From Mycobacterium sp. (GTDB taxonomy: Bacteria > Actinomycetota > Actinomycetes > Mycobacteriales > Mycobacteriaceae), in assembly GCA_003987775.1 (NCBI GenBank), contig RXJD01000001.1, positions 1 through 47,137 on the forward strand: a stretch of DNA of 47,137 nt. Reading direction: 5' to 3'. Positions 1 to 47,137 of the stretch are shown piece by piece. The notes under the pieces were generated by a model. The model was given only the letters and a program-made list of their open reading frames with translations. It did not search any database and was not told where the DNA came from. Position numbers and translations under genes: made by a program. The stretch's first letter is position 1, and every line of letters starts with the position of its first letter.

Positions 1-2339
1 GCGGCGGGCAAGGCGGTACCGGCGGGGCCGGCGGCGTGGGCGGCACCGGCGCCGACGGCAGCGGGAATAACGCCGGCCTCGTCGGCGGCTCCGGTGGCCA
101 GGGCGGCAGCGGCGGCACCGGCGGGCAGGCCGGCAGTGGCGCCGGTACCGCGGGCGCCGCGGGTTCCGGTGGTCAGGGGGGCGCGGGCGGCATCGGCGGC
201 AACGGCGGCAACGGCAAAACTGGCGGTGCCGCCGGCAACGGCGGCGATGGCGGCAGCGGCGGCGATGGCGGCGTGGCCACCGCCAACGGCAACGGCGGAA
301 ACGGCGGCAATGGCGGAAACGCCGGGGCCGGCGGTACGGGCGGCGTCGGTGGCAACGGCGGCCCGACCACCGTCAGCGGCAACGGTGGCCAGGGCGGTAA
401 CGGTGGCGCCGGCGGCCAGGGCACCAACGGCGGGGCGGGTAGCAACGGCGCCGGCGGCGTCGGCGGCAGCGGCGGCGACGGCGGCAACGGTGGTGCCGGT
501 GGGAGCCCCGGCCTGGGTTCCAGCCGAGACACCTCCGCAGCTGCCGGGGTTTTCTTCGGCAGCGGCGGGGCGGGCGGGGCCGGCGGCGATGGCGGCGCCG
601 GCGGCACCGGAGACAACGCGGCGCCCGGCGACAATCCCGGCTTCGCCGGTGGCAACGGCGGCGCCGGCGGCCAGGGCGGTAAGGGCGGCGCGACCAGCCC
701 ACCCGACCTCAACCAGGACTGGCACGGCTTGTTCGGCTCCAACGGCAACGGTGGTGCGGGCGGTGATGGGGGCGCTGGCGGCGGCGGCGGCGTCGGCGGC
801 ACCGGCATTGCGAGCGTCGGTGGCACCGGTGGCACGGGCGGCGACGGTGGGATGGGCGGGGCGGGCGGCGCGCCGGGCAACGGCTTCTACCAGCAACCCG
901 CGCCGAAGGGACTGCCCATCGGGACGGGCGGGACCGGCGGCCAAGGCGGCACCGCCGGCTCTGGCGGCGCCGGCGGGCAGGGCGACGGCGGCTTCGACGG
1001 CGGCCAGGGCGGCACCGGCGGCAGAGGCGGCGGCGGAGGCGCCGGCGGGGACGCCAGCGGCAACTTCAATGCCCAAGCCAACAACGGCGGCGACGGCGGC
1101 GCCGGCGGCCTTGGGGGCGGTGGCGGGACCGGCGGCACCGGGGGGTTTAGCGCCGATGGCGGTCGCGGAGGCGACGCGGGCCAAGGCGGTAACGGTGCCA
1201 ACGCGGGCCACGGTGGCACCGCCTCAGCCAACGGTCGCGGTTCCTACGGTGGCGAAGGCGGCACCGCCGGCGCGGGCGGCAACGGCGGTGGCGCCGGCGC
1301 GGGCGGAGCGGCGGGCTTGGGTGGCAGCACCGGCGCGGCCGGCAACGGCGCCGATGGCGGCAATGGCGGCACCGGCGGTAACGGCGGCAGCGGAGGCATC
1401 AACGGCACGTTCGGCACCAACGGCGCCGGCGGCACCGGCGGCCTCGGCTCCCTGCTCGGCGGCCACAACGGCAACACCGGCCTCAACGGTGCAACGGGCG
1501 GCTTGGTGGCGGGCAGCACCACCTTGACCAACGCGACCATTCCGGTGCGGATGGTGAATACCACCGAGCCGGTGGTATTCATCTCCGTGAACGGCGGAAC
1601 CATGGTGCCCGTGCTGCTCGACACTGGATCCACCGGCCTCGTCATGGCCAGCCAATATGTTCCGACGCAGAACCTCGGCCCGGTTATCGGGTCGGGCACG
1701 GCCGGTTACGCCGGCGGGCTGACCTACAACTACAACACGTATTCGACGACGGTGAATTTCGGGAACGGCCTGGTTACCGTGCCGACCGGCATCAACGTCG
1801 TCACCTCGTCGTCGCCGGGATCGCTTCCCGCGTTCTTGTCGAAATCAGGTGCGGTCGGGGTCTTGGGCATCGGGCCGAATAACGGGTTCCCGGGCACCAG
1901 TTCCATCGTCACGGCACTGCCGGGCCTGCTCAACAATGGCGTGCTCATCGACGAATCCACGGGCGTCGTGCAGTTCGGTCCCAACACATCGCCCGGCTCC
2001 ATCACGGTTTCCGGAGCCCCGATCACCAACGTCGCGGTGCAGATCAATGGTGGGGCTCTCCAAACCGCGCCCGTCATGTTCGACTCCGGCGGTATCAACG
2101 GAACCATCCCGTCATCCCTGCTCGGAACCGGTCAAACCTCCGGAACTGTGCCGAACGGAACGACCATTTCGGTCTACACCAGCGACGGTCAGACGCTGCT
2201 CTACTCCTACACGGTCAATGGGAACGGTCCGGGGATCACCTCGGGCGGCATCATGAATACCGGGTACATCCCCTTCTCGCAGCAACCGGTGTACATCTCC
2301 TACAGCCCCACCGCCATCGGGACCACAACTTTCGGCTGA
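1..2339 (+). CDS. PE_PGRS protein with C-terminal aspartic protease domain (5' end outside window)
   Basis: The gene is open from the left edge (frame starting at base 3) to the TGA at 2337-2339. About 500 residues are Gly-Gly-X repeats typical of PGRS domains. From about base 1530 the sequence becomes an ordinary globular domain of roughly 270 residues. This domain carries two aspartic protease signatures: VLLDTGSTG with its Asp codon at 1620-1622, and MFDSGG with its Asp codon at 2082-2084. The layout matches PE_PGRS16/PE_PGRS35/PE26-type proteins, whose pepsin-like domain is known in M. marinum PecA to process PE-linked surface proteins. The PE domain that directs ESX-5 secretion would lie upstream of the window. 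Its place ahead of rpmF-mprA is that of Rv0977. The family is clear; the protease activity is inferred from both catalytic motifs being intact. Confidence 0.88.
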
Positions 2340-2455
2340 CGGTCGCCCCGCAGCCCGCGATTGGGCCGAGTGATGTTCAACGGGTATTCTCGACCTAATT
2401 CTCGCGGCGCCCAGGTGCGCGCGCGGAAACTCCCACAAAAGAGGATGACTCGATC

Positions 2456-2629
2456 ATGGCCGTACCCAAGCGCAGAATGTCGCGCTCGAATACCCGCAGC
2501 CGGCGTTCGCAGTGGAAGGCCACTGCGACTGGGCTGGTCAACGTCAATGTCGCGGGGCAGAAGCACAAAGTGCCGCGACGTCTGCTCAAGGCCGCCCGAC
2601 TCGGCCTGGTTGACCTCGACAAGCGTTAG
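2456..2629 (+). CDS. rpmF: 50S ribosomal protein L32
   Basis: This 57-residue basic protein begins [20 protein letters not shown], the L32 signature, and ends LGLVDLDKR. It is a structural protein of the large ribosomal subunit. An AAGAGGATGA stretch upstream of the ATG supplies the ribosome binding site. It has no cysteine, so it is the non-zinc-ribbon form. Its length and its place just before mprA match the M. tuberculosis rpmF locus. It is only 53 bp upstream of mprA and could share transcripts with it, but a MprA-box-like repeat lies between them. Confidence 0.95.
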
Positions 2630-2641
2630 CGTTCGGCGCGC

Positions 2642-2661
2642 CTCTCAGGCCGCTCTCAGGC
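2642..2661 (+). promoter_or_regulatory. Candidate MprA box ahead of mprA
   Basis: The nonamer CTCTCAGGC occurs twice in direct orientation, at 2642-2650 and 2653-2661, with an 11-bp period (one helical turn). It ends 21 bp before the mprA start. MprA is known to bind two loosely conserved 8-bp direct repeats upstream of its own operon, so this is a natural autoregulatory site. The match to the published consensus was made from memory. Confidence 0.5.
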
Positions 2662-2682
2662 CTTCGTACGAAACTAGGCTCC

Positions 2683-3369
2683 GTGCGAATACTTGTCGTC
2701 GACGACGATCGTGCCGTGCGCGAGTCGCTGCGCAGGTCGCTCTCCTTCAACGGCTACTCCGTGGAGTTGGCCCATGACGGGGTTGAGGCGCTCGAACTGA
2801 TCGCCAGCGACCGGCCCGACGCCGTGGTGCTGGATGTGATGATGCCGCGACTGGACGGCCTCGAGGTGTGCCGGCAGCTGCGCAGCACCGGCGACGACCT
2901 GCCCATCCTGGTGCTCACCGCGCGCGACTCGGTCTCCGAGCGGGTTGCCGGCCTGGACGCCGGTGCCGATGACTACCTGCCCAAGCCGTTCGCGCTGGAA
3001 GAACTCCTGGCGAGGATGCGCGCCCTGCTGCGTCGCACCAAGCCCGAAGATGCTGCCGAGTCGGTGGCGATGACTTTCTCGGACCTGAGCCTGGACCCGG
3101 TAACCCGCGAAGTCATCCGCGGCCAGCGCCGGATCAGCCTCACCCGCACCGAGTTCGCCCTGCTGGAGATGTTGATCGCCAACCCGCGACGGGTGCTGAC
3201 CCGCAGCCGCATTCTCGAGGAAGTGTGGGGATTTGACTTCCCCACCTCGGGTAATGCGCTGGAGGTGTACGTCGGCTATCTGCGCCGCAAGACCGAGGCC
3301 GACGGCGAGCCGCGGCTGATCCACACCGTGCGCGGGGTGGGTTACGTGCTACGCGAAACGCCGCCCTGA
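2683..3369 (+). CDS. mprA: Two-component response regulator MprA
   Basis: This 228-residue OmpR/PhoB-type regulator has an N-terminal receiver domain (residues 1-115). The acidic pocket is D7-D9, the phospho-acceptor is D51 in [12 protein letters not shown], and the conserved Lys lies in LPKPF. A C-terminal winged helix (about 130-225) ends [12 protein letters not shown]. It is the cognate regulator of MprB and in M. tuberculosis responds to envelope stress and controls sigE, sigB and pepD. The GTG at 2683 gives the expected N-terminus MRILVVDDD. Its stop codon overlaps the mprB start by one base (TGATG), so the two genes are translationally coupled. Confidence 0.95.
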
Positions 3370-4925
3370 TGACCTGGTTCCGCCGCCCTGGCCGCCCTGG
3401 CCGCGCCGGCCGCGCACCGCTGCGGGCGACCAGTTCGCTGTCGCTGCGCTGGCGGGTGATGCTGCTGGCGATGTCCATGGTGGCGATGGTCGTGGTGCTG
3501 ATGTCCCTCGCCGTTTACGCGGTGATCTCCGCCGCGCTCTACAGCGACATCGACAACCAGCTGCAGAGTCGTGCGCAACTGCTGATCGCGAGCGGGTCGC
3601 TGGCGGCGGATCCCGGCAAGGCGATCGAAGGCACCGCGTACTCCGACGTCAACGCGATGCTGGTGAACCCCGGCAAATCCATTTACACCGCCAACCAACC
3701 GGGCCAGACCCTGCCGGTGGGCGCGCCGGAGAAGGCCGTCATCCGCGGCGAGTTGTTCATGTCCCGGCGCACCGCCTCCGATCAGCGGGTGCTGGCCATC
3801 CACCTCAACAACGGCAGCTCGCTGCTCATCTCCAAGAGCCTCAAGCCCACCGAGCACGTGATGAGCAAACTGCGTTTCGTCCTGCTGATGGTCGGCGGGG
3901 TCGGTGTGGCGATTGCGGCCGTGGCCGGTGGCATGGTGACCCGAGCCGGGTTGCGCCCGGTGGGCCGGCTCACCGAAGCGGCCGAGCGGGTCGCCCGAAC
4001 CGACGACCTGCGCCCCATCCCGGTATTCGGCAGTGACGAACTGGCCAGGCTCACCGAGGCGTTCAACCTGATGCTGCGGGCGCTGGCCGAATCCCGGGAG
4101 CGGCAGGCCCGGCTGGTCACCGACGCCGGCCACGAATTGCGCACCCCGCTGACGTCGCTGCGCACCAATGTCGAGCTGCTGATGGCCTCGATGGCGCCCG
4201 GAGCGCCCCGGCTGCCGGAGCAGGAGATGGTCGACCTGCAAGCGGACGTGATCGCGCAGATCGAGGAATTGTCCACGCTGGTAGGCGATTTGGTGGACCT
4301 CACGCGCGGGGACGCCGGCCATGCCGTGCACGAGCCGGTGGACATGGCCGAGGTCATCGATCGAAGCCTGGAGCGGGTTCGGCGGCGCCGCAACGATATT
4401 CACTTCGATGTCGAGGTGGTCCCCTGGCAGGTGTACGGCGACTCCGCGGGTCTGTCGCGCGCGGCGCTGAACCTGATGGACAACGCGGCCAAGTGGAGTC
4501 CACCCGGCGGGCACGTGGGTGTCACGCTGCGCCAGCTCGACCCGTCGCACGCCGAGCTGGTGGTGTCCGATCGGGGGCCGGGAATCCCGCCGCAGGAACG
4601 ACGGCTGGTGTTCGAACGCTTCTACCGCTCGACGTCGGCACGGGCGATGCCGGGCTCGGGCCTGGGCCTGGCGATCGTCAAGCAGGTGGTGCTCAACCAC
4701 GGCGGGTCGTTGCGCGTCGAAGACACCGAGCCCGGCGGCCAACCCCCGGGAACGTCGATCTATGTGCTGTTACCCGGGCGTCCGATGCCGGCCGCCGCAC
4801 ACCCGTCGTCCGGCGCCGTGGCGGAGCGCGATGCGGGAACCGACACGCGGGGGACCTCCGTTAGACGTACTGCGGACAGCGCAAAATCACGGGGATCCAC
4901 GAATGTCATCTCAGTCGATTCTTAG
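3369..4925 (+). CDS. mprB: Sensor histidine kinase MprB
   Basis: This 518-residue membrane kinase has a first membrane segment at about 29-56, an extracytoplasmic sensor region (about 57-165) and a second membrane segment at about 166-192. A HAMP domain follows, then the H-box DAGHELRTPLTSLRTN with phospho-His H255. The ATPase part has the N-box NLMDNAAKWSP and G-boxes DRGPGIP and GSGLGLAIVKQV. All catalytic motifs are intact. It phosphorylates MprA; in M. tuberculosis the extracytoplasmic loop interacts with DnaK and unfolded proteins. Its 3' end contains a SigE-like promoter for pepD. The N-terminal Arg/Pro-rich tail is slightly longer than in the M. tuberculosis protein as I remember it. 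Confidence 0.95.
   Translation: MTWFRRPGRPGRAGRAPLRATSSLSLRWRVMLLAMSMVAMVVVLMSLAVYAVISAALYSDIDNQLQSRAQLLIASGSLAADPGKAIEGTAYSDVNAMLVNPGKSIYTANQPGQTLPVGAPEKAVIRGELFMSRRTASDQRVLAIHLNNGSSLLISKSLKPTEHVMSKLRFVLLMVGGVGVAIAAVAGGMVTRAGLRPVGRLTEAAERVARTDDLRPIPVFGSDELARLTEAFNLMLRALAESRERQARLVTDAGHELRTPLTSLRTNVELLMASMAPGAPRLPEQEMVDLQADVIAQIEELSTLVGDLVDLTRGDAGHAVHEPVDMAEVIDRSLERVRRRRNDIHFDVEVVPWQVYGDSAGLSRAALNLMDNAAKWSPPGGHVGVTLRQLDPSHAELVVSDRGPGIPPQERRLVFERFYRSTSARAMPGSGLGLAIVKQVVLNHGGSLRVEDTEPGGQPPGTSIYVLLPGRPMPAAAHPSSGAVAERDAGTDTRGTSVRRTADSAKSRGSTNVISVDS
4836..4862 (+). promoter_or_regulatory. Candidate SigE-dependent promoter for pepD inside mprB
   Basis: GGAAC at 4836-4840 is followed after exactly 18 bp by CGTT at 4859-4862. 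This fits the mycobacterial SigE pattern of a GGAAC-type -35 and a GTT-type -10. It lies inside the last 30 codons of mprB and about 180 bp upstream of pepD. A SigE-controlled pepD promoter is reported for M. tuberculosis. The match here is by eye only. Confidence 0.5.
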
Positions 4926-5040
4926 TCCGCGCACGCAAGGTAGTTGGCAGTTAGTGTTGAAATTCAGCGTCATGCAAGCAACGCATGGCCGAGTCGGCTT
5001 GAAGTAAGCCCCCAAGGTAGAGGAAGAACGTTTTAGCGAC

Positions 5041-6504
5041 ATGACGAATCACCCGAGGTATTCGCCACCGCCGCAGCAGCCGGGATACGGTGCCACGCAG
5101 AGTCAGCCGGTGCCGCCCGCCTATGCCCAGGGGCAGCAGAGCTACAACCAGCAGTTCGACTGGCGGTACCAACCCCAGCAGCAGTACCGGTCCTCCTATG
5201 ACCCGCTCAGCGGCACCGGAGCGGGCCCGATACCCACCGGGTCCGGTCCCATTCCGGGCAACACGGGCGGGGGCCCGATCCCGGGCGGCACCGGTTCCCG
5301 GCCGATACCGGGCGCCACCGGTGCCGGTCCGATGCCGACCGGCCCCGGGCCGATCCCCGGAATGATGCCGCCGATGTCCCCGCCGCCCCGGCAGCGGCGG
5401 CGCTCGGCCGGGCTGATCTTCGGTGCGCTGGCCATCGCGGTCGTTTCCGCCGGCATCGGCGGCGCGGCCGCGACGGTGGTGGAACTCGGTCATCAGTCCG
5501 GCGCCAGCCGCGGCACTACCGCGGCCTCGGGTGGGGCGCCGGGTGTGCCGGCGGCCAACATGCCGCCCGGGTCGGTGGAGCAGGTGGCGTCCAAGGTCGT
5601 ACCCAGCGTCGTCATGCTGGAGACCGATCTGGGCCGGCAGTCCGAAGAGGGTTCCGGCGTCATTCTGTCGGCTGACGGGCTGATCCTGACCAACAACCAC
5701 GTCGTCGCCGCGGCCGCCAAGCCGCCGGCCGGTAGTCCGCCGCCGAAGACGACAGTGACCTTCTACGACGGTCGTACCTCGACGTTCACCGTGGTCGGGG
5801 CCGACCCGACCAGCGACATCGCCGTGGTCCGGGTGCAGGGCGCCTCCGGTCTCACCCCGATCGCGATCGGGTCCTCGGCGAGCCTGAAGGTCGGTCAGCC
5901 CGTGGTGGCCATCGGTTCACCGCTGGGTCTGGCGGGCACGGTCACCACCGGCATCGTCAGCGCGCTCAACCGGCCCGTCTCGACCACCGGTGAGGCCGGC
6001 AACCAGAACACCGTGCTGGACGCGGTTCAGACCGACGCGGCGATCAACCCCGGTAACTCCGGTGGTGCGCTGGTCAACATGAACTCGCAACTCGTCGGCA
6101 TCAACTCGGCCATTGCCACGTTGGGCGCCGACTCCGGGGACGCGCAGAGCGGCTCCATCGGTCTGGGCTTCGCGATCCCGGTCGACCAGGCCAAGCGCAT
6201 CGCCGACGAACTGATCAGCACCGGCAAGGCGACCCACGCCTCGCTGGGCGTGCAGGTGACCACCGACAAGGGTGTTCCCGGCGCGAAGGTGATGGAGGTC
6301 GTGGGCAACGGAGCGGCCGCCAACGCCGGCGTCCCCAAGGGTGTCGTCGTCACCAAGGTCGACGACCGTCCGATCAACAGCGCCGACGCGCTCGTCGCCG
6401 CGGTGCGCTCCAAGGCGCCCGGCGACAAGGTGGCGCTGACATATCAGGATCCGGCCGGCGGCAGTCGTACGGTGCAGGTCACGCTCGGGAAGGCGGACAG
6501 TTGA
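5041..6504 (+). CDS. pepD: HtrA-like serine protease PepD
   Basis: This 487-residue membrane-anchored protease has a cytoplasmic Pro/Gln/Gly-rich N-terminal tail (1-120) and one membrane segment at about 122-145. The trypsin-like domain (about 178-385) has an intact triad: H220 in LTNNHVV, D259 in TSDIAVV and S340 in NPGNSGGAL. A C-terminal PDZ domain (about 395-485) follows. It is an extracytoplasmic quality-control protease of the MprAB/SigE stress response. The tail contains imperfect GPIPGxTG repeats, which could be a flexible, proline-rich interaction segment. Its stop overlaps the next start by one base (TGATG). Confidence 0.94.
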   Translation: MTNHPRYSPPPQQPGYGATQSQPVPPAYAQGQQSYNQQFDWRYQPQQQYRSSYDPLSGTGAGPIPTGSGPIPGNTGGGPIPGGTGSRPIPGATGAGPMPTGPGPIPGMMPPMSPPPRQRRRSAGLIFGALAIAVVSAGIGGAAATVVELGHQSGASRGTTAASGGAPGVPAANMPPGSVEQVASKVVPSVVMLETDLGRQSEEGSGVILSADGLILTNNHVVAAAAKPPAGSPPPKTTVTFYDGRTSTFTVVGADPTSDIAVVRVQGASGLTPIAIGSSASLKVGQPVVAIGSPLGLAGTVTTGIVSALNRPVSTTGEAGNQNTVLDAVQTDAAINPGNSGGALVNMNSQLVGINSAIATLGADSGDAQSGSIGLGFAIPVDQAKRIADELISTGKATHASLGVQVTTDKGVPGAKVMEVVGNGAAANAGVPKGVVVTKVDDRPINSADALVAAVRSKAPGDKVALTYQDPAGGSRTVQVTLGKADS

Positions 6505-7049
6505 TGAAGGTCGAAGGGCAGCTCTCCGACCTCGGTTATACGGTTGCACCCATGGAACAGGGTGCGGAGTTGGTAGTCGGGCGGGCACTCGTCGTCGTCG
6601 TGGACGACCGGACTGCGCACGGCGACGAGGACCACAGCGGGCCGTTGGTCACCGAGTTGCTCACCGAAGCCGGGTTCGTGGTCGACGGTGTGGTGGCGGT
6701 CGAGGCCGACGAGGTCGAGATCCGAAATGCGTTGAACACGGCCGTGATCGGCGGGGTGGACCTGGTGGTGTCGGTGGGCGGCACCGGGGTGACGCCGCGC
6801 GACGTCACCCCGGAGGCCACCCGCGACATCCTGGACCGGGAGATCCTGGGCATCGCCGAAGCGATCCGCGCCTCGGGTCTGTCCGCGGGCATCACCGACG
6901 CCGGTTTGTCACGCGGGCTGGCCGGGGTCTCGGGCAGCACGCTGGTGGTGAACCTGGCCGGCTCCCGCTACGCCGTGCGGGACGGGATGGCGACGCTCAA
7001 CCCGCTGGCCGCGCACATCATCGGCCAGCTGTCGAGCCTGGAGATCTGA
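6504..7049 (+). CDS. moaB2: Molybdopterin adenylyltransferase-like protein MoaB2
   Basis: This 181-residue MoaB/Mog-family protein carries the molybdopterin-binding signature SVGGTGVTPRDVTPEA near residues 91-106. The family adenylates molybdopterin before metal insertion, and GPHN-fold proteins of this type pair with MoeA; a moeA1 gene lies at 10375. I chose the ATG at 6504, which overlaps the pepD stop, over the TTG one codon earlier. In M. tuberculosis MoaB2 is also reported as a MprB/SigE-associated partner, which would fit its place in this operon; that point is from memory. It converges with mscL, six bases away. Confidence 0.9.
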   Translation: MKVEGQLSDLGYTVAPMEQGAELVVGRALVVVVDDRTAHGDEDHSGPLVTELLTEAGFVVDGVVAVEADEVEIRNALNTAVIGGVDLVVSVGGTGVTPRDVTPEATRDILDREILGIAEAIRASGLSAGITDAGLSRGLAGVSGSTLVVNLAGSRYAVRDGMATLNPLAAHIIGQLSSLEI

Positions 7050-7055
7050 GGCGGC

Positions 7056-7520
7056 TCAGTTCTCGGCGCGCGGTCCGTGTTCCGGGGGCCCTGACAGCGG
7101 TACACCTGAGGGCGCCCCGCCGTGCCTGCCTGAGGAGCTGCCGTTGGTCTGCGCGAGCAGGTCACGGATCTCTTCGAGGAGGACGACCTGCGCGTCGTCG
7201 GCCTGCTCGACCTCGCCTTTCTTACGCAGCTTGCTGTAGGGCAGCACGATCAGGAAGTACAGCACCGCCGCGACCAGGATGAAGTTGATCGCCGCCGAGA
7301 GCACGTCATTGAGGTTGATGAACTGATTGGTGCCCGGGATCTGTTGTTTGAGGATGCCGTGCTCCTCTTTCTGGTCCATGCCGATCGAGCTCACCAGTGG
7401 GTTGACGACGCCATCGGTGAAGCTTTTGACCAACGTGGTGAACGCCGCCCCGATGACCACCGCTATCGAGAGGTCGACGATGTTGCCCCGCGAGAGAAAC
7501 TCCTTGAACCCTTTGAGCAT
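7056..7520 (-). CDS. mscL: Large-conductance mechanosensitive channel MscL
   Basis: This 154-residue protein begins with the MscL N-terminal signature [20 protein letters not shown]. Two membrane helices (about 15-42 and 70-92) flank an extracytoplasmic loop. The cytoplasmic helix after TM2 carries KKGEVEQ and [10 protein letters not shown], as in the structurally studied M. tuberculosis channel. It forms a pentameric emergency valve opened by membrane tension in osmotic downshock. The C-terminal tail is Gly/Ser/Pro-rich and probably disordered. Confidence 0.96.
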
Positions 7521-7585
7521 GGGGATGTCCCTTCTTGATCGGACAGGCTTTGCTGCCGACCACGCGCTCAGCGGTGGCTGAGTAC

Positions 7586-8254
7586 TCAGTGCAGGGTGAG
7601 GGTGACCGTCTGACCTAGCGCCGAGCCAGCCACCGTGTTCGCCACGCGAGCCGGCAGCGCAACCAAGACTACGCGGTCTGCTTCGCTGGACCGCAGTTTC
7701 TCTTTCGCCGACACGAGCACCACCACGGCGTCGGTGGCGATCACCTTGCTGACCGCCGGTGTGGGTTGCTGGAGTTCGCCGCCCGGGGCGGCCAGCACGT
7801 CGACGACGTCTCCGACCCGGATCAGGTCGATCAGCGCGCCGTCGGCCAGGTGCAGGGGCACGATCCGCGCCCCGGGGCCGGCGGTCGACTCGGCCAGCCT
7901 GCTGCCCAGCAACCGGACATCGGTGAGCACCTCGCCGCGACGCGTGGGACTGGCCAGCGTCGCACCGGCCACCCGCCCGGGGTCAGTTATCGATCCGTCG
8001 GGAACCGTTGTCGGCGAGCGCTTTTCGACGCGAACATCGTCTTCGTTGAGCGCGGTGCCGGGACCGATGTCGTGGGCGGCCACCACGACATCGACGCGGT
8101 CGCCCTCCGGGTCGGAGCGCAGCGCCGCGATACCGGACAGCACCACCAGTCCGCCCGCGGCGATTCGCCGGGCCCGGACGGTTCTGGTCCAGTCCGGACG
8201 CAATGTTGACGCGATGCGACTGAGCAGGGTCGGATTCAGCGAAGGTTCCCGCAC
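7586..8254 (-). CDS. SAF-domain membrane protein (CpaB/RcpC-like)
   Basis: This 222-residue protein has a hydrophobic segment at about 28-46 and then an SAF domain beginning [25 protein letters not shown] second conserved block reads [13 protein letters not shown], followed by a β-rich stretch with [13 protein letters not shown] domains occur in CpaB/RcpC pilus-assembly proteins and in antifreeze/flagellar FlgA relatives. No other pilus genes are nearby, so a pilus role is not supported. It occupies the position of the hypothetical gene Rv0990c. The GTG at 8254 gives [12 protein letters not shown]. Confidence 0.75.
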
Positions 8255-8276
8255 GCCGTCACGCTAGGCGCGAGGA

Positions 8277-8298
8277 CACACCGGTCATTGCCGGTGTG
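8277..8298 (-). terminator. Hairpin between ruc and the SAF gene
   Basis: CACACCGG (8277-8284) and CCGGTGTG (8291-8298) form a perfect 8-bp stem with a 6-nt loop, 19 nt past the stop of the minus-strand gene at 8317. There is no U-tract, as is common for mycobacterial terminators. It could end or attenuate transcription before the SAF gene. Confidence 0.45.
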
Positions 8299-8316
8299 AA
8301 CGTCAGTTGTGGATAA

Positions 8317-8649
8317 CTAGCTCGATGCGGCCGCGGTGGACGCGGTGCTGCTGCCGGCCTTCTCGCCGGAGCTCGAGGACTTGCTTTCGCTGGACGTGGA
8401 GCTGGACCCGGAGTCGCCCGAGCTGGAACTCGACGACGAGCCGTTGGAGGATCCCTTGTCCTTCTTGCCGGCCTCGCGGCTGTCGGTGCGGTAGAAGCCG
8501 CTGCCCTTGAACACGACTCCGACCGAGTTGAAGAGCTTGCGCAGCCGGCCAGAGCACTTCTCGCAGGTGGTCAGCGCGTCCTCGGTGAAGGCCTGCACCT
8601 TGTCGAAGCGGTCTCCGCATTCGGTGCACACGTAGCTGTACGTCGGCAC
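8317..8649 (-). CDS. ruc: FmdB-family zinc-ribbon protein, Ruc-like redox-regulated chaperone
   Basis: This 110-residue protein has an N-terminal FmdB zinc ribbon with two CxxC knuckles, C8-C11 and C29-C32. The C-terminal half (about 60-110) is Ser/Lys-rich and low-complexity. It matches Rv0991c, described as Ruc, a redox-regulated chaperone that is activated when the zinc cysteines oxidise and that cooperates with Hsp70. A CIRCE operator 30 bp upstream suggests HrcA control together with groES/groEL, which agrees with a heat-shock role. All four cysteines are present, so the redox switch should be intact. Confidence 0.85.
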   Translation of the reverse strand: MPTYSYVCTECGDRFDKVQAFTEDALTTCEKCSGRLRKLFNSVGVVFKGSGFYRTDSREAGKKDKGSSNGSSSSSSSGDSGSSSTSSESKSSSSGEKAGSSTASTAAASS

Positions 8650-8678
8650 AAAAACCTCCGGATGATGTTAAGTCTGAG

Positions 8679-8705
8679 TTAGCACTCTACCGTTTCAAGT
8701 GCTAG
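8679..8705 (-). promoter_or_regulatory. CIRCE operator (HrcA site) for the ruc gene
   Basis: TTAGCACTC (8679-8687), a 9-nt spacer and AAGTGCTAG (8697-8705) match the CIRCE consensus TTAGCACTC-N9-GAGTGCTAA with two mismatches, both at the ends of the right arm. Spacing is exactly nine. It lies 30 bp upstream of the ruc start. HrcA binding would repress ruc until heat or folding stress. Confidence 0.85.
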
Positions 8706-8724
8706 AACCGCCACGTGGTGAGGA

Positions 8725-9318
8725 TCATTCCCGGGTGGGGAGCGTCACGAGTCCGCGTCCGGGCGTGAGGGCGTGCGTCATCGGTACGTCGTGCGGCTCT
8801 GAGGGCAACTCGTCGACGAGCTCGCTGTCCCGCACGATCGCGACCAGACGCGACTGCGGGTCACGGAAGCCCAGTGAGCGGTCGTAGAAGCCGCTGCCCC
8901 GCCCCAACCGCGCGCCGCGGCGATCGACCGCGAGCGCCGGAAGCAGCACCAATTCCGCCTCGGCCAGCGCGGATTCCGGCAGCCGGGGCTCCGGCGGTTC
9001 CTTGAGGCCCCACCGCCCGGCGACGAGCTCACCGGGGCAGTACCGGCCCCACGACAACGGCAGCGGCTCGTCGTCGTGGGTGGTGCGGGCCACCGGTAGC
9101 AGCACCCGGTCGGCGAACCGCAGCAGTTCATCGAGCATGTCGACGGTGCCCGGCTCCGAACCCACGGGCACGTATGCGCATACGGTGCTACCCGGAGCCA
9201 CCACCACCTCGAGGTGGCTGCACAACATCCGTGCTTCGGCGCGATGCTGTTCATCGGTGAGGAGGCGCCGCGCCGCGCTGATCCGTCGCCGCCAGGCCGA
9301 CTTGGTCGCGGTAGCCAT
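8725..9318 (-). CDS. 5-formyltetrahydrofolate cyclo-ligase
   Basis: This 197-residue protein converts 5-formyl-THF to 5,10-methenyl-THF with ATP. The C-terminal family signature GRGSGFYDRSL, preceded by VDRRGARLG, is present, as is the N-terminal basic stretch KSAWRRRI. The ATG at 9318 was chosen because the upstream in-frame extension runs into the galU promoter and has no family match; it also gives the length I remember for Rv0992c. It is divergent from galU. Confidence 0.9.
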   Translation of the reverse strand: MATATKSAWRRRISAARRLLTDEQHRAEARMLCSHLEVVVAPGSTVCAYVPVGSEPGTVDMLDELLRFADRVLLPVARTTHDDEPLPLSWGRYCPGELVAGRWGLKEPPEPRLPESALAEAELVLLPALAVDRRGARLGRGSGFYDRSLGFRDPQSRLVAIVRDSELVDELPSEPHDVPMTHALTPGRGLVTLPTRE

Positions 9319-9405
9319 GGCGTCAACGATGTCAGACCACCGGGTCAGACCATTGGCGATCCGCGCGTTCTCCCCGCCAGAGGGTTTGTATAAGGCCGAT
9401 AAGGC

Positions 9406-9411
9406 TATGGT
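9406..9411 (+). promoter_or_regulatory. Candidate -10 element of galU
   Basis: TATGGT (9406-9411) matches the mycobacterial -10 pattern TANNNT. It ends 8 nt before the galU ATG at 9420, which would make a leaderless or nearly leaderless transcript. No convincing -35 was seen. Confidence 0.35.
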
Positions 9412-9419
9412 GTGAATCG

Positions 9420-10331
9420 ATGTCACGACCAGAAGTAGCGATTCCGTTCACGGCGATCGTCCCCGCCGCCGGCTTGGGGACCCGTTTTCTTCCTGCGACG
9501 AAGACGGTGCCCAAGGAGTTGCTGCCCGTCGTCGACACCCCCGGCATCGAGCTGGTGGCCGCCGAGGCCGCCGACGCCGGCGCCGAGCGCCTGGTGATCA
9601 TCACCTCCGAGGGCAAGGACGGGGTCGTCGCGCACTTCGTCGAGGACCTGGTGCTCGAGGGCACCCTGGAGGCCCGCGGCAAAAAAGCCATGCTGGCCAA
9701 GGTCCGTCGGGCTCCGGCCCTGATCAAAGTCGAGTCCGTGGTGCAGGCCGAACCGCTCGGGCTGGGGCACGCGATCAGCTGCGTAGAGCCCACCTTGGCG
9801 GCCGACGAGGACGCGGTCATGGTGCTGCTGCCCGACGACCTGGTGTTGCCCGCCGGCGTGCTGGAGACGATGGCGCAGGTGCGCGCCGAGCACGGCGGCA
9901 CGGTGTTGTGCGCCATTGAGGTGTCGCCCGAAGAGATCAGCGCCTACGGCGTCTTTGACGTCGAACCGATTCCCGGCGGCGGCAACCAGGACGTGCTGCG
10001 TGTCAAGGGCATGGTCGAAAAGCCCAAGTCGGAGGACGCGCCGTCGCTGTTCGCGGCGGCCGGACGCTACGTGCTGGACCGCGCGATTTTCGACGCGCTG
10101 CGCCGCATCGACCGCGGCGCCGGCGGCGAAGTGCAGCTCACCGATGCCATCGCGCTGCTCATCTCCGAGGGCCATCCGGTCCACGTGGTGGTGCACCGCG
10201 GATCCCGACACGACTTGGGAAATCCCGGCGGGTACCTCAAGGCTGCGGTTGACTTTGCATTGGATCGTGACGACTACGGCCCGGAACTGCGGCGGTGGTT
10301 GGTGGCGCGATTGGGCCTGACCGAACAGTAA
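9420..10331 (+). CDS. galU: UTP-glucose-1-phosphate uridylyltransferase
   Basis: This 303-residue nucleotidyltransferase makes UDP-glucose from UTP and glucose-1-phosphate for trehalose, glucan and cell-wall glycan synthesis. The nucleotide-binding signature GLGTRFLPATKTVPKELLP is at residues 18-36. Further GalU motifs are EPLGLGHAI, MVLLPDDLV and MVEKPKSEDAPS. The length equals the family norm. The start is set by the preceding -10 element and the short spacing to the divergent cyclo-ligase gene. Next comes moeA1, 43 bp downstream. Confidence 0.94.
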   Translation: MSRPEVAIPFTAIVPAAGLGTRFLPATKTVPKELLPVVDTPGIELVAAEAADAGAERLVIITSEGKDGVVAHFVEDLVLEGTLEARGKKAMLAKVRRAPALIKVESVVQAEPLGLGHAISCVEPTLAADEDAVMVLLPDDLVLPAGVLETMAQVRAEHGGTVLCAIEVSPEEISAYGVFDVEPIPGGGNQDVLRVKGMVEKPKSEDAPSLFAAAGRYVLDRAIFDALRRIDRGAGGEVQLTDAIALLISEGHPVHVVVHRGSRHDLGNPGGYLKAAVDFALDRDDYGPELRRWLVARLGLTEQ

Positions 10332-10374
10332 CCGGCGGCTCAGTTCGCCTGGCTGGACGGCAGGAAGGCGCACT

Positions 10375-11655
10375 GTGCGTTCTGTGGAGGAGCAACAGGC
10401 ACGGATATCGGCGGCAGCGGTGGCCCCCAGGCCGATCAAGGTCGCGATTGCCGAAGCCCAGGGGCTGCTGTGCGCCGAAGAGGTCGTGACCGAACGCCCG
10501 CTTCCCGGATTCGACCAGGCCGCCATCGACGGTTACGCGGTGCGCAGTGTCGACGTGATGGGGGTCGGTGATTCCGGGCCCTTGGAAGCCGTCGGCGACG
10601 ACGGCGTGGCCGAGGTGCGCGAGGTTGTCACCCTGCCGGTGATGGGCACCATCGAGGCCGGCGCGCGGACGCCGAGCCGGCTGCAGCCGCGCCAGGCCGC
10701 CAGGGTGCAGACCGGGGCGCCGCTGCCTACTCTGGCCGACGCCGTGCTACCGCTGCGCTGGACCGACGGCGGCATGAACCGGGTCCGCATTCTGCGCGGG
10801 GCGCCTTCGGGCGCGTACGTGCGGCGCGCCGGTGACGACGTGCAGCCCGGCGACGTGGCGGTGCGTTCCGGGACGATCATCGGCCCGGCGCAGGTGGGTT
10901 TGCTCGCGGCGGTCGGCCGCGAACGCGTGCTGGTGCATCCGCGCCCGCGGGTATCGGTGATGGCGGTCGGCGGCGAACTGGTCGACATCTCCCGCAGCCC
11001 GGGCAACGGGCAGGTCTATGACGTCAACTCCTACGCCCTGGCCGCCGCGGCGCGCGATGCAGGGGCAGAGGTCAACCGCGTCGGGATCGTCAGCAACAAC
11101 CCGAAGGAACTCGGCGAGATCGTCGAGGGGCAGCTCAACCGGGCTGAGGTGCTGGTGATCGCCGGCGGGGTGGGCGGTGCCGCGGCCGAGGCCGTTCGCT
11201 CGGTGCTGTCCGAACTGGGCGACATGGAGGTCGTGCGGGTCGCCATGCACCCGGGATCGGTGCAGGGCTTCGGGCAGCTCGGCCGCGACGGCGTGCCGAC
11301 GTTTCTGTTGCCGGCGAACCCGGTCAGCGCGCTGGTGGTTTTCGAGGTGATGGTGCGGCCCCTGATCCGGCTGTCCCTGGGCAAGCGCCATCCGATGCGA
11401 CGTATCGTGCAGGCCCGCACCCTGTCGCCGATCACGTCGGTCAGTGGCCGCAAAGGGTTTCTGCGCGGCCAGTTGATGCGTGATCAGGAGAGCGGCGAAT
11501 ACCTGGTGCAGGCGCTCGGGGGAGCGCCGGGGGCGTCGTCGCATCTGCTGGCCACGCTTGCCGAAGCGAACTGTCTGGTCGTGGTGCCCAGCGGCGCCGA
11601 GCAGATCCGCACCGGCGAGATCGTCGACGTCGCCTTTCTGGCTCAGCACGGCTGA
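10375..11655 (+). CDS. moeA1: Molybdopterin molybdenumtransferase MoeA1
   Basis: This 426-residue protein inserts molybdate into adenylated molybdopterin in the last step of Moco synthesis. MoeA N-terminal motifs include LPGFDQAAIDGYAVRS and the GAPLP turn (residues about 117-121). The MPT-binding domain reads VMAVGGELVDISRSPGNGQV and NPVSALVVFEVMVRP. The usual Gly-rich GDGSKDD-like loop is altered to IAGGVGGAAAEAV, which is common in actinobacterial MoeA1. It starts at a GTG. It forms a run with galU and rimJ. Confidence 0.9.
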   Translation: MRSVEEQQARISAAAVAPRPIKVAIAEAQGLLCAEEVVTERPLPGFDQAAIDGYAVRSVDVMGVGDSGPLEAVGDDGVAEVREVVTLPVMGTIEAGARTPSRLQPRQAARVQTGAPLPTLADAVLPLRWTDGGMNRVRILRGAPSGAYVRRAGDDVQPGDVAVRSGTIIGPAQVGLLAAVGRERVLVHPRPRVSVMAVGGELVDISRSPGNGQVYDVNSYALAAAARDAGAEVNRVGIVSNNPKELGEIVEGQLNRAEVLVIAGGVGGAAAEAVRSVLSELGDMEVVRVAMHPGSVQGFGQLGRDGVPTFLLPANPVSALVVFEVMVRPLIRLSLGKRHPMRRIVQARTLSPITSVSGRKGFLRGQLMRDQESGEYLVQALGGAPGASSHLLATLAEANCLVVVPSGAEQIRTGEIVDVAFLAQHG

Positions 11656-11669
11656 CTGCGGCCCGGCTC

Positions 11670-12323
11670 GTGAACCTGTTGCGATCCAACTCCCGTCATC
11701 CCGGCTGGCCGATGAGTATGGGGCCGTTGCGGGTGGCGGCCGGGGTGATCCGGTTGCGGCCGGTACGGATGCGCGACGGCGCGCCCTGGAGCCGGATTCG
11801 GCTGGCCGATCGTGCGCAGCTGGAGCCATGGGAGCCCAGCACCGACGGCGAATGGTCGGTGCGTCATTCGGTGGCCGCGTGGCCGGCGGTGTGCTCGGGA
11901 CTGCGGGCGGAGGCGCGCAAGGGCCGGATGCTGCCGTACGCAATTGAACTCGATGGGCAGTTCTGCGGTCAGCTGACCATCGGCAACGTCACACACGGGG
12001 CATTGCGCTCGGCGTGGATCGGATACTGGGTGTCCAGCGAGCACACTGGCGGCGGGGTGGCCACCGGGGCTGTGGCCCTGGGGCTCGACCACTGCTTCGG
12101 GCCGGTGATGCTGCATCGCGTCGAGGCCACCGTCCGTCCGGAGAACGCCGCCAGCCGAGCCGTGCTGGCCAAGAACGGTTTTCGCGAAGAGGGCCTGCTG
12201 CGGCGCTACCTCGAGGTGGACCGCGGGTGGCGCGACCATCTGCTGGTGGCGATCACCGTCGAAGAGGTCTACGGGTCGGTGGCTTCGACGCTGGTGCGTG
12301 CCGGGCGCGCCAGCTGGGTGTAG
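11670..12323 (+). CDS. rimJ: GNAT acetyltransferase, RimJ-like
   Basis: This 217-residue protein has the GNAT fold of ribosomal-protein N-acetyltransferases. Motifs are IRLRPVRMRD, the acetyl-CoA loop VSSEHTGGGVATGAVAL, and VRPENAASRAVLAKNGF. It begins 14 bp after moeA1, at a GTG, and is probably cotranscribed. The position matches Rv0995. The substrate is not shown by the sequence; the RimJ name is by similarity. Confidence 0.82.
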   Translation: MNLLRSNSRHPGWPMSMGPLRVAAGVIRLRPVRMRDGAPWSRIRLADRAQLEPWEPSTDGEWSVRHSVAAWPAVCSGLRAEARKGRMLPYAIELDGQFCGQLTIGNVTHGALRSAWIGYWVSSEHTGGGVATGAVALGLDHCFGPVMLHRVEATVRPENAASRAVLAKNGFREEGLLRRYLEVDRGWRDHLLVAITVEEVYGSVASTLVRAGRASWV

Positions 12324-12342
12324 CTCTCCTGGTTCTTCTCCG

Positions 12343-12401
12343 CCGAGATTGCCGTCACGGTTGTGCTCGGGGCGCTGGTCGCGACCATCACGGCAATCTC
12401 G
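12343..12401. repeat. Intergenic ~59-bp inverted-repeat element, copy A
   Basis: CGAGATTGCCGT (12344-12355) and ACGGCAATCTCG (12390-12401) are perfect 12-bp inverted arms around a 34-nt centre, 20 bp after the rimJ stop. The same ends occur at 28611, 28682 and 29683. It could act as a terminator hairpin or be a small non-autonomous repeat. Confidence 0.7.
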
Positions 12402-12483
12402 ATGACTTCACACGCGGGATCGGTGACCAACCGAAATAAAATTGTGGCTAGCGTGACATATGTGGCGTGTGATGCTTGAAAGA

Positions 12484-12508
12484 GGCAAATTACAGGTGTG
12501 TAATTGCC
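12484..12508. promoter_or_regulatory. Palindromic hairpin upstream of the 12581 gene
   Basis: GGCAAATTACA (12484-12494) pairs with TGTAATTGCC (12499-12508) over ten base pairs with one bulged A and a 4-nt loop. The A/T-rich core is unusual here. It lies 72 bp before the start at 12581 and could be an operator. I see nothing else in 12402-12580 beyond this element. Confidence 0.4.
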
Positions 12509-12580
12509 CTGGTCGCAGCGACCCGGCCACGCAGGCGGATCAGGCCTCGCGGGGATCGCAACCGAAGAGAGCAGGTCATC

Positions 12581-13648
12581 ATGCCAAGCATCCCGCAATC
12601 GTTGTTGTGGATTTCGCTCGTGGTCCTGTGGTTGTTCGTGCTGGTGCCGATGCTGATCAGCAAGCGCGACGCCGTTCGGCGCACCAGCGATGTGGCGCTT
12701 GCCACCAGAGTGCTCAACGGCGGTGCCAGTTCCCGCCTGCTCAAGCGAACCGGTCCGGCGGCGGGTCACCGCAGCAACCCTGACTGGAAGCCGGAAGAAG
12801 ACTGGGACACCGAGCCGATCGACGGTGCTTTCGCCGATGCGGACAAGGACCATGCCGCTGACGACGCCGACACCGACGAGCTGATGCGGCCCCGGTCGGT
12901 CGTCACCGCGATGGCCCGTGCCGAACAGGTCGCGGAGGTCGCCGAGGTTGCCGAGCCCGACTATCTCGATGTCGACGTGATCGACGAGAACGCACCCGCC
13001 CTGCCGGTGGGTGCAGGCGAGGCGCGGACCCAGACGGAGGCGCCGGCGCTGGCCGCGGTGGAAACCGAGGCGGTCGACGCGCACGAGAACGACGCCGACG
13101 ATGACCTCGCCGATGACGAGTACGAGTACGTCGACGACTCTTCCGGTCTGGAACCCGAGGAGGACGACGAGGGGGACGACGCGCCGCCGGCCTACGCGGT
13201 GGGCGTCAACAGGCGGCGCAGGTTCGAGAACAAGACCGCCGCCGCGGTCAGCGCCCGCAAGTATGCGTTCCGCAAGCGGGTGCTGGTGGCGATGGCGGTG
13301 GTGCTGGTCGGCTCGGCGATCGCCGCCTTCGAGGTGACGCCGATGGCCTGGTGGCTGTGCGCCGCCGCGACGACGGTCACCCTGATGTACCTGTTCTACC
13401 TGCGGCGGCAGACCAAGATCGAGGAGCAGGTACGGCGGCGCCGGATGCAGCGGATGGCCCGCAGCCGACTGGGCGTGGAGAACACTCAGGACCGCGAATA
13501 CGACCTGGTCCCGTCGCGGTTGCGCCGCCCCGGAGCGGTGGTGTTGGAGATCGACGACGAGGACCCGATCTTCGAGCACCTGGACTACGCGGTGCCGATG
13601 CGCAACTACGGCTGGCCCCGCGACCTGCCACGCGCGGTCGGGCAGTAG
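12581..13648 (+). CDS. Membrane protein with acidic linker (Rv0996-like)
   Basis: This 355-residue protein begins with a membrane segment (about 5-22, SLLWISLVVLWLFVLVPML). A long Asp/Glu-rich cytoplasmic or linker region (about 60-220) follows, then a pair of membrane segments (about 235-275) and a basic C-terminal tail. The ATG at 12581 puts the membrane segment at the N-terminus; the frame stays open further upstream, but that part would be a basic, non-hydrophobic extension crossing the palindrome at 12484. No enzymatic motif is visible. It matches the position of Rv0996. Its function is unknown. Confidence 0.8.
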   Translation: MPSIPQSLLWISLVVLWLFVLVPMLISKRDAVRRTSDVALATRVLNGGASSRLLKRTGPAAGHRSNPDWKPEEDWDTEPIDGAFADADKDHAADDADTDELMRPRSVVTAMARAEQVAEVAEVAEPDYLDVDVIDENAPALPVGAGEARTQTEAPALAAVETEAVDAHENDADDDLADDEYEYVDDSSGLEPEEDDEGDDAPPAYAVGVNRRRRFENKTAAAVSARKYAFRKRVLVAMAVVLVGSAIAAFEVTPMAWWLCAAATTVTLMYLFYLRRQTKIEEQVRRRRMQRMARSRLGVENTQDREYDLVPSRLRRPGAVVLEIDDEDPIFEHLDYAVPMRNYGWPRDLPRAVGQ

Positions 13649-13698
13649 TGCGCGGTTCGTACCTTCGCGGTCGCGGCTGGTAGCCTGCTTAGCGATCA

Positions 13699-13771
13699 GG
13701 GGCTATGGCGCAGTTGGTAGCGCGACTCGTTCGCATCGAGTAGGTCGGGAGTTCGAATCTCCCTAGCTCCA
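13699..13771 (+). tRNA. tRNA-Ala (anticodon CGC)
   Basis: The 73-nt sequence folds as a cloverleaf. The acceptor stem is GGGGCTA with TAGCTCC (one G-T pair). The D-arm is GCGC-AGTTGGTA-GCGC, the anticodon stem is ACTCG/CGAGT around loop TTCGCAT, and the T-arm is GGGAG-TTCGAAT-CTCCC. The anticodon CGC reads GCG (Ala). The discriminator base is A. Confidence 0.96.
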
Positions 13772-13787
13772 CCGGTTTGAGGCGTTG

Positions 13788-13907
13788 TCAATCGCGCAGT
13801 ACTTCCTTTGCTGGTGCGCCGGCCCCGATGGTGACGGGCTTGGCTCGTGGTGGGCGGCCGCGTCCACGTGCAATCAGCCGATTACGGAATTCTCGATCCG
13901 TTAGCAT
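13788..13907 (-). other. Possible 39-codon ORF or gene remnant beside tRNA-Ala
   Basis: On the minus strand a frame reads MLTDREFRNRLIARGRGRPP and ends KEVLRD before a TGA at 13788. It is basic with an AT-hook-like RGRPP stretch, and it lies between the tRNA gene and the sulfotransferase. Upstream of 13907 the frame runs antisense to the sulfotransferase start. It could be the 3' stub of a decayed gene. I do not recognise a family, and nothing else is visible in 13772-13970. Confidence 0.2.
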
Positions 13908-13970
13908 CACGGCATCGCACGGATTACGGGTCGCAGGGCATCTAGGTGCGGGAAGTAGGCGGGGCTTGTC

Positions 13971-14780
13971 GTGGTAGCCATCCATTTCATCTCGGGTCTG
14001 CCGCGCTCGGGTTCGACGTTGCTGGCCGCGCTGCTGCGCCAAAATCCGCGGTTCCAGGCGGGGATGTCGGGTCCGCTGGCCGGCCTGTTCGGCGCTCTGC
14101 TCGACGAAATGGGCGGGCGCAACGAATTTTCGGTGTTCATCGACGACGCCAAGCGAGAGCGAATCCTGCGCGGGTTATTCGAAGATTTTTATGCGGACTC
14201 CACCGCCGAGGTGATCTTCGATACCAACCGCGGCTGGTGTGCATGGATGCCAGCGATTGCCCGGCTGTTTCCCGAGGCGAAAGTGATTGCCTGCGTGCGT
14301 GAACTGCAGTGGGTGGTGGACAGCATCGAGCGATTGATCCAACGCAACGTTTTCAGTCCGTCGTCGATCTTCAACTACAGCGCCGGCGGCACGGTCTTCA
14401 GCCGCGCAACGAGTGTGGTGGCGCCCGATGGCATGGTCGGAGGGCCCTACGATGCCCTGCGGCAGGCATGCTACGGCGCGCAACGGGATCGACTTCTGTT
14501 GCTGCAGTACGAAACCCTGAGCACTGACCCGGCCAGGGCGATGCAGGCCATCTACTCGTTTCTCGGTGAGCCGGTTTTCGACCACGACTTCGGCCATGTC
14601 GAGTACGACGTCACCGAGTTCGACGAGCGCGCCGGGACACCGGGACTGCACACCGTGCGCCCGACCGTCAGGGCCGAACCGCGCGACACGTTACTACCGC
14701 CGGATCTGTTCAACCGCTTCATCCACGACGCCTTCTGGCGCGACCCGGAGAGGATTCCCGACGGGCTGAGGGTCGTGTGA
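13971..14780 (+). CDS. Sulfotransferase family protein
   Basis: This 269-residue protein has the PAPS-binding P-loop GLPRSGSTLLAALL at about residues 9-22. The 3'-phosphate-binding region reads ACVRELQWVVDSIERLIQRN, and LLLLQYETLSTDPARAMQAI is typical of the family (Sulfotransfer_1/3). It would transfer sulfate from PAPS to an unknown acceptor, in mycobacteria often a lipid or glycolipid. It starts at a GTG; no strong ribosome binding site is seen. It converges with the PE_PGRS gene 18 bp downstream. It is absent from this place in my memory of the M. tuberculosis order, so it is likely accessory. Confidence 0.85.
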   Translation: MVAIHFISGLPRSGSTLLAALLRQNPRFQAGMSGPLAGLFGALLDEMGGRNEFSVFIDDAKRERILRGLFEDFYADSTAEVIFDTNRGWCAWMPAIARLFPEAKVIACVRELQWVVDSIERLIQRNVFSPSSIFNYSAGGTVFSRATSVVAPDGMVGGPYDALRQACYGAQRDRLLLLQYETLSTDPARAMQAIYSFLGEPVFDHDFGHVEYDVTEFDERAGTPGLHTVRPTVRAEPRDTLLPPDLFNRFIHDAFWRDPERIPDGLRVV

Positions 14781-14798
14781 GGCTGTCAGGGAACACCG

Positions 14799-17246
14799 TT
14801 ACGGCACATTCACGCCGGGCGTACCGGTGACGACAGCTCCCGTCACAACGGCGGGAGGGGGAACTGTCAGGTCGGCGGCCCCTCCGGTTCCGCCGGTGTT
14901 GCCTAGGCCGGTGCCGCTGCCGCCATTGCCGCCGGTGCCGGTGCTGGTATCGATGGCGCCGCCGGCATTGGCGGTGAAGACGGATTCCCCGCCGTTGCCG
15001 CCGAAGCCTCCGGTGATGCCGTCCCCGCCGTCGCCACCGTTGGTGGCGCTGCTGGTGACGGTGCCGCCCCCGATGGCGTTTATTCGGGCCTGGTTTCCGG
15101 CGCCACCGAGGCCGCCGTCGCTGCCGGCCCCGCCGGCCCCACCGGTAGCAGAGCCAGCGGCGACGGCGCTGCCCGCCCCGTTAGCGAAGAGGGTGGCGCT
15201 GCCTCCATAGCGGCCGAGGCCGCCGGTGGTGCCCGCGCCCCCGTCGCCGCCGGTAACCGTGCCAGTGACGGTGCCGCCGTTATAGCCTCTGATCGAGCCG
15301 TACCTTCCGCTGCCACCGGCGCCGCCGGTGCTGCCCGCGCCCCCGGCGCCGCCGATGGCGGTGCCGCTGGCGGAGCTGCCAGCGCCGTTAGCGGCGACGA
15401 TGCCGGCGCCTCCGTAGCCACCGCTGCCTTTGTTGGTGCCTGCACCCCCGTTACCGCCGGTGACGGTGCCAGTGGCGGTGCCGCCGCTGTAAGCGCCGAT
15501 CCGGGCGCCGCCTCCGTTGCCGCCGGTGCCGTTGGTGGTGCCCGCGCCCCCGACGCCGCCGATGGCGGTGCCGCCGGCGGAGCTGCCGGCACCGTTGGCA
15601 AACAGGTAACCGAAACCGCCGGCACCGCCGCTGCCGTTGGTGGTGCCCGCGCCCCCGACGCCGCCGATGGCCGTGCCGGTGATGGTGGCGCCCCCGCTCG
15701 CGCTCAGGGTGGCGGTGCCTCCGCGGCCGCCGTTGGCGCGGTTGGTGCCGCCGTCCCCACCGGCCCCGCCGGTGACGGTACCGTCGGCGGAGCTGCCGAC
15801 ACCGCTGGCGAAGAGGGTGGCGTTTCCTCCCGAGCCGCCAACCCCGCCCGCGGCCACGGTGGTACCGACGCCCCCGGCGCCCCCGTCACCACCGGTGGCG
15901 GTACCGCTGGTGGTGCCACCGCTGGTGGGTAGCACCCTGGCGCCCCCGCCGCCACCGCCGCCGCCTCCGCCGTAGCCTGGTCCGCCGCTGGTGGCCGCGG
16001 CGCCCGCGCCGCCGGCCCCGCCGGCACCGGCGGTCGCATCGGTACCGGCAGCCCCGCCGCTGCCGCCCTGGCCACCGTCCCCGCCGGCACCGTTGGTGCC
16101 ACCGGCGCCGCCGGAAAGGCCGCCCGTGCCGCCGGTACCGCCGGCCGCGCCTGTGGCCGTGGAAGTGCCGACGCCGCCCACCCCCCCGGTGCCGCCCCTG
16201 CCGCCGTCGCCGGCACCCCCGGCGACCCCACCGGTGCCACCGTCACCGCCATTACCGCCGGTACCGGCCGAGGCGAACTGCGTGCCTGAGGCGCCCTGCG
16301 CGCCGGTCCCGCCCACGCCGCCGTCCCCGCCGACACCGCCGCCCCCGCCGCTCCCGAACAGCCCGACCGCGTGGCCGCCGACACCACCGACCCCGCCCGG
16401 GCCGCCACGGCCGCCAGACGCACCGGGCGCGGCCATCGGGTCGGCGGTCGCGTCATAGCCGTAGCCACCCTGCCCGCCGGCACCTCCGGTGCCGGCGGCT
16501 CCACAGAGCTGATAGCTGGTGCCGCCGGCCCCGCCGTGACCGCCCATGCCTGCTGCCGCGGTTGCAGAACCGGCCGCACCGAGCCCGCCGACACCACCGG
16601 CCCCGCCGCCGCCGAAGATCAGCCCACCGGCGCCACCGTTCCCTCCGGTACCGCCGGCGGCACCGCTGGCTGCATAGGCGGTCCCGCCCGAACCGCCGTG
16701 ACCGCCTGAGCCGAACAGGAAGGCTGACCCGCCGGCCCCACCACTGCCACCGGTGGGGCTAATGGCCGTACCCGGCGTGCCCGACCCGCCATCACCGCCA
16801 TTGCCCCATAGCCATCCGCCGGGCCCACCGGCTTGCCCGGTGCCCGGTGCCCCATTGGTGCCGGGCCCAAACAGCGGACGTCCGGTGAGCTGCTGGACCG
16901 GAGTATTGATGGCGTCTTCTAACCCCGCGGCCGCAGACGCGGCCGCTTGCAGCGGCGAGGCGCCGGCGGCCTCAGCGGCCGCATACAAGAACCCACCGCT
17001 ATTCAGCGACTGCACGAACTGGTAATGAAACAGCGACGCCTGCGCGCCGAGCGCCTGGAATTGCTGGGCGTAACTACCGAACAACGTCGCGACCGCCACC
17101 GACACTTCGTCCTCAGCGGCCGCGACGATCGACATCGTCGAGCCACCCGCGGCCGCATGGGCCGCCCTGATCGACGATCCCAGGTCGCGAAGGCTGGAAG
17201 ACGCTGCGGCGAACTCATCGGGCGCGGCGAACACAAAAGATGACAT
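14799..17246 (-). CDS. PE_PGRS family protein with long-period C-terminal repeats
   Basis: This 815-residue protein starts with a PE domain (1-about 98; MSSFVFAAPDEFAAASSSL, YAQQFQALGAQASLFHYQFV). A linker with LTGRPLFGPGTNGAPGTG and [14 protein letters not shown] follows, as usual for PE_PGRS. Residues about 140-430 are standard Gly-Gly-X PGRS repeats. From about residue 437 the repeat changes to a ~35-residue super-repeat. The end is a short proline/valine tail, PPPAVVTGAVVTGTPGVNVP. PE domains direct ESX-5 secretion; the role is unknown. A nested inverted repeat lies in its 5' leader. High GC and repeats make sequencing or assembly length changes likely here. Confidence 0.92.
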   Translation of the reverse strand: MSSFVFAAPDEFAAASSSLRDLGSSIRAAHAAAGGSTMSIVAAAEDEVSVAVATLFGSYAQQFQALGAQASLFHYQFVQSLNSGGFLYAAAEAAGASPLQAAASAAAGLEDAINTPVQQLTGRPLFGPGTNGAPGTGQAGGPGGWLWGNGGDGGSGTPGTAISPTGGSGGAGGSAFLFGSGGHGGSGGTAYAASGAAGGTGGNGGAGGLIFGGGGAGGVGGLGAAGSATAAAGMGGHGGAGGTSYQLCGAAGTGGAGGQGGYGYDATADPMAAPGASGGRGGPGGVGGVGGHAVGLFGSGGGGGVGGDGGVGGTGAQGASGTQFASAGTGGNGGDGGTGGVAGGAGDGGRGGTGGVGGVGTSTATGAAGGTGGTGGLSGGAGGTNGAGGDGGQGGSGGAAGTDATAGAGGAGGAGAAATSGGPGYGGGGGGGGGGARVLPTSGGTTSGTATGGDGGAGGVGTTVAAGGVGGSGGNATLFASGVGSSADGTVTGGAGGDGGTNRANGGRGGTATLSASGGATITGTAIGGVGGAGTTNGSGGAGGFGYLFANGAGSSAGGTAIGGVGGAGTTNGTGGNGGGARIGAYSGGTATGTVTGGNGGAGTNKGSGGYGGAGIVAANGAGSSASGTAIGGAGGAGSTGGAGGSGRYGSIRGYNGGTVTGTVTGGDGGAGTTGGLGRYGGSATLFANGAGSAVAAGSATGGAGGAGSDGGLGGAGNQARINAIGGGTVTSSATNGGDGGDGITGGFGGNGGESVFTANAGGAIDTSTGTGGNGGSGTGLGNTGGTGGAADLTVPPPAVVTGAVVTGTPGVNVP
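14890..15940 (-). repeat. ~35-residue super-repeat in the PE_PGRS C-terminal half
   Basis: About ten units alternate between type A (ANGAGSSAxGTAIGG then GGAGTTxGxGG) and type B (xGGTxTGTxTGG then GGxGGAGTxxGxGG). Each unit ends in a short hydrophobic strand such as ATLF or ARIG. The regular spacing of about 35 codons is visible in the DNA. Such a layout suggests a repetitive β-rich or PGII-sandwich fold; that is inference. Confidence 0.75.
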
Positions 17247-17261
17247 CGTGACCCCCTACTG

Positions 17262-17328
17262 CGAGCGGGCGGCCCATCTGCGAGAAGAACCCTCAAGACC
17301 GTTTTGAGAGGGTAAGCCCGCCCGCTCG
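17262..17328 (-). promoter_or_regulatory. Nested inverted repeats in the PE_PGRS 5' region
   Basis: CGAGCGGGCGG (17262-17272) and CCGCCCGCTCG (17318-17328) are perfect 11-bp arms. Inside them ACCCTC and GAGGGT form a second stem around the centre at about 17290-17313. The structure begins 16 bp before the PE_PGRS start codon, so in RNA it would sit close to the ribosome binding site. The rest of 17329-17431 shows nothing notable. Confidence 0.5.
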
Positions 17329-17431
17329 AATCACCGCCCGCCTCGCGACGATCCGATGACACACGTCCCGTGGATTAGGGACTTTGGTCACACCTGGTTG
17401 CGAGCCAACAGGTCGACCCGCAGCAAACAGG

Positions 17432-18256
17432 TCATGGATGCATCACCAGGTACGTCTCGTTGTCTAGGCCGGCGGTCAGCTCGTCGACATCAAACGGGCG
17501 GTCCAACCGAGCGTGCAGCGCCTTGACGTCGACCAACAGGCTGATCTCCGCGGTCTGGCGGGCGAACAGCCGGCCGATCCACGGATAGATCCGCCGCATC
17601 ACCGCCCGCTCGCCGGCGGTGCAGCGTGACGCGCAGTACCCGACATGCCCGATTTCATCGGTCAGGATCTCGCTGTAGAGCAGTTCGATACGAGCTGCCA
17701 CCTCAGGTTCGTCCGCAAACAACTCTGCCCCGGCCCGCCGCAACTCGTCGAACATGACGCAGCCGGCCATCTCCGCGGCTCCGACGAACATGAAGCCGAG
17801 CCGTTGAGGGATGAAGACGCCGGTCTTGACGAACTGCCGCATCACGAAAGGCGGTGGCACGACTTGAAACGCCAGATCGAAGACGTCGAGCGCGTAGGCC
17901 AGCAGCCGGGTGTGGTAGTGCTCCTCGAGTTCGAGGTAGACGTTCTCCGGCGGCAGGTTCTCGTCGCTGTTGCGCCCGTAGGTTTCACCTAGCCCGACGC
18001 CGAAGCGCTCTGCCTGGTTCAGTTTGGCGGTCGCCAGCAGGAACAGCATTTTCCTGTCCAGCCCGGGTTCGGGCCGCCGGCGGCGTAGATTGCGCAGAAA
18101 TGTCGCGCGATCCGCGGGGTGTACGGACCGGACCGGGTTGGCTTCCAGGTCGTGGAAGAACTGCTCGCGGTTCGCGAGCTTTCGGTTGAGCAGGTCGGCT
18201 TCGCCGTCACGCCTGGCCAGGAATTCCCGGTAGCCTTCGATCCCGTTGCGGTTCAT
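17432..18256 (-). CDS. AurF-type diiron oxygenase
   Basis: This 274-residue all-helical protein carries two ExxH motifs of ferritin-like diiron enzymes: E112-H115 in ELEEHYHTR and E201-H204 in TDEIGHVGYC. Further acidic ligands are likely E83, E162 and E196. The pattern and length fit the AurF/p-aminobenzoate N-oxygenase-like family common in actinobacteria, whose members oxidise aromatic amines or act as other O2-dependent oxidases. The substrate here is unknown. Its start overlaps the stop of the TetR gene (ATGA), so the two form an operon in which the regulator comes first. All ligands appear intact. Confidence 0.75.
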   Translation of the reverse strand: MNRNGIEGYREFLARRDGEADLLNRKLANREQFFHDLEANPVRSVHPADRATFLRNLRRRRPEPGLDRKMLFLLATAKLNQAERFGVGLGETYGRNSDENLPPENVYLELEEHYHTRLLAYALDVFDLAFQVVPPPFVMRQFVKTGVFIPQRLGFMFVGAAEMAGCVMFDELRRAGAELFADEPEVAARIELLYSEILTDEIGHVGYCASRCTAGERAVMRRIYPWIGRLFARQTAEISLLVDVKALHARLDRPFDVDELTAGLDNETYLVMHP

Positions 18257-18834
18257 CGCTTCTCCATTCCTTTGACAATTGTTGCCACATAACGGCGTAA
18301 CAGTGCGGCGTCGTGCGCCCCGGTGGCGAGCAGGGCGAAAAGCCCGGTGAGGAAAAAGGTTCCGAGTTCTCCGGGGTCGCCATCCGAACAGACGTCCCCC
18401 GCCTGTTGTGCCCGGCTGATTACGGCGGTCAGAAAATCAAGGAGCGGATGCTGGGCCAGATCGTTATCGGCCGGATGGGTCGAGGCGAAGTGCAGGCCCA
18501 GCATGTCACGGAAAACAACTGTGCCTAACCGGCTTTCGGCGTCCAACACGCGCTGGACCAGTCGCCTGAGCACCGATTCCAGATCGCCCTCGACCGCAGC
18601 GAGTTCGTCGGCGATCCGTGCTTCCTCGTTGCGCTCCAGCTCTACCAGTACGTGCTCCTTGGTGGGGAAATGAAAATAGAACGTGCCACGCACCACCCCC
18701 GCCGCAGCGGCGATGGCACTGACATCGGCGGCGGCCAGCCCCCGGCCCGAAATCTCGGCCAGGGCGGCGTCGAACAATCGCGTCCGCGTCTCGAGTCGCC
18801 GAGCCTCCCTGGCGGACGGCGGAGCGGAAACCAT
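18253..18834 (-). CDS. TetR-family transcriptional regulator
   Basis: This 193-residue protein has an N-terminal TetR helix-turn-helix (about 12-62) with DVSAIAAAAGVVRGTFYFHF and the typical PTKEHVL extension. The C-terminal half is a helical ligand-binding domain. It is translationally coupled to the diiron oxygenase gene by a 4-bp overlap. Two adjacent 12-bp palindromes lie 19-54 bp upstream of its start, between it and the divergent AraC gene, so it probably represses its own operon. The inducer may be the substrate of the oxygenase; that is inference. Confidence 0.88.
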   Translation of the reverse strand: MVSAPPSAREARRLETRTRLFDAALAEISGRGLAAADVSAIAAAAGVVRGTFYFHFPTKEHVLVELERNEEARIADELAAVEGDLESVLRRLVQRVLDAESRLGTVVFRDMLGLHFASTHPADNDLAQHPLLDFLTAVISRAQQAGDVCSDGDPGELGTFFLTGLFALLATGAHDAALLRRYVATIVKGMEKR

Positions 18835-18852
18835 GCGAAGACGCTACGCCTG

Positions 18853-18887
18853 TTCACTGACGGCCGTCAATGACACCTGTCAGTGAA
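18853..18887. promoter_or_regulatory. Tandem palindromic TetR-type operator
   Basis: TGACGGCCGTCA (18858-18869, perfect palindrome) is followed one base later by TGACACCTGTCA (18871-18882, 5-bp arms). Both sit inside a larger inverted repeat, TTCACTGAC (18853-18861) and GTCAGTGAA (18879-18887), with perfect 9-bp arms. The centres are 13 bp apart, which would suit two dimers bound side by side. It lies between the divergent TetR and AraC genes. Confidence 0.75.
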
Positions 18888-18995
18888 GTTTGCGCCGCGG
18901 CAGGTCGCTATGGATTAACACAACGCTTGTTGGATAATGATCTCGTCGGTTCCACACGAAGCCGCGGTAGTGGTCTACGTCGAAAGCCCGCGCAC

Positions 18996-19952
18996 ATGTT
19001 CACTGTCTTGCTCGACACCGCCGACCTCGGCGAAGCCGAGGAGGTCGTCAGCGCCAGCTTCGGGCGTGTCCGGATGGCTGTCGGTGAGCACGGTGTCCCG
19101 ACCAGGAGCCGCATAGAGCGTGCGATGGTCGGATCGGTGAGTGTCGACGTCGCGGATTTCGACTTCACTTTCAGCTACGCCATGGTCCCCCCGGAGCGGA
19201 TCCTGCTCGTCCGGGTGCGGTCGGGCGGCATCGACGCGCGGATCGATCGCGGCGCCTTCGAGGGATTCCGGGCCGGTCAGGTCGGGGCGTTCGGCGCCAT
19301 CGCGGGTGAGTCGCTGATCGGGATGTGTCGCCATGCCAGTACTGACTTGTACTCGGTCGACCGGGCCCTGCTCAGCCATGTGGCTGCGGATTCGCCGGAT
19401 TCTGAGGACCACGTGCGGCTCACCGGTTCGGTGCCGATATTCCCGGCTGCCGGCGCGCAGTTGGTGGCCGCCCTGGACCACGTGCGCGCAACGGTGGCTA
19501 CAGACTCTGATGCGGAACGTAATCCGCTCGTCGTGGGGACGGCGCAGCGCTACATCGCGGCCAGCATGCTGGCCACGTTTCCGAACACCGCGGTGCTGGA
19601 ACCGATCGCTGCGGACCGGCGCGACAGCACTCCCGTCTTATTACGCCGTGCCATCGCCTTCATCGAGGAAAACGCGGACACCGACATCTCGCTCGCCGAC
19701 ATCGCGGGGGCTGTCTATGTCACACCGCGCGCGCTGCAGTACATGTTCCGCAAGCACCGCGACTGCACGCCGATGGAATACGTCCGCCGCGTCCGGCTGC
19801 ATCAGGCTCATCTCGACCTCGTCACCGGCGACCAGGCGACGGCGACCGTAGGTGGCGTCGCCCGTCGTTGGGGATTCGGCCACCTGGGTCGCTTCGCCGT
19901 CTATTATCGGCAGCACTACGGCCAGAGTCCGCACGTCACGCTTCGCGGCTAG
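18996..19952 (+). CDS. AraC-family transcriptional regulator
   Basis: The C-terminal ~100 residues form the two AraC helix-turn-helix motifs (ISLADIAGAVYVTPRALQYM and the second in VARRWGFGHLGRFAVYYRQ). The N-terminal domain resembles AraC-binding-like sensor domains (MFTVLLDTADLGEAEEVVSA). I set the start at the ATG at 18996 (318 residues). The longer in-frame ATG at 18870 would place 42 unlike residues inside the TetR operator. The ribosome binding site at 18996 is weak, so the start is uncertain. Target genes are not shown; the divergent TetR-diiron oxygenase operon or the downstream gene are candidates. Confidence 0.82.
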   Translation: MFTVLLDTADLGEAEEVVSASFGRVRMAVGEHGVPTRSRIERAMVGSVSVDVADFDFTFSYAMVPPERILLVRVRSGGIDARIDRGAFEGFRAGQVGAFGAIAGESLIGMCRHASTDLYSVDRALLSHVAADSPDSEDHVRLTGSVPIFPAAGAQLVAALDHVRATVATDSDAERNPLVVGTAQRYIAASMLATFPNTAVLEPIAADRRDSTPVLLRRAIAFIEENADTDISLADIAGAVYVTPRALQYMFRKHRDCTPMEYVRRVRLHQAHLDLVTGDQATATVGGVARRWGFGHLGRFAVYYRQHYGQSPHVTLRG

Positions 19953-20004
19953 GCGGCATCCCCTGCCGATTTGAGAAGACAGCGCAAGGGGTACAAGGGT
20001 TGCG

Positions 20005-21948
20005 ATGAGTACCGATCCTGACGTCGGCCGCCCCTGTGGTGACGACGAGACGGTGCGTGCAACCTTCGACGGCCTGCCGGTGATCGCGTGCGCGCTGGCC
20101 GGGCCGCAGCTGCGGCTGGTGGCCTGCAACGCCGCGCACCGCGCCTTCTACCCGAACGCGCTATTGGGCGTGGCAGCCGACGATTTCGGGCCCGAGCTGC
20201 GTGAGCAAGGCATCCTGGACATGTACGACCGGGTCTATCAGACCGGGGAACCACTGCACGTCGCCGAGGTGCGTGTCCAGGTCGATCTGGACGGCAGCGG
20301 GGTCCGGGAGCGGTTCGTCAACATCACCGCGGTCGCCCAACGCGATTCGCGCGGGGAGATCACAGGTGTCGTGATCGTCGGCGCCGACACCACCGAGTCG
20401 GTACAGGCTCGGCTGGCGGCGGAAGAACGGGCCCGGGAGATGGCGGGCCGTTACCAGTCGGCGCGTGCTGCCGCCGGCGTCATGCAGCGGGTGTTGCTGT
20501 CGCCGAGCGTGCCGGTGTTGCCGGGCGCTGAGATCGCCGCCGCCTACCTGGTGGCGACCCAGGACACAGCGGCCGGCGGCGACTGGTTCGACGCCCTCAC
20601 CGACCCCGGCGGGCGACTGCTGCTGGTCGTCGGCGACGTGGTCGGGCACGGCGTGCAAGCGGCGGCGGTCATGGCACAGCTGCGTACCGCGGTGCGAATG
20701 CAATTCCACAGTGGCGCGGGCATTCTCGATAGCCTCGCGGCAGTGGACCGGTTTGTCGCGGAGATACCGGGGGCAAAGTCGGCCACCCTGTGCGTCGGCC
20801 GGTTGGACACGGCGACAGGGGAATTCGAATACTGCACCGCCGGGCATCCGCCGCCGCTCGTCATTCCCGCGCGCGGCAAGGCGCAGTATCTGCAAAGCAC
20901 CGGATCGGGCCCCCTGGGCGGCGGGCGGGGTTTCGGCACCCGGAAGGCCACCCTGGCGGTCGGCGACCTGGTCATGCTCTACAGCGACGGAATCATCGAA
21001 CGGCCGGGTCGCGATCTTGCCGCCAGTGCCGCGGAAGTGGCCGAGGTGACGGCGCGCGTCGCGAGCGGGAAGCCGTTTCCGCTCGACCCTGCCGAGACGC
21101 CCGTGGACAGACTGTGTTCACACGCGGTCGAGTTGCTGGTGCGAACCACCGGCTACAGCGACGACATCACGCTGCTGGCCGCCCAGCGCCGCACACCGCC
21201 GCCGGCATTGCACATCGAAAGCCGGGCCGATGAGACCGCCGAGCGCACCGTCCGGGCCTCGCTGCGTCAGTGGCTGGCGGGGATGGGCGCCGATGCCGGC
21301 AACACCCAGTCCCTGGTGCACGCCGTCAGTGAACTGGTCGCCAACGTGGCCGAACACGCCTACGACTCAGCATCGCCGGGTGACTTCTCCATCGATGCGG
21401 AACTCGACTTCGGTGGCCGGGTGCGCGTCGTGGTGGCCGATTCCGGCACCTGGAAGGATGCGGAGAGCGGTGCCCACCGGGGCCGTGGTCTGGCGATTGC
21501 GCGAGCGGCCGTGCCTGACACGATCGTCACGCACAGCGGTGACGGCACCACCGCCACCGCCACCCACATCCTGACGCGGCAATCGGTCTACACCGAGCTG
21601 GCCGTGCCCGCCCCACGGGTCAGCGCGCCCACGACGTTCGACGTCGGCACCTCCGAGGACGGCTACATCGTCGTCGTGGGTGACGTCGACACGCTCGCCG
21701 CCCCCGAACTGAGGGAGGTCCTCTCGGTGCGCAGCCGGGCCGGCACCAGATCTATCCAGGTGGATCTGAGTGCGGTCACCCACCTCGGCTCCGCCGCCGT
21801 CAGCGTGCTCGCCGACGCGTGCGATCTTGCCGACCGGCAACGCACGACGTGCACCCTGGTAGCGGTTCCGGGTGGTGTCGCACACGACATCCTCGCCATG
21901 GTGGGCCTGCCGGCGACGCACGAACCGGCAGACTCGCAGCTACTCTGA
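20005..21948 (+). CDS. PAS-SpoIIE phosphatase-HATPase-STAS fusion (Rv1364c-like sigma regulator)
   Basis: This 647-residue protein joins a whole partner-switching module. A PAS sensor (about 12-130) comes first. A PP2C/SpoIIE phosphatase (about 165-395) has metal ligands in GGDWFDA, GDVVGHG, YSDGIIE and GYSDDITLL. A GHKL anti-sigma kinase domain (about 400-525) has ELVANVAEHAYD and GRGLAIA. A STAS anti-anti-sigma domain (about 545-640) has phospho-acceptor candidate S596 in THLGSAAV. Order and length match Rv1364c, which regulates SigF-type control in M. tuberculosis. All four domains look functional. Its 3' end overlaps the convergent gene by 9 bp. Confidence 0.92.
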   Translation: MSTDPDVGRPCGDDETVRATFDGLPVIACALAGPQLRLVACNAAHRAFYPNALLGVAADDFGPELREQGILDMYDRVYQTGEPLHVAEVRVQVDLDGSGVRERFVNITAVAQRDSRGEITGVVIVGADTTESVQARLAAEERAREMAGRYQSARAAAGVMQRVLLSPSVPVLPGAEIAAAYLVATQDTAAGGDWFDALTDPGGRLLLVVGDVVGHGVQAAAVMAQLRTAVRMQFHSGAGILDSLAAVDRFVAEIPGAKSATLCVGRLDTATGEFEYCTAGHPPPLVIPARGKAQYLQSTGSGPLGGGRGFGTRKATLAVGDLVMLYSDGIIERPGRDLAASAAEVAEVTARVASGKPFPLDPAETPVDRLCSHAVELLVRTTGYSDDITLLAAQRRTPPPALHIESRADETAERTVRASLRQWLAGMGADAGNTQSLVHAVSELVANVAEHAYDSASPGDFSIDAELDFGGRVRVVVADSGTWKDAESGAHRGRGLAIARAAVPDTIVTHSGDGTTATATHILTRQSVYTELAVPAPRVSAPTTFDVGTSEDGYIVVVGDVDTLAAPELREVLSVRSRAGTRSIQVDLSAVTHLGSAAVSVLADACDLADRQRTTCTLVAVPGGVAHDILAMVGLPATHEPADSQLL

Positions 21949-22482
21949 TTCGAGTGAAAACAATTCTGGCGCAATGGATTTAGTGCGATAGGTGCGCGTG
22001 CCCGAGGACACGGTCAGCACGATGCGCGGCGGTGGGTCCTCCGAACCCGCGGCGTTGTTGGCGGCACTGGCGAACCGTTGCGCATGCCGCAACTCGGTGA
22101 GGAAGACCGCATTGCCCTGCGGCGGAATCTCGTGGGGGACGTCGGCGCCGGCGATCGGCTTCTCGACCGGCACCAGCGAGGTGCCGTCGGGATCGGTGCG
22201 GATGGCCCAGCCCGCGACGTGGAACGGGCTCCTGCCGGCGTTGACCACCTTCACGCCGATGATCAGCGGAACGTCCTCGAGGTGGTCGGCGACAGCGGCC
22301 AGCGACTCGCGCACGTCGGAACTCGCGTCGTTGGTCACCAGCCCGTCAGGCGTGAGCCGCCCGATCACCGGCCTGAGCTTCGGGCGGGGTCGCTGATTGC
22401 GGTAGCCGATCAGTTGCCAGCCCAGCGACACCACGGCGAGCACGGTGGCGACCACGCCGAGAACGAACCCCGCGACGCTCAT
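21940..22482 (-). CDS. Small membrane-anchored protein of unknown function
   Basis: This 180-residue protein starts at the ATG at 22482, which has GGAG six bases upstream, giving MSVAGFVLGVVATVLAVVSL as a membrane anchor. The rest (about 35-180) is a soluble, β-rich domain containing VKVVNAGRSPFHVAGWAIRTD and a Gly-Thr-rich end. It resembles hypothetical membrane proteins common in actinobacteria; I do not recognise a named family. Its 3' end overlaps the convergent phosphatase gene by 9 bp. It is divergent from the DUF4239 gene. Confidence 0.7.
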   Translation of the reverse strand: MSVAGFVLGVVATVLAVVSLGWQLIGYRNQRPRPKLRPVIGRLTPDGLVTNDASSDVRESLAAVADHLEDVPLIIGVKVVNAGRSPFHVAGWAIRTDPDGTSLVPVEKPIAGADVPHEIPPQGNAVFLTELRHAQRFASAANNAAGSEDPPPRIVLTVSSGTRTYRTKSIAPELFSLESE

Positions 22483-22556
22483 TGCGCACTCCAGAAATCG
22501 GCCACGGGTCAACGCTACTGGTTAGAGTCGGTGCGTTGGGGGAAGGAGTGGGGCGA

Positions 22557-23348
22557 GTGAGTAGTTGGATCGTCGCCAATGTTCCATCGTGGCTGCTGCT
22601 GATCGTGCTGGTCATCTGCATCGCCGGCGGTGCGGTGCTGGCCCGCAAACTCGTCCGCCGCAAGTACCCGCAGCTCGCCGACGGCGATCACAACGACGCC
22701 ACGCGGTTCGCGTACGGCGTCGTCGGCTTCGTCTACGCGTTCTTCATCGGGTTCGTCGTCTCCGGCATGTGGAGCCAGATCAATACCGAGGACGGCCAGG
22801 CGCGCGACGAGGGCACCGCCGGAATTCAGCTGGCCAGGGACCTTACGGCGTTCGACGGGCCGGACGCCGATCGAATCAGACAAGCGTTGCTGGACTACGA
22901 GCGCGCCGCGCTGACCGAGTGGCCATTGGCGGTCCGTGGTTACGAATACCCACCGGCCGACAAGGCGCTACAGCGCGTCTACCTCGCATACCAACAGGTG
23001 CAGCCGCACAACGACAACCAGAAATCCTTCCTGGCAACATCTTTCGGAACCCTCGACAAGATGAGTAAGGCGCGCACGGAGCGGGTGATGCAGGCGCAGA
23101 CCAACACGGGGCCGTCATTCGCGCTATGGACGGTGATCCTGCTGACCAGCGGGCTGGTGCTCAGTTGCGCGATCATCTACGGCGTCGAGCACCCGCGAAT
23201 CCACAGCGTGATGGTCGCGACCGTGGGTGTGCTGGTGGCCGTGAACCTGTTCCTCGTCCTCGAGCTCTCGCACCCCTTCCTGGGGGAGATGGCGACCTCA
23301 CCGGACCCGCTGCGCGACGTGATCACCGTCCTGACAGCGTCGAACTAG
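22557..23348 (+). CDS. DUF4239-like membrane protein
   Basis: This 263-residue protein has four hydrophobic segments. Two are near the N-terminus (about 8-28 and 52-72; NVPSWLLLIVLVICIAGGAV, GVVGFVYAFFIGFVVSGMW). Two are near the C-terminus (about 183-205 and 215-235). A cytoplasmic or periplasmic helical domain lies between them. The pattern fits the DUF4239 (bestrophin-like) family; an ion-transport role is only suggested by the family. I chose the GTG at 22557, which has GGAAGGAG eight bases upstream. The longer in-frame ATG at 22482 would overlap the divergent gene. Confidence 0.78.
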   Translation: MSSWIVANVPSWLLLIVLVICIAGGAVLARKLVRRKYPQLADGDHNDATRFAYGVVGFVYAFFIGFVVSGMWSQINTEDGQARDEGTAGIQLARDLTAFDGPDADRIRQALLDYERAALTEWPLAVRGYEYPPADKALQRVYLAYQQVQPHNDNQKSFLATSFGTLDKMSKARTERVMQAQTNTGPSFALWTVILLTSGLVLSCAIIYGVEHPRIHSVMVATVGVLVAVNLFLVLELSHPFLGEMATSPDPLRDVITVLTASN

Positions 23349-23430
23349 ACTGTGCGGCGCGCCGCCTGATGAAGTTTTACCAAGTACTGGTCCGGTTGTT
23401 CGATGTCTGCGAGGCTGCTGCGTCCTAGCG

Positions 23431-24177
23431 TCAGGCCGGTTTGGTCGCCGTGACGAACTGCAGCGCCCGCTGCGTCTGCTGTTCGACGTCGGTCAAGCCA
23501 GCCTCGCTGAACAGATCGACGAAGGCGTCCTTGTCGAACATGGTCAGTCCGATCAGGCGTGCGGTCGTGTTCAGCGCGAGGTTGATCGGCGGCGGCTGGC
23601 CGGCGTAACTGGTCAGAATGGCGATGCGACCACCGGGCCGTAGTACCCGGATCATCTCGCGAGCCACCCGGAACGGTTCGGGTATCAGATACAGCGCGCC
23701 GAAACAGCACACCGCGTCGAAGGTTTCGTCGCCGAACGGCAAGTCGCGTGCGTCGCCGCGGACATAGCAGGTCCGTGGCCCGTTGTTGTCCTGCACGGCC
23801 CGGGTCAGCATCGGTTCGGAGATGTCAAAGCCCACCGCGAGGCTTCCGGTGGACAGCTGAGCGGCCAAAGGTGCGGTGAAATTGCCTGGCCCGCAGGCCA
23901 CGTCGAGCAGCCGCGTGGCGCTGCGCAGGTGCAGCGCCGAGGCCGCGCGGCGCTCCTCGGCCTGGGTGGTGACGCCGCTGGCCAGGTAGAAGGACGTTGG
24001 CCGCCACAGCCCTTCGTAGACCGCCGCGACGAACGGGCTGTTCATGGCGCGCTGCGCAAACGTCGGGACCGGGGCGGCCGTCGACTCGCCCAGCACGTCG
24101 AGGTAGCCGTGCCGCAGCGTGGCGGGCCTGCTGAGCAGACTTCGGGTCAGTTCGACCCGGTCCTGGTTATCGATCAT
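23431..24177 (-). CDS. Class I SAM-dependent methyltransferase
   Basis: This 248-residue protein has the Rossmann methyltransferase motifs. Motif I is RLLDVACGPGNFTAPLA, then FDISEPML, DARDLPFGDETFDAVCCFG and a post-motif VLRPGGRIAILT. It fits the Methyltransf_11/ubiE-like group. The substrate is unknown. It ends 83 bp from the DUF4239 gene (convergent); that gap holds a 12-bp GC palindrome at 23354-23365 but no clear terminator. The ATG at 24177 is the first in frame; nothing is seen in 24178-24322 apart from the approach to the next gene. Confidence 0.88.
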   Translation of the reverse strand: MIDNQDRVELTRSLLSRPATLRHGYLDVLGESTAAPVPTFAQRAMNSPFVAAVYEGLWRPTSFYLASGVTTQAEERRAASALHLRSATRLLDVACGPGNFTAPLAAQLSTGSLAVGFDISEPMLTRAVQDNNGPRTCYVRGDARDLPFGDETFDAVCCFGALYLIPEPFRVAREMIRVLRPGGRIAILTSYAGQPPPINLALNTTARLIGLTMFDKDAFVDLFSEAGLTDVEQQTQRALQFVTATKPA

Positions 24178-24283
24178 TTCTGGTCCATTTCGGGAGGCTC
24201 ACGTCTTGCCGGCGACCTGCTGCCAGGCTAATGCGAGCGCCTGCGGACTCCTTGCAGGGGCGGTGGCTGACGCCATAACCTGA

Positions 24284-25318
<1,035 letters not shown>

Positions 25319-25355
25319 TCACCGTGGCAGCCGCCCCGGCGTGATATGAACGGGC

Positions 25356-26021
25356 ATGCGGCCGTTCTGGTTTGGCCCGTTGCCGGTCCTGATGCTGGCG
25401 GGCTGCGCGGCCTCGCCCGCGCCCGCTCCGTCGGTGACCTCGCCGACTCCGACCGTGCACGCTGCGGGGATCACGCCCGGCAACATCCGCCGCGTGGGGC
25501 GTGAGCTGCCGGCCGGTTACGAGGTGTCCAACATCGCCCGCGCCCCGTCGCCACGCGCCATCTGGGGTCTGGGCGACCACGCGGCGGCCAGCCCTCCGGA
25601 GTGCCTCCCGCTGGCCGAACTCGCGGCCGGCCGCGATCAGCCCGCCCAGGGTGTCTCCGGATCGGGGCCGGGCGGAATCGTCGACGCGGTCGTGGTGGCC
25701 GCACCGGCGGCACTGCCGCGCGACGTCGTGGCCGCCTGCGGGCACTGGGACCTGACCGCCGGGCGCACCGTGGTGAGTGTGGGGCTCATCGATGCCCCCC
25801 AGGTGGAGGGCGCGACAACCCTCGGCATGCTTGCGGACATCCGGGCGGCCGTCGAGTCTGGTAGCGAAATCGATTCACGGGCATACACATTCATCGCCTA
25901 CCTGGGCGACTACTACGCCTTCACCACGCTCACCACCGATCCCGGATCGATGCTGCCACCGCTGCCGCCGCAGTTCGCGGCCGATCTCCTGGTCAAAACG
26001 GTCTCGACGCTGCGCGGCTGA
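25356..26021 (+). CDS. Probable lipoprotein, DUF5642-like (copy 1)
   Basis: This 221-residue protein has a short signal peptide ending in the lipobox LAGC (Cys at about residue 18), then a Pro/Ala-rich linker. A mature domain of about 180 residues contains NIRRVGRELPAGYEV and ends DLLVKTVSTLRG. It resembles the next gene in its C-terminal half, so the two look like an old tandem duplication. The family is known only as hypothetical mycobacterial lipoproteins. It follows the acetyltransferase by 37 bp in the position of Rv0999. Confidence 0.75.
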   Translation: MRPFWFGPLPVLMLAGCAASPAPAPSVTSPTPTVHAAGITPGNIRRVGRELPAGYEVSNIARAPSPRAIWGLGDHAAASPPECLPLAELAAGRDQPAQGVSGSGPGGIVDAVVVAAPAALPRDVVAACGHWDLTAGRTVVSVGLIDAPQVEGATTLGMLADIRAAVESGSEIDSRAYTFIAYLGDYYAFTTLTTDPGSMLPPLPPQFAADLLVKTVSTLRG

Positions 26022-26043
26022 ACGGTTGGGTAGATTGGCCACG

Positions 26044-26703
26044 ATGTTGAAGCTGATGCTCGCACTCGGATCGGTGTGCCTGCTCGTCGGCTGCTCCCCG
26101 GGAGCCGATCCCGGGCGCTCCACCAAGGGCGACATCGCCAGAATCACCGACCTCAAGTCGAGCTTCGGGCCGGAATTCAAGGTCACCGACATCACCCCGC
26201 GCGCGATCGACCCGCAGTTCTTCGCGTCCCGCAAGCTGCCTGACGGGCTCACCTTCGACCCCGCGAACTGCGCCAAGGCGGCCGTCGGCCCCGAAATGCC
26301 GGCCGGGGTCGAAGGCAACATGGCCGCCATCTCCGCCGAGGGCAACGGCAACCGCTTCGTGGCTCTCGCCGTCGAGACTTCCAAGCCGCTACCGCTCACC
26401 GACCCCGGCAAAGACTGCGCCAAAGTCGGGTTTTCCGGCGCCCAGCTGCGCGGTGCCATCGAGGTCGTCGATGCCCCGAAGATCGACGGCGTCCACACTC
26501 AGGCCGTGCACCGGGTGCTGCAGGCGCTGGTCGAGGGGGCGCCGCGCACCGGGGAGCTCTACGACTATTCCGCCCAATTCGGCGACTACCAGGTGATCGT
26601 GATCGCCAACCCGCTGGTGGTGCCCGGACAGCCGGTGGCCAAGGTTGATACCCAGCGGGCGCGTGATCTGCTGGTCAAGGCGGTCAGTGCGGTCCGCGGC
26701 TAG
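26044..26703 (+). CDS. Probable lipoprotein, DUF5642-like (copy 2)
   Basis: This 219-residue protein begins MLKLMLALGSVCLLVGCSPG, a lipoprotein signal with lipobox LVGC. The mature domain shows DIARITDLKSSFGPEFKVTD and IEVVDAPKIDGVHT, and ends ARDLLVKAVSAVRG, close to the end of copy 1. I chose the ATG at 26044 because it puts the signal peptide at the N-terminus, 22 bp after copy 1. Its stop codon overlaps the convergent alkB gene by four bases. The function is unknown. Confidence 0.78.
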   Translation: MLKLMLALGSVCLLVGCSPGADPGRSTKGDIARITDLKSSFGPEFKVTDITPRAIDPQFFASRKLPDGLTFDPANCAKAAVGPEMPAGVEGNMAAISAEGNGNRFVALAVETSKPLPLTDPGKDCAKVGFSGAQLRGAIEVVDAPKIDGVHTQAVHRVLQALVEGAPRTGELYDYSAQFGDYQVIVIANPLVVPGQPVAKVDTQRARDLLVKAVSAVRG

Positions 26704-27341
26704 CGCACGTCGCGGGGCCGGAACTGGATGCTGACCCGTGGGCCGGCTGCCCCGGTGGTCTTGGGAACCGCATGCTCCCAGGTGCGTTGGCACGATCCGC
26801 CCATCACCAGCAGGTCACCGTGGGCCAGGGGCAATCGCAGAGAGGGGCCGCCGCCGCGTCTGCGCATCGCGAAGGTGCGGGTGGCGCCCAGGCTGACGAT
26901 CGCCACCATGGTGTCCTGCGAGCTGCTGCGACCGATGGTGTCGCCGTGCCAGGCCACGCTGTCCGACCCATCGCGGTAACAGCACAAACCGACGGTGGTG
27001 AAGGGTTCCCCTAACTCGCCGCCGTAGATGTCGTTGAGCCGGCGGCGCAGGCGGGACAGCGCGGGGTGCGGCGGAGCTTCGACCGCTAAGTCATGGAAAC
27101 TGACCAGCCGGGGTACGTCGACCACCCGGTCGTACATCTGCCGGCGTTCGGCCCGCCAGGGCACCGTGCGCAGCAGCGCCTGCAGCAGCTCGAGCCCGTC
27201 AAACGGGCCGTCCCGCAGCCAGTTCGCCCGGATGTCGATGAAGGCGCCGTCACCGAGTTGCCTGCGTTCGTTGTGCTCGAAGAGCGAGCCCTGAGCCGCG
27301 ATCGCCACGGACCCCAGTCTATCGCACACCAGTTCGATCAT
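26700..27341 (-). CDS. AlkB-family 2-oxoglutarate/Fe(II) dioxygenase
   Basis: This 213-residue protein has the dioxygenase fold with all key residues. The HxD of the iron site is in SVAWHGDTIG, the distal His is in TWEHAVPK, and the 2-oxoglutarate Arg pair is in PRVSIQFRPRD. The family repairs alkylated DNA or RNA bases by oxidative demethylation. I placed the start at the ATG at 27341; the frame stays open far upstream but has no family match there because it runs antisense to arcA. It matches Rv1000c in position and is convergent with the lipoprotein gene (4-bp overlap). Confidence 0.88.
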   Translation of the reverse strand: MIELVCDRLGSVAIAAQGSLFEHNERRQLGDGAFIDIRANWLRDGPFDGLELLQALLRTVPWRAERRQMYDRVVDVPRLVSFHDLAVEAPPHPALSRLRRRLNDIYGGELGEPFTTVGLCCYRDGSDSVAWHGDTIGRSSSQDTMVAIVSLGATRTFAMRRRGGGPSLRLPLAHGDLLVMGGSCQRTWEHAVPKTTGAAGPRVSIQFRPRDVR

Positions 27342-27389
27342 CCGGCGTGTGGCGCGCCCGATACGGCCCGCGCGGCTACGGTTTGATCT

Positions 27390-28598
27390 GTGGGTGTGGA
27401 GCTGGGCGTCAATTCCGAGGTGGGCGCGCTGCGGGTTGCCATCCTGCACCGCCCGGGTGCCGAACTGCGCCGGCTCAACCCCAGCAACAACGACCAGTTG
27501 TTGTTCGACGGGTTGCCCTGGGTCGCGCGGGCGCAGGACGAGCACGACCAGTTCGCCGAGTTGCTGCGCAGCCGCGGTGTGGAAGTGCTGCTGCTGTCGC
27601 AGTTGCTGACCGAGGCGCTGCAGCACAGCGGTGCCGCGCGGATGCAGGGCGTGGCAGCGGCGGTCGATGCCCGACGGCTGGGACCCATTCTGGCGCAACA
27701 GCTTTCGGAGTACCTGAGAGGTCTCGAGCCGGCCGCGCTGGCCGACGTGCTCACCGCCGGCATGACCTTCGAGGAACTCCCGCCGAGCACCCGCAGTGGC
27801 GTGTCGCTGGTACTGCGGATGCACCACGGCGCGGATTTCGTCATCGAACCGCTGCCGAACCTGGTGTTCACCCGCGACTCGTCGATCTGGATCGGGCCCC
27901 GGGTGGTGATCCCGTCGCTGGCGTTGCGGGCGCGCAGGCGCGAGGCTTCGCTGACGGACATCATCTACGCGCACCACCCGCGGTTCACCGGCGTGCGGCG
28001 GGCCTACGAGTCGCGCACGGCCCCGGTCGAGGGCGGCGATGTGTTGCTGCTCGCTCCGGGCGTCATTGCGGTAGGCGTAGGGGAGCGGACCACGCCGGCG
28101 GGCGCAGAAGCGTTGGCGCGCAGCCTCTTCGACGACGATCTGGCGCACACCGTGCTCGCTGTGCCGATCGCCCAGAAGCGCGCGCAGATGCACCTGGACA
28201 CCGTCTGCACGATGGTCGACACCGACACGGTGGTGATGTATGCCAACGTCGTCGACACATTGTCGGCGTTCACCCTGCGGCGCACCGCGGCCGGTGTGGT
28301 GATCGCGGACGCCGAACCGTTCGCGGAGGCGGCCGCCACCGCGATCGGCATCGAGAAACTTCGTGTGATCGACACCGGCCGCGACCCCGTCGTCGCCGAA
28401 CGCGAGCAGTGGGACGACGGCAACAACACCCTTGCTCTGGCGCCGGGGGTCGTCGTCGCCTATGAGCGCAACGTCGCGACCAATGCCCGGCTGCGTGACG
28501 CCGGCATCGAGGTGCTCACCATCTCGGGCTCGGAACTGGGCACTGGGCGCGGCGGGCCACGGTGCATGTCCTGCCCGGCCGCCCGCGATCCGCTCTAA
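27390..28598 (+). CDS. arcA: Arginine deiminase
   Basis: This 402-residue enzyme hydrolyses arginine to citrulline and ammonia. The catalytic Cys is C392 in GGPRCMSCP. Other family motifs are [24 protein letters not shown] and [12 protein letters not shown]. The GTG at 27390 gives the standard N-terminus [20 protein letters not shown]. No arcB or arcC lies nearby, so here it stands alone, as does Rv1001 in M. tuberculosis. It is divergent from alkB with a 48-bp gap. Confidence 0.95.
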
Positions 28599-28605
28599 GT
28601 CGTTG

Positions 28606-28755
28606 TCGCGCCGAGATTGCCGTGGGGGTCGCACCAGTGGTGGGTTTCGCAGCCGCCATGGCAATCTGGGTGACCCTCGCGCCGAGATTGCCGTGGGGGT
28701 CGCACCAGTGGTGGGTTTTGCAGCCGCCATGGCAATCTGGGTGACCCTCGCGCCG
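28606..28755. repeat. Tandem 71-bp repeat holding two inverted-repeat elements (copies B1, B2)
   Basis: Two copies of a 71-bp unit (28606-28676 and 28677-28747) differ by a single C/T change, and a few bases of a third follow. Each unit contains a ~59-bp element whose ends AGATTGCC and GGCAATCT are inverted. The ends match those at 12343 and 29683. The repeat fills most of the gap between arcA and the next gene. Confidence 0.9.
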
Positions 28756-28828
28756 TCGTAGCGGGTTATCAACAGCCCGCACCGCTTACTGGCTGGGCGA
28801 GCTGAGGTGATTCCCGCACGATCGGCAC

Positions 28829-29677
28829 GTGTCACAGGTCTTTCGCGGCAGCGAAGCGCTCGCCGGCGGCGCGCTCACCCGCGGCCAATTGCGTTGGAAC
28901 TACCGAAAAATCCATCACGACGTATATCTGCCGAAAGACGCATCCAGGACGCTGTGGGACAACATCTCTGCGGCATGGCTGTGGTCGGGCCGCCGGGGAG
29001 TCATCACCGGTCGTGCGGCCGCGGCACTGCACGGAGCGAAGTGGGTTGACGACTTCGCGCCGGTCGAGCTGCTAGGCCCCTTCAATCATCCGCCGCCCGG
29101 TGTGATCGTTCGCCGGGAACGGATCATCGCCGAGGAGATCACGGAGCTGGCCGGCGTCCCCGTGACGACGCCGGCGCGAACGGCTTTCGATCTGGGCCGG
29201 CACCTCCCGCGCAACCTGGCCGTCAGGCACCTTGACGCACTGTGCGCCGCGACTGGGCTGGTCGAATACGACGTGCAGCCGCTGTTCGGTCGATACCAGG
29301 GGGCCAGGGGGACGCGATCATGCCGAAAAGCGTTGTGCCTGATGGACGCTGGCGCTGCGTCCCCGCGGGAAAGCTGGTTGAGGCTGCTGCTCATCGACGG
29401 TGGCCTACCGCGACCCGCCACTCAGATCCCAGTGCGGGACGCGACAGGCCACCTGTTGGCGTATCTGGATCTGGGCTGGGAGGGGCCGATGGTCGCGGTC
29501 GAGTACGACGGCGACCACCACCGCACCGACCGCGGGCAGTACGTGAAGGACATCAGGCGATGGGAGCTCCTCGAGGACATCGGCTGGCGGATTATCCGGG
29601 TGGTCAAGGAAGACCGGCCCAGCCGCATCCTCGAGCGCGTGCGGGACGCGCTGGCAGCCCGCGGATTCGCGACCTGA
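28829..29677 (+). CDS. AbiEi-like/DUF559 protein (endonuclease-fold C-terminus)
   Basis: This 282-residue protein has an N-terminal winged-helix-like region (about 10-60) and a middle part typical of actinobacterial AbiEi_4-like proteins (GVITGRAAAALHGAKW, VPVTTPARTAFDLGRHL). The C-terminal DUF559 domain (about 200-280) has the Vsr/PD-(D/E)xK-like core YLDLGWEGPMVAVEYDGDHH. Such proteins are often labelled type IV antitoxins, but no AbiEii toxin gene is next to it. The role is unknown; nuclease activity is possible. It starts with a GTG and is flanked on both sides by the inverted-repeat elements. Confidence 0.75.
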   Translation: MSQVFRGSEALAGGALTRGQLRWNYRKIHHDVYLPKDASRTLWDNISAAWLWSGRRGVITGRAAAALHGAKWVDDFAPVELLGPFNHPPPGVIVRRERIIAEEITELAGVPVTTPARTAFDLGRHLPRNLAVRHLDALCAATGLVEYDVQPLFGRYQGARGTRSCRKALCLMDAGAASPRESWLRLLLIDGGLPRPATQIPVRDATGHLLAYLDLGWEGPMVAVEYDGDHHRTDRGQYVKDIRRWELLEDIGWRIIRVVKEDRPSRILERVRDALAARGFAT

Positions 29678-29682
29678 CGTCC

Positions 29683-29742
29683 CCGAGATTGCGGCCACGG
29701 TCGCGACAAGCGGGCGAGACGCGACCGCTACGGCAATTTCGG
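29683..29742. repeat. Intergenic ~60-bp inverted-repeat element, copy C
   Basis: CCGAGATTGC (29683-29692) and GCAATTTCGG (29733-29742) are inverted with one mismatch that would be G-U in RNA. Inner arms GGTCGCG and CGCGACC form a second stem. It fills the gap between two convergent genes and could act as a bidirectional terminator. Confidence 0.65.
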
Positions 29743-29752
29743 CGCTAAAAGG

Positions 29753-31348
29753 TCACCGCCAGCTGGGCAGCCAGATCTCCATATCCCAGGTCTGCTGCGA
29801 GATCGGCAGACCGGTCAGCACCGGGAACAGCCAGGCGAAGTTCGTCACCACGAGCGACACATAGCAACAGACCAGGATCAGCCCGAGCGTGCGCCGCTCC
29901 TTGTTCTGTCCCGGCTGGTGCAGGATGTCGCCGAGGATCAGCGCGATGCCCATCACCAGGAACGGACCCATCGTCGCCGCATAGAAGAAGTACATCTGCC
30001 GGTCGATATCGGCGAACCACGGCAGCCACCCGGCGCAGTAGCCCACCCACACCACCGCGTAGCGCCAGTCGCGGCGTACCACCATGCGCCATGTGGTGTA
30101 GAGCAGCACCGGTACCGCCAGCCACCACAACGCCGGGGTGCCCACCAGCATCACTGCCTTGACGCAGGACTGCGCCCCGCAGCCGGGCACATTGTTCTGG
30201 TCGATGGCGTACAGCACCGGCCGCAGCGACATCGGCCAGCTCCACGGCTTGGATTCCCAAGGGTGGTGGTTGCCCGCGGAATTGGTCAGGGTCGCGTGGA
30301 AGTGGAAAGCCTTCGCGGTGTAGTACCACAGCGATCGGATGGCGTCGGGCAGCGGCACTTCGCTGTTCGGCCCGATCGTCTGGCCCACCTGATGGCGGTC
30401 AATCGCCGTCTCCGAGGCGAACCAGCCCGCATAGCTCGCCAGATAGACGGCGAACGGGATCAGCACCAATGCGTACAGAGACGGGATGAGATCGCGCCTC
30501 AGCGTTCCCAGCCAGGGTCGGGGCACCTGGTACTGACGCCGGGCGGCGATGTCGAAGGCCAGCGACATGACGCCGAAGAACGCGATGAAGTACAGGCCGG
30601 ACCACTTGGTCCCGAAGGCCAGGCCGAGCAGCACCCCGGCGCCGAAGCGCCACCAGCGCACCCCCAGCCGCGGACCCCACACCGTCTCGGCGCAGCGCCC
30701 TTCGAGGTAGGCGTTGTGCATCCGCGCGCGAACCTGGTCCCGGTCGACGACGAGCGCGCCGAAGGCCGCCACCACAAAGAACGTGAGGAATCCGTCCAAC
30801 AGTGCCGTCCGGGCCGTCACGAAGCTGACTCCGTCGCAGATCACCAGCACCCCGGCGATGCCGCCGACCAGACTCGACCGGCTGATGCGCCGCACGATCC
30901 GGGTCACCAGCACCACCAGACCCACGCCCAGCAGCGCGCCGGTGAACCGCCAGCCCACTCCGGTGTAACCGAACAGCGCCTCACCGATCGCGATCAGCTG
31001 TTTGCCGACCGGCGGATGCACGACCAGCCCGAACCCCGGGTTGTCCTCGATCCAGTGGTTGTGCAGGGTCTGCCAGGCCTGCGGGGCGTAGTGCTTCTCG
31101 TCGAATATCGGTGTGCCCGAGTCGGTCGGCGAGCCCAGATTGAGGAAGCGGGTCGCCGTCGCCAGCACGGCGATCACGGCGGTCACGAGCCAGCCGCGCA
31201 ACCGATCTACCGGCCCGAAGTCGGCGACGGGCACCAGGGGGGCCGGGCTGACCGTGGCTGACGGGCCGGGGTCCGCGCGCCCAACGCCGACCTCCGCGTC
31301 AGGGCCGGCCTCGCGGATGGAGGTTTCTTGGGGCGGGGCGGTCATCAC
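29753..31348 (-). CDS. pmt: Protein O-mannosyltransferase
   Basis: This 531-residue polytopic membrane protein has about ten to twelve hydrophobic segments. The first extracytoplasmic loop carries the catalytic acidic pair D83-E84 in PIFDEKHYAPQAW. The PMT family transfers mannose from polyprenyl-phosphomannose to Ser/Thr of exported proteins during Sec translocation; the homologue Rv1002c does this in M. tuberculosis. GTG (31348) and ATG (31345) are adjacent candidate starts. The N-terminal ~45 residues are a variable Pro/Ala-rich tail. It is divergent from rsmI with only 21 bp between them. Confidence 0.93.
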   Translation of the reverse strand: MMTAPPQETSIREAGPDAEVGVGRADPGPSATVSPAPLVPVADFGPVDRLRGWLVTAVIAVLATATRFLNLGSPTDSGTPIFDEKHYAPQAWQTLHNHWIEDNPGFGLVVHPPVGKQLIAIGEALFGYTGVGWRFTGALLGVGLVVLVTRIVRRISRSSLVGGIAGVLVICDGVSFVTARTALLDGFLTFFVVAAFGALVVDRDQVRARMHNAYLEGRCAETVWGPRLGVRWWRFGAGVLLGLAFGTKWSGLYFIAFFGVMSLAFDIAARRQYQVPRPWLGTLRRDLIPSLYALVLIPFAVYLASYAGWFASETAIDRHQVGQTIGPNSEVPLPDAIRSLWYYTAKAFHFHATLTNSAGNHHPWESKPWSWPMSLRPVLYAIDQNNVPGCGAQSCVKAVMLVGTPALWWLAVPVLLYTTWRMVVRRDWRYAVVWVGYCAGWLPWFADIDRQMYFFYAATMGPFLVMGIALILGDILHQPGQNKERRTLGLILVCCYVSLVVTNFAWLFPVLTGLPISQQTWDMEIWLPSWR

Positions 31349-31356
31349 GTCGATCG

Positions 31357-31362
31357 TAGGCT
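31357..31362 (+). promoter_or_regulatory. Candidate -10 for a leaderless rsmI transcript
   Basis: TAGGCT (31357-31362) fits the TANNNT -10 pattern. The rsmI ATG follows seven bases later, at the place where transcription would start. A leaderless mRNA is therefore likely. The element lies entirely in the 21-bp gap to the divergent pmt gene. Confidence 0.5.
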
Positions 31363-31369
31363 GTCCGTC

Positions 31370-32233
31370 ATGACCACTGGGCGCCTGTTACTGGGTGCGA
31401 CGCCGTTGGGGCAGCCTGCGGATGCGTCGCCACGCCTGATCGAAGCATTGGCCGAAGCCGATGTGGTAGCCGCCGAGGACACCCGGCGGGTGCGAAACCT
31501 GGCCAAGGCCCTCGATGTCACGATCGGGGGCCGGGTACTCAGCCTGTTCGACCGGGTCGAGAGCACCCGGGTGGGGACGCTGGTGGACGCGATCGGTTCC
31601 GGTGCCATCGTGCTGGTGGTCAGCGATGCCGGGATGCCGATAATCAGCGATCCCGGCTACCGATTGGTCACCGCCTGCATCGAAGCGGGTCTGCCGGTGC
31701 AGTGCCTGCCCGGCCCGTCGGCGGTGACGACTGCGCTGGTGGTGTCCGGGCTGCCGGCCGAGAAGTTCTGCTTCGAGGGCTTCGCGCCCCGCAAAGGATC
31801 GGCGCGCCGCACCTGGCTGGCCGGCCTGGCCGACGAACGGCGCACCTGCGTGTTCTTCGAATCCCCGCGCCGGCTGGCAGCGTGTCTGCGCGACGCGGTC
31901 GAGCAGCTCGGCGGCGCCCGGCAGGCCGCGATCTGCCGGGAACTGACCAAAGTGCACGAGGAAGTGGTGCGCGGATCACTCGACGAGCTGGCGGCCTGGG
32001 CGGCCGACGGCGTGCTCGGCGAGGTCACCGTCGTGCTGGCCGGGGCAACGCCGCGGGCCGATCTTTCGACGCTGGTCGGCGACCTGGTCGCCGAGGTGGA
32101 GAATCTGGTGGCCGGTGGCATCCGCATCAAGGACGCGTGCAGCCACGTAGCCGCCGGATACCCGGATGTGCGGTCGCGACAGCTCTACGACGCTGTGCTC
32201 AAGTCCCGTCGCGAGACGGAGCCAGAGGCTTAG
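31370..32233 (+). CDS. rsmI: 16S rRNA (cytidine-1402-2'-O)-methyltransferase RsmI
   Basis: This 287-residue SAM-dependent enzyme of the tetrapyrrole-methylase fold has the RsmI motifs EDTRRVRNLAKAL, VVSDAGMPIISDPGYRL, LPGPSAVTTALVVSG and FEGFAPRKG. It methylates the ribose of C1402 in the ribosomal P site. The ATG at 31370 follows the -10 element as for a leaderless gene; the frame extends upstream only into pmt. It matches Rv1003 in position and length. Confidence 0.94.
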   Translation: MTTGRLLLGATPLGQPADASPRLIEALAEADVVAAEDTRRVRNLAKALDVTIGGRVLSLFDRVESTRVGTLVDAIGSGAIVLVVSDAGMPIISDPGYRLVTACIEAGLPVQCLPGPSAVTTALVVSGLPAEKFCFEGFAPRKGSARRTWLAGLADERRTCVFFESPRRLAACLRDAVEQLGGARQAAICRELTKVHEEVVRGSLDELAAWAADGVLGEVTVVLAGATPRADLSTLVGDLVAEVENLVAGGIRIKDACSHVAAGYPDVRSRQLYDAVLKSRRETEPEA

Positions 32234-32258
32234 GAAGAGCCAGGAACAGGCCTCTTGC

Positions 32259-33614
32259 TCAGAAGCAGGGGCCGCCTGGGATCGGGCACAGCGGCGGGTG
32301 CGGAATCGCCGGCAGCGCGGGCAGCGGCGGCGGAGCCGGCAGCGGGGGCAGACCCTGCGGTAGCGGGGGCAGACCCTGGGGCAGCGAGGTGGGGATGCCG
32401 GCCGCGGCGGCCATGGCCGGCAGCGCGGCGAGCACCGTGGCCGGGTCCACACCCGGCAGCGCCGGCGCACCGCCGAGCAGCGCGGGCAGCACCGCCGCCA
32501 GCGTCGCGGGATTGACCCCCGGGATACCGCCACCGGTCAGGGCCGGCAGCGCGGCCGCCAGCGCAGCCGGGTCGATCCCCGGCAGCGGCGGCAGACCCGG
32601 GATACCGGCGGCGATCGCCGGCAGGGCGGCAACCAGCGCTGCCGGGTTCACCCCCGGCAGACTCGGCAGACCCGGGATACCGCCGGCGGCGGCCAGCGCC
32701 AGCAGGTCCGTCGGCGACACACCCGGCAGGCCGGGCAGGCCGGACGAGGCCAGCGCCATCAGGCTCGCCGGCGAGATGTCGGGCAGGCCCGGCAGGCTGA
32801 TGCCGGGCAGGCCACCGGCCGCGGCCAGGCCGATCAGACCCGCAGGCGAGATACCCGGCAGGCCGGGGATGCTGAGGGCGGGCAGGCCCGGCAGGCTCAG
32901 CGCGGGCAGGGCGGCGGCCGGCAGGGCCGCGGCTGCCGAGGGCAGCAGCATCGAGCTGAGCGAGTTGATCGTGCCCTGCGCCGCGGGCAGGATGCCCGAG
33001 GACTGCAGGGCGTTATAGGCCAACACCACGTAGGTGACGGCGAGCGCGCTGGTGGACACCACGCTGGCGACCGTGTTTCCGACGCCGAGGACGCCGTTGA
33101 CGACGGCGGAGGCCGCGTTCACCCCGTAAGGCACGCCGGCCAGGCCGGCAACCCCGCCGGCATAGCCATAAAGGTCGGGTAGGCCGGGGATGCCCATGCC
33201 GGGAACGTCACCGATGCCGGGAAGCGCCGCGGCGTTCGGGTCGAAGCCCGGTGGCAGCGCGCTGGCGGGAGGCGAGGCGGGGGTGACGGTGTTGTCCGAA
33301 CCGGGCAGCAGCCCCGGTCCGGCGGGCGACGGACCCGGAGGCGTGTAGGCCGCCGGCTCGGCGGGCGGGCGGGGCGCTACCGCCGACGATGGTGGCTGCG
33401 GCGGCTCAAGGGCCGACGGGGCACCACCGGAGGTTGCGGCGGGGGGCTTGCCGGTTTCGGGCATGAGGACCGATGCCAACTTGTCACACTGCTGACCTGC
33501 ACTGCAGGTCCCGCCGACCGTCGTCCGGCTCTGGTTGGAGATCGTCAACGGCGCAACCGCCAGCGCACCACCCAACACGGCGGCAGCCGCAGCGCCCGCG
33601 ATGGCAACTCTCAT
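32259..33614 (-). CDS. Secreted or surface protein with Pro-Gly repeats (Rv1004c-like)
   Basis: This 451-residue protein has a signal peptide (MRVAIAGAAAAAVLGGALAV). A short Cys pair (GGTCSAGQQC) follows, then a Pro-rich linker (about 55-130) and a central hydrophobic stretch. From about base 32870 down to 32390 it carries about seven imperfect units of PG(I/V)(S/N/D)PAxLxALxAAGG, followed by LPQGLPPLPQGLPPLP. The ATG at 33614 has a strong GGAGAGGA upstream. It resembles elastin-like low-complexity sequence. No enzyme motif is present; the function is unknown. It lies between pabB and rsmI, as Rv1004c does. Confidence 0.8.
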   Translation of the reverse strand: MRVAIAGAAAAAVLGGALAVAPLTISNQSRTTVGGTCSAGQQCDKLASVLMPETGKPPAATSGGAPSALEPPQPPSSAVAPRPPAEPAAYTPPGPSPAGPGLLPGSDNTVTPASPPASALPPGFDPNAAALPGIGDVPGMGIPGLPDLYGYAGGVAGLAGVPYGVNAASAVVNGVLGVGNTVASVVSTSALAVTYVVLAYNALQSSGILPAAQGTINSLSSMLLPSAAAALPAAALPALSLPGLPALSIPGLPGISPAGLIGLAAAGGLPGISLPGLPDISPASLMALASSGLPGLPGVSPTDLLALAAAGGIPGLPSLPGVNPAALVAALPAIAAGIPGLPPLPGIDPAALAAALPALTGGGIPGVNPATLAAVLPALLGGAPALPGVDPATVLAALPAMAAAAGIPTSLPQGLPPLPQGLPPLPAPPPLPALPAIPHPPLCPIPGGPCF

Positions 33615-33762
33615 GACAATCCTCTCCCGACCCTTCGGAACCCCTCGCGTCTGACGCGCGAAAGACACGCGTCGATGGCAGAAGCTTATGCGTACCCGGC
33701 GGCCCATGTGGCCGATCGGAAAAATTCGCACCAGTCAACTCTGCGTTCGCAGATTTGCTGAG

Positions 33763-35019
33763 CTAACTCACCCGGCTCGCCGTCGCGGACGTTTGCAGCC
33801 CTACCACGGGCGCGGCTTTGTGCAGGCACTCGGCCCACTCGGCGTCCGGGTCGGAGTCTGCTGTGATGCCGCCGCCGACGCCCAGCACGGCATTGTCGAG
33901 TGCGTCGAATTCGACGGTGCGGATTGCCACGTTGAGTTCACAGCCCGCCACTGGTGATGCCATTCCGACTGTCCCGCAATATATTCCGCGACGATTGCGT
34001 TCCCACTGCGAAATAAGCTGGCGGGCACGTAGTTTGGGGGTTCCGGTGACCGACGCCGGTGGGAAGGTGGCGTCCAGCAGCTGCGCCATCGGGAGCTCGG
34101 CGGGCACCTGCGCCGACACCGTCGACACCAAGTGCCACACTCCGGGTGCGCGCCGCACCACCAGCAGTTCGGGAACGGTTACCGTACCGGTAATCGCCAC
34201 TCGCCCAAGGTCATTGCGGACCAGATCGACGATCATGATGTTCTCGGCGACTTCTTTGGGCGACGCCCGCAGCGCCGATGGCCAGGCATCCAGCGGCAGC
34301 GTTCCCTTGATCGGGCTGGACGTCACCACGTCGTCCCTGCGGCGCAGAAACAGTTCCGGAGAAAGTGAGGCGACCGCCCCCCATGGTCCAGCGACGAACG
34401 CGGCCCGGGCGGGGGCGGTCCGGGCCACGCCGTCGATGAAGAAGTCCAGCGGCGATCCGCTGACGATCCCGGTGAACTGAGTGCACACACAAGCCTGGTA
34501 AACCTCGCCTGCCGCGATCGCCTCCAGGCATGCCAGCACACCATTGCGGTGTGCTGAGCGGTCCCCGGACACCCATTCGATCTGGCACGTGGGTGCCGTT
34601 CTGGGGGTTGGCGCCAAGGCTTCGGCCAACCAGGCCGCCAAAGGCGCACCGGACAGGCTCTCGTACCACCATTGTCCGTCCCGATCCCGGCGCAAGACGC
34701 AGTCGGTCCAGCCGCCGGCGGCCTCCGGAATGCGGTGGGGCCGCCCGTCGGCTCCGGCGTCGGGGTAGGACAGGAACCCGATCCAGCCCCCGCCCACCGC
34801 ACCCAGCTGGGACTCTGTCGTCGGCTCGGTGCCGGCGGAGAACACCTCGCCCGCCGCAACCGGGCGCACCGGCACACTGGGCGCGATCACGGCCAGCGCT
34901 CCGAACCACTCACCGGTCAGTGCGGCCGGCGGCGGCAAGCCGAGCCGGCTGGTGGCGCGGCCGATGGCGCGCAGCACCTGCGGCGCGCCACCCAGATCGC
35001 CCAGCCGGTCGATTCGCAC
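33763..35019 (-). CDS. pabB: Aminodeoxychorismate synthase component I
   Basis: This 418-residue enzyme forms 4-amino-4-deoxychorismate from chorismate for folate synthesis. The catalytic motif SSPIKGTLP contains K238, which marks PabB rather than anthranilate synthase (PIAGT). Other chorismate-binding motifs are ENIMIVDLVRNDLGRV, HLVSTV and FPPASVTGTPK. The N-terminus MRIDRLGDLGGAPQVLRAIG is what I remember for mycobacterial PabB. The glutamine amidotransferase partner PabA is not in the window. The gap to the downstream gene (33615-33762) shows no clear terminator. Confidence 0.93.
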   Translation of the reverse strand: MRIDRLGDLGGAPQVLRAIGRATSRLGLPPPAALTGEWFGALAVIAPSVPVRPVAAGEVFSAGTEPTTESQLGAVGGGWIGFLSYPDAGADGRPHRIPEAAGGWTDCVLRRDRDGQWWYESLSGAPLAAWLAEALAPTPRTAPTCQIEWVSGDRSAHRNGVLACLEAIAAGEVYQACVCTQFTGIVSGSPLDFFIDGVARTAPARAAFVAGPWGAVASLSPELFLRRRDDVVTSSPIKGTLPLDAWPSALRASPKEVAENIMIVDLVRNDLGRVAITGTVTVPELLVVRRAPGVWHLVSTVSAQVPAELPMAQLLDATFPPASVTGTPKLRARQLISQWERNRRGIYCGTVGMASPVAGCELNVAIRTVEFDALDNAVLGVGGGITADSDPDAEWAECLHKAAPVVGLQTSATASRVS

Positions 35020-35063
35020 CGCTCTAGCTTGTCAGAACGGGGGATTCCGGCACGAGCCGAAGG

Positions 35064-35969
35064 TCAGCGCCGACTGATCTGCCGGGCGTTGCCCAGCGCC
35101 ACCAACTTGTCGGGGTTGCGCATCGCGTAGAAGTTGGTGATCTTGTCGTCGACGATCTCGACCGTGATGACGCCCTCCATCTGGCCGGCGAGGTACAGCA
35201 CCACCGCGGGGGCGCTGTTGCAGTTCACCGTCTCGACATGCAGCTGCGCGTGCGTCTTGCGCAGCAGGCCGACGATGGCCCTGGCCACCTTTTCGGCACC
35301 TACCACCGGCTTGCGGGCCGCGCTGACCTTGCCGCCTCCGTCGGCCATCCAGACGGCGTCCGGGGCCAGCATGCCGACCAGCGCCTCGACGTCACCGTTG
35401 GCCGCCGTGGCCAGGAACTGTGCGGTGATCTCCGCGTTGCGCCGGGAGTCGACCGACCCGAAGCGCTTGCGCCGCGCGTGCACGTGTTCGCGCGCCCGGT
35501 GGGCGACCTGTCGCACCGTGGCCGCGGGCTTGCCGACGGATTCGGCGATCTCGGCGTAGTCGAAGCCGAAGACTTCCCGCAGCACGAACACCGCGCGTTC
35601 GTCCGGGGTCAGCGTCTCCAGCAGGATCAGCATGGCCATCGACACCGACTCGGCCAGGACGACATCGGCCGAGGCGTCCTGGTCCTCGAGCAGCAGTGGT
35701 TCGGGCAGCCAGGGCCCGACGTACTCCTCGCGGCGGCGCGCCTGGGCCCGCAGCGCGTTGAGCGCCTGCCGGGTGACCAGTTGGGCCAGGTAGGACTTGG
35801 TGTCCCGAACGGTCGACAGGTCGACGTCGGCCCACCGCAGGTAGCTGTCCTGCAGCACGTCGTCGGCTTCGGTTGCCGACCCCAGAATCTCGTAGGCGAT
35901 GGTGAACAGCAGCGGGCGCAGCAGGGTGAAGCGTTCCGCGTGCCCGCTGCTGTCCGATGCGTCGGTCAC
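35064..35969 (-). CDS. ECF41-type (SigJ-like) sigma factor with SnoaL-like C-terminus
   Basis: This 301-residue protein has ECF sigma regions 2 and 4 (about 15-180; DVLQDSYLRW, DYAEIAESVGKPAATVRQVAHRARE). A SnoaL/NTF2-like C-terminal domain (about 185-295) replaces an anti-sigma partner. The ECF41 hallmarks are all present: WLPEPL, DGGGK and NPDKL. In this family the C-terminal domain controls activity in cis. It starts at GTG 35969, whose bases overlap the stop of the flavoprotein gene (GTGA), so the two are coupled. It resembles SigJ (Rv3328c) in domain layout. Confidence 0.9.
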   Translation of the reverse strand: MTDASDSSGHAERFTLLRPLLFTIAYEILGSATEADDVLQDSYLRWADVDLSTVRDTKSYLAQLVTRQALNALRAQARRREEYVGPWLPEPLLLEDQDASADVVLAESVSMAMLILLETLTPDERAVFVLREVFGFDYAEIAESVGKPAATVRQVAHRAREHVHARRKRFGSVDSRRNAEITAQFLATAANGDVEALVGMLAPDAVWMADGGGKVSAARKPVVGAEKVARAIVGLLRKTHAQLHVETVNCNSAPAVVLYLAGQMEGVITVEIVDDKITNFYAMRNPDKLVALGNARQISRR

Positions 35970-37162
35970 CGCAGTGCGGCCTGCTCGTCCGCGCTCAGCC
36001 GCGCGGGCCGGTTGCCACCCTTGAGCCAGCGGTACCAGCCTGGCTTGGCGGCTTCCTTGCGCAGGCCCCACAGCGTGCCCTTGCAGACCAGCTCCTTGAT
36101 CGACGCCGCTGTGCGCCCACCGATGTACAGGTTCACCGGGGTGTCGTCGGTGCGGGCCAGTTGGATGGTGCCGAAGGTGCGGCCGACGCTGATGCACTGC
36201 CCGGTGAATGCCTGGTTGAGCAGCGCCGGAGCGGTTCTGGCGAGGCGGGACAACACGGTGTTGGCGGCTTGGGCGGCCAGCGGAATGGCCGCCTGGCAGC
36301 TCATCCGCAGCGGCTGGTTGGAGGGCGCGGCGGCGTCGCCGGCGGCGACGATGCGCTCGTCGCTGATGCTGGTCAATGTTTCGTCGGTGAGCAGCCGGCC
36401 CAGCGAGTCGGTGTGCAGCCCGCTGCGTGCGGCCAGGTCGGGGACGCCGAAGCCCGCCGTCCAGACCGTCACTGCGCTGGGAAGCATGGTGCCGTCGCCG
36501 AGCGCGACCGAATCCCAGCGCACCTCGGTGACGGTGGCGGATTCCAGGATGTTCACCCCGAGTTTGCGCAACTGCTTGGCGACCGAACGCCGTCCCGGGC
36601 CGCTCAGCGACGGCCCCAGGATCCCACCGCAGACCAGGGTCACCGCGCGGCCCTGTTCGGCGAGTTCGCCGGCGGCCTCGATGCCGGTCAGGCCGGCGCC
36701 GACGACGGTGACGGGCGCCTGCAATGGCAGGTCCGCGAGTGCGTAGCGCAGCTTCTGCGCGCCCTCCAGCTCGGCCAGGACGTGGGCGTACTCCGTGGCG
36801 CCGGGCACCGCGACGGGTGCGGCGCCGGTGCTGCCGATCGCATAGATCAGATAGTCGTAGTCCAGCGCGGCACCCGAGGCGAGCAGGACCCGCCGCGCGG
36901 CGGCGTCGATGTGATCGGCGGTATCGACCACCAGCCGGACACCCGTGCCCAGCAGCGTGCCGTAGTCGGCGGTGGCGGTAGCAGTGCCGGCGGCCAGTTG
37001 GTGCAGCCGGATCCGCTCGACGAACTGCGGGCGCGGGTTGACCATGGTGATGTCGACGTCGGTACGCAGCCGAAGGTGGTTGGCCGCCATCGTCCCGGCG
37101 TAGCCGCCGCCGAGCACGACGACGTGCGCCTTCCGGTCGGTGGGATTCGGTCGTTCAGACAT
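35966..37162 (-). CDS. NDH-2-like FAD-dependent oxidoreductase
   Basis: This 398-residue flavoprotein has an N-terminal FAD-binding motif VVVLGGGYAGTMAA (about 14-27), an NAD(P)-binding motif VTVVGAGLTGIEAAGELAE (about 150-168) and a second FAD contact near RIVAAGDAAAP. It belongs to the pyridine nucleotide-disulfide oxidoreductase/NDH-2-like group but lacks redox cysteines and a clear membrane helix. ECF41 sigma factors typically control a neighbouring oxidoreductase, which fits this pair. The ATG has AGAAGGAG six bases upstream, and a candidate ECF41 promoter lies 37 bp further up. Confidence 0.88.
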   Translation of the reverse strand: MSERPNPTDRKAHVVVLGGGYAGTMAANHLRLRTDVDITMVNPRPQFVERIRLHQLAAGTATATADYGTLLGTGVRLVVDTADHIDAAARRVLLASGAALDYDYLIYAIGSTGAAPVAVPGATEYAHVLAELEGAQKLRYALADLPLQAPVTVVGAGLTGIEAAGELAEQGRAVTLVCGGILGPSLSGPGRRSVAKQLRKLGVNILESATVTEVRWDSVALGDGTMLPSAVTVWTAGFGVPDLAARSGLHTDSLGRLLTDETLTSISDERIVAAGDAAAPSNQPLRMSCQAAIPLAAQAANTVLSRLARTAPALLNQAFTGQCISVGRTFGTIQLARTDDTPVNLYIGGRTAASIKELVCKGTLWGLRKEAAKPGWYRWLKGGNRPARLSADEQAALR

Positions 37163-37198
37163 CGTTGTCTCCTTCTCGGTGTGCGGTTACACCCTTCA

Positions 37199-37225
37199 GA
37201 CACCGTGGGCCGGCGGTCCGTGACA
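37199..37225 (-). promoter_or_regulatory. Candidate ECF41 promoter for the oxidoreductase-sigma operon
   Basis: Reading the minus strand, TGTCACG (37225-37219) is followed after 16 bp by TGTC (37202-37199). ECF41 target promoters are described as TGTCACA, about 16 bp, CGTC, so this differs at one base in each box. It lies 37 bp upstream of the oxidoreductase ATG, consistent with autoregulation by the linked sigma factor. Confidence 0.6.
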
Positions 37226-37269
37226 GAAGGAGCGGCAAGTGTGAGCTGTCTCACGTGCGGAGGGCACCC

Positions 37270-38064
37270 TCAGGCGTCCGCCGGTTCGAAGACGAAGTTG
37301 TTCACGTACACGCCGCGCGGCGCCCAGTCGTCCTCGGCGCCGCCGATGTTGGCCGGATCCTGGTGGGCGGCGGCGTCGAACTCCTCGATGGGCCGGCGCT
37401 GATCGCCCAGCCAGAAATAGCCGCGGAAACCCAGCCCGCGCAGCAGGTCGGTGATGTCGGCGACGGCGTTGGCGTGGTGACGTTCCTCGGCCTCCACGAC
37501 GATTTTCGGGCGGTTGCGGCGCAGCGTGTTGACGGCGCCGCGAAGCACGGCCAGTTCGTGGCCCTCGACGTCGATCTTCACCAGGCCGACGTTGTCCAGC
37601 TTCAGGTCGTCGAGACGTTTGACCGGGACGTCGATGGTCGCGACCGGGCCACCGACCGCGGTGTCCAGCACGTTCTGCTGGTCGATCGTGCTGCGGCCCG
37701 GGTCGGATTCCACCACCCGCATCGCCGTCATGCCGGGCTGGTCGGACAGTGCCACCGCCTCGATGCGCACCGGCGCTCCGACGGCGGTGAACATCAACGC
37801 CAGTTCGCGAGCCTGGGCGGGGCGCGGCTCGAAGGCGATCACCGAGCGCGACGTGGGCAGCATCGCGATCGAAAACTCACCGACGTCGGCGCCGATGTCC
37901 AGCGACACCCGGTCGGGGTCGCAGAGCGAGGCCACCAGCACCACATCCGGACGCGACTCCCCGAGTCGTTGCAGGATCTTGAATTTGCGCTTCCAGAACA
38001 TATGTGGCGCGACGGTCTTCGCCGCGGGCGCGAGCAACCTTTTGGCCGATCGTGCGACAGACAT
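37270..38064 (-). CDS. FkbM-family methyltransferase (copy 1)
   Basis: This 264-residue protein has the FkbM pattern. The SAM motif is LDIGADVGEFSIAMLP, then VIAFEPRPAQARELA and the family signature KIDVEGHELAVLRGA with IVVEAEERHH. Such enzymes O-methylate sugars or polyketides. It lies divergent from the c-di-GMP enzyme gene and near a polysaccharide locus that contains a second FkbM gene (46136), so a glycan substrate is plausible. The start is ATG 38064. Confidence 0.87.
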   Translation of the reverse strand: MSVARSAKRLLAPAAKTVAPHMFWKRKFKILQRLGESRPDVVLVASLCDPDRVSLDIGADVGEFSIAMLPTSRSVIAFEPRPAQARELALMFTAVGAPVRIEAVALSDQPGMTAMRVVESDPGRSTIDQQNVLDTAVGGPVATIDVPVKRLDDLKLDNVGLVKIDVEGHELAVLRGAVNTLRRNRPKIVVEAEERHHANAVADITDLLRGLGFRGYFWLGDQRRPIEEFDAAAHQDPANIGGAEDDWAPRGVYVNNFVFEPADA

Positions 38065-38164
38065 CTGCCCGACCCTAGCCGAAATCCTGGAATCGGCCGC
38101 TCCCGCCCAGGACGATCGTGCAGGTCAGCTGGTTTTCAGCAGGGGGAGCAGACCGCTCGCATGC

Positions 38165-38182
38165 TAGTCTCTGGTAACCAGA
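38165..38182 (+). promoter_or_regulatory. Candidate promoter and palindrome ahead of the c-di-GMP gene
   Basis: A TANNNT-type -10 (TAGTCT, 38165-38170) overlaps a 13-bp palindrome, TCTGGT-A-ACCAGA (38170-38182). A regulator bound there would cover the start of transcription. The rest of the 38065-38348 gap shows no gene. Confidence 0.35.
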
Positions 38183-38348
38183 ATTCCATCCGTGACCTGC
38201 GCCGGTCCGGGGTAATCGGCCACTTCGATGCGCATCGGTGGGCATCGGAAGACGGGCAAAACGGCGGCCGCCAATACGGTCCGCCGACCGGGCCGGTCAC
38301 CCATAATTGACGCAGTCGTTGAACACGTGCACAACATCGGAGGTCTCG

Positions 38349-40211
38349 TTGCCGCGCAGCTTGGACCTCGTCGTCACCTCCGTAGCTACTCAGCTCATGG
38401 AAGCGACCGCGTCCACCGCGACGCAGGTGAGTGAACGGGTCCTCGCACAGCTGGTGGAGCAGTTCGACGTGGACGCCAGTTTCCTGCGGCACCACGACCA
38501 CGACATCCGCGCCTCGGTCCTGGTGGCCGAATGGCCCCCGCGCACCAACATCCCGGACCCCGACCCACAGGCTGTCGTGCACTTCACCAGTGCCGACCCG
38601 GTGCTCGCCCAGTGCGAGCACGGCCGCAAGCCGGTGGTGATCCGCCCCGATCAGAACAACCGTTCGCTGCGCTGGGTGGGCGGCGCCAAGCAGACGGCGT
38701 CGCCGTCGGTGGCGGCCGCACCGCTGGTGTCCGGGGAGATGACCACCGGCGTGCTGGGCTTCGTCAAATTCGGCGCGCGTAAGTGGAAACAGGAAGAGAT
38801 CAACACCCTCGAGGCGGTCGCTGCGTTGTTCGCGCAGCTGCAGGCCTGGATCGCCGCCGAGGAGAAGCTGCGGTACCTGGCCGAGCACGATGACCTGACC
38901 GGGTTGTACAACCGCCGGGCCCTGGTTGCGCACCTGTCCGACCGGCTGGCGGCCGGCAACCCCGGCCCCGTCGCGGTGCTCTACATGGACCTCGACCGGC
39001 TCAAATCCATCAACGACTACCTGGGGCACACCGCGGGCGACTGGTTCATCCGCGTCTTCGCCCAGCGGCTGCGGGTGTGTGCCGGCAGCCAGAGCATGAT
39101 CGCCCGGCTGGGCGGCGACGAGTTCGTCGTCATCCCGGACCAGACGATGTCGAGCGCGGCCGCCGAGTCGTTCGCGCGTCGCCTGGGCACGATGCTGCGT
39201 GAGCGACTGGCCATCGGTGGCCACCAGATCACCCGGACGGTGAGCATCGGGCTGGCCGTCGGAATGCCCGGCCGCGACAACAGCACCGACCTGTTGCGCC
39301 GCGCCGACGAAGCGGTGCTGACGGCCAAGCGTGCCGGGGGTAATCAGGTGGCGCTGTCCACCGACGACATGTCCCTGAAGAGCGCGTTCCGCAACGACAT
39401 CGAGTTGCACCTGCAGGGTGACATCGACAGCGAGGCGCTGCTGCTGCACTACCTGCCGGAGGTCGACCTGTGGACCGGCGCCATCGTGGCCGCCGAGGCG
39501 CTGGTGCGGTGGCGGCACCCGATCTGGGGCCTGCTGCTCCCGGATTCGTTCATCGGGGTCGCCGAGTCGACCAACCTCGCCGGCGAGCTCGGGCGCTGGG
39601 TGATGCGCAGTGCCTGCGCCGAGTTCAGTCGGTGGCGGTCCAACGGCGTGGGGCAGAGCGCGGTCCTGCGCATCAACGTCTCGCCCGTGCAACTGATCAC
39701 CCGCGGCTTCGTCCGCAGCGTGGCCGACACGATCGAGGAGTTCGGGATCGACGGCGGCTCGGTCTGCCTGGAGATCACCGAGCGCGCGGTGGTGCACGAC
39801 ATCGAAGCCACCCGCAAGACGCTGTCCGAGCTCAAAGAGGTCGGGGTGCAGATCGCCATCGACGACTTCGGCACCGGTTACGCCGTGTTGTCGCACCTGA
39901 AGTCCCTTCCGGTCGACATGCTCAAAATCGACACCGGGTTCGTTCGCGACCTCGGTACCAACGCCGGTGACCTGGCGATCGTCCGCGCGATCATCGGCCT
40001 GGCCGAGGCGTTCGGCCTGCAATTGGTCGCCGAGGGCGTCGAGACTCCGGCCGCCGCACTGACTTTGATGCAACATGGTTGTCACCGGGCGCAGGGATTT
40101 TTGTTGTCCCGCCCCGTTCCGGGCAACGCCATGGAGGCGTTGCTGGCCGCTCGCTGGATGCCGATGCCGTTCCTCGCCGACCGTGAGGCGCTGACGCTCG
40201 GCGCAATCTAG
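38349..40211 (+). CDS. GAF-GGDEF-EAL cyclic-di-GMP synthase/phosphodiesterase (Rv1354c-like)
   Basis: This 620-residue protein has a GAF-like sensor (about 20-165), a GGDEF cyclase domain (about 175-330; RLGGDEF intact) and an EAL phosphodiesterase domain (about 350-600). The EAL motifs EALVRW, RINVSPVQL, LEITE, DDFGTGY, LKID and AEGVET are all present. The RxxD inhibitory site expected before GGDEF is absent, so product feedback there is unlikely. Both activities are therefore expected, as for the M. smegmatis DcpA/Rv1354c group. The TTG at 38349 has GGAGG five bases upstream; a TTG at 38307 is a longer alternative. The next gene starts 12 bp after its stop. Confidence 0.9.
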   Translation: MPRSLDLVVTSVATQLMEATASTATQVSERVLAQLVEQFDVDASFLRHHDHDIRASVLVAEWPPRTNIPDPDPQAVVHFTSADPVLAQCEHGRKPVVIRPDQNNRSLRWVGGAKQTASPSVAAAPLVSGEMTTGVLGFVKFGARKWKQEEINTLEAVAALFAQLQAWIAAEEKLRYLAEHDDLTGLYNRRALVAHLSDRLAAGNPGPVAVLYMDLDRLKSINDYLGHTAGDWFIRVFAQRLRVCAGSQSMIARLGGDEFVVIPDQTMSSAAAESFARRLGTMLRERLAIGGHQITRTVSIGLAVGMPGRDNSTDLLRRADEAVLTAKRAGGNQVALSTDDMSLKSAFRNDIELHLQGDIDSEALLLHYLPEVDLWTGAIVAAEALVRWRHPIWGLLLPDSFIGVAESTNLAGELGRWVMRSACAEFSRWRSNGVGQSAVLRINVSPVQLITRGFVRSVADTIEEFGIDGGSVCLEITERAVVHDIEATRKTLSELKEVGVQIAIDDFGTGYAVLSHLKSLPVDMLKIDTGFVRDLGTNAGDLAIVRAIIGLAEAFGLQLVAEGVETPAAALTLMQHGCHRAQGFLLSRPVPGNAMEALLAARWMPMPFLADREALTLGAI

Positions 40212-40223
40212 CTCACGCAGAGA

Positions 40224-41918
40224 TTGGTTCGAACCATTAGGAAAATCACACTTGTCGCTGTCGCGTGCGTGACTGTCCTCGTTGCCGGTGCGGCACTGAT
40301 GATCGGCGCCTGCAGCCGCCAGCACACCGACCCGGGCCCGCTGGCGGCGATGGTGAGCCCCGCCATTCCACCTGCTGCCCAGGAGATTTCCAATCCGCTG
40401 CGCGGGCAGTACGAGGATCTGCTGGAGCCGCTCTTTCCGCAGGGCGAACCGGCCCAGCAGCGCTACCCGGCCTGGCCGGCGTCCTACGACGCCAGCCTGC
40501 GGGTCACCTGGCGGCAGTTGCAGCCCACCGACCCGGCCACGCTGCCCCCGGACGCCCCCGATGACCGCAAGTTCGACTTCAGCGTCATCGACGACGCGCT
40601 GAACAAGCTGGCCGAGCGCCGGATGCGGCTGACGCTGCGGGTGCAGTCGTACAACTCGTGCTGCAATGCCAGCTATCCGAACAACACCAACATCGAGATC
40701 CCCGACTGGGAACGCGCCAAGCCCGGCACCAGCACCAGCTATCCCGCCGCCGGAAACGGGCCCGTCCAGGTGGTGCCGAACTTCAACGACCCCACCTATC
40801 TCGGTGACTTCGGGCAGCTGCTGGCGGCGCTGGGGCGCCGCTATGACAACGACGAGCGGCTCAGTGTGTTCGAGTTTTCCGGATACGGCGATTTCAGCGA
40901 GAACCACGTGGCCTATCTGCGTGATTCGCTGAACGCACCCGGTCCGAGTCCCGACCAGAGCGAGGCGGCGCTGGGCTATTACAGCCAGTTCCGCGACCAG
41001 AACATCACCAAGGCGTCCATCCAGCAGTTGGTCACCGCGAACGTCAGCGCCTTTCCGCACACCCAGCTGGTGGCCACTCCCAACAATCCCGAGATCATGC
41101 GCGAACTGCTGGCCGATGACGTCACCAAGAAGCTGGCCGCCCCGGTCGGCATTCGTTCGGACTGTCTGGGCGTCTACGCGCCCCTGCCCGTCTGGGCCGA
41201 GTCCGGACATTACGTCCAGACCTCCGACCCGTTGGTCGGCGCGCTGAAGGATCGCCTCGGCAAGGCGCCCGTGATCACCGAATGGTGCCAGCTGCCCGAC
41301 GGCACCACGCCACAGTCCTATTACGACAAGGGCCTGCACGACGTGATCCGCTACCACGTCTCGATGACGTCGAGCGTCAACTTCCCGGACCAGGATGCGA
41401 CCTCGCCGATGGATCCCAAGCTGTACGTGCTGTGGGCACAGGCCAACGCCGTCGCCGGCTACCGCTACTCGGTGGAAGCCCGGGCCGGATCGCAGTCGCT
41501 GCAGGACCAGGTGGCGTCCATCTCGGTCACTTGGACCAACTACGGCGCCGCGGCGGCCACCGAGAGGTGGGTAGCGGGCTACCGACTGGTCGACTTCGCC
41601 GGGCAGACGGTGCGGACGCTGCCTGCCACCGTCGACCTGAAAGGTCTGGTGCCCGACTCGTCCGGGGACCGCAGCATCGACCAGCCGCCGCCGGCGTCTG
41701 CGACCGAGAGCGTCCACATCGACCTCAAAGGCCTGGCACCCGGGCACTACACGGTGCGCGCCGCGGTCGAGTGGCAGCAGCACAAGCCGAACGGCACACA
41801 CGCGGTGAACTACCCGCCCATGCAACTGGCGCGCGACGGCCGTGATGACTCCGGTTTCTACCCGGTCGCCACGCTCGACGTGCCGCGTGACGTGCTGGCG
41901 GGCTCCCCGAAGACGTGA
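40224..41918 (+). CDS. DUF4832/DUF4874-like lipoprotein (Rv1006-like)
   Basis: This 564-residue protein has an N-terminal membrane/signal segment with a lipobox-like IGAC (about 26-29) and then a large extracytoplasmic domain. NPLRGQYEDL and the Trp/Tyr-rich stretches resemble the DUF4874/DUF4832 pair, which is predicted to form a glycoside-hydrolase-like barrel with a β-sandwich. Sites such as ITEWCQLPDG could hold a catalytic acid, but this is not established. It begins at a TTG 12 bp after the c-di-GMP gene and is likely cotranscribed. It resembles Rv1006. A role in glycan handling is inferred from the neighbours. Confidence 0.72.
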   Translation: MVRTIRKITLVAVACVTVLVAGAALMIGACSRQHTDPGPLAAMVSPAIPPAAQEISNPLRGQYEDLLEPLFPQGEPAQQRYPAWPASYDASLRVTWRQLQPTDPATLPPDAPDDRKFDFSVIDDALNKLAERRMRLTLRVQSYNSCCNASYPNNTNIEIPDWERAKPGTSTSYPAAGNGPVQVVPNFNDPTYLGDFGQLLAALGRRYDNDERLSVFEFSGYGDFSENHVAYLRDSLNAPGPSPDQSEAALGYYSQFRDQNITKASIQQLVTANVSAFPHTQLVATPNNPEIMRELLADDVTKKLAAPVGIRSDCLGVYAPLPVWAESGHYVQTSDPLVGALKDRLGKAPVITEWCQLPDGTTPQSYYDKGLHDVIRYHVSMTSSVNFPDQDATSPMDPKLYVLWAQANAVAGYRYSVEARAGSQSLQDQVASISVTWTNYGAAAATERWVAGYRLVDFAGQTVRTLPATVDLKGLVPDSSGDRSIDQPPPASATESVHIDLKGLAPGHYTVRAAVEWQQHKPNGTHAVNYPPMQLARDGRDDSGFYPVATLDVPRDVLAGSPKT

Positions 41919-41958
41919 GCCCGAGCGCCGCCCATACCGGTAGACTGTTGTCAGTTTG

Positions 41959-41982
41959 TTTACCGTACTAAAAGTAGGTAAA
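41959..41982 (+). promoter_or_regulatory. A/T-rich palindrome upstream of the polysaccharide operon
   Basis: TTTACC-G-TACT (41959-41969) is inverted as AGTA-GGTAAA (41973-41982) around AAA, ten pairs with one bulge. It stands out as A/T-rich in this genome and lies 100 bp upstream of the first coupled gene. It may be an operator. A TANNNT element (TAGACT, 41941-41946) lies just upstream. Confidence 0.45.
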
Positions 41983-42082
41983 TTACTCATGGGGGGACAA
42001 ACGGTGTCCTCTGCACGCTGAGTCGGCCGCACGGTCGAAGGGCGCCCTGGAAGCGCCCAGTGAGGCCCCGGAGAGGCATGAG

Positions 42083-43588
42083 ATGGATTTCCGAACGTTC
42101 GTCCGGACCCTGCTGCTGCACTGGAAGCTCTTTCTGGGCGCCGTACTGGCCTGCCTGGCCGGCGCGGCGGCGATCACGGCGTTTCAGACCAAGAGCTACG
42201 AATCGTCGGCGACGGTGCTGATCTCGTTCTCCGGTGAGACCGACCTCATGCAGGTCTACCAGGGCACTCAGGCCGCCCAGGAGCGGCTGTCGTCGTATGC
42301 GGCGATAGCTGGCGGCCACGCCGTGGCCGAGAAGGCAGTCACCCAGTTCCACCTCCCGGTCAGCGCCGACCAGCTGGCCAACCAGACCAAAGTGGCGTTC
42401 ACTCCCAAGACCACGCTGTTCACCATCACGGTCACCGACACCGACCCGCAGCGCGCGGCAACCCTGGCCAAAGGGGTGGCCGACGAGTTCACGATCATGG
42501 TCGGCTCGCTCGGCGCCACCCCGAAAGCGCCGGCGGCACCCACGACCACACCCACCACCACGCCGTCTGTCGCAGCGGCTCCGGTGTCGGATGGAGAGCA
42601 ACCGACCAGCCAGCCCAGCGAGACGCCGGTGGCGACGTCCACGCCGACCGACCCGGCGGCTCAGGCACCCTCTTCCGGTACCCAGCCGCCGGTCGCCAGG
42701 GCGACGGTCGTCGAGCAACCCGGTGTACCCGACAAGCCCGTCAAGCCGGTCCCGGTGCGCAACATGGCGATGGGCCTGGTGGCGGGGCTGTTGCTGGGCA
42801 CCGGTGTGGCGCTGACGCGTGAGGCCGCCGACCGCACGGTTCGTGACCGCGCCAAACTGGAAACTCTGTCGGGCCTGCCCACCCTGGCCGAGTTGCCCGG
42901 GCACCGGGGCAGTGCTCCGCGATTCGGTACCGACATCTCCTTCGACGACGCGGTGCGCGGTCTGCGCGCCCGGCTGCTGCGGGCCATGGGTCCGGGAGCC
43001 AACCGGGTGTTGTTGACGGCGCCATTCGGCGGCGAGGGCACGACGACGACCGCGATCAACCTGTCCCGGGCCTTCGCCGAATTGGGTGAGGACGTGCTGC
43101 TGATCGAGGGTGACACCCGCCGGCCGGTGATCGCCGGGTTGCTGAAAGTCGAGTCGGGTGAGGGCTTGTCCAATGCCCTGTCCAATCCCGAGATCGCTAC
43201 CGAGGCCACCAAACCGACCTCGATTCCCAAGCTGTTCGTCCTGGCGGCGCGTTCGATCCGCAAGGAGACCCTGCCCACCAGTGCCTACGTGCCGGAGGTG
43301 CTGGACAAGGTGTTGCGGGACGTGGCAAAGACTTTCGAGCGCACCGTCGTCGACGGGCCGCCGGTGCTGGCCAGTGCCGACTCCGGTCTGCTCGGTGGGG
43401 CGGTGGACGCCACGGTGCTGGTGCTGCGGGCCGGGCGGACCACGGAGGACGAACTCGCCGACGCGTTGACCGCGTTGCGTGCCGCCGGTGCCAATGTGGT
43501 GGGCACGGTGCTGACCGATGCCCGGATCGCCCGGCACACCAGGGCGTCGACGAAAACGTACCGCGCCAAGATCAGCGGACCGGCATGA
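42083..43588 (+). CDS. Wzz/BY-kinase-like polysaccharide co-polymerase with degenerate Walker A
   Basis: This 501-residue protein has two membrane segments (about 15-35 and 232-250) around a Wzz-type external domain and a Pro/Thr/Ala-rich linker (about 150-225). The cytoplasmic part resembles CpsD/CapB-type tyrosine kinases. However, the Walker A reads APFGGEGTTTT, with T320 where the essential Lys is expected. Walker A' reads LLIEGDTRRP with E342 for Asp; the Walker B VVDGPP (D424) is kept. A C-terminal Tyr cluster is missing (one Tyr). It is therefore probably a chain-length regulator or scaffold rather than a kinase. GGAGAGG precedes the ATG; it overlaps the next gene by ATGA. Confidence 0.85.
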   Translation: MDFRTFVRTLLLHWKLFLGAVLACLAGAAAITAFQTKSYESSATVLISFSGETDLMQVYQGTQAAQERLSSYAAIAGGHAVAEKAVTQFHLPVSADQLANQTKVAFTPKTTLFTITVTDTDPQRAATLAKGVADEFTIMVGSLGATPKAPAAPTTTPTTTPSVAAAPVSDGEQPTSQPSETPVATSTPTDPAAQAPSSGTQPPVARATVVEQPGVPDKPVKPVPVRNMAMGLVAGLLLGTGVALTREAADRTVRDRAKLETLSGLPTLAELPGHRGSAPRFGTDISFDDAVRGLRARLLRAMGPGANRVLLTAPFGGEGTTTTAINLSRAFAELGEDVLLIEGDTRRPVIAGLLKVESGEGLSNALSNPEIATEATKPTSIPKLFVLAARSIRKETLPTSAYVPEVLDKVLRDVAKTFERTVVDGPPVLASADSGLLGGAVDATVLVLRAGRTTEDELADALTALRAAGANVVGTVLTDARIARHTRASTKTYRAKISGPA

Positions 43589-45066
43589 TCCGCTACCTGC
43601 GGAGTCGCCACCGTCTGGTGATGGCCGCAGTTGTGTTGGCGCTCTTCCTGTTCGGGTGCTTCGTTTACGGTGCGCTGTCGGTTCGTAACACCACCCAGGG
43701 CATCCTGCTGGTCGGCCTGACGTTCTTTCTGATCGTGTACTGGGCCAAACCGGAACTGATGATCGGGCTGGCGCTGTTCCTGGGATGTGCGGCATTGCCG
43801 CAGGGGCTGCATGTGGGCAAAGTGATTGGCCCCGTGTCCATTTACGCGTCACACGTGGTGCTGGTGCTGGCGATCTGTTTCGTGCTGCCCGTGGTGCGGT
43901 TGCGCATGTCCGACTACCTGCTTCCGGGCATGTTCGGGCTCTTCGTCATCTACTCTGCGGCAGTTGGCTTTTCGATGGGCCACAGCACCGCGATCGTGGT
44001 CCGCGAGACGACGTTCCTGCTGGAGATGCTGGCCGGCTTCGTGCTCGCGCTGGTGGTGGTGTACGGCGACTACGTCATGTTGTCGGTGCACGCCATCGCC
44101 TTCACGCTGTGGTTCTCGGCGGGAATGGCCGTCCTGGGTTCTTCCGGTGGCATCCGGCTGGCCGGCCGTACCGAGAGCCTGCAGATGGACACCGGCGACG
44201 ACGCCAACCGGATCATCACCTCCGCGCTGATACCGGCCATCGCCGTGCTGACCGCGTTGGTCGCCGCGCAGATCCTGGGCCGGGTGAAGCCCGCCACCTA
44301 CCTGCTACTGGGTCCGCCCGCGCTGGTGGTTGCGGTGCTGGCATTCACCCGCAACACACTGATCTCCATCGGCGTCGCCGCTGTGGTCGCGTTTTTCGCC
44401 AGCATGGGCTGGTCGGCGGTGCGACGGGCGGCGCGGCTGGCGATCACCGCGGCCGGGATTCTGGCGGTGACCATCCCGCTGGCACTGTTCCTGCTCGGGG
44501 ACTCGTCGGCGGGGGTGTGGCTGGCCAATCAGATCACCGGATTCAGTCACCGCGTGCTCGGCAGATCATCCGGCGCCGCGCTCACCCAGGATCCTTCGAC
44601 GCTGGCGCGATTCGAGGAAGACCGGCATCTCAACGAAGCGATCGCCCAGGCACCGCTGTTCGGGCACGGGCTGGGCTATGCCTACCAATTGCCGTTCGGT
44701 GGTGACGATCCCACCGAATTCACCCAGTCACTCGGCACCACCTACGCGCACAACTTCTACCTCTGGTGGTTGGCCAAAGCCGGCGCGGTCGGGATGGCGG
44801 GTTTCGCGGTCTTCGCGTTGACGCCCCTAGTGCGGGCGCTGCGCAGCGCGTCGGTGCCGGCCAAGATCAGCGCGGCGGTGAGCACCGGTCTGATGGTGAT
44901 GTGCATCATCGACCCGCTGCCGGAGGAACCGACGAACGCGATGACCCTCGGCATCACGCTCGGCGGCGCGCTGGCGTTCGCCATGGCCGGACGCCGCGGC
45001 GACGAGAGTGCAGCTGTGGCAGAGGTTTCGGACGAAGTGCTGACGCCCGCCGGGGCGGTGCGATGA
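43585..45066 (+). CDS. O-antigen polymerase/ligase-like membrane protein (Wzy/WaaL type)
   Basis: This 493-residue protein has about eleven to twelve hydrophobic segments and a larger external loop (about 315-390). It contains the Wzy_C-type sequence TTYAHNFYLWWLAKAGAVGMAG. Wzy and WaaL proteins polymerise or attach lipid-linked oligosaccharides outside the membrane. Mycobacteria are not known for this pathway, so the function here is open. It starts in the stop codon of the co-polymerase gene (ATGA) and its own stop overlaps the GT4 start. Confidence 0.82.
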   Translation: MIRYLRSRHRLVMAAVVLALFLFGCFVYGALSVRNTTQGILLVGLTFFLIVYWAKPELMIGLALFLGCAALPQGLHVGKVIGPVSIYASHVVLVLAICFVLPVVRLRMSDYLLPGMFGLFVIYSAAVGFSMGHSTAIVVRETTFLLEMLAGFVLALVVVYGDYVMLSVHAIAFTLWFSAGMAVLGSSGGIRLAGRTESLQMDTGDDANRIITSALIPAIAVLTALVAAQILGRVKPATYLLLGPPALVVAVLAFTRNTLISIGVAAVVAFFASMGWSAVRRAARLAITAAGILAVTIPLALFLLGDSSAGVWLANQITGFSHRVLGRSSGAALTQDPSTLARFEEDRHLNEAIAQAPLFGHGLGYAYQLPFGGDDPTEFTQSLGTTYAHNFYLWWLAKAGAVGMAGFAVFALTPLVRALRSASVPAKISAAVSTGLMVMCIIDPLPEEPTNAMTLGITLGGALAFAMAGRRGDESAAVAEVSDEVLTPAGAVR

Positions 45067-46139
45067 TGCGGGTTCTGGTGGTGGGCCCGGCGCCCGCGCA
45101 GGCGGCCAGCCGTGGCGGCATGGCGACCGTGATCACGCTGATGGCTGCCCATCCGGCGGCGCGCATCATCACGGTTCCGACGTATATCGAAGGGCCGCTG
45201 TGGTTTCGGCTCTGGATCGGTGGTTCGGGCATGCTGCGGGCCGCCTGGCTGGTCGCGCGCCGGCGGGTCGACGTGTTGCACGTGCACCTGGCGCACGGCG
45301 GCAGCGTGGTGCGCAAGGCACTGCCGCTGGCCGTCGCCCGGTGGACGCGTGTTCCGACCGTTGTGCACGCCCACAGCTATGACTTCGCCGGCTGGTTCGA
45401 CGGATTGCGACCGGCCGTGCAGGGATTGGTCAGGCGCGTGCTGGTCGCCGATCGATGGTTGGTGCTCGGGACGCGTCACGTCGGGGAGTACGCCAGTCGA
45501 CTGCGGCTGCCCGCCGAGCGGATCGCCGTGCTGAACAACGCGGTCGCGATCCCGGAGACGGCGGTCGAACAATCGGATGCGCCGTCGGTGCACGCCGTTT
45601 CGCTGGGCCGGCTCGGAGTGCGCAAGGGCAGCTACGACCTGATCAGCGCCGTCGGGGCGCTGGGCGACGACGCGCGTAGCCGACTGCGGGTGACGTTGGC
45701 CGGTGACGGGGAAGTGGACGAGGTGCGTGCTGCGGTGGCCGCAGCCGGGCTGGGCGACACTATTCATGTTGCGGGCTGGCTGGATCCGGGCGCGCGTGAT
45801 GAATTATTGTGCACCGCACAGATTTTCGTGCTGCCGAGCTATGACGAGGGTCTGCCCATGGCATTGCTGGAAGCGATGGCGTACGGCCTGGCGCCGGTCA
45901 CGACGTTGGTGGGCAGCATCTCCGAGGCGATTACCGACCGGGTGAACGGGCTGGTGGTGGCGCCCGGCCGTCCCGAGCAGATCGCCGACGCGCTGCATGA
46001 ACTACTCAAAGACGCTGATCTGCGGGCAGATCTGGGCACCGCTGCGCGCAGCCGCGCTTGCGACTTCGGCCTGGACCGTTGGTATGAGCAATTGACGCGG
46101 CTGTGGACCGATCTCGACGGAAAGGCGGTTCGACGATGA
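45063..46139 (+). CDS. GT4-family glycosyltransferase
   Basis: This 358-residue enzyme has the GT-B fold of GT4 enzymes. The N-terminal part carries VLVVGPAPAQAASRGGMATV. The C-terminal nucleotide-sugar part has VSLGRLGVRKGSYDLI, LAGDGEVDEV and the E-x7-E motif in PSYDEGLPMALLEAMAYG. It would add a sugar to a lipid-linked acceptor inside the cell. The ATG at 45063 overlaps the stop of the preceding gene; a second ATG follows directly. The donor and acceptor are unknown. Confidence 0.88.
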   Translation: MMRVLVVGPAPAQAASRGGMATVITLMAAHPAARIITVPTYIEGPLWFRLWIGGSGMLRAAWLVARRRVDVLHVHLAHGGSVVRKALPLAVARWTRVPTVVHAHSYDFAGWFDGLRPAVQGLVRRVLVADRWLVLGTRHVGEYASRLRLPAERIAVLNNAVAIPETAVEQSDAPSVHAVSLGRLGVRKGSYDLISAVGALGDDARSRLRVTLAGDGEVDEVRAAVAAAGLGDTIHVAGWLDPGARDELLCTAQIFVLPSYDEGLPMALLEAMAYGLAPVTTLVGSISEAITDRVNGLVVAPGRPEQIADALHELLKDADLRADLGTAARSRACDFGLDRWYEQLTRLWTDLDGKAVRR

Positions 46140-46999
46140 AAGGTGCTCTGCTGCAGAGCGAAGCGGCCAACTGGGCGGCCAGGTATGTGACGGTTCGCAA
46201 CGTAGGACGGCTGCTGGGCCGCAACGCGATGACGGCCGCGACCGAGGCGCTGTGGCGCCGGCGACGCACCCAGGACCTGGCCATGACGGTGGCCGATCAC
46301 TTCGCTCCCAGCGGCGCCACCGTCGTCGACGTCGGCGCCAGCTGGGGCCTGTTCACCTACCACCTGGCCCGCCGCGTCGGAAAATCCGGACAGCTCTACA
46401 GCTTTGAACCGCATCCCGACAATGCTCCGATGCTGCGCAAGCTCGGCCGGGCACGACCCAACGTCCACTTCAGCCAGGCCGCGGTGTCCGATGAGACCGG
46501 CACGGCGCAACTGCTGGTGCCCGAGCACCGCCACCGGCAGGTGACGGCGCAGGGGAGTCTGGCGCACGGGTTCGACGGGCAGGGCGTGGACGTTCGCAAG
46601 ATCGAGGTGCCCCTGGTGCGACTCGACGACGTGCTCGAAGGTGTCGACGTCGATTTCGTGAAGATCGACGTCGAAGGGCACGAGATGTCCGTGCTGCGCG
46701 GCGGTGCCGAGACGTTCCGACGTTGTGGCCCTGCGATTTTGATCGAGATCGAGCAGCGCCATCTTTCGGCGCCGATCGGCGATGTGTTCGGTCAGATCGA
46801 GGGCCTGGGCTATCGACTGTTTTATGTCACCGAGTCGGCGCTGCGCCCTGTCGCTGAGTTCGAGGTGCAGCGCGACCAGATGGACTTCCTGTCGGGCTCG
46901 GGGTCTGGGGAGTTTCATCCCTTTGCGATGCCGCCGGGTTACGTGCACGACTTCGTGGCGGTCCGGTCACCGGAGCTGGTGGCGGGGTTCTGCGGCTGA
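46136..46999 (+). CDS. FkbM-family methyltransferase (copy 2)
   Basis: This 287-residue protein has the SAM motif VVDVGASWGLFTYHLA, then YSFEPHPDNAPML and the FkbM signature KIDVEGHEMSVLRGG with ILIEIEQRH. It starts at an ATG that overlaps the stop of the GT4 gene (ATGA), making it the fourth coupled gene of the operon. It most likely O-methylates a sugar of the polymer made by the neighbouring enzymes; this rests on the context. It resembles the FkbM gene at 37270. Confidence 0.88.
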   Translation: MKGALLQSEAANWAARYVTVRNVGRLLGRNAMTAATEALWRRRRTQDLAMTVADHFAPSGATVVDVGASWGLFTYHLARRVGKSGQLYSFEPHPDNAPMLRKLGRARPNVHFSQAAVSDETGTAQLLVPEHRHRQVTAQGSLAHGFDGQGVDVRKIEVPLVRLDDVLEGVDVDFVKIDVEGHEMSVLRGGAETFRRCGPAILIEIEQRHLSAPIGDVFGQIEGLGYRLFYVTESALRPVAEFEVQRDQMDFLSGSGSGEFHPFAMPPGYVHDFVAVRSPELVAGFCG

Positions 47000-47044
47000 C
47001 GTTGTCGTCCGGTGGTTGTCAGTGCCCCGCAATAGAATTGGGGT

Positions 47045-47137
47045 ATGGGTTGCAGCACGCGGGACGACTGGGCCGAGGCGCTGGGCGCGCTTGGCGAGTC
47101 GGTGTCGCGGCTGCTGGACCTCACCGCGGATGGGTTG
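47045..47137 (+). CDS. N-terminus of a probable DUF222/13E12-family protein (truncated by window)
   Basis: An ATG at 47045 opens a frame of 31 codons to the window end (MGCSTRDDWAEALGALGESV, then SRLLDLTADGL). The SRLLDLxxDxL stretch resembles the N-terminus of mycobacterial DUF222/HNH (13E12 repeat) proteins. Only the start is visible, so the call is tentative. The preceding gap (47000-47044) is too short for other features. Confidence 0.45.
   Translation, partial: MGCSTRDDWAEALGALGESVSRLLDLTADGL

Follow-up and report, generated by a model that had tools for sequence, protein, structure and literature searches.

Half of a predicted Wzx/Wzy-type surface polysaccharide locus, with its own hydrolase-like lipoprotein, at a contig end in a mycobacterium

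The window, that is, the whole stretch of 47,137 nucleotides analysed here, is the entire contig C17 of a 7.29-Mb Mycobacterium sp. genome. The preliminary description had placed six co-oriented genes in its last part, and all six reading frames were recovered on the plus strand, with domain names above the curated Pfam cut-offs for every gene except that encoding the DUF4832 protein. The first gene encodes a GAF-GGDEF-EAL c-di-GMP enzyme (38307..40211; GAF 34.2, GGDEF 128.2 and EAL 223.4 bits), followed by a DUF4832 lipoprotein, a predicted surface glycoside hydrolase with a lipobox-like Cys30 (40224..41918; 24.1 bits). Next come a Wzz co-polymerase fused to a BY-kinase-like domain (42083..43588; Wzz 29.3 and AAA_31 33.6 bits), a Wzy-type polymerase of family PF04932 (43585..45066; Wzy_C 48.4 bits), a GT4 glycosyltransferase, here GT4a (45063..46139; Glycos_transf_1 114 bits), and an FkbM-family methyltransferase, FkbM1 (46136..46999; Methyltransf_21 93.9 bits). 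The tight spacing noted earlier is literal in the sequence, with a 12-bp gap before the TTG start at 40224 and ATGA overlaps at 43585, 45063 and 46136. All six genes are under purifying selection (dN/dS 0.01-0.21 in 18 comparisons with three relatives), the GT4 and FkbM genes evolving faster (0.14-0.21) than the remaining four (0.01-0.14). A divergent gene for another FkbM-family methyltransferase, FkbM0 (37270..38064, minus strand; Methyltransf_21 73.6 bits), had gone unmentioned in the preliminary description; it belongs to the neighbourhood and occurs within or next to many of the loci.

An inverted repeat, TTTACCGTACTAAAAGTAGGTAAA (41959..41982), in the 164 bp that separate the DUF4832 gene from wzz could possibly be an operator. 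It occurs in the two M. gordonae loci and, in an altered version, in one M. asiaticum locus, and the search pattern had no match in any further locus scanned. An operator common to all loci before wzz was rejected on this distribution.

The contig ends at 47137, 138 bp past the end of FkbM1, and the locus is therefore cut in half. The start of a further reading frame (47046..47137, plus strand) is truncated there. An uninterrupted version can be seen in genome G006, where the whole locus lies on one 6.79-Mb contig, the Wzy is 96% identical to that of the window, and the six genes face a second operon. The latter encodes a cytidylyltransferase-like protein (TIGR02623, 189 bits, under the cut-off of 300), a PIG-L protein, a WecG/TagA-type transferase (128.8 bits against a cut-off of 69), an EPS-type sugar transferase (TIGR03025, 411.7 bits against 295.6), a Wzx-like flippase, a GT2-GT4 protein, two C-methyltransferases and a GT4 protein. 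The flippase has 12 TM segments by hydropathy and matches PF01943 with 68.5 bits against a cut-off of 28.2, while scoring just 41.9 of the 800 bits of the NCBIfam equivalog Wzx_EPS. Past the second operon lie PPE, PE and two TetR genes, an unnamed gene and a gene for a PAS protein (PPE, PE, TetR and PAS by Pfam). Beyond the PAS gene come what we take, from sequence and order, to be metS, tatD, rpfB, ksgA and ispE, and on the other flank of the locus, on the same grounds, presumably pabB, sigJ and NDH.

In the window genome, the second operon sits on a different contig, C38, where the sugar transferase is 94% identical to the G006 copy, and we infer that C17 and C38 join. The end of C38 that faces the window contig contains a piece of a multi-copy gene. 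Because C38 ends inside a peptide with seven places in the genome, the gap between the two contigs is probably a repeat located between the two operons; neither contig-end fragment matched a Pfam family. To judge from their sequences, the six genes and the second operon together are a full Wzx/Wzy set, of which the window carries half.

Within a genus sample of 118 genomes, a window-type Wzy was found in 33, including one fragment (G088). The 32 genomes with a near-full-length Wzy are exactly the 32 whose Wzx reaches 64% identity or more; the Wzx that follows in rank (54%) comes from a genome outside this set. Of the 32, 30 carry the sugar transferase at 71% identity or more. A scan of named genomes with a Wzy alignment (A1) gave 79 loci, 73 of them mycobacterial and six others. 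Some of the 73 stretches end at contig ends, so that the following gene counts are lower bounds: wzz in 73, DUF4832 in 67 (with two or more copies in 35), GGDEF in 59, GT4a in 39, Wzx in 37 and FkbM1 in nine. The GGDEF gene comes immediately before DUF4832 in 46 of the 73 loci, and FkbM0 is inserted between the two in 12. Since wzz was present in every stretch and ends no more than 60 bp from wzy in 68, this adjacency is not due to chance; of the other five wzz genes, three are 66-99 bp from wzy, the fourth is matched in part and the fifth is on the opposite strand, away from wzy. From these counts, wzz-wzy is the core of the locus and the window's GT4 and FkbM1 genes are accessory, which is what one would expect of enzymes that give a repeat unit its structure. 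The idea of six co-ordered genes across Mycobacterium thus holds for the core, which is kept together, but not for FkbM1, which is found at the operon end in just nine of the 73 loci. In the relocated locus of G073, the polymerase gene is ~36 kb from the GGDEF-DUF4832 pair, and a link of the polymerase to this pair is therefore not obligatory.

Relatives of the Wzy at 51% identity or more were found in mycobacteria only, and those at 31-34% in Curtobacterium and on a Tsukamurella plasmid. The six non-mycobacterial loci in named genomes comprised the Curtobacterium one (31%, E 5e-23) and five whose E values were no better than 1e-4. A plasmid origin was considered and rejected, as the single match (34%) was to the Tsukamurella plasmid. 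So was an origin in another genus: in 200 genomes of the order, the Wzy profile found six genus members and two weak outside matches. The preliminary description had also held that mycobacterial envelope glycans are not usually assembled through a Wzy-type pathway. This view has to be given up in so far as it makes Wzy rare in the genus, where 85 of the 118 genomes have PF04932 above its cut-off; the same was true of nine of 14 control genomes, including Corynebacterium glutamicum. Among the matches listed, at least 54 genomes have a Wzy_C gene whose start is no more than 30 kb from a sugar transferase, at least 32 of these outside the locus genomes. The two lie within 30 kb on one contig in at least 22 of the 32 locus genomes, and in the remaining 10 they are farther apart or on separate contigs, again among the matches listed. 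In G013, G021 and G087, sibling loci combine a Wzx (46-54% identity) and a Wzy_C protein with WecG-type and GT genes.

The assembly proteins encoded in the window were then compared with known domains and structures. The Wzz domain (PF02706) clears its cut-off of 25.5 bits, and the best PDB match of the fusion protein is BceF (6z0p), with further matches to CapA1/CapB1 and Wzc. The earlier label of a Wzz/kinase-like co-polymerase is borne out for the Wzz and ATPase domains, but the Walker A lysine of the kinases is missing in 69 of 69 sequences, which have a GGEGTTTT-type motif with T (62), A (5) or S (2) at that position. In the last 30 residues, 65 of the 69 have one tyrosine and four have two, so that there is no tyrosine cluster. 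As both the lysine and the tyrosine tail are absent, control of the fusion protein as an autokinase is unlikely, judged by motif. The neighbouring protein exceeds the PF04932 cut-off (31.7 bits) and has 12 hydropathy-predicted TM segments, and the concern that the polymerase might prove to be an unrelated transporter can be set aside.

The score of the DUF4832 protein lies under the Pfam cut-off of 29.2 bits, and the name is therefore weak on sequence alone. In the structure model, however, the protein folds as a glycoside-hydrolase TIM barrel with a strand-rich C-terminal region, and carries the carboxylates Glu217 on strand 4 and Glu353 on strand 7. Fold matches of the model were obtained with VIA-align, and the top match, 7upv, is a non-catalytic relative of beta-amylase; searches by sequence for solved-structure relatives of the DUF4832 and Wzy proteins gave none that were useful. 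Glu217 is present in 98 of 98 copies and Glu353, the predicted second catalytic glutamate, in 76 of 98 (51 of 51 wzz-adjacent copies, 12 of 12 single copies and 13 of 35 extra copies), counts that are not independent, most of the Gln copies carrying one motif and resembling one event. Six of 10 orphan DUF4832 copies have Glu353. According to the available text on a streptococcal Pel cluster, its DUF4832 protein was likewise modelled as a TIM barrel, and the purified form disperses aggregates (PMC12345266). The mycobacterial protein is thus a predicted surface glycoside hydrolase, bearing in mind that the common TIM fold is in itself no proof of activity. DUF4874 (PF16173) had no match in the window genome or in the 14 control genomes and is hence uninformative.

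We also mapped 18 stretches around DUF4832 or Wzx genes, from genomes that lack a window-type wzy, whose locus is decayed or divergent, or in which it has been relocated. In seven genomes (G104, G026, G029, G063, G023, G015 and G102), DUF4832 is the sole locus gene between NDH and metS, and two of these retain a GGDEF-like remnant amounting to ~10% of the gene in G063 and <5% in G015. GGDEF and DUF4832 are both kept in G073 and in three genomes without a window-type wzy (G112, G057 and G058), with a C-methyltransferase of 75% identity beside them in G057. At the other extreme, only DUF4832 fragments are left between pabB and metS in G074 and G114 (both 3.27 Mb), and in G088 (3.2 Mb) remnants of the GGDEF, DUF4832, wzz, wzy and sugar-transferase genes stand in a row. 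This series of states reads, at the sequence level, as repeated loss of the locus. We take M. tuberculosis to keep just the DUF4832 gene, Rv1006, between pabB and metS, a state resembling that of the seven genomes with DUF4832 alone. In G016, a stretch chosen by H37Rv-like coordinates as the presumed pabB-metS site contained none of these genes, and G016 was left out of this comparison. Rv1006 has been entered, in the portion of the source available, as a horizontally transferred 'Glycosyl transferase' (PMC3087520). Decay of the locus in other genomes, leaving fragments or the hydrolase-like gene by itself, would account for an orphan conserved gene.

The genes, their order and their co-inheritance are directly visible in the genomes, and in our judgement the window probably represents one half of a complete locus for a Wzx/Wzy-dependent surface heteropolysaccharide, with a self-encoded hydrolase-like protein that trims the polymer. 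Polysaccharide assembly, as had been proposed, is strongly supported by the presence of an initiating transferase, a flippase, a polymerase, a co-polymerase and glycosyltransferases in one conserved locus. We infer a pathway in which the membrane sugar-1-phosphate transferase would begin the repeat unit on a polyprenyl carrier, the WecG-, GT2- and GT4-type enzymes would lengthen it, and the C- and O-methyltransferases and the PIG-L deacetylase would decorate it. The Wzx-like protein would then flip the unit, Wzy would polymerise it outside the plasma membrane, and Wzz would set the chain length. The DUF4832 lipoprotein, anchored on the outside and with its predicted hydrolase-like fold, would cut the polymer for trimming, release or remodelling, and the GAF-GGDEF-EAL enzyme may couple production to c-di-GMP.

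One alternative is a WaaL-like ligase function for the PF04932 protein, which would transfer a finished oligosaccharide to lipid or protein; the product would then be a glycolipid or glycoprotein and not a polymer. The family bears the name O-antigen ligase and takes in both polymerases and ligases, so that a match to it does not separate the two, and lipooligosaccharides are made by some mycobacteria. However, the gene is accompanied in all 73 loci, at the spacing described above, by Wzz, and this chain-length protein is not known to act with a ligase; moreover, the matching flippase occurs in the same 32 genomes as Wzy. We consider a ligase distinctly improbable. Somewhat easier to entertain, though still unlikely, is that the polymer is a wall-linked secondary polymer, similar to teichuronic acid, rather than a released or capsular polysaccharide. 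This is suggested by the WecG/TagA-type transferase, which scores well above its cut-off. Against it stand the EPS-type initiating enzyme and the co-encoded hydrolase-like protein, both of which are compatible with wall linkage as well.

The place of the c-di-GMP enzyme in a surface heteropolysaccharide locus is harder to assess. Its motifs are intact in the window copy, and among 42 sequences GGDEF is conserved in 41 and EAL and DDFG in all 42, while RxxD, the inhibitory site, does not directly precede GGDEF in any of the 42. The best solved relative is an EAL domain (5yrp, 378 bits). Control of the locus by c-di-GMP, as put forward in the preliminary description, is plausible from the position of this enzyme, the argument being one of linkage, but a scan of 16 locus proteins gave no PilZ match at E up to 0.001. 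The gene could instead be a mere neighbour, part of a TetR-TetR-PAS-GGDEF module that landed at the site and regulates other things, and we give this reading a little under an even chance. Consistent with such a module, PAS-linked GAF-GGDEF-EAL copies, mostly by the same TetR genes, lie elsewhere in the chromosome in 10 of 20 regions and in G016 and G100, and eight of these 12 copies fall within a 22-row group with 14 locus copies (support 93/86). The absence of a PilZ match and the insertion of FkbM0 between GGDEF and DUF4832 in some loci point the same way. On the other hand, the frequency of GGDEF across the loci and its usual position directly before DUF4832 speak for a real association, as does the 38-row tree, in which 11 of 15 locus copies, that of the window included, form their own clade with 100/99 support. 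Outside this clade, the pair L067 and L116 stands apart, the L117 copy is far off, and the L092 copy clusters with PAS-linked copies of genomes that lack the locus. Locus copies are thus not one clade (four changes on the tree), which favours the module and led us to reject a single GGDEF copy for all loci.

For a Wzx/Wzy-dependent polymer, an outer-membrane step is missing from the gene set: no OPX/Wza-type outlet was matched among the 16 locus proteins scanned, and no other mycomembrane outlet was identified among them. A possible substitute can be found next to the second operon. In 12 of 12 genomes mapped, the linked PPE gene (PF00823, 222.8 bits, with a PPE-SVP tail) is located upstream of the sugar-transferase gene and shares its strand; it is in two pieces in G099, and a PE gene stands beside it in six of the 12. 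A PPE gene was present within ~8 kb of the sugar transferase in 29 of the 32 locus genomes (in G075 as a partial match), and it accompanies the sugar-transferase operon in the relocated locus of G073. The best 19 PPE matches among the 118 genomes are all locus-linked, and in a 48-row tree a 100/100 branch splits 28 locus PPEs from 20 others, which were hand-picked among high-scoring matches. In M. marinum, PPE51 has been connected with the uptake of nutrients through the mycomembrane, according to the available part of the report (PMC12607722). No PPE was seen near the locus in G030 (with ~6 kb to the contig end in view), G078 and G080, and there was no PPE match in 11 stretches (four taken from sibling loci, four from G078 and G080, and three from GGDEF-DUF4832 sites without wzy). 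Because of the loci without it, PPE cannot be a general requirement, and this version was rejected. That the PPE protein, with or without PE, performs the missing step as a mycomembrane outlet or polymer anchor is a speculative suggestion that we rate as unlikely to be correct, but the linked clade does point to a function that could be tested for a PPE protein.

The predicted Wzx/Wzy locus is present in a good quarter of the sampled mycobacterial genomes and has apparently gone undescribed there. No mycobacterial glycan was credited to this pathway in the titles and abstract openings surveyed, which covered few subscription journals, and a review, in the text available, calls the genetic pathways of mycobacterial biofilm polysaccharides a research opportunity (PMC6364259). 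In M. gordonae, the type strain (L049) has the half of the locus seen in the window, and a second strain (L048) has the other half. Being conserved and open to deletion, the locus would be a direct genetic handle on extracellular polysaccharide in species such as M. gordonae, M. asiaticum and M. scrofulaceum.

Several known systems share parts of this arrangement. The tyrosine autokinases Wzc, CapAB and BceF likewise combine a Wzz domain with a C-terminal ATPase domain, but, unlike them, the mycobacterial fusion lacks the Walker A lysine and the tyrosine cluster. In Gram-positive Pel clusters, as far as the accessible text goes, a DUF4832 gene is likewise contiguous with polysaccharide genes, bifidobacterial clusters having a dual cyclase/phosphodiesterase gene in its place; B. 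cereus Pel is under c-di-GMP control, and SIR_1591 is a DUF4832 glycoside hydrolase (PMC7112168, PMC12345266). However, Pel is synthase-dependent, with a PelD receptor (PMC7112168, PMC12345266), whereas the mycobacterial locus is of the Wzx/Wzy type, and nothing resembling PelD was seen among the locus proteins scanned. The DcpA and Rv1354c enzymes have a GAF-GGDEF-EAL domain order identical to that of the locus enzyme, and Rv1354c both makes and degrades c-di-GMP according to the available text of the review (PMC6364259). Unlike them, the locus copies adjoin hydrolase-like and polymer genes and mostly form the clade described above, in a tree that does not name Rv1354c. Another actinobacterial example comes from the Wzx/Wzy EPS clusters of Actinoplanes missouriensis (imp and wps-1 to wps-3), assigned in silico, where some mutants affect the sporangium and hydrolases act on the matrix (PMC13390465). 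The available part of that report does not mention a GGDEF-EAL/DUF4832 pair, PE/PPE genes or the pabB-metS site, in which the mycobacterial locus differs, but the clusters likewise combine a sugar transferase, Wzx, Wzy, Wzz and glycosyltransferases (PMC13390465).

Polysaccharide loci other than the one that lies partly in the window are suggested across the genus by Wzy_C genes near sugar transferases or genes of the Wzx or WecG type. Outside the 32 locus genomes, which have a near-full-length Wzy and a matching Wzx, at least 32 genus genomes carry a Wzy_C gene less than 30 kb from a sugar transferase gene. In two of these, G013 and G021, as well as in G087, the Wzy_C genes adjoin Wzx- and WecG-type genes.

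PE and PPE genes are located at the head of the second operon in the window's genome (L045:8207-9682, on contig C38) and in relatives; the locus-accompanying PPE proteins form a single clade, present with the locus in 29 of the 32 locus genomes. A PAS gene and TetR genes adjoin metS in locus genomes, and the same set is found with or near a GAF-GGDEF-EAL gene at stretches remote from the locus (L148, L149, L152-L157, L159, L166, L167 and L171). Duplicated DUF4832 genes adjoin NDH, e.g., at L079:2973-4634 and L085:1825-3570. These extra copies retain Glu217, while the predicted catalytic Glu353 is missing in 22 of 35, replaced by Gln in 21 and by Asp in one. The duplicated copies may be binding proteins.

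The gap 5' of wzz contains an AT-rich inverted repeat (window 41959-41982), which is found in M. gordonae loci; one M. asiaticum locus has an altered version of it. In its place, a GATGCTGCATAATG-like stretch is present at several further loci.

Pfam named no family for the fragments at the ends of contigs C17 (window 47046-47137) and C38 (L046:791-958, minus strand). The peptide at the C38 end occurs at seven places within the window's genome, and one multi-copy gene may be the site of both breaks.

Broken locus remains lie between pabB and metS in three small genomes of 3.2-3.3 Mb (L141 in G088, L137 in G074 and L138 in G114). In G107, the two operons are on the same contig (C4), separated by ~67 kb, an arrangement that differs from that of the close relative G006, where they face each other.
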